Positions 1 to 43,410 of a stretch of DNA of 43,410 bases are shown here, in pieces. Each line of letters opens with the position of its first letter. The stretch's first letter is position 1. The position numbers were made by a program, and so were the translations under genes. Below the pieces are notes generated by a model. The model was not told the DNA's origin. It was given only the letters and a program-made list of their open reading frames with translations, and did no database searches. Origin of the DNA: Verrucomicrobiia bacterium (GTDB taxonomy: Bacteria > Verrucomicrobiota > Verrucomicrobiia > Verrucomicrobiales > Akkermansiaceae); the NCBI GenBank assembly GCA_947462875.1, contig CANHQJ010000030.1, positions 1 to 43,410 of the forward strand. The letters run 5' to 3'.

Positions 1-53
1 CTTGCGCGCATCTTCTTTGTGTATTCTTCGATGCTTTTTTCACTCATACTCAT
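1..53 (-). CDS. Transposase/integrase-like protein, N-terminal fragment cut by the window edge
   Basis: An ATG at 53 (alternative at 47, in frame) opens a leftward frame of 17 complete codons that leaves the window. The peptide begins MSMSEKSIEEYTKKMRA. Short starts of this kind, with an IEEY-x-KKMR-like pattern, are familiar from integrase-core transposases. The start sits 11 bases inside the inner terminal repeat at 64-88, where a transposase gene is expected. With only 17 residues visible, the family remains a guess supported mainly by the flanking terminal repeats. Confidence 0.4.
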   Translation of the reverse strand, partial: MSMSEKSIEEYTKKMRA

Positions 54-145
54 GGCTGGCGCCATGGTGTCTCTATTTATGAGGCAACGGCACTCTCCCA
101 GTCACTCATGGAAATATTTATGGTGTCCGCTTCAATGAGGCAACA
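1..145 (-). mobile_element. End of an insertion-sequence-like element (start-of-gene side)
   Basis: Two copies of the pattern ATGGTGTC-N7-ATGAGGCAAC lie in the same orientation at 64-88 and 120-144. The outer copy ends in CA at 144-145, so the element would finish with the TG...CA dinucleotides typical of transposase-recognised ends. Matching copies in the opposite orientation occur at 43266-43291 and 43315-43338. A partial leftward reading frame starts at 53, just inside the inner repeat. Paired subterminal repeats at each end are known from IS21-type elements and some other families. The family assignment here is inference, because only the edge of the element is present. Confidence 0.5.
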
Positions 146-224
146 CGGCTCCGAATGCCGTTTCCATTCCGCTTGCCATGCACCCTCGTGCCGCGCTATC
201 GTTCCAGTAACCCCATGACTGGCC

Positions 225-755
225 ATGACAGGACTCATCGAACTCAAGCTGAATGATCTGAATCAGCTCTTCAACTCCATGGATCCATCGCCGTTTCATG
301 AGCGGGATCTGGATCGCAATGCGGAGGAGTTCATCGTGAGCTGGGCGCGCGAGCATCACCGGCAGCATGAACTGAAGCTTGTCATCCATCTCGCAAATGC
401 GTCCCTGGCCGGGACCGATGCCCAGCAACGGGTCGCCGATTCGGTGGCGCACTATTTCGAGTATCAGGCGGAACTGACTTGGCGTGAATTCAAGCGGCTG
501 ATGCGCGAGGGGCGCACGGCCTTGCTGGTGGGCCTGTTGTTCCTCAGCGCCTGTCAGGTGATCGCCCATGTCGTGCTCCACACGCCGGGCCCGCCATGGC
601 AGGGGTTCGTGCGCGAAGGGCTCGCCATCGTGGGCTGGGTGGCGATGTGGCGACCGCTGGAAATCTATCTCTATCGCTGGTGGCCCATCCTGTCCTTGCG
701 CAATCTCTACCGCCGCTTGGCACGCATGGCGGTGGAGGTGCGGCTGCCTGTTTGA
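225..755 (+). CDS. Conserved hypothetical inner-membrane protein
   Basis: The product is 176 aa. The soluble N-terminal half (residues about 1-95) is acidic and His-rich and contains the stretch DPSPFHERDLDRNAEEFI. Two hydrophobic segments follow at about 98-118 and 130-150, with a basic C-terminal tail (RNLYRRLARM). I recall similar uncharacterised membrane proteins with a PFHxxDLDxxAEEFI start in proteobacteria, but I cannot assign a function. The gene stands 33 bp before the P-loop gene at 789 on the same strand, so the two may be co-transcribed. The start is the ATG at 225; no Shine-Dalgarno is visible. Confidence 0.75.
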   Translation: MTGLIELKLNDLNQLFNSMDPSPFHERDLDRNAEEFIVSWAREHHRQHELKLVIHLANASLAGTDAQQRVADSVAHYFEYQAELTWREFKRLMREGRTALLVGLLFLSACQVIAHVVLHTPGPPWQGFVREGLAIVGWVAMWRPLEIYLYRWWPILSLRNLYRRLARMAVEVRLPV

Positions 756-788
756 TGTTCCGATTTTTGTCACTCACCCATTGATCCC

Positions 789-1451
789 ATGAGCACTCCT
801 TCCGAAAAACGGTTTCCTGAAAATCCCGGACTGGTCCCCACCGGCGCCGATTCCCGCCATCGTTGCCGCATCGTTCTGACCGGTGGCCCGGGTGGTGGCA
901 AAACCACGGCGGTGGATTTGTTCCGTCGCGAGATTGGCGATGGGGTGGTGGTGGTGCCGGAGGCGGCGACGCTGATGTTCACCGGCGGGTTTCCGCGTTA
1001 TCCGGAGCTCGATGCCGTGCGCTCTTCCCAACGCGCGATCTATCATGTGCAGCGGAATCTGGAGGATATCCAGGCGACGCGTTATCCGGATCGGATCCTG
1101 CTGTGCGACCGCGGCACGATCGACGGTGCGGCCTACTGGCCGGAAAGCGATGGTGATTTTTTCGCGGCTCTCGGCACCTCGTTGGAGGAAGAGCTGGCAC
1201 GGTATGACGGCGTGATTTTTTTCGAAAGCGCGGCCGTGGGCGGACTTGGCATCGAAGGGGGCAATCCGGCGCGCCGCGAGACCCTGGAGGAAGCCGTGGC
1301 CCTCGATACGCGGTTGCGGACATTCTGGTCCCAGCACGAGCGATTCGTCCTGGTGCACCATCACCCGAGTTTTCTCCGAAAAATTTCCGTAGGCCTTGGC
1401 ATCCTGGATGAAATGGTGACGGATCTGCAAAAGTCATTTCCCCTCACGTGA
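789..1451 (+). CDS. AAA_28-type P-loop ATPase/kinase-like protein
   Basis: The product is 220 aa. A Walker A motif GGPGGGKTT is seen at residues 32-40, followed by a PEAATLMFTGG segment and a hydrophobic strand ending in LLCDRGTIDGAAYWP (Walker B-like Asp). This arrangement is that of the AAA_28 family, related to the NadR kinase and Ttd14 domains, whose members are mostly uncharacterised nucleotide-binding proteins. A cytoplasmic ATP- or GTP-binding role is likely; the substrate cannot be told. About 25 residues of low-complexity sequence precede the domain. It lies 33 bp downstream of the membrane-protein gene at 225-755. Confidence 0.8.
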   Translation: MSTPSEKRFPENPGLVPTGADSRHRCRIVLTGGPGGGKTTAVDLFRREIGDGVVVVPEAATLMFTGGFPRYPELDAVRSSQRAIYHVQRNLEDIQATRYPDRILLCDRGTIDGAAYWPESDGDFFAALGTSLEEELARYDGVIFFESAAVGGLGIEGGNPARRETLEEAVALDTRLRTFWSQHERFVLVHHHPSFLRKISVGLGILDEMVTDLQKSFPLT

Positions 1452-1524
1452 CACCCCATGACCGGTGAGACCGGGGGCCGAAGTTTGCTTTGCCGCTGGG
1501 TTCGTTTTATGCGATCACACGTGG

Positions 1525-2145
1525 CTATGCCCACCACCGCCGCCGTATCATCACGGCGGCGAGGAGGCAGCCGATGAGGTTGAACACGAGATCCCAGCCG
1601 GTGTTTTCATAACCGCCGACGTTGGTGTTGGGAATGGTGAGCACGGCGATGAATTCGATGACTTCATTCAGCGCGCCGAAGCCCATGCCTCCTGTGGCGG
1701 CGAGGGTCAGCAGGCCGATGGTGGGAAAGACCGGCTCGTCTGATCTGGCACGCAGGTGCTGGTGCAGCCCGTGCCAGCAGAGCCAGGTGGTGATCGCAAA
1801 GCCATACGCGTGCACCAGTTGATCGTATTTCAGCAAATCGGGAATCAGCCACAGGCTATACAGCACGCGCTGCCCGCCATCGATGGGCCAGCTTTCCGGG
1901 ACGCGCAAGAGGCCGCCGCACATGTGCGCCAGCCCCCAGAGCGAGAGGGCCCAGAGTTGCGCCGCGCGCAGTGGCATGCGGCGGTGGATCAGCAGCACGG
2001 CGCCGATGAGCACGATCATCGTCAGGATGTAGAAGAGAAATTCCTTATTGCCAAATCGCAGTGACGCCAGGATGGCCGCCAGCAAATAGGAGCCCGTGAA
2101 TGCGGCCAGTGGTCCGAGTCGGACGGGTGTGGGTTGACTTTCCAT
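1525..2145 (-). CDS. DUF2238 (YjdF-like) integral membrane protein
   Basis: The product is 206 aa with about six hydrophobic segments. Three family-like motifs stand out: KYDQLVHAYGFA near residue 105, GALNEVIEF near 155, and GGYENTGWDLVFNLIG near 175. These polar residues in membrane context (Asp, His, Glu, Asn) are characteristic of the DUF2238/YjdF family, whose function is unknown. The gene starts 22 bp after the stop of the secreted protease gene (2168-3475) on the same strand and could share its transcript. The C-terminus is basic (RRRWWA). Confidence 0.8.
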   Translation of the reverse strand: MESQPTPVRLGPLAAFTGSYLLAAILASLRFGNKEFLFYILTMIVLIGAVLLIHRRMPLRAAQLWALSLWGLAHMCGGLLRVPESWPIDGGQRVLYSLWLIPDLLKYDQLVHAYGFAITTWLCWHGLHQHLRARSDEPVFPTIGLLTLAATGGMGFGALNEVIEFIAVLTIPNTNVGGYENTGWDLVFNLIGCLLAAVMIRRRWWA

Positions 2146-2167
2146 GGCCTTGTTTGGTTCGGTTGAT

Positions 2168-3475
2168 TCACTCGGTCATCGTCACGCGCACCCGGCCGAA
2201 GCGGCGTGGGCTTTGTGCGCGCGTGACGGAATCGATGACCTTGACTCGCTCCCAGCGATCGTTGATCGACGTCACATCGACCGTGCCCACCGATTGCCAG
2301 TCAGTGAGATCCGGGGAAAACTCATGCACGTAGGTCAAGGCCGCGCCATTGCTGTTCTTGCGGCGGAGGAACTCGATGGTGAGGCGTTCTTCGTCATTGA
2401 TGGTTTCCTTGCGCACCAGCGGCAAGCCACGGAAGCCGGTCGCGGCATCGAGGGTTTTTTGCTCGTTGAAAATCGGATCCAGATGAAACGCATACTCTAA
2501 CAGATTCAAGATGCCGTCCTTGTCGAAGTCGGCGAGAGGTCCGCTCAGCGAGGTGTCGGCGATCTGCGCGGGGGTGAAATACAGTTTCTGCCACGCGGCG
2601 AAGTTTTCCGTGGCGACCACACCGGAGCCCGTGGCGGTGCTGGTGATCCATGCCAGCGAGGCGGAGATGCGCGAGGAATAAAAGCTGCTGGGCACATCGT
2701 CAACGTCTTCGGGAATCAGGGTCCACGAGTTGCCTGAGCCCACTTCCATCCCCCCGCAATCAAAAAGAGCCGCCAGGTAACCGCCTCCCTCCGAAGAGTC
2801 GCGTCGAAAGTAGCCATCCACCGAAAAATGAATTCCCGCCAGCCGCCAGAGTCCTCCCTCTAACACAAACAAACCTCCCCCGGAATCGCCCAGGCTGAGA
2901 TGGCACTCATGGGCGATGCCGTTCCGATTGAAATCACAATACAGCAATTGTCCGTAGGACGCGCCTCCATCCACTGTGCCCACCACCACATTGCGCCCCC
3001 ATCTCTGGACGCCATCACCCGGTCCCCACAGCCAACCTTTGAGCTCGGAATTGTGGGTCAATGCCGTGCCGCGCTGCGTTCCTTTGCCATACACCGCCGC
3101 CACCGCGCCGATGTCGTTCACCCCGCTCGATAGCGGCGCAAAGGTAGGAAAGGGTTTGGCGTGATCCACTTCCCAGATCCGCAAGTCGGTGTTCGGGCTG
3201 CTGTAGGAAGCGATGGTCGTGTAGGTGTCGCCATGAAAATGGAAAACATCTCCGACGTTGTGTTCGACGATGTGTTTCGCCGAAATGAAAAAGTGCGGCG
3301 CGATGGGCACGCCGAGATAGCCATCCAGTGTGCCCTCATACTGCCAACCGGAGTTATCACCGGGCGTGCTCGTATTGTGCGTGGTGCTCGCCGTTTCCCA
3401 AAACATCACCGCAGCACCGGGGTTGGCACCTAGGAGGAGCGAGCAGGCGATGGCGAGTGGGCGACTGAAGGACAT
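2168..3475 (-). CDS. Secreted trypsin-like serine protease with a verrucomicrobial C-terminal module
   Basis: The chosen start at 3475 gives 435 aa beginning with a signal peptide (MSFSRPLAIACSLLLGANPGAA). In-frame starts further upstream would overlap the promoter at 3489-3517 or the end of the transporter gene. The chymotrypsin-like triad is readable: SAKHIVEHN for His, NTDLRIWEV for Asp and GDSGGGLFV for Ser. A calcium-loop-like segment DFDKDGILNLLEYAFHLDP begins the C-terminal region. This is followed by an FLRRK / LTYVHEFSPDLTDW / RRFGRVRV module that recurs in the protein at 22813-24423. The product is probably exported and acts outside the cytoplasm; the substrate is unknown. Confidence 0.8.
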   Translation of the reverse strand: MSFSRPLAIACSLLLGANPGAAVMFWETASTTHNTSTPGDNSGWQYEGTLDGYLGVPIAPHFFISAKHIVEHNVGDVFHFHGDTYTTIASYSSPNTDLRIWEVDHAKPFPTFAPLSSGVNDIGAVAAVYGKGTQRGTALTHNSELKGWLWGPGDGVQRWGRNVVVGTVDGGASYGQLLYCDFNRNGIAHECHLSLGDSGGGLFVLEGGLWRLAGIHFSVDGYFRRDSSEGGGYLAALFDCGGMEVGSGNSWTLIPEDVDDVPSSFYSSRISASLAWITSTATGSGVVATENFAAWQKLYFTPAQIADTSLSGPLADFDKDGILNLLEYAFHLDPIFNEQKTLDAATGFRGLPLVRKETINDEERLTIEFLRRKNSNGAALTYVHEFSPDLTDWQSVGTVDVTSINDRWERVKVIDSVTRAQSPRRFGRVRVTMTE

Positions 3476-3488
3476 CTGCGATATGGAT

Positions 3489-3517
3489 AACATACATCGC
3501 TGAAACCCATCGTGCAA
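3489..3517 (-). promoter_or_regulatory. Putative promoter of the secreted protease gene
   Basis: On the minus strand TTGCAC (3512-3517) and TATGTT (3489-3494) are separated by exactly 17 bp. The expected transcription start lies a few bases before the ATG at 3475, giving a leader of roughly 5-7 nt. The element lies in the 61 bp gap behind the transporter gene and supports 3475 as the start codon. Confidence 0.4.
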
Positions 3518-3536
3518 ACAGATTGCGCTGGTTCTG

Positions 3537-4868
3537 TCAGGACTCATCCGATTGCGACGAGCGATCCCAGAAAGCGACAAAAAACAGCACCGCGATGCCG
3601 CCGGCCAGCATGGCGGGATACATCCAGTAGGTTTTCCAGAGCTGCCCGGCGGCCGTCAGCACCGTGGCATCCACTTTGGGAATCTCCGCCGCGAACATGC
3701 GGCCCAGTTGCTGGCCGTAGCTGAGTTTTTCCGCAGGATTCGCCGCGCTGATCGCCGTACCGAGGGCATCGGAGGCGTCCTTCACCGGCACAAACTTCGC
3801 CGCCGCCAGTTTGTAGCCGAGATACATGCCCACGCCTTGCGTGAAAAACACCAGCATGCCCTGCGTCTGCCCGCGGATCGCTTCGGGGGCGGTGCGGTCG
3901 GCATACATGAAGCCGGTGACGAAAAAGAAATCATAGCAGATCCCGTGCAGCGCGATCGCCGCGAACAGCATGCCCACCGACTGCTGGCTGGCGCCGTAGG
4001 CGAAAAGCGTGTAGCGCAGCACCCAGCACAGCATCGCCACGATGATCATCCACTTCACGCCCAGCTTGCGGAAGAAAAACGGCACCATCAGCATGAAGAT
4101 GATCTCGGACATCTGCCCGATCGCCATGGCCGAGGCCGGTTGCTGGAAGCCCATGTTCGACAGGAATCCGGAAGTGCTAGAGAAATAGTAGGCGAGCGGA
4201 ATGCAGATCAGGAGCGAGCAGAGCATGAACACGAAAAACGCCGGGCGTGCGAGCAACTGGAAGGCATCCACCATGAACAGCGCGCGCAGGTTCACCGCCT
4301 TGCCGCGCGAGGGCGGCGGGGTGTGCGGCAGGAAAAAGCAGAAGAGCCCAAGCGCCAGTGCGGCGATGCCCGCCATGCGGAACAGGTTCAGGCTGTCCGA
4401 CCATCCGAGGAAGCCGGCCACAAGACCGGCGGCGATCCAGCCGATCGTGCCCCACACGCGGGTTTTCGGAAACACATCGCGTGGCAGGTGCGAGAACGCG
4501 ATGGTATTGCCCAGTCCCAGCGTGGGCATGTAGCAGAGCATGTGACCCGTGAACAAGGCCACGACCAGTTGCCCGTTTCCGGCGGTAATGGCGGATGGCA
4601 CCAGTTGCATCAGCACGCCGCCGATGAGAAACATCACGCCCATGAGCCGCTCCGACGAAAAAAAGCGGTCGGCGATCAGGCCCAGGAACAGGGGTGCGAT
4701 GATCGCCGCGATCGGGGCCGTGCCGTAGGAATCGCCGATGATCGAGGCGAGGTTGTATTTCCCCAGCACCATGAACAAGGTCGTGAACCAGGCGCCCCAG
4801 GTGAAAAATTGCAGGAACATCATCAGCGAGATACGCAGATAGCGGGAGCGAACATCAGTGGAAGTCAT
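3537..4868 (-). CDS. MFS transporter, nucleoside:H+ symporter-like
   Basis: The ATG at 4868 gives 443 aa with about twelve hydrophobic segments. The N-terminal region (LRISLMMFLQFFTWGAWFTTL) and the following GTAPIAAIIAPLFLGLIADR resemble the nucleoside:H+ symporter branch of the major facilitator superfamily (NupG/XapB-like). So do TRVWGTIGWIAAG near residue 140 and the long central loop. It would import nucleosides or a related solute across the inner membrane. It is divergent from queA and shares a 101 bp intergenic region with it. The substrate is inferred only from family resemblance. Confidence 0.75.
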   Translation of the reverse strand: MTSTDVRSRYLRISLMMFLQFFTWGAWFTTLFMVLGKYNLASIIGDSYGTAPIAAIIAPLFLGLIADRFFSSERLMGVMFLIGGVLMQLVPSAITAGNGQLVVALFTGHMLCYMPTLGLGNTIAFSHLPRDVFPKTRVWGTIGWIAAGLVAGFLGWSDSLNLFRMAGIAALALGLFCFFLPHTPPPSRGKAVNLRALFMVDAFQLLARPAFFVFMLCSLLICIPLAYYFSSTSGFLSNMGFQQPASAMAIGQMSEIIFMLMVPFFFRKLGVKWMIIVAMLCWVLRYTLFAYGASQQSVGMLFAAIALHGICYDFFFVTGFMYADRTAPEAIRGQTQGMLVFFTQGVGMYLGYKLAAAKFVPVKDASDALGTAISAANPAEKLSYGQQLGRMFAAEIPKVDATVLTAAGQLWKTYWMYPAMLAGGIAVLFFVAFWDRSSQSDES

Positions 4869-4875
4869 GCGAGGA

Positions 4876-4904
4876 TTCCTAAAACAATGCGCAGGGCGCT
4901 GCAA
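4876..4904 (-). promoter_or_regulatory. Putative promoter of the MFS transporter gene
   Basis: TTGCAG (4899-4904) and TAGGAA (4876-4881) on the minus strand are 17 bp apart. Only 7 bp separate the -10 from the ATG at 4868, so transcription would begin at or next to the start codon. Confidence 0.45.
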
Positions 4905-4969
4905 TCACGGAATTGACAAAGTGTGAGAATTCCATTGCCAAATGCGGGCACATTTATTGTCATCCCCGC

Positions 4970-5965
4970 ATGTCTCTCCGCACCGCTGACTTCGATTATC
5001 ATCTGCCCGAGGAACGCATCGCCTCGCGTCCGCTGGCGGATCGCGCCGCCTCGCGTATGATGGTGATCCACCGCGATACCGGCCTGATCGAGCACCGCAT
5101 GTTCCGCGATTTCCCCGAGTATGGAAAACCGAACGACCTCATCGTGCTCAACGACACCAAGGTCATCCCCGCGCGTTTGTTTTCCCAGGATGGCAAAAGC
5201 GAGATCCTCTGCCTGGATCGCAGCAGCCCGACCTTGTGGCGCTGTCTGGTGAAGCCCGGAAAAAAAATGCGCGTGGGCGCGACCATCCAGGTGGCGGACG
5301 CGATCGGCTCGGTGGTCGAGGTGTACGACAACGGCGATCGACTGATCGAGTGGGATCGGGAAATCGACATCTACGAACACGGCCACCTCGCGCTGCCGCA
5401 TTACATGAATCGCGAGGATGAAGCGGAAGACCGCGACCGCTACCAAACCGTCTATGCGAAGAACGAGGGAGCCATCGCCGCGCCCACCGCCGGACTGCAC
5501 TTCACGCCGGAAATGTTAGAGCGCTTGCCGCATGTGTTTCTCACCCTGCATGTGGGCGTGGGCACTTTTCGTCCGGTCAAAGCCGAGCGACCCGAGGAGC
5601 ACGAGATGCACTCGGAAAACTACCGCGTTTCGGCGGAAACGGCCCAGGCCATCAATGCCGCCGGGCGCACCATCGCGATCGGCACCACGGTAACGCGCGT
5701 GCTGGAGCATCTCGCCAAATCCGCCGGACCGGGTGAGCGCATTCCGGCAGGGGAGCACAGCGGCAGCACGGACATTTTCCTCTATCCGCCGTATCAGTTC
5801 CGCGCGGTCGATGCCCTGCTGACGAACTTCCACCTGCCGCAAAGCACCTTGCTGATGCTCGTCAGCGCCATGGCCTCGCGGGAATTGATCCTGGAAGCCT
5901 ATCGCCAGGCGGTGGAGCAAGAGTATCGCTTTTACAGTTACGGCGATTGTATGTTGATTCTGTGA
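4970..5965 (+). CDS. queA: S-adenosylmethionine:tRNA ribosyltransferase-isomerase
   Basis: The product is 331 aa from the ATG at 4970 and begins MSLRTADFDYHLPEERIA, the classic QueA opening. LIVLNDTKVIPARL, AAPTAGLHFTPEML and LHVGVGTFRPV are family signatures, and NFHLPQSTLLMLVSA lies near the C-terminus. QueA transfers the ribosyl moiety of SAM to preQ1 in the tRNA wobble position, giving epoxyqueuosine. A longer reading from a TTG at 4913 would add residues with no family resemblance and is rejected. A 12-bp-stem hairpin follows the stop by 2 bp. The enzyme is cytoplasmic. Confidence 0.95.
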   Translation: MSLRTADFDYHLPEERIASRPLADRAASRMMVIHRDTGLIEHRMFRDFPEYGKPNDLIVLNDTKVIPARLFSQDGKSEILCLDRSSPTLWRCLVKPGKKMRVGATIQVADAIGSVVEVYDNGDRLIEWDREIDIYEHGHLALPHYMNREDEAEDRDRYQTVYAKNEGAIAAPTAGLHFTPEMLERLPHVFLTLHVGVGTFRPVKAERPEEHEMHSENYRVSAETAQAINAAGRTIAIGTTVTRVLEHLAKSAGPGERIPAGEHSGSTDIFLYPPYQFRAVDALLTNFHLPQSTLLMLVSAMASRELILEAYRQAVEQEYRFYSYGDCMLIL

Positions 5966-5967
5966 GC

Positions 5968-6002
5968 CAGGCAGGGATCTTTCTCCGTGTGATCCCTGCC
6001 TG
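5968..6002 (+). terminator. Strong hairpin behind queA
   Basis: CAGGCAGGGATC (5968-5979) pairs perfectly with GATCCCTGCCTG (5991-6002), with an 11-nt loop. It begins 2 bp after the queA stop and has no T-tract, so it may be a Rho-independent-like end or an mRNA-stabilising hairpin. Its outer GGCAGGGA...TCCCTGCC matches the ends of the ~170 bp elements at 31827-31995 and 42194-42363, so it may be a minimal relative of that repeat. Confidence 0.5.
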
Positions 6003-6017
6003 TTGCGAAGGCTGGAA

Positions 6018-6046
6018 TTGACAAATATGTTTCGGCGGACAGGATA
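6018..6046 (+). promoter_or_regulatory. Putative promoter of the DUF2851-dprA operon
   Basis: A perfect TTGACA (6018-6023) is followed after 17 bp by AGGATA (6041-6046). The GTG start at 6052 is 5 bp further on, so the mRNA would be leaderless. The -10 is a weak match. Confidence 0.35.
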
Positions 6047-6051
6047 GGATC

Positions 6052-7425
6052 GTGCGTTACGAAGCGTTGGTAGAGCAGGTCTGGGGGCGTTCATCCGTGG
6101 TGGCGGAGAGCAGTCCGCTGGCTTTGCCCGCCGAGCTGGAATTGCAGGCGCTGTGGTTTTCCGGAGCCTTCGGTCGGGATTTTGTCAGCACGACGGGCGA
6201 AGTGGTGCGGGTGATGCAATTCGGCGAATGGAATCGCGGGGCGGGTCCGGATTTCCAGCATGTGGTGGTTGGGATCCATGGCAAAGAATTCCACGGCGCG
6301 TTGGAGCTCGATCCCCACGCCAGCGATTGGGAAAATCACCAGCACGCGACCAATCCGGCCTACCGCGATGTGGTCTTGCACGTGAGTTTTCGCGGGGAAG
6401 GGCGCGATCATTTCATCCGCAATGACGAGCACAAGCTCATCCCGCAAGTGGTGATCGATGACGAAGCGCTCGCGCTCGCCCTGCAACGGCCGCGTCGTGA
6501 GACGGCCATCGCGCGGGCGGGGCGCTGTGTGGCTCCGCTCAAAAGCATGGATGCCGCGCACATCGCCCATCTGTTGCAGGAGGCTGCTCTTTTCCGCGCA
6601 CAAAACAAGGCCCGCCGTTTCCTGCAAACAGCGGAAGTCCACGGTCGCGATGCCGCTCTCTTTCAGTCCGCCGCGCAGACGCTGGGCTATCGCGGCAATG
6701 CTGTCGCCATGCAGGTCCTGGCGCAACGGGCGAGCCTGACAAAGCTCCGCGAAATCCCTCACGGAACCGAGGCCATCCTTTTCGGCTGTGCCGGATTTCT
6801 GCATCCGGAGATTCATGAACAAGCGCGGGGAGCGACGCGCGAGTATCTCAGCGACTTGTGGCAAACCTGGTGGAAACATCGCGCGCAGTTCGAGTCATCG
6901 CGGGAGATTCCGTGGAAAATGCACGGCCATCGGCCGGCGAACCATCCGCACCGTCGTGTGGCCGCGCTGGCGGTGTTGGCGCGGCATTGGCCGGCCCTTC
7001 GCTCGCTGGCCCTGGCACGTCCGTTTCACCCGAAAAAATTGTTAGACGCCCTCGCGGCGCTGACGCATCCGTTCTGGAACCACCATCACACGCTCGCCTC
7101 GCAACCATCGGAGCAAACGATCGCGCTGTTTGGAAAAACGCAGGCACTGGAGTGGATCGCGAATCATCTCGCGCCACTGGCCTTGCATGACGACACGCAT
7201 TTCGACTACGAGGCCTACGCCGCCATCCGCGCGCTGAGTTGCAACGAATCCGTGCGCCGTGCGGGGATCCGTTTGTTCGGCAACGAAGCGCTGGCGAAGC
7301 CGTGGCAGAAATCGCTCGCCCACCAACAGGCGCTGCTGCAGGTCTATCGGGATTTTTGTCTGGAAGATACCAGCGATTGCGCGCACTGTCCTTTTCCGGA
7401 ACAACTCTCCCAATGGCATCCATGA
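6052..7425 (+). CDS. DUF2851 family protein
   Basis: The product is 457 aa with a GTG start at 6052. The N-terminal part carries ELELQALWFSGAF, GEWNRGAGPDFQHVVV, GALELDPHASDW and NPAYRDVVLHVSF. This is the recognisable pattern of DUF2851, a family with conserved Asp/Glu residues in a nuclease-like arrangement and no known function. A Cys-containing C-terminus (YRDFCLEDTSDCAHCPF) is also typical. The stop overlaps the ATG of dprA in an ATGA junction, so the two genes are translationally coupled. A nucleic-acid-related role is suggested only by that linkage. Confidence 0.8.
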   Translation: MRYEALVEQVWGRSSVVAESSPLALPAELELQALWFSGAFGRDFVSTTGEVVRVMQFGEWNRGAGPDFQHVVVGIHGKEFHGALELDPHASDWENHQHATNPAYRDVVLHVSFRGEGRDHFIRNDEHKLIPQVVIDDEALALALQRPRRETAIARAGRCVAPLKSMDAAHIAHLLQEAALFRAQNKARRFLQTAEVHGRDAALFQSAAQTLGYRGNAVAMQVLAQRASLTKLREIPHGTEAILFGCAGFLHPEIHEQARGATREYLSDLWQTWWKHRAQFESSREIPWKMHGHRPANHPHRRVAALAVLARHWPALRSLALARPFHPKKLLDALAALTHPFWNHHHTLASQPSEQTIALFGKTQALEWIANHLAPLALHDDTHFDYEAYAAIRALSCNESVRRAGIRLFGNEALAKPWQKSLAHQQALLQVYRDFCLEDTSDCAHCPFPEQLSQWHP

Positions 7426-8525
7426 CCGACACCGAAGCTCTCGTCGCCCTCAACCTGTTGCCACGCATCGGCCCGGTGCGCGTGCAGAAATTGCTCGATC
7501 ATTTCTCCTCGCCTTCCGCCGTCCTGGGCGCGCCCATCGATGCGCTGCGCCGCATCAACAACATCGGCGAGGAAACCGCGGCCATCCTCCATCGCTGGCA
7601 GGATCATTGCGATGTCAGCAAGGAACTCGCGGAAGTGAAATCGCGCGGACTCACGCTGCTGTCGAAGTTCGATGAAGGCTACCCCGCGCCGCTGCGCGAG
7701 GTATACGATGCGCCGAATGTCCTCTATGTCTGGGGTCGGTTGGAGGAGCGCGACAAGCATTCCATCGCCGTCGTCGGCTCACGGCGCAGCACGATGTATG
7801 GCACGCAGGCGACGAAAAAATTCTCCTATCAACTCGCCCATGCCGGCTACACGATCATCTCGGGCCTCGCACGCGGCATCGATACCACGGCGCATGAGGC
7901 GGCCGTCGCGGCGGGTGGTCGCACCATCGCGGTGATCGGCTCGGGATTGGCCAAGATCTATCCGCCGGAAAACATGGCGCTCGCCGAAAAAATCGCCAAC
8001 GGCCACGGCGCGATCGTCTCCGAGTTTCCTCTCAACACCGAGCCGGACAAACAAACCTTCCCGCAGCGCAATCGCATCGTCGCGGCCTGGTGCCGCGCGC
8101 TGTTGGTTACCGAGTGCCCCGCGTGGTCCGGCGCGATGATCACCGCGAATCTCGCCAGCGAATACGGCAAGTCCGTGTATGCCATCCCCGGACCCATCGA
8201 CAAGCCGACCTCCGCCGGCTGCCACCAGCTCATCCGCGATGGCGCCACGCTGGCGGCCGATCCCGCGCACATCATCGATGACCTCGGCGTCTTTTCCTTC
8301 GGCAAAAGTATGATGAACCTAGTAGAAGAAACGCAGCAGGAAATGCCACTGCTCGAAGGCGATGAAGCCACCGTCTACAATGTCCTCGGTAGCGAGGAAA
8401 TGAGCGTGGACCGCATCATCGGCCAGACGGGTTTGGCGCCCGCGACCGTCACCGCCACGTTGCTGAAACTCGAAATGCGTCGGCTGGTCAAGGCATTGCC
8501 GGGCTTCCGATTTTGCAAGCGGTGA
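7422..8525 (+). CDS. dprA: DNA-processing protein DprA
   Basis: The product is 367 aa from the ATG at 7422, which overlaps the DUF2851 stop; a start at 7413 is also possible. The N-terminal SAM/HhH-like region (LLPRIGPVRVQKLLDHF) precedes the Rossmann-like DprA domain. That domain has AVVGSRRSTMYG, ISGLARGIDTTAHEAA, IAVIGSGLAKIYPPEN, SEFPLNTEPDKQTFPQRNRI and the GPIDKPTSAGCHQLI strand. A winged-helix domain closes the protein (SVDRIIGQTGLAPATVTATL). DprA loads RecA on incoming single-stranded DNA during natural transformation. The downstream neighbour nagA is convergent, with only 3 bp between. Confidence 0.95.
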   Translation: MTDTEALVALNLLPRIGPVRVQKLLDHFSSPSAVLGAPIDALRRINNIGEETAAILHRWQDHCDVSKELAEVKSRGLTLLSKFDEGYPAPLREVYDAPNVLYVWGRLEERDKHSIAVVGSRRSTMYGTQATKKFSYQLAHAGYTIISGLARGIDTTAHEAAVAAGGRTIAVIGSGLAKIYPPENMALAEKIANGHGAIVSEFPLNTEPDKQTFPQRNRIVAAWCRALLVTECPAWSGAMITANLASEYGKSVYAIPGPIDKPTSAGCHQLIRDGATLAADPAHIIDDLGVFSFGKSMMNLVEETQQEMPLLEGDEATVYNVLGSEEMSVDRIIGQTGLAPATVTATLLKLEMRRLVKALPGFRFCKR

Positions 8526-8528
8526 GAA

Positions 8529-9668
8529 TCAGGCGATGTAGCGCGATTCACCACCAACGAGGGTGCGAGCCACCGAAAAATCCCCGCGCAACAGCGTGAT
8601 GTCCGCATGATATCCCGCTTCGATTTTTCCGAATCCGGCGAGGCCCAGCGATTGCGCCTGGTTCCAGGAAGTCGCCTGGATGACTTTTTCGATCGGAAGG
8701 CCCGTGACTTCCACCACGTTGCGCAGGCCCTCGTTTGCGAGCAGAGTCGAGCCAGCCAGAGCGCCACCGACCTTCAGCCGGGCCACGTGATTTTCAATCA
8801 CCACGTCCAGCCCGCCGAGCTGCATCGTGCCGTTGCCGATCCACGAGGCCGCCACGCTATCGGTGATCATCATCAGTCGCTCGATCGGCACCACGGTGAA
8901 GATCAGTTTCAGCATATCGGGGCAGAGGTGGATGGTATCGCAGATCAGTTCGATGTTCACCCGCGGGTCATAGAGGCCGCCGCCGACCACGCCGATTTCG
9001 CGATGGTGCAGGGGCGTCATCGCGTTGCCGAAATGCGTGAGATGTTTCAGGCCCGCGGCGATGCCCTCGGCAAGCTGCGCATAGGTGGCCGAGGTGTGCG
9101 CGGCCGAGCAAACGATGCCCGCCTTGGTCGCCATCGTGATCAACTCCCCAGCGCCCGGCATTTCCGGCGCGAGCGAGACGATGCGGGCGGGTGCGATCTC
9201 ATGCAAACCGCGCAGCTCCTCCCAGTCCGGCAAACGCACGAACTCCGGATTCTGCGCGCCGGCTTTTTCCTTGTTGATGAAAGGCCCCTCGATGTGAAGA
9301 CCGGGGCAGCGTGTGAGATCCTGCTGCTCGCGATACTGCGCCACCTTGCCCACAATCTCACGCAACACCTCGCGCGGCTGGGTAAGGGTGGTGGGCAGCC
9401 AGGTGGTCACGCCCTCTTCCAGTTTTTTCCGCGCGATGTGCCGCACCGCGTCTAACGAATTATCGCAAACGTCCGCGCCATCCGCGCCGTGGCAATGGAT
9501 GTCGAACAATCCCGGCACCGCCAGCAATCCGGTGCCATTGATCACTGCATCCGCCGACGCAGCATCAGAGCCAACCATCGCGATCATGCCATCCTCGATC
9601 AGGATCGATTGCGCTTCACGGCGCTGTTGTGGTGAAATGACAGTGACATGCTGGATGAGTGTTTTCAT
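8529..9668 (-). CDS. nagA: N-acetylglucosamine-6-phosphate deacetylase
   Basis: The product is 379 aa. Metal-binding VPGLFDIHCHGADG (His58, His60), the LHIEGPFINKEKAGA segment with its metal-binding Glu, AAHTSATY, THFGNAMTPLHHRE and the catalytic Asp in MMITDSVAAS match NagA. It removes acetate from GlcNAc-6-phosphate, giving glucosamine-6-phosphate in the cytoplasm. The next enzyme of the route, NagB, is encoded about 22 kb away at 31079. The gene is monocistronic, converges on dprA, and has its own promoter at 9683-9711. Confidence 0.92.
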   Translation of the reverse strand: MKTLIQHVTVISPQQRREAQSILIEDGMIAMVGSDAASADAVINGTGLLAVPGLFDIHCHGADGADVCDNSLDAVRHIARKKLEEGVTTWLPTTLTQPREVLREIVGKVAQYREQQDLTRCPGLHIEGPFINKEKAGAQNPEFVRLPDWEELRGLHEIAPARIVSLAPEMPGAGELITMATKAGIVCSAAHTSATYAQLAEGIAAGLKHLTHFGNAMTPLHHREIGVVGGGLYDPRVNIELICDTIHLCPDMLKLIFTVVPIERLMMITDSVAASWIGNGTMQLGGLDVVIENHVARLKVGGALAGSTLLANEGLRNVVEVTGLPIEKVIQATSWNQAQSLGLAGFGKIEAGYHADITLLRGDFSVARTLVGGESRYIA

Positions 9669-9682
9669 GGGCTACGGATTTT

Positions 9683-9711
9683 GTATTACAAAGAGAAACA
9701 GATAAAGGCAA
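9683..9711 (-). promoter_or_regulatory. Putative nagA promoter
   Basis: TTGCCT (9706-9711) and TAATAC (9683-9688) on the minus strand are 17 bp apart. The -10 ends 14 bp before the ATG, giving a leader of about 7 nt. Confidence 0.4.
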
Positions 9712-9724
9712 GTGCCGAATTCAC

Positions 9725-10303
9725 TCACAGGGCATTTCGCCGGCTCGCCGACTCACAGGCCGCATAGACCCGTTGCAACACGACGGGGTCTTTGAACGAA
9801 AAATGAATGCTCTGCTGATCGATGCGCCGAGGCGCAATCAAGCGCGCCCAAGTGGCAGCCATGATCAGTGAAGTCAGGACGGCGACCACAGCAGCGATGA
9901 TGGCATAGGCGGCGTAATCTTCGAACCGCACCGCCAGGAAAATCATCGGCACGCATGCCAAAAACACCAGCCAAGTGATCAGTACCCGGCGTCGATGCTG
10001 CCGCCGCTGCTTATCCGTCAAATAAAAGGTCACTTTGCCCGTTTTCTGCACGCACAGCACCACGATGATGAAAACGATGAGATTGATCAGCAGCAAAAAC
10101 GCCCATGCGGGATGATACCATGTCAACTTTCGCGTGATCGGTTTCGTCAACTCCTCCGTCTCGCCTGTCTTGAGACAAATCGGAGGAAATGTGTAGTCGC
10201 GCGGAATCAGCAGGCACGAGCCGAGAACGGATACCTGAGTGAAAGCCGGGGGAGGCGTCCATTCCTGCGGCGTTTGATAGGGATCAGTCGAGGTGTCTTC
10301 CAT
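9725..10303 (-). CDS. Hypothetical membrane protein with N-terminal PYQTPQ motif
   Basis: The product is 192 aa. The cytoplasmic-looking N-terminus carries DPYQTPQEWTPPP, a short proline-rich motif shared with the protein at 12531-13178 and common at the start of small membrane proteins of Planctomycetes and Verrucomicrobia. Two to four hydrophobic segments lie between residues about 67 and 155 (FLLLINLIVFIIVVLCV, LITWLVFLACVPMIFLAV, YAIIAAVVAVLTSLIMAA). No enzymatic motif is visible. The gene is divergent from ppk1. A TAGAAG hexamer stands 7 bp before the ATG, though without a convincing -35. Confidence 0.7.
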   Translation of the reverse strand: MEDTSTDPYQTPQEWTPPPAFTQVSVLGSCLLIPRDYTFPPICLKTGETEELTKPITRKLTWYHPAWAFLLLINLIVFIIVVLCVQKTGKVTFYLTDKQRRQHRRRVLITWLVFLACVPMIFLAVRFEDYAAYAIIAAVVAVLTSLIMAATWARLIAPRRIDQQSIHFSFKDPVVLQRVYAACESASRRNAL

Positions 10304-10368
10304 GCGCGACTTCTAAACCATCCGGCATGCCTGATCCAGCAAATCCTGAGATTCCCGTTCAAGTATGC

Positions 10369-10397
10369 TTGGCAAAGTGCCGAATTGCGCCTAGTTT
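10369..10397 (+). promoter_or_regulatory. Putative ppk1 promoter (leaderless)
   Basis: TTGGCA (10369-10374), a 17 bp spacer and TAGTTT (10392-10397) precede the ATG at 10406 by 8 bp. The predicted transcript starts at or within two bases of the start codon. Confidence 0.5.
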
Positions 10398-10405
10398 TCG
10401 CGGGT

Positions 10406-12499
10406 ATGGTCACCCCTTTTCTCAACCGTGAACTCTCGTGGATCGAGTTCAACCAACGAGTCCTGCATCAGGCGCAGCGCGGCGATGTGCCCTTGCTGGA
10501 GAGGGTGAAATTTCTCGCCATCACCGCATCGAACCTCGATGAGTTTTTCCAGGTGCGCATCGGCGGACTGACCTTGCTGCAACGCGCGGGCCGCAAGACA
10601 CCGGATGCCAGCGGCCTCACTCCCACGAAACAACTGGAACTCCTGCGCAAGCGCATTCTGCAATTCGTGGATGACCAGTACCACTTGCTGCACGGCGTAT
10701 TGATGCCGCTTCTGGCAAAACAGGACATCCATTTCCTCGACCCCGCGCGCCTGAATGAATCCCAGAAAACCGCGCTGCGCGCGACCTATGAGCATGCCAT
10801 CATGCCGGTGCTCACGCCCCTTTCCTACGATCCCGGCGAGGCTCCGCCCACGCTTCCCGCTCTCACTCCCATTCTGGCCTGCCGCATCCAGAATCCGGAG
10901 ACTCATGAAAAACGCTACGCCTTCATCCCGCTGCCGGAATCGTTAGGACGCCGCATCGCGCTCACCAACAGCCCGAACACTTTCATTTTGTTAGAGGATC
11001 TTGTCGCGCTGCATGCGTCCTCGTTGTTTCCCGGTGAAACGGTCACGTCCACGGGAGTCTTCCGCCTCACGCGCAATGGCGACATCACCGTGGATGAGGA
11101 CAACACCAACGACCTCGCCGATGAAATGGAGGAGGTGCTCACCGCGCGGCGCTTCGCCGATACCGTGCGTGTGGAAATCCCGATCTCCTGCCCGCGCGAG
11201 CTGATCGCCATCATCCGCAGCGCCACGGGTGCGGGGCGTCAGGAGATCTATACCATCCCGCGCGGACCGGTGGGACTCGCCAGCCTGATGGACCTCGCGT
11301 TTCTCCCCGGCTTCCACACCCTGCGCGATGAGGACTGGCCCGCGCAGCATTCGCCGGACATCGCGCCCGGCGCCTCGATGTTCGAAGCCATTTCGCAAAA
11401 GGACCTGCTGCTGTTCCATCCCTACCAGTCCTTCGATCCCGTGCTGCGTTTGTTAGAGGAAGCCGCCGTCGATCCACAGGTGCTCGCGATCAAACAGGTT
11501 CTTTACCGCACCGCGAAAAAATCACGCATCATCGATGCGCTCATCCTCGCCGCGCAAAACGGCAAACAGGTCACCGTGCTCGTCGAACTCAAGGCCCGCT
11601 TCGATGAAGCGCGCAATCTGATGCGTGCGGATGAATTGCAAAATGCCGGCGTCACCATCGTCTATGGCGTGAAAGGCCTGAAGACCCACGCAAAAATCTG
11701 TCTCGTCGTACGCCGTGAGGAGGGCTCGCTGCGGCGCTATGTCCACCTCGGCACCGGCAACTACAACGAGACCACGGCGAAGCTCTACACCGACATTTCC
11801 TACCTCACCTGCCGGCCCGATTACGGTCATGACGCTTCGCTGTTTTTCAACGCCCTGACGGGTCGTTCGAAGCTGCTGCGCTTCCGCCACCTGGTCCCGG
11901 CACCCACGCAGATGAAACCGCGTTTGCTGGAGCTGATCGCTTCCGAGGCGGACCGCGCCAAGCTCGGCGAACCCGCCTGGATCATGGCCAAGGTCAATTC
12001 GCTGCAGGATCCCGACATCATCCAGGCGCTCTACAAGGCCTCACAAGCCGGTGTGCAAATTTCCCTCAACATCCGCGGCGTGTGCTGCCTCAAGCCGAAC
12101 GACAAGAAGTTTTCGAAAAACATCCGCGTTGTTTCCATCATCGACCGTTACCTCGAACACGCCCGCATTTTCGCCTTCCACCAGGGCGGGCAAAACGCCG
12201 TCTTCATCGCCTCGGCCGACTGGATGTCGCGCAATCTCGATCGTCGCATCGAGCTGATGATCCCGATCGAGGATGCGGCGCTGAAACGCCGCCTCACCGG
12301 CATTCTGAAGAACTGCTTTGCCGACAACAGCAACGCCCATCTCGTGCTGCCCACCGGACTGTCCACGCCCATCGCTCCCGCCAAGGGCGAAAAGCCCTTC
12401 CGCGCGCAGTTGCACTTTTTCCGCGAGGCGAAACGTCTCGCCAAGGCGCGGGAGCACGAGCGCTCGCTCACCTTCGAGCCGCACACTCCCAGTGCTTGA
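10406..12499 (+). CDS. ppk1: Polyphosphate kinase 1
   Basis: The product is 697 aa, the usual PPK1 length. It begins MVTPFLNRELSWIEFNQRVL, followed by AITASNLDEFFQVR. The catalytic region contains LLFHPYQSFDPVLRLLEEAA, IKQVLYRTAKKS, VELKARFDEARN and YGVKGLKTHAKICLVVRR with the phospho-accepting His. HLGTGNYNETTAKLYTDISY follows, and DRYLEHARIFAF carries the second conserved His. PPK1 polymerises the ATP gamma-phosphate into polyphosphate. An in-frame extension back to 9995 is not family-like and lies over the divergent gene; the promoter at 10369 supports 10406. Membrane-protein genes with PYQTPQ motifs flank it on both sides. Confidence 0.95.
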   Translation: MVTPFLNRELSWIEFNQRVLHQAQRGDVPLLERVKFLAITASNLDEFFQVRIGGLTLLQRAGRKTPDASGLTPTKQLELLRKRILQFVDDQYHLLHGVLMPLLAKQDIHFLDPARLNESQKTALRATYEHAIMPVLTPLSYDPGEAPPTLPALTPILACRIQNPETHEKRYAFIPLPESLGRRIALTNSPNTFILLEDLVALHASSLFPGETVTSTGVFRLTRNGDITVDEDNTNDLADEMEEVLTARRFADTVRVEIPISCPRELIAIIRSATGAGRQEIYTIPRGPVGLASLMDLAFLPGFHTLRDEDWPAQHSPDIAPGASMFEAISQKDLLLFHPYQSFDPVLRLLEEAAVDPQVLAIKQVLYRTAKKSRIIDALILAAQNGKQVTVLVELKARFDEARNLMRADELQNAGVTIVYGVKGLKTHAKICLVVRREEGSLRRYVHLGTGNYNETTAKLYTDISYLTCRPDYGHDASLFFNALTGRSKLLRFRHLVPAPTQMKPRLLELIASEADRAKLGEPAWIMAKVNSLQDPDIIQALYKASQAGVQISLNIRGVCCLKPNDKKFSKNIRVVSIIDRYLEHARIFAFHQGGQNAVFIASADWMSRNLDRRIELMIPIEDAALKRRLTGILKNCFADNSNAHLVLPTGLSTPIAPAKGEKPFRAQLHFFREAKRLAKAREHERSLTFEPHTPSA

Positions 12500-12524
12500 C
12501 GTTTCCGCCCGCAACCGCTAGAAA
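12496..12524 (+). promoter_or_regulatory. Putative promoter of the downstream PYQTPQ membrane-protein gene
   Basis: TTGACG (12496-12501), a 17 bp spacer and TAGAAA (12519-12524) end 6 bp before the ATG at 12531. The -35 overlaps the ppk1 stop codon. The transcript would be leaderless. Confidence 0.5.
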
Positions 12525-12530
12525 GCGCAC

Positions 12531-13178
12531 ATGGATACACCATCGCCCTATCAAACGCCGCAAACACAGATGCCACCGCAACCGCCGAGGGATGTGCCGG
12601 ATGTGATGCTGCGCGAGCCCGGAGCCATCAAGACTTTCGGTGTTCTGCACCTGGTGATCGCCGGCTATGGCATTCTGATGGGAGTCATCAGTCTGGTGAG
12701 CACAATCTTTTTCCAAGGGCTCTCCAAAAGTCTCACCACTCCGCGCGGAGCCGCCGGTCCCTCCGGTGCGGATCAGGAAATGGCGATGATGAACTACATG
12801 AACGACCTCAAGGTGTACACATACGTCTCACTCGCGTTCACCTTCCTCCTAGCCGTGCTGCTGATCATAGCGGGCATCGGCCTGCTGAAAGGCCGCGAAA
12901 GCGGACGCGTGATGTCACTCCGCTACGCCTGGGCCTCCCTTGTGACAAAAGCCATCACCTTCGCCATCACCATCGCTGTGGTCATGCCCGCGACCAAACG
13001 CATGACAGACACGCTCTATCAAGGCCTGCCCGGCAAGATGGGCGACACGATGGGCTCCTTAATGCAGTATTCCCAGCTTGTCACCATTCTTTTCACCTGC
13101 ATCTATCCGATCATCGTGCTGGTGGTGATGAAGGGCGAGAAGATCAAGGAATACATGGCCGCACGGGCCGCGGCGTAA
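12531..13178 (+). CDS. Hypothetical membrane protein with N-terminal PYQTPQ motif
   Basis: The product is 215 aa and begins MDTPSPYQTPQTQMPPQPP, close to the opening of the protein at 9725-10303. Four hydrophobic segments are readable: residues about 40-62 (FGVLHLVIAGYGILMGVISL), 100-122 (YVSLAFTFLLAVLLIIAGIG), 138-155 and 180-200. A charged C-terminus (MKGEKIKEYMAARAAA) faces the cytoplasm by the positive-inside rule. No function is recognised. It lies 31 bp after ppk1 but appears to have its own promoter. It converges on the ABC-F gene, 4 bp away. Confidence 0.7.
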   Translation: MDTPSPYQTPQTQMPPQPPRDVPDVMLREPGAIKTFGVLHLVIAGYGILMGVISLVSTIFFQGLSKSLTTPRGAAGPSGADQEMAMMNYMNDLKVYTYVSLAFTFLLAVLLIIAGIGLLKGRESGRVMSLRYAWASLVTKAITFAITIAVVMPATKRMTDTLYQGLPGKMGDTMGSLMQYSQLVTILFTCIYPIIVLVVMKGEKIKEYMAARAAA

Positions 13179-13182
13179 GCCA

Positions 13183-14793
13183 CTACGCTGTCACCGCGCC
13201 GCGATCGTCGTTGAGACCGGATTTTTCCAGGAAGTATTCGTAGCCACCCGAGTACCGGGTGACGGTGCCGTTGTTGATGTGCAAGGTCGTTTCCGCCAGC
13301 GAGCGGATGAAGTGAACATCGTGGGAAATGAATACCAAGGTGCCTTCGTAGCTCTTCAGCGCGGAAACGAGGGAGTCGATCGAAAGGATATCAAGGTGCG
13401 TCGTCGGCTCGTCCATGAGCAGCAGGTTCGGCGGATTGACGAGGAATTTCACCAGGTTCAAACGCGACTTCTCGCCACCGGACAGCACGGGGATGCGCTT
13501 TTCCACATCGGTGCGCCGGAACAGGAAGGAGCCGAGAATCGAGCGCGCCTCATCCTCGCGCAGGGTTGAGCAGGCGGACATCACTTCTTCCAGCACGGTG
13601 TTGTTTTCGTTGAGCGATTCAGAGCGGTGCTGCGAGTAGTAGCCGAGTTTGGTGGCGTAGCCGACGTCGATCTTGCCGCCGTTGATCGGGATCACGCCGG
13701 CGAGGATTTTCAGCAAGGTGGATTTGCCCGCACCGTTGGGCCCCACGAGCACGATCTTGTCGCCGCGCTCGATGGTGAGGTCGAGGTCCTTGTAAATCTG
13801 TTTCGTGCCATAGGCCTGCGAGACTTTTTGCAGCTCGATGACTTTCTGGTTCGAGCGCGGTGGCTGCGGGAAGCTGAACTTGAAGGCCTTGCGCGGTGCG
13901 CGTGGTTTTTCGATTCGTTCGAGTTTTTCGAGGAATTTCACGCGCGATTGCACTTGTGACGCCTTCGAGGTCACTTGGCGGAAGCGATCGATGAATTCCT
14001 GGTGGCCTTCGATTTCCTTCTGCTGATTGCGATAGGCCTGCACCTGTTGCTCGTAGCGTTGCTCGCGTTGTTGCAGGTAGGCGGAGTAGTTTCCGGGATA
14101 GGTGATGAGCTTGGCGGCATCGGGATCGATCTCCACCACGGATTCGACCAAGGCATCCATGAAATCGCGGTCGTGGGAAATCATCAGGATCGCCCCGGAG
14201 TAGTTGAGCAGGTAGCGTTGCAGCCACAGCAGCGAAATCAGGTCGAGGTGGTTCGTCGGTTCGTCCAGCATCAGCAAATCCGGCTCCATGACGAGCAGGC
14301 GTGCGAGGTAGGCGCGCATCACCCAGCCGCCGGAGTATTCGTGCGCGGGTTTGTGGAAGTCCTCTTCCTTGAAGCCGAGGCCGTTGAGGATTTTTTTCGC
14401 CTTCGGTTCGAGCTGGTAGCCGTTGAGGTGATTGAACTGATCCTGTGCCTTGGCGTATTCGGGATCGGCGTGGTTGTCCTTGGCCTCGTGCTCGCGCATG
14501 GTGCGCAGCAGGCCCACCATTTCCGGTGTCACGCCCATGGCGATCTCGATCACCGTCTCATCGCCCGGTGAGCCGGCCTCCTGGGCGAGGTAGCCGGTGA
14601 TGGCGTATTCATCGCGCTCGATGGTTCCCTCGTCCGGGGAATCTTCGTTCAAAATCATGCGGAACAAGGTGGACTTGCCCGCGCCGTTCGGCCCCACCAA
14701 CGCCACGCGTTCGCCCCAGTTGATGGTCATTTCGGCTTCGCGCAGCAGGGTGCGGCCGCCAAGTGTTTTGGTCAATTTGTGAACGGAAAGCAT
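13183..14793 (-). CDS. ABC-F family ATP-binding cassette protein
   Basis: The product is 536 aa from the ATG at 14793. Two ABC domains in one chain without membrane segments define the ABC-F type. Domain 1 has VALVGPNGAGKSTLF, signature YSGGWVMRAYLARLL and MLDEPTNHLD. Domain 2 has IVLVGPNGAGKSTLL, signature LSGGEKSRLNLVKFL and LMDEPTTHLD. The linker (residues about 255-320) is a charged alpha-helical hairpin rich in Gln and Arg. ABC-F proteins act on the ribosome as translation factors or in antibiotic protection. The second Walker B extension reads EPTTHLD instead of the usual EPTNHLD. An upstream in-frame extension to 14904 lacks family resemblance. Confidence 0.9.
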   Translation of the reverse strand: MLSVHKLTKTLGGRTLLREAEMTINWGERVALVGPNGAGKSTLFRMILNEDSPDEGTIERDEYAITGYLAQEAGSPGDETVIEIAMGVTPEMVGLLRTMREHEAKDNHADPEYAKAQDQFNHLNGYQLEPKAKKILNGLGFKEEDFHKPAHEYSGGWVMRAYLARLLVMEPDLLMLDEPTNHLDLISLLWLQRYLLNYSGAILMISHDRDFMDALVESVVEIDPDAAKLITYPGNYSAYLQQREQRYEQQVQAYRNQQKEIEGHQEFIDRFRQVTSKASQVQSRVKFLEKLERIEKPRAPRKAFKFSFPQPPRSNQKVIELQKVSQAYGTKQIYKDLDLTIERGDKIVLVGPNGAGKSTLLKILAGVIPINGGKIDVGYATKLGYYSQHRSESLNENNTVLEEVMSACSTLREDEARSILGSFLFRRTDVEKRIPVLSGGEKSRLNLVKFLVNPPNLLLMDEPTTHLDILSIDSLVSALKSYEGTLVFISHDVHFIRSLAETTLHINNGTVTRYSGGYEYFLEKSGLNDDRGAVTA

Positions 14794-14922
14794 AGGACGG
14801 GCGCGAACGTGGGCGAGAATCCTGTGATTTTCAAGAAGTTTTGCCAATACGATGCAATTCCGAAGGGGCGCTGCGGCGGCTGACTGATGAAAATCGCTCA
14901 CCATCCCCGGGCATAAATCCGC

Positions 14923-14950
14923 TTGTCAGTGGCGTGAGCGATGGCACAAT
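14923..14950 (+). promoter_or_regulatory. Putative malQ promoter
   Basis: TTGTCA (14923-14928), 16 bp, CACAAT (14945-14950), then 9 bp to the ATG at 14960. The transcript would start within a few bases of the start codon. Confidence 0.35.
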
Positions 14951-14959
14951 CGGCGTCCC

Positions 14960-16687
14960 ATGATGTCACCCCACCCGCGCCGCGCCGGCGTATTGTTGCC
15001 TGCCTTTTCTCCGCGACGGGAGGGTGATCTCGGCATTGGTGATACCCGCGCGTTGGCGGAGTGGATCCGCTGGGCGGCGGCGCATGAGGTGGGATTTCTG
15101 CAACTCCTGCCCATCAATCAAACCGGTTCGGATGACAGCCCCTACAATGCCATTTCCTCGGTCGCGCTGGAACCGCTCTACCTGACGATGGAAGCCGGGG
15201 AAATTCCCGGACTGGAAGAGGCCGATGTCATCGCCGCCCGCGAGTCGTTAGGGCGAGAGCTCAGTCACGCGCGGTTGGTGAGTTACGCACGCGTGCGCGC
15301 TTGCAAAAACGAGCTGTTGCGCACGGCATTCGGTCGATTCCATGCGGGGGACTTTTCCGTCGAAAAAGAAGAGCTGCTCCGTTTCCAACGCGAGGAATCC
15401 GCGTGGCTGAACGACTACACGCTGTTCCGCTGGCTGATGGATGCCGCGGGTGGCAGCGAGCGCTGGGACCTGTGGCCCGAGGCCTTCCGCACTCCCGCCA
15501 GGGCGCGCGAGTTTTTCCATGCGCAGCGCGGCAAACGCGGGGATGCCGTGCGGCAGGAGATCCAGTTCCATGCCTGGGTACAGTGGCTCTGTTTCCGCCA
15601 ATGGCGCGCGGTGCGCAAGCTCGCCGACGAGCAGGGCGTGCAGCTCATGGGCGATATTCCCATCGGCATTTCCTATCACTCCGCGGATGTGTTTTTCCAA
15701 CCGGAACAATTCGATCTCGAGTGGTTCGGCGGCGCGCCACCGGAGACCATGTTCAAGCACGACCGCTTCATCCAGCAATGGGGGCAAAACTGGGGCGTGC
15801 CGCTCTACCGCTGGGACTTCATGGAGCAGCAAGGCTATCCGTGGTGGAAACAACGCATCCGCAAGCTGACGGAAATTTTCCACATTTTCCGCATCGATCA
15901 CATCCTCGGATTCTATCGGATTTATGCCTTTCCGTGGCGGCCCACGCGCAATGACGAGTTTCTCGATCTCTCCGCGGACGAAGCCAAAAAACTGACCGGC
16001 GGGCGACTGCCGCAATGGGCCTGGCGCGATGACGGGTCCGAGGATAACCGACTGGCGAATCGCGATGACGGTGATCGCCGCCTGCGCGCGGTGATCGAGG
16101 CCGCTGGTGGTGGCGAGGTCGTGGGCGAGGATCTCGGCTGCGTGCCGGAGTATGTGCGCCCCCATCTCGAGTCGCTCGGCATCGCCGGCTTCCGCATTCC
16201 GCACTGGGATTCGGATCAGGGGCATGTCGTCGATGGCGCGCGCTATCCCGAATGCTCGTTCGCCACCTTCGCCACCCACGATCATGATACCATTGCGGCC
16301 TTGTGGGAATCGTTCCGGCTCAATGCCATCGGTGCCACTGCCACCGGGGAAGAGCAGCTTTCGGGGCAATGGAACATCCGCATGATGGCGGAATTCGGCG
16401 GCATGGACATCGATGTGGAAAATCCCCCGCCTTTCGATCACGATGTGCAATGGCACTTGCTCGATTCGCTGCTCGCCTGCCGTTCCCGCTACGCCGCCCT
16501 GATGATCACCGATCTTTTCGGCATGATCGATCGCTACAACAAGCCCGGCACCGTGGATCCGGAGAACTGGAGCTACCGCCTGCCATTCACGTTGGAGGAA
16601 ATCGAACAGGACCCGGAAAAACAACGCGACATCCAACGCCTGCGCGAGTCCATCCGACGCTGGCGTCCGCTGGATGCGGGGGAGTAA
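14960..16687 (+). CDS. malQ: 4-alpha-glucanotransferase
   Basis: The product is 575 aa, in the range of GH77 amylomaltases. It opens with RRAGVLLPAFSPRREGDLGIGD and LQLLPINQTGSDDSPYNAISS. The nucleophile region is FRIDHILGFYRIYAFPW, the acid/base region GEDLGCVPEYVRPHLESLGI, and the stabilising Asp lies in FATHDHDTIAALW. The enzyme transfers alpha-1,4-glucan segments in cytoplasmic maltodextrin and glycogen metabolism. The ATG at 14960 is followed by a second ATG at 14963. The stop codon is the first triplet of a repeat shared with 40841-40867. Confidence 0.95.
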   Translation: MMSPHPRRAGVLLPAFSPRREGDLGIGDTRALAEWIRWAAAHEVGFLQLLPINQTGSDDSPYNAISSVALEPLYLTMEAGEIPGLEEADVIAARESLGRELSHARLVSYARVRACKNELLRTAFGRFHAGDFSVEKEELLRFQREESAWLNDYTLFRWLMDAAGGSERWDLWPEAFRTPARAREFFHAQRGKRGDAVRQEIQFHAWVQWLCFRQWRAVRKLADEQGVQLMGDIPIGISYHSADVFFQPEQFDLEWFGGAPPETMFKHDRFIQQWGQNWGVPLYRWDFMEQQGYPWWKQRIRKLTEIFHIFRIDHILGFYRIYAFPWRPTRNDEFLDLSADEAKKLTGGRLPQWAWRDDGSEDNRLANRDDGDRRLRAVIEAAGGGEVVGEDLGCVPEYVRPHLESLGIAGFRIPHWDSDQGHVVDGARYPECSFATFATHDHDTIAALWESFRLNAIGATATGEEQLSGQWNIRMMAEFGGMDIDVENPPPFDHDVQWHLLDSLLACRSRYAALMITDLFGMIDRYNKPGTVDPENWSYRLPFTLEEIEQDPEKQRDIQRLRESIRRWRPLDAGE

Positions 16688-16764
16688 GGAGAAGAGGTTT
16701 GCAACCCCTTTTACGGACCTTGCTCGCGGCGCAGGCAAAGAAAAAGGGGATGCAATCCCCTTTT
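16685..16764. repeat. REP/BIME-like pair of palindromes behind malQ
   Basis: The first palindrome is AAGAGGTT-TGC-AACCCCTT (16692-16710, one mismatch) and the second is AAAAGGGGAT-GCA-ATCCCCTTTT (16742-16764, perfect 10-bp arms). The two have opposite centres (TGC and GCA), as in paired palindromic units. A 27-base block from 16685 (TAAGGAGAAGaGGTTTGCAA and following bases) recurs on the opposite strand at 40841-40867 with one difference. The second palindrome ends in TTTT and may terminate transcription in both directions between malQ and the convergent lipoprotein gene. Confidence 0.7.
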
Positions 16765-16792
16765 CCTTGGTTGACAATGTGAGGAACGCGGC

Positions 16793-19003
16793 TCAGTGCG
16801 TCTTGAGGTGGAAGGACGTGCGGTCGGTGCCGGATTCCTTGCGGGTGTGGAGGCTCATCTCGTCCATCTCGCTCAGGGCATTGAGGCTGTCCTTGATCAT
16901 TTTCTGATTGGCGGTGAAGTCGCCGGCGGCGGACTCGTTGCCTTCGAAAATGGCCTCCTTGTTCTCATCGACCGCTTTCAGCCAATGATCGGCGCAGGCG
17001 CGCAGGGCATCGAACTTCACGCTCATGTAGGCGCCGGTTTTGCCTTCGCTGGATGCACCGGCCTGCTGGGCAAGCGTGACAGCGTGTTTTTTCGAGGTGG
17101 AGGCGATGAACCATTTGTCATCGAGCGTCACCGAAGGCGCGAAGTCATCGGTGAACAAGGGACCGGAGAAGAACCAGGTGGTGAGGCCGTTTTCCTTGGA
17201 GCTCATCGGCTTGGGCATCGCTTGCTCGGCCTCCATCATGGCGCTGATTTGTTTCATGATGCTCTCGCCCGAGCTGTTCATTTTTTGCCAGGCGGTGACG
17301 AGTTTCGCGCGGTCCTTCACGGGCTTGACCCAGGACAAACGCGGGAATTTGCCGGCTTTGACCAGCTCCTGCGGTACGTTGGGCAAGGGAGGCATTTCGC
17401 CATTCAGATCCATGACGATCGCCGACTCGTTGCCGAGACCATCGCTCATGTCGACACTCATCGCCTGCCAGAGTTTCACGGTGTCATCGCTGAAGTTTTC
17501 CTCAAACATCGTGAAGTATTGCTGGAAGGCTTCGAAGCCGGGATTCTCCTCCACTTCCCAGGTGCTGACATTCTTGGCGATGGCGTAGGTGGTTTCCACC
17601 AGCGACTCCATATAGGAGTTGGCCTTGATGCCGTATGCGGGGTTGGAGGTCCAGTTGACGAAGATCGCGGTGTCCTTCGATGCGCCGAGCGCACCCATCT
17701 GGTTTTTCGCTTCACTCTGGATATTGGGAGCATTGCTTCCGCCGAAGGTTTCCAGCTTGAAGCCCTCATCGAGCATGGCCACGGCACCGAAGGTGCTGAA
17801 TTTCGTCATGCCGGTGAGTTCCTTTTCGCGCTCGCTGATGACATCGAGCAGTGCCTCGATCTCGCGTGTATCGACTTTGCCGTTGCCCGCGATGGCATCG
17901 CGCAGTGCCTGGGCGATGGTGGCGATGCCATTGCCGCTATTGAGGCCTTCCAGTACCGTCTTATCGCTGTAGGCGATGGCGACGGGATTTTTTTCCAGAT
18001 AGGGATCGACGAATGCCAGGGCATCGGAGGCGGCGAACGACTCCGAGGGAGTGGCGGCGAATTTCAGGTCCTCCTTGCGGCTGCCGACGAACAGCACCAC
18101 GTAGTCATTCACCACACCCGTGACGGCGATGATGTTTTTCTCCGCGAGTGTTTTCCAGAGTTCCGCCTGCACGTCTTTTTCCAGCGATTCATCCATGCGT
18201 TCGATGAGTGCCTGATCCGCTTGCAGGTCTTCCACGAGTTTTTTGCCCGTGATCTGGTTGCCCTCGAAGGTGCGGCCATCCACTTCGATCTTCAGCTCTT
18301 CCGCCGAGGCCCCGACCATGGCGAGGTTCGAGGTCATGCCGGCGAAGGCCTGACGCACCTTTTCGCGGTTTTCCGGAGTGGTTTTGCAGCCGAGGAAAAT
18401 CGGTGGCGTTTCCGATTTCTTGAGCAAGGCGAGTCCGCTTTGCGGATCCTTCACCATATCGAACATCGCGCCCTCTTGGCCTAACATTTCCAGATCCGGT
18501 TCCTCGCCTTTCAGCGAAGAAATGACCATGCTGGCGATGCTGCGGAATTGGAAATAGTTCTGGCGGTTGCTGAAGCGTACCAAATTGGCGGTCTGCTCGC
18601 CGGTGGACTTGCCCGTGGCGAGGAACAACTCCTGGTCGACGAAGTCGAGCGGTGTCAGGCCGCCGGTACCATCGCCCTCGACGGCATCATCCACGGCGGG
18701 GTTCTGCGACTTGAGGAAGCCGTAGAACTTGCTGCCTTTGAAGCGCTTGACCACTTCCGCGCCGTTCTGCACGAGTACGAGCGTCTCGGTATCCTTGGTC
18801 AGCATTTGGGCGAAGCCGAGCTTGGAGGCGCGGTCCGCCGGAGCCACGGTGACGGGTGGGATCGGCGGGGTTTCCGGAGTGACTTGTGGCGTGCCGGGCG
18901 CACCGGCTGCGGGTGCGGTCACCGGTGTGGCGGCTGGTTTTTTGCAAGAAACGAGAGCCAGTGCGGTGGCGAGAGGGAGTGATAAGTACAGCGATGTTTT
19001 CAT
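16793..19003 (-). CDS. Large hypothetical lipoprotein
   Basis: The product is 736 aa with a lipoprotein signal peptide: MKTSLYLSLPLATALALVSC, with lipobox LVSC at residues 17-20. An Ala/Pro/Thr-rich linker (residues about 22-55) follows. The remainder looks soluble and rich in Glu, Lys, Ser and Ala, with no catalytic signature that I recognise. Repeated AxxDALAFVDPYLEKNP-like and KTGAYMSVKFDALRACADHW-like segments suggest internal similarity between the halves, which would need self-alignment to confirm. It is probably anchored to a membrane facing the periplasm. It lies downstream of the DUF1080 gene (68 bp) on the same strand. Confidence 0.75.
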   Translation of the reverse strand: MKTSLYLSLPLATALALVSCKKPAATPVTAPAAGAPGTPQVTPETPPIPPVTVAPADRASKLGFAQMLTKDTETLVLVQNGAEVVKRFKGSKFYGFLKSQNPAVDDAVEGDGTGGLTPLDFVDQELFLATGKSTGEQTANLVRFSNRQNYFQFRSIASMVISSLKGEEPDLEMLGQEGAMFDMVKDPQSGLALLKKSETPPIFLGCKTTPENREKVRQAFAGMTSNLAMVGASAEELKIEVDGRTFEGNQITGKKLVEDLQADQALIERMDESLEKDVQAELWKTLAEKNIIAVTGVVNDYVVLFVGSRKEDLKFAATPSESFAASDALAFVDPYLEKNPVAIAYSDKTVLEGLNSGNGIATIAQALRDAIAGNGKVDTREIEALLDVISEREKELTGMTKFSTFGAVAMLDEGFKLETFGGSNAPNIQSEAKNQMGALGASKDTAIFVNWTSNPAYGIKANSYMESLVETTYAIAKNVSTWEVEENPGFEAFQQYFTMFEENFSDDTVKLWQAMSVDMSDGLGNESAIVMDLNGEMPPLPNVPQELVKAGKFPRLSWVKPVKDRAKLVTAWQKMNSSGESIMKQISAMMEAEQAMPKPMSSKENGLTTWFFSGPLFTDDFAPSVTLDDKWFIASTSKKHAVTLAQQAGASSEGKTGAYMSVKFDALRACADHWLKAVDENKEAIFEGNESAAGDFTANQKMIKDSLNALSEMDEMSLHTRKESGTDRTSFHLKTH

Positions 19004-19071
19004 GAATGGGAGATGGGAGTCTGAGTCAAAACGTAAGGAGGGGCGATGAGAAAATGGAGCGGATTTTCCGA

Positions 19072-19848
19072 TCAGGGTTGGTCGATTTTTCCGAGCGGGC
19101 GCACCCAGAAATTCCGGTATTCCATCGGATCGCCGTGGAATTGCAGGCGGATGGGGGCTTTTTCCGGATGGGTTTTCGGATAAGTCGCGAGTTTTTTGTG
19201 AGTGCTGAGTCCGATGTAGGCGCTGTGGTTTTGCACCACGACGCCGTTGTGAATGACGGTCACGTGAGCGGGGGTTTTCACGACTTCGCCCTCATAGACG
19301 GGAGGCGTGAAAATGATGTCATAGCTCTGCCACTCGCCTTGCGGGGTGGTCGCGTTGACGAGCGGCGGCACCTGACCGTAGAGCGAGGCCGCCTGGCCAT
19401 CGGGATAGGTCTTGTTCTCGTGACTCTGCAAGACCTGGATCTCGTAAAGCCCCATGAGGAATATGCCGCTGTTGCCGCCGCTTTGGCCATTGACCTTGCG
19501 GCCTGCGGGACAACGCCATTCGGCGTGGAGCTGGATGGCTCCGAAGGACTCCTTGCTGACCAGATCTTTTTTCGCGGCGACCATGGAGCCGTCCTTGATT
19601 TCCCACGTGGGCGATTCCCAGGCATCGAGATTGGCGCCGTCAAACAATACCACGGCATCGGCGGGTGGTTTGACAGAAACGGCACCGGCATTGGCCACCA
19701 TGCGCGGTTGAGGGCGCGTGCCATCGTGCACCTCATACGGCACGCCCGGCAGGATCGGATTTCCCGACTTCACGCCAAAACCATCCGCCAACACCCATCC
19801 TGCGAGAGGCACCATTACTGCCGTTGCGATTGCACATTTCCATTTCAT
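19072..19848 (-). CDS. Secreted DUF1080 (3-keto-disaccharide hydrolase domain) protein
   Basis: The product is 258 aa with an N-terminal signal peptide (MKWKCAIATAVMVPLAGWVLA). The core reads VVLFDGANLDAWES, WEIKDGSMVAAKKDLVSKE, GAIQLHAEWRCPAG, GNSGIFLMGLYEIQVLQS and EWQSYDIIFTPPVY, ending in IRLQFHGDPMEYRNFWVRPL. This is the DUF1080/3-keto-disaccharide hydrolase beta-jelly-roll family, abundant in Verrucomicrobia and Planctomycetes and linked to breakdown of oxidised sugars. It would act in the periplasm or outside the cell. A well-spaced promoter precedes it at 19857-19885. Confidence 0.88.
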   Translation of the reverse strand: MKWKCAIATAVMVPLAGWVLADGFGVKSGNPILPGVPYEVHDGTRPQPRMVANAGAVSVKPPADAVVLFDGANLDAWESPTWEIKDGSMVAAKKDLVSKESFGAIQLHAEWRCPAGRKVNGQSGGNSGIFLMGLYEIQVLQSHENKTYPDGQAASLYGQVPPLVNATTPQGEWQSYDIIFTPPVYEGEVVKTPAHVTVIHNGVVVQNHSAYIGLSTHKKLATYPKTHPEKAPIRLQFHGDPMEYRNFWVRPLGKIDQP

Positions 19849-19856
19849 AGCTGCGC

Positions 19857-19885
19857 CAGTTAGGCGGAATACCGTAAAATTTCAA
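19857..19885 (-). promoter_or_regulatory. Putative promoter of the DUF1080 gene (leaderless)
   Basis: TTGAAA (19880-19885) and TAACTG (19857-19862) on the minus strand are 17 bp apart. The -10 ends 8 bp before the ATG at 19848, so the mRNA would start at or next to the start codon. Confidence 0.5.
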
Positions 19886-20012
19886 TGCAATTGTGCACCA
19901 TTTTGTGAGGAAATCGTCATACGGCGGGTGTCCGCGGCGCGCTTGGCGTTTTGCTCTTGAGTTTGCAGCCATAGTTTCGCAGTATCGGCGCCTGACACGA
20001 AGCACCTATCGC

Positions 20013-20786
20013 ATGAAACATCTGCTCTTCCGAATCGTCCCCCTCGTCACGCTCGCAACCACCGCATGGGGGCAGGAGGCACCCGCCTTGTTCAAGGATA
20101 TTCTCAAGCTGGAGCAGCCCGTGCGCGCGGAAATCATCGTGGTGCTGCCGCCGCCGGAGATCGAGAAATACATCAGCAAGGTCGAGCAGACCGCACAAAA
20201 GGACCCCGCCTGGTTCACGGAGTATTCGAAAAACACCAACCCCGGCATTCCTTTGCCCTATCATGAAAAACTCGGCCTGACCAAACAGGAATACGATGAA
20301 TACATCGCCCTGTGGGCCAAGCGTGAGTTCAAAGCCGCGCAAGAAATCACCCTGCTGCTGCGCAAAGGATCGGAAGGCCGATGGAACATCATCGCCTCAG
20401 GCGCCGCCGGTGCCATTTCCACCCTGCGCTATGCCGAAAAGGAGGATAACTGGAAATCGCCGAATGGCATCCTGACGCGTCTTCCCGACATCAATGCCGA
20501 CGCCAACAGCATCCTCGGCGCCTGGACGGGCAAGGAGTGGCGCTTTGAGGAAGAGACCAGCCTTTCCAAGCTGAAGGAAAACGTCGCCATCGGCCTTTCA
20601 GGTGATAAAAAGCATCATTTGATTGTCTATCGCGCCCAGGAGTTGACGGCTACCGGCACGCGTTTGCTCGATAAAAACCTGGTGGTGCGGGTGCCCGTGA
20701 CAGCGGGCACGGCGATCAAAACCTCCGCTCCGGCCAAGCCTCAGACCACCGCACCGACGGCCCCGAGCACGCCCAAAAAACGCTAA
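20013..20786 (+). CDS. Hypothetical secreted protein
   Basis: The product is 257 aa from the ATG at 20013, with a signal peptide (MKHLLFRIVPLVTLATTAWG, cleavage before QEAP). The mature part is mixed alpha/beta with LPPPEIEKYISKVEQ, GIPLPYHEKLGLTKQEYDEY and HLIVYRAQELTATGTRLL. It ends in a Pro/Thr/Ala-rich basic tail (about residues 230-257). No family is recognised. The stop is 9 bp before the next gene, so it appears to head an operon with the AsmA-like gene and rsmD. A start at 19893 is unlikely because it removes the signal peptide from the N-terminus. Confidence 0.75.
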   Translation: MKHLLFRIVPLVTLATTAWGQEAPALFKDILKLEQPVRAEIIVVLPPPEIEKYISKVEQTAQKDPAWFTEYSKNTNPGIPLPYHEKLGLTKQEYDEYIALWAKREFKAAQEITLLLRKGSEGRWNIIASGAAGAISTLRYAEKEDNWKSPNGILTRLPDINADANSILGAWTGKEWRFEEETSLSKLKENVAIGLSGDKKHHLIVYRAQELTATGTRLLDKNLVVRVPVTAGTAIKTSAPAKPQTTAPTAPSTPKKR

Positions 20787-20795
20787 TCGCGACCC

Positions 20796-22196
20796 ATGAT
20801 GTCCACACCCGCCCTCCAGACGCGACTGCAACGCAGGCGCAGGTGGGTTCGCTGGATTGTCGTCGGCTTGTTTTCGTCACCTGTCGTATGTTTGATCCTG
20901 AGCAATGCCTGGCTGCAAAGTGGTTGGGGCAGGGGATGGATGGAGCGGCAGATTTTCCAACGAACGCAGCTCACCGTGCGCATCGGTGGCGCAGGCTGGC
21001 TGCCGGGCGGGCAGGTGTGGATCGATGACCTGCGCGTGGTGCCTACCTCCTCATCGCTCCCAAGCGATGAAGCGCTGCTGCACATTCGCTGCCTCAGCAT
21101 CCGGCCCGCGTGGAGTTCGTGGATTCGTGGCTCGCGCAAAATTTCCGACGTCTGCCTCAGCTCGCCGCGCATCCATGTGCCCCTGGAGCGGTGGAAAGAA
21201 TGGCTCCCCGCGCCACAGCCGCAGCCGCCCGCAGCGCCTCCTGCTGTCGTTGCCGCGGGTCCGCCCACCGCGCCCGCGACTCCTGCCATGTTGCCGGATT
21301 CTCCCGCGGTTCCTCCCGCGCCTCCCGCAGTGACAGAACCACCTTCTCCGACCGTTTGGCTGAAAATCACCGATGGCAGCCTCACCGTGAGCCATCCCTC
21401 GCGGTCGCTGCCATGGCTTCAGATCGAACAAATCAGCGCCGAGTTGCCCATCGGGGGCGCGCCCGCTTCCGGTCACTTGCAATGCGCCACCATCCGTGCT
21501 CTTGAGGAAACGCTGACCACCCGTGCCCGCATTGACATCCGTTGGCAGTATCCGCTGTGGGAAAGCGAAAGCGCCCCTCTCACCGCCGCCGCTCTCCATG
21601 CCACCGCCAAAGTGCAGATGGCCCGCGTCCCCGGGTTGCCTTTTGCCGCCGTGATCGCTCAGGAAAAACAAGCATGGCAGCACGAGAGCCCGGCGATCCA
21701 AGCAAACGAAATCCAATCGCTGCACCGCATCAATGGGTTTCTGTTAGGTCCGCAAACGTGGCAGGGTGAATCGCTGTGCGAGGCGCAGCAGCTCCGCGTG
21801 CGGGCGGGCGGAAAAGACCTGCGGTTTTTCCGCGCGCAATCGCGCTTCCTGCTGCGCGGCGGCATGCTCCAGTGTGCTGATTTGCGTTTGTTAGGCGATG
21901 ATTTCGCCGTGTTGGGGAACGGGCTGTGCACGCTGCGCGGCGACTGGCTGGGTCACCTGCGTCTGCTCGCCCCGCGCGCTACCGCGCTGGATTGGCAGCA
22001 GCGCTGGGCTCGGATTTCTCCTCATCAGACACTTCCGTTTCAGACCATCCTCACGGAGGACAGGCCTTCTCTCGATCTCCTGTGCGGAGGAAATTTCAAA
22101 CAACCGGGGATTTCGTTAGACCAGGGGAAAACCTGGCATGATCCCCGCAAGATCCATACGCTCCTACAACAACCCTTCACTCCACCCGCCCCATGA
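20796..22196 (+). CDS. Membrane-anchored AsmA/DUF748-like protein
   Basis: The product is 466 aa. A basic N-terminus (RLQRRRRWVRW) and one transmembrane segment (residues about 21-42) anchor the protein. The following LTVRIGGAGWLPGGQVWIDDLRVV pattern resembles the beta-repeat start of AsmA-type proteins, which are involved in envelope lipid handling. A long Pro/Ala-rich linker lies at about residues 130-185, followed by further beta-strand-like segments (VWLKITDGSLTVSHPSR). The similarity is weak and could reflect composition. Its stop overlaps the rsmD start in an ATGA junction, showing translational coupling. Confidence 0.6.
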   Translation: MMSTPALQTRLQRRRRWVRWIVVGLFSSPVVCLILSNAWLQSGWGRGWMERQIFQRTQLTVRIGGAGWLPGGQVWIDDLRVVPTSSSLPSDEALLHIRCLSIRPAWSSWIRGSRKISDVCLSSPRIHVPLERWKEWLPAPQPQPPAAPPAVVAAGPPTAPATPAMLPDSPAVPPAPPAVTEPPSPTVWLKITDGSLTVSHPSRSLPWLQIEQISAELPIGGAPASGHLQCATIRALEETLTTRARIDIRWQYPLWESESAPLTAAALHATAKVQMARVPGLPFAAVIAQEKQAWQHESPAIQANEIQSLHRINGFLLGPQTWQGESLCEAQQLRVRAGGKDLRFFRAQSRFLLRGGMLQCADLRLLGDDFAVLGNGLCTLRGDWLGHLRLLAPRATALDWQQRWARISPHQTLPFQTILTEDRPSLDLLCGGNFKQPGISLDQGKTWHDPRKIHTLLQQPFTPPAP

Positions 22197-22753
22197 GAAT
22201 CATCGCTGGATCCGCCGGCCGCATGGCCATCAAAGTACCGCACGATGTCGCGCGGCCGACCACCGACTTCGTCCGTCAGGCGATGTTTTCCATCCTCGGC
22301 GAGCGCATCATCGATGCCCGCATGGCCGATCTGTTTGCCGGCTCGGGAGCGCTGGGCCTCGAGGCTTTGAGCCGCGGGGCTTGCTCGTGTGTGTTTGTGG
22401 ATGAAAGCCATCAGGCCACCAAGGTCATCCGCCAGAACCTGGAAACCACGCGCCTGAGCGGCGGTCGTGTGATCCAGTCGGAAGTGCTGTCGTTTCTCAA
22501 GAAAGACCAGCAGCGCTACGATCTGATTTTCGCCGATCCTCCCTACGCGAAGCACCCGCTTGATACCGAGCACATCGGCAAGCTCTTTTCCTCCGGCCTG
22601 CTCCTGCCGCGTTTGGAAAAAGACGGTTTGTTTTATGCCGAGGTCGCCAAAGCCACCGCCACTCCGGAACATCCCGACTGGAAACTCATGGACCGGCGTC
22701 ATTACGGCAGCTCGGCGATCTTGCTTTTTCAGGCGGCGGAACTGGCGGAGTAG
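22193..22753 (+). CDS. rsmD: 16S rRNA (guanine(966)-N(2))-methyltransferase
   Basis: The product is 186 aa, the normal RsmD length. It opens MRIIAGSAGRMAIKVP with RPTTDFVRQAMFSIL. The SAM-binding motif is ADLFAGSGALGLEALSRGA, and the catalytic N-methyltransferase motif DPPY is seen in LIFADPPYAKHP. RsmD methylates G966 of 16S rRNA in the assembled 30S subunit. It overlaps the preceding AsmA-like gene by 4 bases and ends an apparent three-gene operon from 20013. Confidence 0.93.
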   Translation: MRIIAGSAGRMAIKVPHDVARPTTDFVRQAMFSILGERIIDARMADLFAGSGALGLEALSRGACSCVFVDESHQATKVIRQNLETTRLSGGRVIQSEVLSFLKKDQQRYDLIFADPPYAKHPLDTEHIGKLFSSGLLLPRLEKDGLFYAEVAKATATPEHPDWKLMDRRHYGSSAILLFQAAELAE

Positions 22754-22812
22754 TCTTTCGTGCTGTATTGTCGCTTGACACAGAGAAATACAGCGGCTTG
22801 ATTCCCAGCCCG

Positions 22813-24423
22813 ATGCAAAACCCTCTCCGTGTCTGCCTGTTAGCACTCACTCTTCCGCTGGCCGCGCAGGGTCCTCCGGCAAATGACGATTTCAACAAGA
22901 GCATCAAGCTCGGTGCCATCGCCTCGCACACGGCCGCCACCAGCAATCTCGGCGGCACCACGCAGACGAACGAAAACACCCTCAACGGACTCATCGGCGC
23001 GACGATCTGGTGGGAATGGACTTGCCCCACCAGCGGATGGGCGCGCATTGACACCAGCGGCAGCGCCATCGATACGGTGGTGAAAATCAACAGTGCCAGC
23101 GGGCTGACCGGCGCCATGCTCGGTTACAACGACGATGTGAGGGATCCCGATGTCACCAGCAGTCTCACTTTCCTTGCCACCGCCAACACCACCTATTACC
23201 TGCAAATCGGCGGCTATCGCGGGGAACAGGGAAACATCCAGCTCGCCATCACCACAGGCACAGCCGCCACGCCCAGTCACTGGCCGAGCGGCATCATCTA
23301 CACGCCCGGTTCGGCCGATGTGACGAATGCGAATGCCACGCTCGAAGCGTCCATCGCCGTCAGCGGCAGTTCCGGCATCCAGGGCTCCGCCACACTGGGA
23401 TTTCTCCGGCCCAATGTCTCTGAGGTGAATCCACCCAACACCAGCATCGCCGGCTATACCAGCAACAACACCAACGCCGTCGTCTCCTGCACCATCCCGC
23501 AATTTTCACAATCCGGATCGTGGAATCCGCTCGTCACCCTCACTCCGCAAAGCGGCATCGCGCTGCTTTTCGGAGGCACCAATTCCGGCAGGCCGCACTT
23601 GCTCAGCACCTCCATGCTGCCCGTCCTATCCGTCAGCAATACCGGCACCAGCGATACCGCCGCGCCGGTGCTCACGGCATTTTCGATCAGCCCGCGCACC
23701 GTCAATGTCAATAACGGTCCCGTCCCCATCACCGTCAGCGCCACGATCACCGATGCGGTCAGCGGCATCGATCAGGTCGAGGTCTGGCTCTATCATCCGT
23801 TCAACTCCGCGTTCGACTACCTGCTGCCCGTCAGCCTCACCGCGGGCACGCTCACGAACGGCACATGGACCGGCACTGTTTCGCTTCCCAAAGAATACCC
23901 CAGCGAGACCTACTCCGTGAATGTTCTGCTCAAGGACCGTGCGATGAACGCCTCCGCCTACGGTGCTTATAGTACTTCGGAAACGCCGGGCGGAGACGTG
24001 AGTTTGGTAGTCAATGGTGGTGGCGCCTATTGGCACTGGGCGTACGAAACGATCAAACCGTTCAGTGACAAGGTCGATCTCACGCAGGACGCGAATGGCG
24101 ATGGCATCGACAATCTCACCTGCTACGCCTTCGGCCTTGATCCGCTGGAATTTTCCGCCGCCGCGCCTTGGCCTGTCATCACGCTCGGCACCTCGCCCGC
24201 CGCGCTATCGGTCCACTACCGCCGCCGCCTCGCGCCCGACAGCGGCCTCACGTACATCCCGCAATTCGCAAACGGTCTCACTGACTGGACAGCCGCCGCC
24301 AATACGCCGGCCATCATCGGCGCCACCGAGGAGTGGGAGGAGCTGAAGGTGACCGATCACGAGACCACCGCCACGCAAACGCGCCGCTTCGCCCGGGTCA
24401 AAATCGAGTATGCGGACCCGTGA
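22813..24423 (+). CDS. Secreted protein with verrucomicrobial C-terminal module
   Basis: The product is 536 aa from the ATG at 22813, with a short signal peptide (MQNPLRVCLLALTLPLAAQG). The N-terminal domain starts GPPANDDFNKSIKLG and contains IWWEWTCPTSGWARIDTSGS and TYYLQIGGYRGEQGN. This is the pre-peptidase C-terminal/beta-sandwich pattern common in secreted proteins. An Ig-like middle part (about residues 295-400) follows. The end matches the C-terminal module of the protease at 2168-3475: NGDGIDNLTCYAFGLDP, LSVHYRRRLAPDSGLTYIPQF, GLTDW, RRFARVKIEY. No catalytic site is seen. It probably acts outside the cell. Confidence 0.75.
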   Translation: MQNPLRVCLLALTLPLAAQGPPANDDFNKSIKLGAIASHTAATSNLGGTTQTNENTLNGLIGATIWWEWTCPTSGWARIDTSGSAIDTVVKINSASGLTGAMLGYNDDVRDPDVTSSLTFLATANTTYYLQIGGYRGEQGNIQLAITTGTAATPSHWPSGIIYTPGSADVTNANATLEASIAVSGSSGIQGSATLGFLRPNVSEVNPPNTSIAGYTSNNTNAVVSCTIPQFSQSGSWNPLVTLTPQSGIALLFGGTNSGRPHLLSTSMLPVLSVSNTGTSDTAAPVLTAFSISPRTVNVNNGPVPITVSATITDAVSGIDQVEVWLYHPFNSAFDYLLPVSLTAGTLTNGTWTGTVSLPKEYPSETYSVNVLLKDRAMNASAYGAYSTSETPGGDVSLVVNGGGAYWHWAYETIKPFSDKVDLTQDANGDGIDNLTCYAFGLDPLEFSAAAPWPVITLGTSPAALSVHYRRRLAPDSGLTYIPQFANGLTDWTAAANTPAIIGATEEWEELKVTDHETTATQTRRFARVKIEYADP

Positions 24424-24434
24424 GGGCTTTTCGC

Positions 24435-24462
24435 TGGACAGACCGTCACATCATGGTAGAGT
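24435..24462 (+). promoter_or_regulatory. Putative promoter of the metal-efflux operon
   Basis: TGGACA (24435-24440), 16 bp, TAGAGT (24457-24462), then 10 bp to the ATG at 24473. The position at the head of the operon and the short distance to the start fit the pattern of other promoters here. Confidence 0.4.
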
Positions 24463-24472
24463 GACCCGCGTG

Positions 24473-24802
24473 ATGCATCTGTTTCGAGTGCTGTTCCTGC
24501 TACTCACCTTCCTGGGTGTGGGGATTCGCGTTGCCGATCTGCATGCGGTCATGCATGACATCAGTCACGAGGTCTGCGAGCACGATCATGAACATGATGA
24601 CGATGCCCCCACGCCCTGCCATGACCCGCAGCATCACCACCACCAGTGCGCCTGTGTGCAGCCTGTCTTTTGCTTGCCGGATTTTCCGGAAGTAAGCATT
24701 GCCCGCATGGCGGGCACTCAGTCCCCGCAGCCGGAGTGCTGCGATTGGGAGCTACCGGATGATCCGGTCTATGCGCTGGATGTGCCGCCCATCATCGGGT
24801 GA
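24473..24802 (+). CDS. Small secreted His/Cys-rich protein, putative metal binder
   Basis: The product is 109 aa. A hydrophobic N-terminus (MHLFRVLFLLLTFLGVGIRV) acts as signal or anchor. About 12 His and 7 Cys follow, including CEHDHEHDDD, PQHHHHQCAC and ECCDW. Nothing about the rest suggests an enzyme. Its place as first gene before CzcC-, CzcB- and CzcA-like genes suggests a periplasmic metal chaperone, buffer or sensor, with zinc, copper, nickel or cobalt as candidates. I do not recognise a named family. An earlier in-frame start at 24410 would precede the promoter and bury the signal peptide. Confidence 0.7.
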   Translation: MHLFRVLFLLLTFLGVGIRVADLHAVMHDISHEVCEHDHEHDDDAPTPCHDPQHHHHQCACVQPVFCLPDFPEVSIARMAGTQSPQPECCDWELPDDPVYALDVPPIIG

Positions 24803-24893
24803 GAAATCGTACGCCTGATTGCGTACTGACACCGGCATCGCGACCTAACGCGTTCGCGGTTTCGTTTTGATTTTTCTCACTCAACTTTTTTGT

Positions 24894-26105
24894 ATGGTCC
24901 GTTCCATTCTTTTTCTTTTTCTCTGTGCATCCATTGCTGTTGCTGAACCTGCCCTGATTCTTACCGAAGCATCCTTGGCGGGACGCATTCACGCGCAAAA
25001 TCCCGACCTCAAGGCCGCGCGCTGGAAAATCCAGGAAGCGCTCGGCAAGTGGCAACAGGCAGGACGCCCTTCGCGTCCACGGCTGGATGTGCAGTGGATG
25101 CAAACGCCTGATTTCCGCGAAGGCGAGGTCAAGGTCGGCATGTCTCGTTCCTTCCCCATCACCCAGCGGCTCGCGTGGGAGAAGGAAATCAGCAAGTCCG
25201 GCCTCGAAGCCGCGGAGATGGAGGTGCGGCGCGCCGAGCAGGAACTGATTGCGGAAGCGCGATTGATTTTTGTCCAGGCGCTCGCCCTGAAAAGCCGCCG
25301 CCAGTCCATGGCCGTGCAGCAAGAGGAGGCCGAGGCCTTTGCCGATGCCGTGAAAAAAAACCAACAACGCGCCGAGGCCTCGGCGCTCGATGCCGCGCAG
25401 GCGAAACTCGATGCCGCCAGCCTGCTCATCGAACAAAAACAACTCGATGCCCAGGAAATCACCCTGCTCACCTCGTTGAAAAAATTGTTAGGCATGCAGC
25501 CCGCCGATCAGATCAGTGCTGGCGGCGAACTGCCGGCTCTGCATGATGCCGCGGCGGGCGATGTATCGCGGCGCGCGGATTACCAACAAGCGCTGCGCGC
25601 GGTCGATGGCGCCCGCAACACGGTGCAGCGCGAACTTGCCAATCGCTTCGATGACCTGGAAGCGGGCATCTATGTCTCGGGCATGCGCCAGCTCGATGAG
25701 CCTCAGGGCTATCGCAGCGATCTCATGCTCGGTTTCCAGCTCAGCATCCCCCTGCCATTCTGGGATGACAATTCCGGCAACATCGCCGCCGCCAAAGCGG
25801 GCGTGGAGCGCCGCGAACGTGAGGCCAAGGCGATTCTCGCCGATGCGCAAAACGATGCCAGCGGCGCGACGGCGGAAATGCGTGAGTGGAAAAAACTCGA
25901 TCAACAGATCACGACCGAGCTCCTTCCGCTTGCGGAGGAACAACTCAAGCTGGCCCAGGAGGCATACGCCCGTGGGCAAGGGGAGCTCGCCACCATCTTC
26001 CGTGCCCGCGCCCAGAAACGACAACTCACGCTGGCGCGCATCGATGCCCGCAGCTCCTACCACCAGGCCCGCATCCGCCAGCAAGCGGCGCTGGGCAACC
26101 CCTAA
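24894..26105 (+). CDS. TolC/CzcC-like outer-membrane efflux protein
   Basis: The product is 403 aa from the ATG at 24894, with a signal peptide (MVRSILFLFLCASIAVA). Long Ala/Glu/Gln-rich helices and the NPDLKAARWKIQEALGKWQQAGR opening mark an outer-membrane factor of the TolC superfamily, CzcC branch. So does the second half with IPLPFWDDNSGNIAAAKAGVERRE and EEQLKLAQEAYARGQGEL. It would form the trimeric outer-membrane exit duct for the RND pump encoded downstream. It is followed 18 bp later by the adaptor gene. The proteins usually have 400-450 aa, so this one is complete. Confidence 0.88.
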   Translation: MVRSILFLFLCASIAVAEPALILTEASLAGRIHAQNPDLKAARWKIQEALGKWQQAGRPSRPRLDVQWMQTPDFREGEVKVGMSRSFPITQRLAWEKEISKSGLEAAEMEVRRAEQELIAEARLIFVQALALKSRRQSMAVQQEEAEAFADAVKKNQQRAEASALDAAQAKLDAASLLIEQKQLDAQEITLLTSLKKLLGMQPADQISAGGELPALHDAAAGDVSRRADYQQALRAVDGARNTVQRELANRFDDLEAGIYVSGMRQLDEPQGYRSDLMLGFQLSIPLPFWDDNSGNIAAAKAGVERREREAKAILADAQNDASGATAEMREWKKLDQQITTELLPLAEEQLKLAQEAYARGQGELATIFRARAQKRQLTLARIDARSSYHQARIRQQAALGNP

Positions 26106-26123
26106 CCTCTACTTTTCCCTCGC

Positions 26124-27320
26124 ATGAAAACAACCATTCTCTTTTCTTTGGCGACACTCTTGCTCGCCCCCGTCACACGCGCGGCCGTCGCGGTGCCCCC
26201 CGTCATCCTCACCGAACAAGGCGTCAAAAACCTCGGCCTGGAAACCGTCACCGTCGAGGAAGCCGACTTCGAAACCACCACCTTCGCCCTCGGCCGCACG
26301 GAAGCCATTCCCGAAAAACGCGCTATCCTCAGCAGTCGCGTGTCCGGTCGTGTGATCGAAAACAACCTGAAGATCGGCATGTATGTCGAAAAAGACGAAC
26401 CTCTCGTGTTATTGGAAAGTCGTCAACCTGGCGACCCGCCGCCCAGCATCTGGCTCAAGGCCCCTGCCGCCGGAACGGTCATCGGCGTGAACACCAGGCT
26501 CGGCGCACCGCTGGAGCCGACGGACAGTCTCGCGGAAATCGCGGATTTGAAAACGATCTATCTGATTGTCACCCTGCCCCAGGCCACCGCAGGGAAAATC
26601 AAACAGGGCACGCAGGCGATCGTGCGTTTCCCCGTCCGCCCGGATCGGGAATACTCCGCCACCTTGCTGAAATTCACCGCCTGCCCCTGCCCTGATCCGG
26701 CCTGCGCGCTGGGACAGGACGTCTCCACCCGCTCGCAACAAGCCGAAGGCGCGGACCTCAATACCGCCGGCGTCATTTTCACCATCGAAAATCCCGACAA
26801 CCAACTGCGCCCGGGCATGAACGCGGAATGCTCGATCATCATGGAAAAACGCCAGGGCGTGCTCAGCGTGCCGCGCGAGGCGATCCACGGCGGCACCGCC
26901 AACCGGCACGTCTACGTGAAACACATGAGCATCCCGAACGCCTTCGACCGCGTGAACGTGCAAACCGGCCTTGCGAGCAACGGCCGGGTGGAAATCATCG
27001 ATGGACTCCTCCCCGGAGATGAGGTGGTCACCCGCGGTTCCTACTCGCTCGGCTTCGCGGGCAGTGGCGGCGGACCTTCGTTGAAAGAAGCCATGGATGC
27101 CGCGCACGGCCATGAACACAATGACGATGGATCGGAAAAATCGAAGGATCAGGAAAATTCCTCTCCCACTGCCGAGCACGACGATCACGCACACGAGGCC
27201 CACGGCATCAGCATGCGCGAGATGTTTTTCATGGCCTCCACCGGCATCCTCGCGCTGCTGCTGGTCATCACCTCGCTGCGCCGCCGCTCTCCTGATTTCG
27301 CCACGACAGAACTTTCCTGA
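26124..27320 (+). CDS. CzcB/CusB-like periplasmic adaptor with C-terminal membrane anchor
   Basis: The product is 398 aa with a signal peptide (MKTTILFSLATLLLAPVTRA). Barrel-sandwich and lipoyl-like segments are seen in ILSSRVSGRVIENNLKIGMYV and IWLKAPAAGTVIGVNTRLGA, then the beta-barrel (LYLIV-like strands) and NQLRPGMNAECSII. Two features are odd. A CPCPDPAC cluster (Cys187, 189, 194) lies within the beta-barrel region. After a His-rich stretch (GHEHND, EHDDHAHEAHG) comes a C-terminal transmembrane segment (about 366-385) ending in LRRR. Adaptors are normally anchored at the N-terminus or not at all. It joins the pump to the outer-membrane factor. Confidence 0.85.
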   Translation: MKTTILFSLATLLLAPVTRAAVAVPPVILTEQGVKNLGLETVTVEEADFETTTFALGRTEAIPEKRAILSSRVSGRVIENNLKIGMYVEKDEPLVLLESRQPGDPPPSIWLKAPAAGTVIGVNTRLGAPLEPTDSLAEIADLKTIYLIVTLPQATAGKIKQGTQAIVRFPVRPDREYSATLLKFTACPCPDPACALGQDVSTRSQQAEGADLNTAGVIFTIENPDNQLRPGMNAECSIIMEKRQGVLSVPREAIHGGTANRHVYVKHMSIPNAFDRVNVQTGLASNGRVEIIDGLLPGDEVVTRGSYSLGFAGSGGGPSLKEAMDAAHGHEHNDDGSEKSKDQENSSPTAEHDDHAHEAHGISMREMFFMASTGILALLLVITSLRRRSPDFATTELS

Positions 27321-27323
27321 CCC

Positions 27324-30300
27324 ATGCTCAACTCACTCATCCGCTGGTCCCTGCGAAATCGCGCGATCATTCTCTGCCTCTCGCTGCTCATCCTCGCGGC
27401 GGGTTACAAGACGGGCAGCGGGCTTCCCGTGGAAGTCCTTCCCGACCTGACCAAGCCCACGGTCACCATTCTCACGGAATCGCCCGGGCTCTCGCCGGAA
27501 GAAGTGGAGGCTCTCGTCACGCAGCCCATCGAGAACTCGATGATGGGCGTGTCAGGGCTGACCCGCATGCGCTCCACCTCCGACATCGCGCTCTCGCTGG
27601 TGTTTGCCGAATTCGAATGGGGCACCGACATTTACCGCGCCCGCCAATTGGTGCAGGAGCGGCTTCAGGTCGCGCGCGAACAGCTGCCCGATGGCACCCA
27701 ACCGTATCTCACTCCCGTCGCCTCGCTGATGGGGGAAATCCTGCTCATCGGAGTGAAAAGCAACGACGGGAAAACCTTGCCCATGGATGTGCGCACGGTC
27801 GCCGACTGGACCATCCGCATGCGGCTCCAGGCCATCCCCGGCGTGGCCGAAGTACTCAACATGGGCGGCGGCGTGAAGCAGGCGCAAGTCCAGCCCGATC
27901 CCTGGCGCATGCAGGCCAACGGCGTCACCATCGAGGAACTGGAAGACGCGGTCAAAAAGGCCGCCTCCAATACCACGGGAGGATTCATCGACAACGGACC
28001 GCAGGAAATCATGGTGCGCAATCTGGCCATGACGGTGGAGCTCTCAGACATCGCCCGCACCATCATCAAAAAACCGGGCGGGCGGCCGATTGCCATCTCG
28101 GATGTCGCCACCGTCGCCTGGGGCACGGAACCAAAGCGCGGCGAAGCGGCGGTGAACGGCAGCCCCGGCGTGGTCATGAGCGTCATCAAGGCACCGGGCT
28201 TCGATACCATCGCACTGACGAAAAAAATCGAAGCCGCCATCGACGGACTCAAACCCACCCTGCCCGCGGGAGTCGAGGCCACCGTGCTGTTCCGGCAGCG
28301 CGATTTCATCGACAGTGCCATCGGCAACTTGAAAAAAGCCATCATCGAGGGCGCGGTCATGGTCACCCTGGTGCTCCTGCTTTTCCTCCTCAGCTTCCGC
28401 ACCACCTTCATCACGCTGATGGCCATGCCGCTGAGCTTTTGCATCACCTTGCTCACCTTTGAGTGGATGGGACTGAGCGTGAACAGCATGACGCTGGGCG
28501 GACTGGCGGTGGCCATCGGCATGGTGGTGGACGATGCCATCGTCGATGTGGAAAACGTGTTCCGCCGCCTGCGGGAAAACGCACGGCTGAGAGAACCGTT
28601 GCCGAAACTCGAACTCATCGCACAGGCTTCCGGTGAGGTGCGCAACTCGATTCTCTATGCCACCGTTCTCATCGTTCTGGTGTTCATCCCGCTGCTCGGT
28701 CTTTCCGGTGTCGAGGGGAAACTGTTCGCGCCCATTGCCATCGCCACGATCATCAGCATGATCGCGTCTTTTGTGGTCTCCCTCACCGCGATTCCCGTGC
28801 TCTGTTCGTTTTTGTTGAAGGTGAAACCCTCGCGTGAAGAAAACGATCACGGCGACGGCAGACTCGTGCGTTTCCTGAAGTGGTCGCTGAAGTCCACCAT
28901 CCTACGCTTCAGCCTGCGCCAACCCGTCATCATCGTGGCGGTGGTTTCGCTATTGCTGGCATTCGCCCTCCTGCTTTATCCGCAAATGAGCCGCGACTTC
29001 CTGCCCGCGTTCCACGAGGAAACCGCGGTCGTCACCACCGGAGCCGCGCCGGGCACCTCGCTCGCGGAGATGGAAATGATTTCCCGGGCGGTGGAAGAGC
29101 AGATCCGCCAGATCCCGGAAGTCCTTCACATCGGTCGCCGCATCGGCCGCGCCGAACGCAGCGACCACGTCGTGCCCGTCAACAACGTGGAGTTCGACAT
29201 CGATTTCAAAAAGGACGGCAAAGGCCGCCCGCTCAAGGTCGTGCTCGATGACATGCGCGAGCGCATCAAAACCGTGCCCGGCACCTTCAGCATCATCTCC
29301 GGTCCTCTCTCCCACCGTATCAGCCATCTTCTCAGCGGTGTCACTTCGCCCGTCGCGGTGAAGATCTTCGGCCCCGATCTCGCCATCATCACGAATCTCG
29401 GCGAGCAGGTGCAAAAGGTGGCCCAAACCGTCCCCGGCCTGACGGATGCCAAGCTCGACATGCAAGCGCAGATCCCCCAGCTCCGCATCGAGCTCGACCG
29501 CGATCGCGCCCTCGCCCACGGCGTTTCCCCTGGAGAGCTGAACGCGGAACTTTCCACCTTGTTGGGCGGGACACAGGTCGCCCAACTGCGGGAGAACCAG
29601 CGTGTCATCGATCTTGCCATCCGTCTGCCGGAGAGCAGGCGCGGCGATGCCGAAACCATCCGCAACCTGCCCATCCACACCGTCACGGGCGCCCACATTC
29701 CGCTCCACCTCGTCGCCGATGTGCGGGAGGCCTCGGGCCCCAGCGCGGTCTATCGGGAAAACACCCAGCGCCGTTACGTGGTGTCCATCAAGCCCAGCGA
29801 ACGCGATGCCGGAGCTCTGGTGGCGCAACTGGAGCAAAAAGTGCGCGATGAGGTGAAATTCCCCGAAGGCTATTTCATCAGCTACGAGGGGGACTTCCGC
29901 GCCGAGCAGGCCGCCGCCAAACGCATCGCCATCCTCTTCGCGGCCATTCTGGTGGTGATCGTGCTACTACTTTGGTCGTACTTCCGCAGCCTGGTGCTCG
30001 CGTTTCAGGTGCTGCTCAATCTCCCGCTGGCACTGATGGGCAGCCTGGCGCTGACCTGGTATCTCGTCGGCAACATCAGCGTGGCCACGCTGGTCGGTTT
30101 CATCGCCGTGGGCGGAGTCGCCGCACGCAACGGCATCATGATGATCTCCCACTACCTCCATCTGATGAAACACGAGGGCGAGGGCTTCACCTATGCCATG
30201 ATCGAACGCGGCACGCTCGAACGTTTCGTGCCCGTCACCATGACCGCGCTCTCGGCCGGCATCGCGCTGATCCCTTTCGTCATCGCCATGGGCGAGCCCG

Positions 30301-30455
30301 GCAAGGAAATCCTCAGCCCCGTTGCGATTTGTATCGTCGGCGGATTGGTCAGTTCGACCCTGCTGGACTTCGCCGTCACTCCTGCCGTCTTCCGCCTGTT
30401 CGGAAAAAAGGCCGCCGCCAAGGCTCTCGCACTGAACGCCCCCGCCACCCACTGA
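27324..30455 (+). CDS. CzcA/CusA-like heavy-metal efflux RND pump
   Basis: The product is 1043 aa, a typical HME-RND length. The first transmembrane helix is followed by LPVEVLPDLTKPTVTILTES and GLSPEEVEALVTQPIEN, the signature of the metal branch. The helix-4 motif AIGMVVDDAIVDVENVFRRL contains the acidic residues that relay protons. Twelve transmembrane segments are expected, with two large periplasmic loops (about 33-340 and 560-870). The pump expels metal cations using the proton gradient. It begins 4 bp after the adaptor stop. Substrate residues cannot be assigned from sequence by eye, so monovalent versus divalent specificity is open. Confidence 0.92.
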   Translation: MLNSLIRWSLRNRAIILCLSLLILAAGYKTGSGLPVEVLPDLTKPTVTILTESPGLSPEEVEALVTQPIENSMMGVSGLTRMRSTSDIALSLVFAEFEWGTDIYRARQLVQERLQVAREQLPDGTQPYLTPVASLMGEILLIGVKSNDGKTLPMDVRTVADWTIRMRLQAIPGVAEVLNMGGGVKQAQVQPDPWRMQANGVTIEELEDAVKKAASNTTGGFIDNGPQEIMVRNLAMTVELSDIARTIIKKPGGRPIAISDVATVAWGTEPKRGEAAVNGSPGVVMSVIKAPGFDTIALTKKIEAAIDGLKPTLPAGVEATVLFRQRDFIDSAIGNLKKAIIEGAVMVTLVLLLFLLSFRTTFITLMAMPLSFCITLLTFEWMGLSVNSMTLGGLAVAIGMVVDDAIVDVENVFRRLRENARLREPLPKLELIAQASGEVRNSILYATVLIVLVFIPLLGLSGVEGKLFAPIAIATIISMIASFVVSLTAIPVLCSFLLKVKPSREENDHGDGRLVRFLKWSLKSTILRFSLRQPVIIVAVVSLLLAFALLLYPQMSRDFLPAFHEETAVVTTGAAPGTSLAEMEMISRAVEEQIRQIPEVLHIGRRIGRAERSDHVVPVNNVEFDIDFKKDGKGRPLKVVLDDMRERIKTVPGTFSIISGPLSHRISHLLSGVTSPVAVKIFGPDLAIITNLGEQVQKVAQTVPGLTDAKLDMQAQIPQLRIELDRDRALAHGVSPGELNAELSTLLGGTQVAQLRENQRVIDLAIRLPESRRGDAETIRNLPIHTVTGAHIPLHLVADVREASGPSAVYRENTQRRYVVSIKPSERDAGALVAQLEQKVRDEVKFPEGYFISYEGDFRAEQAAAKRIAILFAAILVVIVLLLWSYFRSLVLAFQVLLNLPLALMGSLALTWYLVGNISVATLVGFIAVGGVAARNGIMMISHYLHLMKHEGEGFTYAMIERGTLERFVPVTMTALSAGIALIPFVIAMGEPGKEILSPVAICIVGGLVSSTLLDFAVTPAVFRLFGKKAAAKALALNAPATH

Positions 30456-30497
30456 AAAACAATCTCACGTCAACCAACAACCAAACCAAAAGAAAAT

Positions 30498-30944
30498 ATG
30501 AAAACGACACTGCAACTGACCACCGCACTCCTCGCCCTCTTCGCCAGCCCGCTGGCGTATTCCGCCGAGGACCATGATCATGAAAAAGAAGAACATGTGC
30601 ACGAAGATAACGTCACCAAAGGCCCGAATGGCGGCCATGTGATCGAGTCCAAGGCCGGCTTTTCCATCGAAATCACCGTGGACAAGGATCGCAAAGCCCG
30701 GATCATTTTCCTCGACAAGGACAAGAAGCCCGCCGCGCTTGGCGAGCAAAGCGTCACGGGCCTCGCCGGTGAACGCTCGGCTCCGACGAAACTCGCTTTC
30801 GCCAAAGGCAAAGATGCCGATGCGAACGTTCTCATCTCCGACCAACCGCTACCCGCCGGTGCCCACGTGGCCATGATCCTCACGATCAAAACCGCCCCGG
30901 ACGCGAAGGCGGCGGTCGAGCGCTTCGAAATGCACCTTCACTGA
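30498..30944 (+). CDS. His-rich periplasmic protein of the metal-efflux operon
   Basis: The product is 148 aa with a signal peptide (MKTTLQLTTALLALFASPLAYS). The mature N-terminus is EDHDHEKEEHVHEDN, a likely metal-binding tail. The rest is a small beta-domain opening GPNGGHVIESKAGFSIEITVD and ending FEMHLH. Proteins of this layout recur beside metal RND operons. They are thought to bind metal in the periplasm or to regulate delivery to the pump; that role is inference. It follows the pump gene by 42 bp and is the last gene of the operon. No terminator hairpin with a T-tract is visible after it. Confidence 0.75.
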   Translation: MKTTLQLTTALLALFASPLAYSAEDHDHEKEEHVHEDNVTKGPNGGHVIESKAGFSIEITVDKDRKARIIFLDKDKKPAALGEQSVTGLAGERSAPTKLAFAKGKDADANVLISDQPLPAGAHVAMILTIKTAPDAKAAVERFEMHLH

Positions 30945-31078
30945 AGCGATCCACTGCTGATGACACGCGACTCGCTCTCGTCAGATGGAGTGACGATCGA
31001 GAAACCGTGGCCGTTATGTTCCGCTGAAATCTGTCTTGATATTTGCGACAAAACCGCCAACCTGCGCGGCATCCGTCC

Positions 31079-31816
31079 ATGAGCATCCAACTTCACATTC
31101 ATTCGAGCCGCGAGGCGGCGGTACGCACCGTGGCGCTGGAAATGGCGACCCTGATCCGCAACAAAGCGCATGCGGTGCTGGGTCTTGCCACCGGCGCGAC
31201 GCCCATTCCTCTCTATCAGGAATTGGTGCGCCTCCATCACGAGGAAGGCCTGTCCTTCCGGCAGGTGACCACGTTCAATCTCGATGAATACCTCGGCCTG
31301 GAATCCACGCATCCGGAAACATACTGGAATTTCATGCACCGGAATTTTTTCGATCATATCGACATTCCCGCCGCGAACATCTACCTGCCCAGCTCGCACG
31401 TGGCGGAGTCGGAACTCGTTTCTCATTGCCTGGCCTACGAAGAAGCCATCCGTGCCGCCGGCGGAATCGACTACCAGATTCTCGGCATCGGTCGCACCGG
31501 ACACATCGGGTTCAATGAGCCGGGCTCCCCGGCCGATAGCATCACTCGGCGCATCCATCTCGATGCCATCACGCGACAGGATGCCGCGTCCGCCTTCGGC
31601 GGCCTGGAGCATGTGCCCACGCATGCGATCACCATGGGCTGCGGTACCATCCTCGCCGCGCGCCACATTTCCCTCATGGCGTTCGGGGAAGGCAAGGCGG
31701 AGATTGTGAGGAGAGCCGTACGCGAGCCGGTCACCGATCAGGTGAGCGCGAGTTTCCTGCAGAATCATCCTTGCGCCCACTTCCATCTCGACCCCGCCTC
31801 AGCTTCGGCCTTGTGA
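31079..31816 (+). CDS. nagB: Glucosamine-6-phosphate deaminase
   Basis: The product is 245 aa, starting at the ATG at 31079. VLGLATGATPIPLYQELV is the phosphate-binding loop, FNLDEYLGL carries catalytic Asp69, and GIGRTGHIGFNEPGS carries His142 and Glu147. Thr140 stands where E. coli NagB has Asp; Asn or Thr there is common in other bacteria. The enzyme converts glucosamine-6-phosphate to fructose-6-phosphate and ammonia, completing the route begun by NagA. The gap to the next gene is filled by a ~170 bp inverted-repeat element starting 10 bp after the stop. Confidence 0.93.
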   Translation: MSIQLHIHSSREAAVRTVALEMATLIRNKAHAVLGLATGATPIPLYQELVRLHHEEGLSFRQVTTFNLDEYLGLESTHPETYWNFMHRNFFDHIDIPAANIYLPSSHVAESELVSHCLAYEEAIRAAGGIDYQILGIGRTGHIGFNEPGSPADSITRRIHLDAITRQDAASAFGGLEHVPTHAITMGCGTILAARHISLMAFGEGKAEIVRRAVREPVTDQVSASFLQNHPCAHFHLDPASASAL

Positions 31817-31826
31817 TGTTTGCCAA

Positions 31827-31995
31827 GGCAGGGACGGTTCTCCGAACCGTCCGGTGGTGAAGTGTTGGTTCGCTCCCCGACAATCATTCGAACCGTCCGG
31901 CATTCTCTGCGAACAAGGTCCGGGGTGAAGGTTGTTTCTGTTAGAGCAATAACAATGTCCACTCCACCGGACCGCTCGGAGAGGCGGTCCCTGCC
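31827..31995 (-). mobile_element. MITE-like element, copy 1 (169 bp)
   Basis: The ends are inverted repeats. The left end starts GGCAGGGAC at 31827 and the right end finishes GTCCCTGCC at 31995, with similarity continuing about 35 bp inward through CGGTCCGGTGG. The left arm also folds on itself: GGACGGTTC (31832-31840) pairs with GAACCGTCC (31844-31852). Its reverse complement aligns end to end with 42194-42363. No transposase is encoded. The element sits 10 bp after nagB and ends one base before the stop codon of the convergent kinase gene. Confidence 0.75.
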
Positions 31996-32943
31996 TTACC
32001 AGGCGGTGAGCACCTTGAAGAGATCTTCGCGTTCTTGGATTTCCGCGGGGCTGATCGCCTGCAGCTTGCGCGTTGAAAATTCCTCGCACGTGAAGGAGGC
32101 GAGGATGGAGCCCTTGATGACGGCCTGGCGGATGTCCTCAAAGGTGAAGGCTGTTTTGCCCAGCGATGCCAGATAGCCCGCGAGAGCGCCGAGAAAGGTA
32201 TCGCCCGCGCCCGTGGGATCGGCCACTTCATGCAGAGGAAAGGCGGCGGAGCGGAAGAAGGTCTGCGGGCTGACCTGCCAGCCTTTCGCCTCACCGGTGA
32301 ACAGCATGGCTCCGAATTCGCCGAGCTTGATGATGACGAAGCGCGGACCTTTTTCCAGCAATCGCTGCCCTGCCAGAATCAGGTTCGAGGTGCCGGTGAA
32401 TTCGCGCGCCTCGCCTTCGTTGATCACAAACAGATCGAGCTCGCGCAGCACGTCGTGCAGCCGCTCGTTGGCGATGTTGATCCACAGATCCATGGTATCG
32501 GCGATGACGAAACGCGGCGAGGCGGTGCAGCCGGCGAGCATCTGCAACTGGTTGTCCGGCGACATGTTGGCGAGAACTACGATGGACGTAGTAGCAATCG
32601 CGGCCGGCACCTTGACCTGCCAGTTTTCCAGCACGTTCAGCCCCACGCGGTGCGTGGTGCGGTCGTTCATGTTGGCATGGTACTCCCCCGTCCAGGTGAA
32701 CGATTCGCCGGGCGAGCGCTCCACGCCTTCCAGAGTCACGCCGTTTGCCGCCAGCATGTCGAGATGGCGCTGCGGATAGTCGTGGCCGATGATGCCCACC
32801 AGATGCACGGGCTTGGTGAAATACGCCGCCGCGAGCGCCGCATAGGAGGCCGAGCCGCCGAGCAGTTCCTTTGCTTCGGCCTGCGGGGTGATGACGTTGT
32901 CAATGGCGATGGTGCCTCCGACGATGACAGGATGGGATGACAT
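31996..32943 (-). CDS. PfkB family sugar kinase
   Basis: The product is 315 aa. The opening VIVGGTIAIDNVITP and LLGGSASYAALAAAYF is the N-terminal PfkB pattern, and DPTGAGDTFLGALAGYLAS is the C-terminal signature with the anion hole and catalytic Asp. It phosphorylates a sugar or nucleoside in the cytoplasm; the substrate is not decidable. The neighbour at 32956, also on the minus strand and 12 bp upstream, is an inositol-monophosphatase-like gene. The two form an apparent operon. The stop TAA (31996-31998) directly abuts the MITE-like element. Confidence 0.85.
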   Translation of the reverse strand: MSSHPVIVGGTIAIDNVITPQAEAKELLGGSASYAALAAAYFTKPVHLVGIIGHDYPQRHLDMLAANGVTLEGVERSPGESFTWTGEYHANMNDRTTHRVGLNVLENWQVKVPAAIATTSIVVLANMSPDNQLQMLAGCTASPRFVIADTMDLWINIANERLHDVLRELDLFVINEGEAREFTGTSNLILAGQRLLEKGPRFVIIKLGEFGAMLFTGEAKGWQVSPQTFFRSAAFPLHEVADPTGAGDTFLGALAGYLASLGKTAFTFEDIRQAVIKGSILASFTCEEFSTRKLQAISPAEIQEREDLFKVLTAW

Positions 32944-32955
32944 GGCTGAAATGTG

Positions 32956-33705
32956 TTAGAGAATCTCTTCGATGGGAATGAGGCCGTTGGTGGCGACGAT
33001 GCCGTAGGAGTCCGGGTTTTGCGGGGACGGGGTGAGCGATACTTTTCCCCCGGCGGTTTCCACCAGCAGCTGACCGGCGGCGATGTCCCAGAGGGAAATT
33101 TTCGATTCCACATAGGCATCGAGCCGGCCCGAGGCGATGTAGGCCATGCCCAGCGCGGCGGAGCCCATCATGCGCATCTTGCGCGCGCGCACGGAGGCCT
33201 TGGCGAAGCGGTCCATGCCGGTACGCAGGGCATCGCCATCCTTGCCGCAACCGACGAAGAGGATGGACTCTTCCAGCGTGTCGCGTTTCGAGACCGCGAT
33301 GGGCGCGCCATTGTGCAGCGCGGGGCCGCCTTTTTCCACGGTCCACGTTTCCTGCACCATGGGATCATGAATCACGCCGACCACGATCTCGCCTTTGACC
33401 CGCAGGGCGATGGAGACGCAGAAATGCGGGATGCCGTAGAAAAAATTCACCGTGCCATCGATGGGATCGACGATCCACTGGCGGTCCGATGCCTGATTTC
33501 CCGCAATGCCTTCCTCGCCGTAGAGGGCATCGTCCGGGCAGGCATCGAGCAGGATTTTGGTGATCAGGTCCTGGGATGTTTTGTCGAGCTGGAGCTTGAT
33601 GTCGTGGTGGGTGGCTTCATCGACCACGGCGAGTTGGCCGAATTTTTCGCGAAGGAGTTTTCCGGCTTCGAGAGCGGCGTGGGTGGCAAGGGTGAGATCG
33701 GACAT
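32956..33705 (-). CDS. Inositol monophosphatase family protein
   Basis: The product is 249 aa, within the usual family range. Metal-binding motifs are all present: GEEG near residue 69, WIVDPIDGTVNFFYGIPHF near 77-95, and SLWDIAAGQLLVETAGG near 205-220. Enzymes of this fold hydrolyse inositol phosphates, fructose-1,6-bisphosphate, PAP or histidinol phosphate using Mg2+; the exact substrate is open. It lies 12 bp upstream of the PfkB kinase gene and probably shares its transcript, which suggests linked sugar-phosphate metabolism. Confidence 0.88.
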   Translation of the reverse strand: MSDLTLATHAALEAGKLLREKFGQLAVVDEATHHDIKLQLDKTSQDLITKILLDACPDDALYGEEGIAGNQASDRQWIVDPIDGTVNFFYGIPHFCVSIALRVKGEIVVGVIHDPMVQETWTVEKGGPALHNGAPIAVSKRDTLEESILFVGCGKDGDALRTGMDRFAKASVRARKMRMMGSAALGMAYIASGRLDAYVESKISLWDIAAGQLLVETAGGKVSLTPSPQNPDSYGIVATNGLIPIEEIL

Positions 33706-33784
33706 GGCAGGGCGGGGCGAGCGTGCTTTTTCGCCACGCCTGAGGCAAGCTCAAAGAGACGCAGGGAACAAACAAAAAAGCCGC

Positions 33785-35062
33785 TCAGGGTTTCCACCAG
33801 CCATCGAGGATGGTGGTCAGTGCCTTCACTCGCTCGGGGTCCTGATCGGCGAGATTTTTTTCTTCGGTGGTATCTTTCGTGATGTGATAGAGTTCGGGCT
33901 TGCCGGTTTTTTCCAGAGCGGCGGGCAGAATCAGTTTCCATTCGCCCTGCACGACCCAGCGCCAGCGCAGGCTGGAGGCGGGTACATCGAGATCGACGGC
34001 ATTGTGCGTGAAGCAGGCACCGGTGATGTGATCGCGCTTGCTGCGTGCGGCCTCATCGCTGACATCGATCCCCGGAAGATCCTTGGGCGCGGGAATATTG
34101 GCGAGCGAAAGCACCGTCGGCAGGATGTCAATGGAGCTGGCCAATTGCGGCGCGTCCTGCGCTTTGATTTTTTTCGGCAAGTGGAACATGATGGGTGTGC
34201 GCAGGCCGCCATCGTAGGGAGATTGTTTTGATTTTTCGGCATACCTGGGTCCTTTGGGATTCTGGATCCAGCCGTTGTCAGTGACGTAAACGATGAGTGT
34301 GTTGTCGGCGAGATTGCGCTCCTTCAGGCTTTGCCGCAGTTGGCCAATCGTTTCATCAAACCACTCGATCATCGCCCAGTAGCGGGCTTGGTGGATGGAC
34401 GGCGTGAGTTTTTGGTATTTGTCCAACAAACGCTGCGGCGGCGTGTGCGGATCATGCGGCAGCAGGGGGGCGTACCAGACGAAAAACGGTTTCTTTTCCT
34501 TGAGGGAGAGATCGAGGAAATCATCGATGGGCTTCATCGTCTTGCGACCGATGTCGAGCCCCTCATCGCCGTGGCGCGCGCCTTTGGTCATGCCATGGGT
34601 GAAGCCGCCGCGGGCGTAGGGACCTTGCCACCATTTTCCTGTTTGCAGAGTCAGGTAGCCTTGTTCGCCGAGTATGCGCGGAAGCGTGCGCTGCGCATCC
34701 ATGAATTGGTTCATGCGCTCGCGGCCTTGGGCGAAGGTGGGTGAAGTGCGCGAGGCGGCGGGTGCTTTTCCTTTCAGCTGCGGCGGATCGTTCGAGGTGA
34801 TCTTGTGCTGATGCGGAAATTTCCCGGTGAGAATGGTGGCAAGACTGGGGCAGCAGAGGCTGGAGGGCACGTAGCCGCGTTTGAACAGCAACGACTCCTT
34901 GGCCAGTTGATCGAGGTGAGGCGTTTTCACCTGTGCATGTCCCATGAAGGAATAATCCGTCCACGCCTGATCATCCGAGATGATATAAACGATGTTCAGT
35001 GGTGCTTCCTGCGCGCGGACGAGGGAGAGGGCGAGGAGAAACAGAAGGGCGATGAGTTTCAT
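33785..35062 (-). CDS. Secreted formylglycine-dependent sulfatase
   Basis: The product is 425 aa with a signal peptide (MKLIALLFLLALSLVRAQ). The metal-binding NIVYIISDDQAW (Asp30, Asp31) and the C-x-P-S motif (Cys70 in SSLCCPSLATILTG) mark a type I sulfatase. Cys70 would be converted to formylglycine. The residue after Ser is Leu where Arg is more usual. Later come WYAPLLPHDPHTPP and VYVTDNGWIQNPKGP. Such enzymes desulfate polysaccharides in the periplasm, a typical verrucomicrobial trait. The maturase is not in this window. It starts 4 bp after the NTF2-like gene, in one operon. Confidence 0.9.
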   Translation of the reverse strand: MKLIALLFLLALSLVRAQEAPLNIVYIISDDQAWTDYSFMGHAQVKTPHLDQLAKESLLFKRGYVPSSLCCPSLATILTGKFPHQHKITSNDPPQLKGKAPAASRTSPTFAQGRERMNQFMDAQRTLPRILGEQGYLTLQTGKWWQGPYARGGFTHGMTKGARHGDEGLDIGRKTMKPIDDFLDLSLKEKKPFFVWYAPLLPHDPHTPPQRLLDKYQKLTPSIHQARYWAMIEWFDETIGQLRQSLKERNLADNTLIVYVTDNGWIQNPKGPRYAEKSKQSPYDGGLRTPIMFHLPKKIKAQDAPQLASSIDILPTVLSLANIPAPKDLPGIDVSDEAARSKRDHITGACFTHNAVDLDVPASSLRWRWVVQGEWKLILPAALEKTGKPELYHITKDTTEEKNLADQDPERVKALTTILDGWWKP

Positions 35063-35065
35063 GGG

Positions 35066-35479
35066 TCAGGAAAGCACTTGGTTCAGCCAAAGTTGCAGAT
35101 TGTAGTACATGGTGACGCGTTTGATCCGACCGTTGTGAATCGTGAAAAACGCTCCGGCGGGCAGCTGATAGGTTTGCCCTTGCGCTTCCGGCAGTCCGTC
35201 ATCGGTGGCGAGATAGGTGCCGTGCACGATGAATTCCGCGGCGGCCCGCGTGCCGTCGTCGCTGGCGAAGAGTTGCAAGTCCGTGACGGATTCGCGGTAG
35301 CAGCGGTTCATGCGCACGAAAAATTCCCGAAACGCCTCGATGCCGGTTTCGCAACCGGACTGGTTGATGTCGTGGATGACATCCTCCGCCATCAGGGCCA
35401 GCATGGCATCGGTATCGCCGGCATTGAAGTGATCGTAGTAGGCGCTGAGCAGGGCGATGGTGTTCTCTCTGGGCTGCAT
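35066..35479 (-). CDS. SnoaL/ketosteroid-isomerase-like (NTF2-fold) protein
   Basis: The product is 137 aa. The helix-rich N-terminus (LLSAYYDHFNAGDTDAMLALMAEDVIHDINQ) followed by beta-strands GTRAAAEFIVHGTYLA and FFTIHNGRIKRVTMYYNLQLWL is the NTF2-like alpha+beta cone fold. Many members are enzymes on small hydrophobic substrates, but the role of this one is unknown. It is transcribed toward the sulfatase, 4 bp apart, and has a good leaderless-type promoter. It shares a 109 bp divergent region with der. Confidence 0.8.
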   Translation of the reverse strand: MQPRENTIALLSAYYDHFNAGDTDAMLALMAEDVIHDINQSGCETGIEAFREFFVRMNRCYRESVTDLQLFASDDGTRAAAEFIVHGTYLATDDGLPEAQGQTYQLPAGAFFTIHNGRIKRVTMYYNLQLWLNQVLS

Positions 35480-35485
35480 GAATCG

Positions 35486-35513
35486 ATTCTAATGGATGCC
35501 AAGCGCTTTTCCA
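35486..35513 (-). promoter_or_regulatory. Putative promoter of the NTF2-like/sulfatase operon (leaderless)
   Basis: TGGAAA (35508-35513) and TAGAAT (35486-35491) on the minus strand are 16 bp apart. The strong -10 lies 6 bp before the ATG at 35479. Confidence 0.5.
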
Positions 35514-35530
35514 GCACGATTTGCGGCAGG

Positions 35531-35581
35531 AAAAAACGCATTTTTTTTAGACTTGGTGATTGACATCGGTTGAGGCAAGAT
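35531..35581 (+). promoter_or_regulatory. Putative der promoter with upstream A/T tract
   Basis: An A6-CGCA-T8 tract (35531-35548) stands where an UP element would be. It is followed by TTGGTG (35553-35558), 17 bp, CAAGAT (35576-35581) and 7 bp to the ATG at 35589. An overlapping perfect TTGACA at 35560-35565 has no -10 at standard spacing before the start. Confidence 0.35.
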
Positions 35582-35588
35582 AACCGGC

Positions 35589-36989
35589 ATGCCCACTGTT
35601 GCTATCGTTGGTCGCCCGAATGTGGGGAAATCGGCTCTGTTCAATCGTCTTGTCGGACGGAAAATCGCCATCGTACACGACCAGGCGGGGATCACGCGTG
35701 ATCGCCTCTCCGCCCCGGGGAAGGTGATGAAGTTTCCTTGTGAGATCGTCGATACCGGCGGCATCGGTGCCACGCTGGATGACGGCTTCGCCGAGCAGGT
35801 CGCCTTCGAGGTGGACATCGCCATCGCCACGGCGGATCTGATCTTGTTCGTGGTGGATGCGCATGATGGCCTGACGGCGATCGATGCCGCGCTGAGCCAG
35901 AAGCTGCGTAAGGCCAAAGCCCCGGTGCTTCTGGTGATGAACAAGGTGGACCACGACAAGCACGAGGCGGCCTTTTCCGAATTCACCAAACTGGGTCTGG
36001 GCAATGGCATCGCGGTATCCGCGGAGCATGGACGTAACTTCGGCGAGCTCGTCGATGCGATCGATGCCGTGCTGGAACCGCTTTCTCCCGCCGAGGGCGA
36101 AACGCCGGAAATGCGCCAGCCCGATGGCATCCGCATCGCCATCGTCGGCAAGCCGAACGCCGGCAAGTCCTCGCTGGCGAATGCGATCCTGCAGGACCAG
36201 CGCACGATTGTGTCCGACATCGCCGGCACCACCCGCGATGCCGTGGATCTTCCCTGCAAGTTCAAGAACGAACATTTCACTCTCATCGACACCGCCGGTC
36301 TGCGCCCGCGGGCGAAACGCGACACCTCCGTGGAAGTGTTCTCGGCGATGCGCACCGAAAAGGCGATACGCCGCGCCGACCTGACCTTGCTGGTGATCGA
36401 TCTCGCCTCCGGCATCACCGCGCAGGATCGCAAGATCGCGCAGTTGATTCTGGAGGAAAACAAACCGTGCCTGATCGTGCTGAACAAGTTCGATCTCTAC
36501 CACCCCGGTGCGAAGAAAAAAGCCCGCATTGAAGAGGCGACCGAGCATGTGAAACGCGAGTTGTTTTTCCTCGATTACGCGCCGTTTGCGATTGTCTCGG
36601 CAAAAGAAAATGATTCCGTGGACATGATCCTCAAGGAGGTGATCAAGATCCGCAATCAATCGCAGAAACACCCGACCACCGGCGTGCTCAACCGCATCCT
36701 GCAAAAAGCGATCGAGAAAAATCCACCACCCATCGATTCGAAGCTGAAGCGTCGCATGAAGCTCTACTACGGCACGGTGGCCCTGGACAAGACCAGCGAA
36801 CTGATTCCGGTGCCGACGTATATCCTGTTCGTGAACGACAAACATTTGTTGAGCCAGAGCTACGGCCAGTACCTGCGCAATCAGATGCGCGAGTCCCATC
36901 CCGCACCGGGCATACCGATCGTGTTTTCGCCCCGTTCCCGCGAGCGCCGCGACCTCACGCCCGGAACCTTCTCGCAGAAAAGCCACTGA
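35589..36989 (+). CDS. der: Ribosome-assembly GTPase Der (EngA)
   Basis: The product is 466 aa with two tandem GTPase domains, unique to Der. Domain 1 has VAIVGRPNVGKSALFNR, ITRDR, DTGGIG and NKVD. Domain 2 has IAIVGKPNAGKSSLANAIL, TTRDA, DTAGLR and NKFD. A KH-like domain closes the protein (residues about 360-450, KLKRRMKLYYGTVA...PTYILFVND). Der is needed for 50S subunit maturation. It is divergent from the NTF2-like gene and convergent with the GH5-like gene, 7 bp away. Confidence 0.95.
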   Translation: MPTVAIVGRPNVGKSALFNRLVGRKIAIVHDQAGITRDRLSAPGKVMKFPCEIVDTGGIGATLDDGFAEQVAFEVDIAIATADLILFVVDAHDGLTAIDAALSQKLRKAKAPVLLVMNKVDHDKHEAAFSEFTKLGLGNGIAVSAEHGRNFGELVDAIDAVLEPLSPAEGETPEMRQPDGIRIAIVGKPNAGKSSLANAILQDQRTIVSDIAGTTRDAVDLPCKFKNEHFTLIDTAGLRPRAKRDTSVEVFSAMRTEKAIRRADLTLLVIDLASGITAQDRKIAQLILEENKPCLIVLNKFDLYHPGAKKKARIEEATEHVKRELFFLDYAPFAIVSAKENDSVDMILKEVIKIRNQSQKHPTTGVLNRILQKAIEKNPPPIDSKLKRRMKLYYGTVALDKTSELIPVPTYILFVNDKHLLSQSYGQYLRNQMRESHPAPGIPIVFSPRSRERRDLTPGTFSQKSH

Positions 36990-36996
36990 GCCGCAG

Positions 36997-38049
36997 TCAG
37001 CGCTCCGCCGTCATCTGTGGGCCGATTTCCCGGAACAACTCCACCCACGAGAGCCAGATGGCGCTGTGGATGGTGGCCTTGCCCGCTTCTTTCATTTCCG
37101 TGAGAACGGTCGGTGACTCATCCGGCCAGTGGCCCATCCAGCCGTGCGCGGTGCCGCGGCTGCGCAGAAGGAATTGCCGCAGATCGTCCGCGCCGCAGCT
37201 GAGCGGGAAGGTTTCGCCGATGACGATGGGCTTGCCCCAATCGAACCGTTTCAGCAGAGCGAGCTCTTCCTCGACCTTGCCGGTTTTCGGATAGAGATGG
37301 GGCGAGACAAAGTCGAGAGGCGCGGCGGCTTTTTGATAGGCTCCGGGAAAGGGCAGCATGCCCAGGGTGATGAGGTGCTGGCGGTCGTGCTCGCGGATGG
37401 CGGCGACCATGCGTTTGGTCCACTCGCTCATGATGTCATCATGGCTGCGTTTTCCGGGCTCCAGGGTGAGGCGTTGGCAGAACTCGACATCGCCCATTTT
37501 TCCCATGTAGTAGCCCTCGGCACGGGTGCCTGCGGCGGAGGGTTCATTGACCAGATCGTAGGCGAACACGGCGGGGCTGGCGGCGCAGACGCGGGCGATG
37601 CTTGCCCAGAAAAATGCCTGCGTCTTCCAGCGTTCCTGCTCGTTCAGGGCATCATACCACGCCATGCGATCCTTGATCTTGTAGCAGGCCAGCCCGGTGA
37701 TTTGCACGTGGATGCCGACTTTTTCCGCCACTTGCAAGAGGGCCTTGAGGTGATCGAGCGCCGTGGGGTTCATCGTATCGGGGCCGGTCATCAAGCGCGG
37801 CATTTCCGGGTGGATGCGCACCACGTTCGTGCCGGCGGCTTTCATTTCGGCGAACTCGCGCTGGATGCGTGCGGGGTCCTTTTCCATGCGATCGAGGACA
37901 TCGACGGAGCTGTAATTGTGCCCCCAGGGCACATAGCGAGTGCCGGAAGGATGCAGCTGGAAACTCTTGCCTTCGGGAGCGAGGCGCACGTATTCGATGG
38001 CAGCGGCGAAAGATACGAGGGCGCAGAGGAAAGACAGTATGGGTTTCAT
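36997..38049 (-). CDS. Secreted GH5-like (cellulase-family) glycoside hydrolase
   Basis: The product is 350 aa from the ATG at 38049, with a signal peptide (MKPILSFLCALVSFAAA). The TIM-barrel signs are RYVPWGHNYSSVDVL, GTNVVRIHPEMPRL, FAYDLVNEPSAAG with the acid/base Glu, and KPIVIGETFPLSCG with the nucleophile Glu. The pattern NEP...GE is that of clan GH-A, closest to GH5. The substrate is unknown; beta-mannan or beta-glucan are possibilities. It would act in the periplasm or outside. A promoter and a possible operator lie at 38056-38091, between it and the tRNA gene. Confidence 0.8.
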   Translation of the reverse strand: MKPILSFLCALVSFAAAIEYVRLAPEGKSFQLHPSGTRYVPWGHNYSSVDVLDRMEKDPARIQREFAEMKAAGTNVVRIHPEMPRLMTGPDTMNPTALDHLKALLQVAEKVGIHVQITGLACYKIKDRMAWYDALNEQERWKTQAFFWASIARVCAASPAVFAYDLVNEPSAAGTRAEGYYMGKMGDVEFCQRLTLEPGKRSHDDIMSEWTKRMVAAIREHDRQHLITLGMLPFPGAYQKAAAPLDFVSPHLYPKTGKVEEELALLKRFDWGKPIVIGETFPLSCGADDLRQFLLRSRGTAHGWMGHWPDESPTVLTEMKEAGKATIHSAIWLSWVELFREIGPQMTAER

Positions 38050-38055
38050 ACAAGC

Positions 38056-38091
38056 ACTTTGCCCGTAATCCGTTGATCTTTCAATGATCAA
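38056..38091 (-). promoter_or_regulatory. Putative promoter and operator of the GH5-like gene
   Basis: TTGAAA (38079-38084) and CAAAGT (38056-38061) on the minus strand are 17 bp apart, and the -10 ends 6 bp before the ATG. An inverted repeat TTGATC-N7-GATCAA (38073-38091) covers the -35, the position of a repressor site. Confidence 0.35.
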
Positions 38092-38113
38092 ATGCTCTCG
38101 TTCCGGTGGACGA

Positions 38114-38188
38114 TGGAGCCGCTGGTCGGATTTGAACCGACGACCTATTCATTACGAATGAATTGCTCTACCCCTGAGCTACAGCGGC
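38114..38188 (-). tRNA. tRNA-Thr (anticodon CGU)
   Basis: The reverse complement folds into a full cloverleaf of 75 nt. The acceptor stem GCCGCTG/CAGCGGC is perfect, the D arm reads GCTC...GAGC, and the anticodon stem ATTCA/TGAAT holds the loop TTCGTAA with anticodon CGT. The T arm is GTCGG-TTCGAAT-CCGAC. The discriminator is T and a CCA end is encoded (38114-38116). It would read the ACG threonine codon. Confidence 0.95.
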
Positions 38189-38207
38189 ATCGTGCGGATG
38201 CGGGGAA

Positions 38208-38237
38208 AGGCTAGCGCAGACACGCCGCGCTGTGCAA
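38208..38237 (-). promoter_or_regulatory. Putative tRNA-Thr promoter
   Basis: TTGCAC (38232-38237) and TAGCCT (38208-38213) on the minus strand are 18 bp apart. The -10 lies 19 bp before the mature tRNA 5' end, which leaves room for a short precursor leader. Confidence 0.35.
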
Positions 38238-38268
38238 CCGCAAAATGAGAAATTTCCGGCGTTCGGGT

Positions 38269-39312
38269 TCAGGCGGAGCCGACACTCTCGCGCGGGGTGT
38301 AGATGGTGGGGAAGATCACCTGGCGCGGCTGGGCGAGATCATCGGCATCGGGATGCTCGATGCGACGGATCAGCAGATCGGCGGCTTCCTGGGTGATTTT
38401 TCGGTAGCGCTGGCGGATGGAGCTAAGCGTGGTGGGCAGGTAGGCGCAGAGCGGAATGTCATCGACGCCGACGATGGAGAGATCGCGCGGGATCTCCAGC
38501 CCGGCTTCCACAGCGGCGCGCATGCAGGCGACCGCGGCGATGTCGTTCATGGCGACCACAGCCGTGGGGCGGTTTTCGCCGCAGGTGGCGAGGAATTGCT
38601 GGAACGTGGCAAAGGCCTGATCGATGCGGTGACCGGTTTGCAGCAAATGGACGGAGGAGGCGGGAATGCCGGAGGCGGCGAGCATTTGCTGGAACAGGAT
38701 CGAGCGCGAGCCGTCATAGGTGCCCTCGGCATGGGCGCTGAGGAAGGCGAAACGCTTGTGACCACGGGCGACCAGATCTTTCACGGCGTCCTCGAGGCCC
38801 TGGGTGAAATCGCTGAGCACGGCATCGGCGGGCAGCGCCTGTTCGGGCACGCCGTTGCCGAGCGCGACCACCGGCATTTTTTTCCCGAACATCTCGGCCA
38901 GATCGCCGCGGTAGGTTTCATTGTTGCTGAGCCACAGCACGGTGCCATCCACTTCGAGATCGACGAGCTCGGAGAGCAAGTGCTTCTCCCTCACCAGCGA
39001 GGAACGGCAGCTTTCCACCAGCAAGTCATACCCGCGCTCTTCCACGGCGGCTTCCAGTTCATCGGCGATGGTACAGAAAAACGGATTGGTCACGTCCTGG
39101 ATGATCAGGCCGATGGTGTGGAAACGACCGGAACGCAGGGCGCGGGCGGTCTTGTTCGGACGGTAGCCCATTTCCGCCGCGGCGGCAAACACACGCGCCT
39201 CCGTCTCCTTCGACGCCCACGAATTCGGGCGTTTGTTGAGTATGGTGGATGCGGTGTTAACGGCTACTCCTGCTCTTTCAGCAACATCTTTGAGGCGTAC
39301 GCGAATGCTCAC
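38269..39312 (-). CDS. LacI family transcriptional regulator
   Basis: The product is 347 aa with a GTG start at 39312. The N-terminal helix-turn-helix (RLKDVAERAGVAVNTASTILN) and hinge helix (NKTARALRSGR) are followed by a periplasmic-binding-protein-like effector domain. That domain contains TIGLIIQDVTNPFF, YDLLVESCRSS, DGTVLWLS and LSIVGVDDIPLCAYLPTTLSSI. Such proteins repress sugar-use genes and respond to sugars or sugar phosphates. The nearby GH5-like gene (38049) is a candidate target, and self-regulation is possible. The target assignment is inference. Confidence 0.92.
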   Translation of the reverse strand: MSIRVRLKDVAERAGVAVNTASTILNKRPNSWASKETEARVFAAAAEMGYRPNKTARALRSGRFHTIGLIIQDVTNPFFCTIADELEAAVEERGYDLLVESCRSSLVREKHLLSELVDLEVDGTVLWLSNNETYRGDLAEMFGKKMPVVALGNGVPEQALPADAVLSDFTQGLEDAVKDLVARGHKRFAFLSAHAEGTYDGSRSILFQQMLAASGIPASSVHLLQTGHRIDQAFATFQQFLATCGENRPTAVVAMNDIAAVACMRAAVEAGLEIPRDLSIVGVDDIPLCAYLPTTLSSIRQRYRKITQEAADLLIRRIEHPDADDLAQPRQVIFPTIYTPRESVGSA

Positions 39313-39318
39313 GCCGGC

Positions 39319-39348
39319 GATATAGGAATATTCTTAAGGGATCTGCAA
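39319..39348 (-). promoter_or_regulatory. Putative lacI-family gene promoter (leaderless)
   Basis: TTGCAG (39343-39348) and TATATC (39319-39324) on the minus strand are 18 bp apart, and the -10 lies 6 bp before the GTG start. The palindrome GAATATTC (39326-39333) sits in the spacer. The upstream stretch 39350-39425 is unusually A/T-rich for this window and includes ATAC-GAT-GTAT (39390s), a weak operator candidate. Confidence 0.45.
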
Positions 39349-39443
39349 GCGGTAAATGAATATGACACAAAAAATAGACCACTTTTCGCATACGATGTAT
39401 TCTTTTTTGAACACATTCGGTGATTTTTCCTGTCCGTATCGGC

Positions 39444-40757
39444 TCAAATCTGCTCGATGCGGAAGACGACGGGCTCGGAATTGACGCAATCGAGACGGGC
39501 GATTTCCTGCAGGGCTTGCTGGAGCAGGCCGAAGGGGCAGCTGTGCAGCAGGAAGACCATATCGACGAAAGCGGCATCGGGATTTTCCGGGTTCACGGGG
39601 GAATGCGTGCCGCTGATGCCGATGCGGTGCTGGGCGAGCACGGTGGCGATTTCCGCCACCACGCCGGGGCGGTCGGTGACATCGAAACGCACGTAATACG
39701 CCGTGCGGGTCTCCTCGATGGGCAGCAGGTGGCCTTGTTTGCCCCAGGGCAGGAAGCCGCGGTGCGGGAGCTCATGGGCGAGCGAGCGGGCGGCTTCCAC
39801 CAGGTCCGCGACCACGGCGGAGGCGGTGGGATCTTCTCCCGCGCCGCGACCGTAGAACAAGGATTCGCCGACTCCGTCACCGTGCACCGCCACGGCATTA
39901 AACACGCCATTGACCGATGCCAGAATGTGGCTCTTGCTGACAAACGAGGGCTGCAAGCGCAGCTCGATCGCGTCATCATCGTGCTCGCGGATCACGGCCA
40001 GCAATTTCACGACGTAGCCGAGCTGCTTGGCGAAATCGATATCGATCGGCTTCACCTGCTCGATGCCCACGACGTGCATGTCGCGCGGCGAAATGGGGAA
40101 ACCGTACGCCAGCGTGGCTAACAGAATCGCCTTGTGCGCGGCGTCCCAGCCGTTGACGTCGAGCGTGGGATCGGACTCGGCGTAGCCCAGTGCCTGGGCC
40201 TCTTGCAGAGCGGTGGCGAAGTCCAGCCGTGCCTCCGACATGCGCTGCAAAATGTAATTGCTGGTGCCGTTGATGATGCCGCACATCGCCTTGATGCGAT
40301 TGCCGATGAAAGCCTCCTGCACCGTCTTGATGATGGGAATGCCGCCGGCCACCGCGGCCTCGAAATGAATCGGCGTGTTGTGCTGTTTCGACAGAGCGAA
40401 AAGCTCCGGTCCGCGTTCGGCAAGCAGCGCCTTATTGCCCGTGACCACGGGTTTTCCCAAAGTGAGCGCGCGGGCGACGATGTCATAGGCCAGGCCGGTG
40501 CCGCCGATGAGCTCCACGACGATGTGCACCGCAGGGTCATCGACCATCGCTTGCCAATCCGTGGTGAGCAAGGCGGGCGAGACCGTTTCATGGCGGGACT
40601 TGTCGAGATCGCGTACGAGGATGCGCACGACCTCCAGATCCATGTCCGTGCCGCTGCGTTGCCGGATGAGAGCGCCATTGCGATGCAGCGCGCGGATCAC
40701 GCCAGTGCCCACAGTGCCACAGCCTGCGAGTCCGATGCCATAAGGGGTAGATGTCAC
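39444..40757 (-). CDS. hom: Homoserine dehydrogenase with ACT domain
   Basis: The product is 437 aa with a GTG start. The NAD(P)-binding GLAGCGTVGTGVIRAL, the VVTGNKALLAERGPELF segment, GIINGTSNYILQRMSE and ALGYAESDPTLDVNGWDAAHKAIL are homoserine dehydrogenase signatures. The C-terminal region (about 352-430, DRPGVVAEIATVLAQHRIGI) is an ACT domain for amino-acid feedback, usually by threonine. The enzyme reduces aspartate semialdehyde to homoserine. A hairpin/operator-like repeat overlaps its promoter at 40758-40793. Confidence 0.95.
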   Translation of the reverse strand: MTSTPYGIGLAGCGTVGTGVIRALHRNGALIRQRSGTDMDLEVVRILVRDLDKSRHETVSPALLTTDWQAMVDDPAVHIVVELIGGTGLAYDIVARALTLGKPVVTGNKALLAERGPELFALSKQHNTPIHFEAAVAGGIPIIKTVQEAFIGNRIKAMCGIINGTSNYILQRMSEARLDFATALQEAQALGYAESDPTLDVNGWDAAHKAILLATLAYGFPISPRDMHVVGIEQVKPIDIDFAKQLGYVVKLLAVIREHDDDAIELRLQPSFVSKSHILASVNGVFNAVAVHGDGVGESLFYGRGAGEDPTASAVVADLVEAARSLAHELPHRGFLPWGKQGHLLPIEETRTAYYVRFDVTDRPGVVAEIATVLAQHRIGISGTHSPVNPENPDAAFVDMVFLLHSCPFGLLQQALQEIARLDCVNSEPVVFRIEQI

Positions 40758-40793
40758 GGCAGCAACTGTACTGCTGCCATGTGATCAGGGCAA
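40758..40793 (-). promoter_or_regulatory. Putative hom promoter overlapped by an inverted repeat
   Basis: TTGCCC (40788-40793) and TACAGT (40765-40770) on the minus strand are 17 bp apart, and 7 bp separate the -10 from the GTG start at 40757. A perfect 7-bp inverted repeat GGCAGCA / TGCTGCC (40758-40764 and 40772-40778) surrounds the -10 and abuts the start codon. It could be an operator. Confidence 0.45.
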
Positions 40794-40820
40794 GCCTGAA
40801 ACTGGCGAAGTCTATGGAGC

Positions 40821-40867
40821 AGGGATTTGCAATCCCTGGAAAGGGGTTGCAAACCCCTTCTCCTTAT
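40821..40867. repeat. REP/BIME-like pair of palindromes between hom and the TauE gene
   Basis: AGGGATT-TGC-AATCCCT (40821-40837) is followed after 3 bp by AAGGGGTT-GCA-AACCCCTT (40841-40859), both with perfect arms and opposite centres. The right part, read on the minus strand, repeats the block at 16685-16711 beside malQ. Both copies lie between genes. Confidence 0.7.
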
Positions 40868-40908
40868 TGCTCTTGTCATACACGGGCGGGCTTGGCACCG
40901 TGGCGGGG

Positions 40909-41667
40909 ATGTCCGAGTTTTCCTATGCCTTGTTGTTCTTCGCGGGATTCGCGGGAGGCTTGATCGACTCGATCGCGGGAGGAGGCGGCTTGATCACCTT
41001 GCCCGCGTTGATGGCGGTGGGTGTGCCCGCTCACATCGCACTGGGCACCAACAAACTGCAATCCGCCTGCGGCACCTCGCTGGCGGTGTGGCGCTTTTAC
41101 CGGGCGGGGCTGATGAAAACGCCCGCGCTGGGCTGGGCGGTGCTGGCGTCCTTTCTGGCCAGCGCCGTGGGCGCATGGGCGGTGACCATGGTCTCGAAAG
41201 ATCTGCTGCGTTTGCTCATTCCGTGGTTGTTAGGCGCGGTGGCGATCTACACGGCGATGAATCGCCGCTTCGGTCTTGCGGCGGGCACACGACGCATGGG
41301 GCATCTGGCATTTGCGCTGTTGTTCGGTGTGATACTCGGGGCCTACGATGGTTTTTTCGGGCCCGGGTGCGGTTCGTTTTGGATGCTGGCGCTGGTCGCC
41401 CTGTTAGGCCTGGAGCTGCGCGATGCGACGGGCTACACCAAGGCGGTGAATCTCGCGAGCAATCTCGGCGCGCTCGGGTTTTTTCTTTTCGCCGGTCAGG
41501 TGCAGTTTGCCGCGGCGCTGGCGATGATTGGCGGGCAACTCTTCGGCGCACGCATCGGCTCCGGCCTGGTCATCCACAAAGGCTCCGCGCTGATCCGTCC
41601 GGTATTTCTCACCGTCGTCTTCGCGATGACGCTCAAGCTGCTCTGGGATGCATGGGGGCAGTCGTGA
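40909..41667 (+). CDS. TSUP (TauE/SafE) family membrane transporter
   Basis: The product is 252 aa from the ATG at 40909, with about seven or eight hydrophobic segments. The duplicated TSUP motifs are visible: GFAGGLIDSIAGGGGLITLPAL with GTNKLQSACGTSLA in the first half, and GAYDGFFGPGCGSFWMLAL with GYTKAVNLASNLGAL in the second. Members export sulfite, sulfonates or other anions; the cargo here is unknown. A TTG at 40867 would be an alternative start but falls at the edge of the repeat. TTGTCA at 40869 with a poor -10 is a weak promoter candidate. Confidence 0.88.
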   Translation: MSEFSYALLFFAGFAGGLIDSIAGGGGLITLPALMAVGVPAHIALGTNKLQSACGTSLAVWRFYRAGLMKTPALGWAVLASFLASAVGAWAVTMVSKDLLRLLIPWLLGAVAIYTAMNRRFGLAAGTRRMGHLAFALLFGVILGAYDGFFGPGCGSFWMLALVALLGLELRDATGYTKAVNLASNLGALGFFLFAGQVQFAAALAMIGGQLFGARIGSGLVIHKGSALIRPVFLTVVFAMTLKLLWDAWGQS

Positions 41668-41753
41668 GGGGGGAATGCGATGTTTGGTCTGTCACTTTTT
41701 ACGAATTGATTTCCTGAGGATACTTTACACCATTTGTTAGATCGCCGCACGCA

Positions 41754-42170
41754 ATGTCTTCACCAGCGCCAACTACCATAGTCATGATACTGCAAGGTGT
41801 TTCACTGGTCTGTGGGGTCTTGGCGGCGATTAGCGGCTATCGAGCGGTTCGTTACATGACTGCGGCAGTTCGCTGTCATGCAAAAGTCACAAAGCTCGTC
41901 AAGATTTCTGATGGGTTCAAGCCCTTGTTCCGCCCTGTGTTTACCTTCAAAGATGAGTCGGGCAAAAAGCACACGGTTTCATCGTCGATCGCCAGTTACC
42001 CCGCTCCTTTTGTGGTAGGGGAAACCATCGAGATCTTCTACCCGCCCGGAAAACCGGCGCTGGCCGAGTACCGCAGTCATTTTTCACTGTGGGGATTGAC
42101 GGTCTTTTTCGTGGCTTTCGCTACGATCACTTTTCTTCTTGCTCACGTTTTTCAAAAACAAATGGTATAG
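41754..42170 (+). CDS. DUF3592 family membrane protein
   Basis: The product is 138 aa. Two transmembrane segments (about 8-30 and 110-132) flank a periplasmic-type beta-domain with RPVFTFKDESGKKHTVSS and VGETIEIFYPPGKPALAEY, the hallmark of DUF3592. The function of the family is unknown. The gene is followed 23 bp later by a MITE-like element. The A/T content in and before it is higher than in its neighbours. Confidence 0.82.
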   Translation: MSSPAPTTIVMILQGVSLVCGVLAAISGYRAVRYMTAAVRCHAKVTKLVKISDGFKPLFRPVFTFKDESGKKHTVSSSIASYPAPFVVGETIEIFYPPGKPALAEYRSHFSLWGLTVFFVAFATITFLLAHVFQKQMV

Positions 42171-42193
42171 TAAAGCGAGCGATCGCGATGCAT

Positions 42194-42363
42194 GGCAGGG
42201 ACCGTCTCTCCGAGCGGTCCGGTGGGGAGGACATCGTTTATTCACCGACGCAACCAACCTTAACCCTAGACGTGGTTCGCGAAGAATGGGGAACGGTTTG
42301 GATGGATCTCTCACTCCGAACATGCTCCACCTCGCCGGACCTTTGCAGAGAAAAGTCCCTGCC
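42194..42363 (+). mobile_element. MITE-like element, copy 2 (170 bp)
   Basis: It begins GGCAGGGACC at 42194 and ends GTCCCTGCC at 42363, with imperfect inverted ends of about 35 bp. It aligns end to end with the reverse complement of 31827-31995, including internal blocks such as ACAACCTT/ACCAACCTT and GTTCGC-AGAATG. It encodes no transposase. It lies between the DUF3592 and esterase genes, and an in-frame reading through it (from 42089) only extends the esterase frame artificially. Confidence 0.75.
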
Positions 42364-42421
42364 TGATGGTGCGATTGCCGCCTTTTGCAGTGGTGCGGGG
42401 ACTGATTTCTGTTACAGTCGA

Positions 42422-43306
42422 ATGATGATGAAACGAGCGATGGCCATGATCCTTGGCATGTGTGGGCATGCGGGGCTGTGGGCGGCGACGGATGTGGAGA
42501 AGATACCGGCGGATTTGATCATTCCTGCGGTGACAGATCACGCGCCTGCGCCGGGCCTGCGAGTGAGGCAGTTTCACGAGAGCTATAAAGGCACGGAGGT
42601 GCATCACATTCTCTATCTGCCGACGGACTGGGTGAAGGGAAAAAAGTATCCGGTAATCGTCGAGTATGCGGGCAATCAGTGGAAAGACTATCCCGGAACG
42701 GTCGAGGGATGTCATCTCGGCTATGGCATTTCGGGAGGAAAAGGAGTCATTTGGATTTGCCTGCCATTTGTCGATGTGAAGAACCAAAGGAATGCCACGA
42801 CGTGGTGGGGCGATGTGCCGGCGACGGTCGAGTATTGCCAACAAACGGTCAAACGCACCTGCGAAGAGTTCGGGGGAGATGCGTCGAAGGTCTATCTTGC
42901 GGGCTTTTCGCGCGGTGCCATCGCCTGCCACTACATCGGTCTACACAATGATGAAATCGCATCGCTGTGGCGCGGTTTTGTTTGTCACAGTCACTATGAT
43001 GGCGTGAGGTCATGGGGATATCCGGAGAGTGACCGGGCGTCTGCGCTCGTCCGATTGAAACGCTTGGGCAATCGCCCGCAGTTCATCAGTCAGGAGAGGA
43101 GTATCGATGCCACAAAAGCATATCTCGCGTCCGTTGATCCGCAGGGAAACCATACGTTTCTCGCTCTGCCCTTCGAGAATCACACCGACACCTGGGTGCT
43201 GCGCGATCTGCCGGAGAGAAAGGTGCTGCGCGATTGGTTTCAGAAAACGCTGGAAGATCAGGCCTGTTGCCTCATAATTCGAGCACACCCAAAGGTTCCT
43301 GAATGA
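42422..43306 (+). CDS. Secreted alpha/beta-hydrolase (esterase-like), 3' end rewritten by an insertion element
   Basis: The product is 294 aa from the ATG at 42422 (ATG also at 42425 and 42428), with a signal peptide (MKRAMAMILGMCGHAGLWAA). VHHILYLPTDWVKGKKYPVIVEYAGN and VYLAGFSRGAIACHY with the nucleophile Ser in GFSRG show an alpha/beta-hydrolase of the PHB-depolymerase/esterase type. NHTFLALPFENHTDTW supplies the catalytic His. The last 13 codons (from 43265) lie inside the insertion-sequence terminus, so the original C-terminus has been replaced or lost. The catalytic core looks complete. Confidence 0.75.
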   Translation: MMMKRAMAMILGMCGHAGLWAATDVEKIPADLIIPAVTDHAPAPGLRVRQFHESYKGTEVHHILYLPTDWVKGKKYPVIVEYAGNQWKDYPGTVEGCHLGYGISGGKGVIWICLPFVDVKNQRNATTWWGDVPATVEYCQQTVKRTCEEFGGDASKVYLAGFSRGAIACHYIGLHNDEIASLWRGFVCHSHYDGVRSWGYPESDRASALVRLKRLGNRPQFISQERSIDATKAYLASVDPQGNHTFLALPFENHTDTWVLRDLPERKVLRDWFQKTLEDQACCLIIRAHPKVPE

Positions 43307-43410
43307 TCGGGATCGTTGCCTCATAATTGAGACACCATAGCGGCTTTGTTTTTGGTGGTTGGTTTGGTTGCCCCTGCGGGCGCTTCGGAGCGTAGCGGAG
43401 GAGCGCCCGC
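43265..43410 (-). mobile_element. End of an insertion-sequence-like element (far side), cut by the window edge
   Basis: GTTGCCTCAT begins copies at 43266 and 43315. The inner copy (43315-43338, ending GACACCAT) is nearly identical, in reverse, to the left-edge repeat at 64-88 with a one-base shorter middle; the outer copy is degenerate on its inner side. The boundary TG at 43265-43266 mirrors CA at 144-145. The interior lacks coding signal and contains a hairpin at 43376-43410, as expected behind a transposase gene that would read leftward from outside the window. Confidence 0.5.
43376..43410. terminator. Perfect 9-bp hairpin at the window edge
   Basis: GCGGGCGCT (43376-43384) pairs with AGCGCCCGC (43402-43410), and the 17-nt loop reads TCGGAGCGTAGCGGAGG. 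Inside the terminal part of the insertion element it may terminate the transposase transcript. T-runs lie on the plus strand before it (43345-43352), so on the minus strand there is only an A/C-rich tail. Confidence 0.4.

Follow-up and report, generated by a model that had tools for sequence, protein, structure and literature searches.

The window (the whole stretch of 43,410 nucleotides which was analysed) encodes a periplasmic adaptor for a metal pump of the RND type; the adaptor has no alpha-hairpin and ends in a hydrophobic helix. We judge it rather probable that this is an HME-RND adaptor in which the alpha-hairpin was lost and in which an inner-membrane C-terminal transmembrane helix replaces the N-terminal lipid or helix. 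The anatomy of the adaptor, its conservation and the order of the genes around it are direct observations. Hairpinless adaptors are themselves known from BesA; a hairpinless HME adaptor with a probable C-terminal anchor is probably new. In models of tripartite pumps the hairpin grips the outer-membrane channel and the membrane anchor is N-terminal, and a conserved lineage which lacks the hairpin, with its anchor apparently reversed, is a natural test of which adaptor tasks are essential.

Architecture of the adaptor

The adaptor gene (26,124–27,320, forward strand) has an ATG start and encodes 398 amino acids. Against TIGR01730, the model of RND periplasmic adaptors, the protein scored 104.9 bits (curated cut-off 94.9); the original prediction of a CzcB-like RND adaptor is supported. 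It scored far below the curated cut-offs of the CzcB/NccB model TIGR00999 (64.7 vs 319.3 bits), the CusB model NF007303 (40.6 vs 390 bits) and the model of the IhpB divalent metal exporter adaptor, NF045680 (51.9 vs 450 bits). A scan of genome contigs found 372 relatives, and we examined the best 80. TIGR01730 matched all 56 members of alignment A2, consisting of the window adaptor and the 55 of these 80 relatives which were complete with an ATG start, at E 0.001.

The original prediction recognised the RND adaptor and overlooked its biggest anatomical change, the loss of the alpha-hairpin between the lipoyl halves. TIGR01730 covers the protein only with model positions 2–60, 137–207 and 219–312, leaving positions 61–136 unmatched, whereas the five other adaptors of this genome which exceed the cut-off cover nearly the full model. 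The alignment, the TIGR01730 match and the AlphaFold2 model all place a loop where the hairpin would be (residues 98–113; 26,415–26,462, forward strand). This segment, E98–A113, is 16 residues long in 81/81 aligned sequences, most often containing ESRQPGDPPP. AlphaFold2 (mean pLDDT 81 overall and approximately 90 or higher in the domain core) modelled it as a strand-loop-strand arrangement which connects the lipoyl strands 93–99 and 108–112. The top Foldseek match in the PDB was BesA (E 1.3e−19), and VIA-align gave a tie between BesA (Z 18.3, rmsd 5.7, 248 aligned) and CusB (Z 18.0, rmsd 8.5, 271 aligned).

At the other end of the gene product, residues 364–386 (27,213–27,281, forward strand) form a hydrophobic helix which is a probable inner-membrane anchor, and residues 386–398 (27,279–27,317, forward strand) form a basic tail, RRRSPDFATTELS, which is probably cytoplasmic. 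The highest 19-residue hydropathy window spans residues 367–385 (Kyte-Doolittle mean 2.2) and is directly followed by RRR, so that the predicted C-terminal hydrophobic helix with its run of arginines was confirmed both by hydropathy and by AlphaFold2. AlphaFold2 modelled residues 364–386 as a lone helix beyond a low-confidence linker and not as a buried soluble helix. Nor was the helix missing from homologues: a C-terminal hydrophobic segment was found in all 77 relatives which could be read to their end, among the best 80 of the 372.

Counts over 78 sequences refer to the window adaptor and these 77 relatives; L039 and L100 were left out because of contig ends and L043 because of a broken frame. 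A 19-residue mean of at least 1.6 after the His motif was reached by 77/78 full-length sequences, the exception being L088 (1.46), compared with 456 of 15,600 shuffled tails of the same 78 sequences. The genome has ten further adaptor-like ORFs; in the nine which were read (all but L124) a comparable C-terminal segment was absent, with a highest mean of 1.41. The helix was retained down to approximately 41% identity in alignment A2, although the linker ahead of it varies. All 78 sequences carry at least one K or R past the helix. Net charge over the 12 residues past the helix was higher than ahead of it in 66/78, equal in 9/78 and lower in 3/78; the 12 sequences in which the difference is zero or reversed count against an anchor.

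The N-terminus carries a signal peptide (approximately residues 1–20; 26,124–26,183, forward strand) whose cleavage is only putative. The lipobox scan found a lipobox-like match in 1/78 sequences and none in the window adaptor. The passages available from a 2015 review name only an N-terminal helix or an N-terminal lipid as adaptor anchors (PMC4446572), and those from a 2026 review only an N-terminal lipid, an N-terminal helix or an uncleaved signal peptide (PMC13328181), in line with the expectation that C-terminal anchoring is unusual for adaptors. The sole “C-terminal transmembrane” passage of PMC8277102 concerns AcrB. Among the open-access papers listed by searches on C-terminal anchoring, on hairpin loss and on metal pumps of Verrucomicrobia, none described an adaptor anchored at its C-terminus. 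Because the reviews name N-terminal anchors and the lipobox-like match is confined to one sequence other than that of the window, a C-terminal anchor is the simplest reading. The C-terminal helix is thus a probable inner-membrane anchor with the basic tail inside, a topology which we infer from hydropathy, charge and the AlphaFold2 predictions. Alternatively, an uncleaved N-terminal helix may attach the adaptor.

Gene neighbourhood, family and the role of the helix

Five genes follow one another on the same strand: a His/Cys-rich ORF, an outer-membrane factor, the adaptor, the pump and a small secreted protein. The outer-membrane factor (24,867–26,105, forward strand; OEP family, PF02321) stops 18 bp 5′ of the adaptor, and the CusA/CzcA-type RND pump (27,324–30,455, forward strand) begins 3 bp past the adaptor stop and scored 761 bits against TIGR00914 (cut-off 701). 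A CusA/CzcA-family pump and an outer-membrane factor share one gene cluster here, which we took as the mark of an HME-RND cluster. This arrangement is conserved, with a pump match at most 1.5 kb 3′ of the adaptor in 74/75 loci with room and an outer-membrane factor match 5′ of it in 79/80 loci (61/71 by a stricter distance rule). The small His/Cys-rich protein 5′ of the outer-membrane factor (24,410–24,802, forward strand) is probably secreted and presumably resembles CzcI-type proteins. Its membership of the system is uncertain, and relatives of it were found at 11/80 loci (E 1e−3) or 4/69 loci (E 1e−5). At 5/80 loci (L044, L057, L095, L099 and L109) the adaptor gene is separated from the pump gene by an antisense toxin-antitoxin pair, a PIN-domain VapC-like protein with a FitA-like antitoxin; the pair at L057 was scanned and the other four were read by eye.

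By record title, 79 of the best 80 relatives belong to Verrucomicrobiota, including members from records titled by strain and not as metagenome bins (Luteolibacter marinus, Haloferula rosea, Cerasicoccus frondis, Cerasicoccus maritimus, Brevifollis gellanilyticus and Persicirhabdus sediminis), and one, L080, to Gammaproteobacteria. We searched 288 genomes of the window's phylum with a profile, scoring up to six candidates per genome, and found 28 places in 24 genomes with E < 1e−100, the next match being at 9e−77. L080 comes from genome G288; when 299 genomes of that genome's phylum were searched in the same way, a family-level match was obtained in G288 alone. L080 carries both the helix and the motif, and lies on a 9.2 kb contig of a metagenome bin which may have been misbinned; within the 299 genomes of its phylum, where it is the lone family member, a spread beyond Verrucomicrobiota was not borne out. 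On these searches, the tail-anchored hairpinless adaptor has so far been seen in Verrucomicrobiota. The adaptor match in G547 (E 4e−60) is hairpinless and has no C-terminal helix.

We also placed the adaptors on a tree, from which the trait columns were excluded; it was built by a quick method with SH-aLRT support only and carries long-branch warnings for L132–L135 and L137. A branch with support of 100 sets the adaptor family apart. Its nearest neighbours include L127 and L128, in which the C-terminal helix is present but the HGHxH motif is not, as well as L130, L131 and L133, which are helix-less and end in a His-rich tail; helix presence needs three changes on this tree. Since hairpinless or distant relatives occur without the helix and most of them are His-tailed, hairpin loss and the His tail seem to predate the helix. 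It should also be noted that hairpin loss does not require the helix, since both hairpin and helix are missing from more distant adaptors, namely those of the Legionella plasmids, L129 and L147.

These observations bear on what the helix does. It could lengthen an older His-rich tail with no functional weight of its own, a reading which agrees with the fact that helix-less hairpinless or distant relatives mostly end His-rich (e.g. GHGH or GGHHH). We consider this quite improbable, given that the helix persists in 77/77 full-length relatives while the linker varies and that L127 and L128 have a C-terminal helix as well. The same persistence suits a helix whose main role is to bind the pump, like a fused AcrZ-like small subunit which sits in the transmembrane domain and tunes activity; the small helical proteins YajC and AcrZ bind RND pumps within the membrane, according to the part of the 2015 review available (PMC4446572). 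However, a specific interface should leave a mark on conservation, and almost no helix column is marked as conserved in alignment A1, which comprises the window adaptor together with 22 of the 29 remaining first loci (all but L017, L022, L023 and L025–L028). We regard pump binding as the main role as rather unlikely.

An exosortase-family protein is encoded in the genome (PF09721, E 6.6e−46), which led us to weigh a sorting signal as well. The layout of a helix followed by an Arg cluster resembles that of PEP-CTERM-type sorting signals, and an exosortase would cut such a signal, leaving a mature adaptor which is soluble or attached elsewhere. However, the PEP motif required before the C-terminal helix was found in 0/78 sequences, counting PEP-like and LPxTG-like motifs together, and on this ground a PEP-CTERM signal was rejected. 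From 4 to 26 residues (median 13) lie beyond the 19-residue hydropathy window in the 78 sequences, which also argues against such a signal, and no PEP-CTERM family was among the Pfam matches of the adaptor at E 0.01, although motifs as short as these can escape such a search. Sorting by this or a similar route is highly improbable in our estimation, and an inner-membrane anchor is the reading with which we continue.

Putative metal sites, the small partner and the substrate

Between the adaptor domains and the helix lies a conserved motif, SLKEAMDAAHGHEHNDDGSE (residues 319–338; 27,078–27,137, forward strand), which contains HxHxH and is a probable metal site. S319, L320, K321, A323, D325, A327, H328, G329, H330, H332, D335 and G336 are invariant in 78/78 sequences. 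It is followed by a variable linker rich in His, Asp and Glu (residues 339–363; 27,138–27,212, forward strand), with pLDDT < 50 at 347–361; histidines of the C-terminal segment are at 328, 330, 332, 352, 355, 357 and 360. The “His-rich stalk” which had been proposed stood up as regards the conserved motif, SLKEALDAAHGHxHxxDG, and not as regards the remainder, as the linker varies and has no His in 13/78 sequences. Metal binding by the His segment is plausible, and it is also plausible that the C-terminal helix holds this segment next to the pump.

The cysteines of the adaptor are at 187, 189, 194 and 236. The first three form a CPCPDPAC cluster (26,682–26,705, forward strand) in a loop insertion of low AlphaFold2 confidence between the strands 172–185 and 214–222. 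They had been presented together with the helix: the three cysteines are present, and the pairing fails, as the CxCPDPxC pattern occurs in 12/81 sequences, the window included, all within a single clade which seems to have lost it once, in L038; the helix is family-wide. The cluster could plausibly bind metal. A four-cysteine site of the cluster and C236 was rejected in favour of a three-cysteine description, as C236 (11/81) does not strictly track the cluster: it is present in 8/12 cluster bearers (not in L033, L040, L041 or L042) and in the three non-bearers L038, L039 and L097.

The small secreted His-rich protein 3′ of the pump (30,498–30,944, forward strand) is a predicted CrdA/P19-like beta-sandwich (mean pLDDT 84) and an unnamed candidate for metal handling. 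VIA-align gave tied scores for CrdA (Z 10.0), the P19-family protein FetP (9.8) and a DUF4426 protein (9.7), with an rmsd of 2.7 over 94 aligned residues and 8–10% identity for CrdA; Foldseek alone was weak (best E approximately 4e−3). Neither Pfam nor NCBIfam assigned a family to the window protein, and Pfam gave weak, scattered matches across 50 members, with at most 3 members for any one family. Of the 59 loci with 4 kb or more of downstream sequence, 53 have the small protein by tblastn, and in the remaining six it was read by eye; the relatives are often His-rich near the N-terminus. Homology with the Legionella small protein at the equivalent place in its operon was rejected, as blastp and phmmer gave no match between the two.

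A four-Cys pattern, CxxC...[WY]xCxC, lies 2.8–6.5 kb 3′ of the adaptor at 54/59 loci, the exceptions being L032, L033, L035, L037 and L038. In alignment A3 (the window and 49 of the 53 small proteins) 44/50 proteins have this tail, which is absent from the same five loci and from the window. All six tail-less proteins belong to the Cys-cluster clade, of which L038 is the cluster-less member; L031, L034, L036 and L043 were left out of this comparison, being unreadable that far. L040–L042, an early branch of the clade, have both the cluster and the tail. A Cys site may therefore have moved from the small partner to the adaptor in the window's clade; the exchange of cluster and tail is a single evolutionary event and not a statistical correlation.

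As for the substrate, the metal class is ambiguous from the pump alone. A P1B-ATPase match was found 3′ in 11 of the 51 loci with room, of which that of L102 is short and 33% identical, and the other 40 had none; a NicO match was found 3′ in 2/51 loci, that of L102 being weak. The ATPase of L067, the only one scanned, scored above the cut-off of a cadmium family and below that of a copper family, and the NicO protein of L071 matched a nickel/cobalt efflux family above its cut-off. The CusA Met triad consists of M573, M623 and M672; in 65 pumps of the family Ala/Ser predominates at the first of these positions and Thr/Val at the second, and the third is His668 in 65/65. E611, D614, H615 and E623 are likewise invariant. 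Because of the ATPase and NicO neighbours and of the residues at the triad positions, among them the invariant His668, Zn/Cd/Co/Ni are favoured over Cu(I), and going by these sequences the pump probably exports divalent cations, Zn/Cd/Co/Ni being likelier than Cu(I). Against a divalent reading, the hairpinless system of Legionella fallonii lies inside a copper gene cluster, CrdA and P19 bind copper, and 40 of the 51 loci have no P1B-ATPase match. Copper may be a substrate of the pump.

In the mechanism which we propose, the adaptor would be exported by Sec and its remaining domains would then attach to the pump. As has been suggested for BesABC, direct contacts would link the outer-membrane factor to the pump and to the lipoyl domains, and the helix would keep the adaptor beside the membrane part of the pump. 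The HxHxH motif, aided in one clade by the Cys cluster, would capture divalent cations and hand them to the periplasmic cleft of the pump, jointly with the CrdA/P19-like small protein. An extension of this scheme, which we put forward as a tentative possibility, turns the adaptor from what is mainly a bridge to the outer membrane into a subunit which is tethered to the membrane and loads the pump with metal: with the hairpin lost and the anchor shifted to the C-terminus, the invariant HxHxH site, kept close above the membrane, would feed the periplasmic entrance, and the Cys site of the clade, relocated from the CrdA-like partner, would be part of a relay which partner and adaptor share.

Comparison with known systems

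The adaptor shares its fold, operon partners and a CusA/CzcA-type pump with CusB and ZneB/CzcB. Those adaptors possess the alpha-hairpin, and we know of no C-terminal helix in them. The metal-binding region of CusB is N-terminal in the account available to us (PMC4446572), whereas the putative one of the window adaptor is at the opposite end of the chain. SilB, another HME adaptor, is alike in carrying an extra part for metal handling at its C-terminus, as outlined in the available passage of the same review, but that part is a folded CusF-like domain, in place of which the window adaptor has a short motif, a linker and a helix (PMC4446572).

Hairpinless adaptors were also found on plasmids of Legionella. 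In the plasmid adaptors L143 and L144, and in L129 and L147 (G145 and G547), an SR-x-x-GNPPP loop replaces the hairpin as in the window adaptor; unlike it, all four have neither the C-terminal helix nor the HGHxH motif. The pumps of L143 and L144 are 38–39% identical to that of the window. The operon of L143, on a plasmid of Legionella fallonii, is flanked by genes for a copper P-type ATPase and a multicopper oxidase, and L144 lies on a plasmid of Legionella adelaidensis.

For the small protein, the comparison is with CrdA of Helicobacter pylori, a partner of CrdB-CzcBA in what has been proposed to be a Czc-type system for copper efflux; going by the portion of that report available, the two proteins have similar positions in a Czc-type operon (PMC9182242). 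CrdA is Met-rich without His, whereas the window protein is His-rich.

The closest anatomical parallel to the missing hairpin is BesA of Borrelia burgdorferi BesABC (PDB 4KKS, 4KKT and 4KKU), which is hairpinless like the window adaptor and whose lipoyl halves are connected by a nine-residue loop, Pro106–Leu114, in the part of the description available (PMC3807786). The window adaptor has a short loop of this kind between strands 93–99 and 108–112. The partner of BesA is a multidrug pump, whereas the partner pump in the window scored above the CusA/CzcA cut-off. BesA is lipidated at the N-terminal Cys26 and the window adaptor has no lipobox; the passages available on BesA mention neither a C-terminal helix nor a His motif (PMC3807786). 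Those passages also report hairpinless sequences from further spirochetes and, in rare cases, from proteobacteria, Legionella among them, and their authors infer that without a hairpin the exit duct is recruited differently (PMC3807786).
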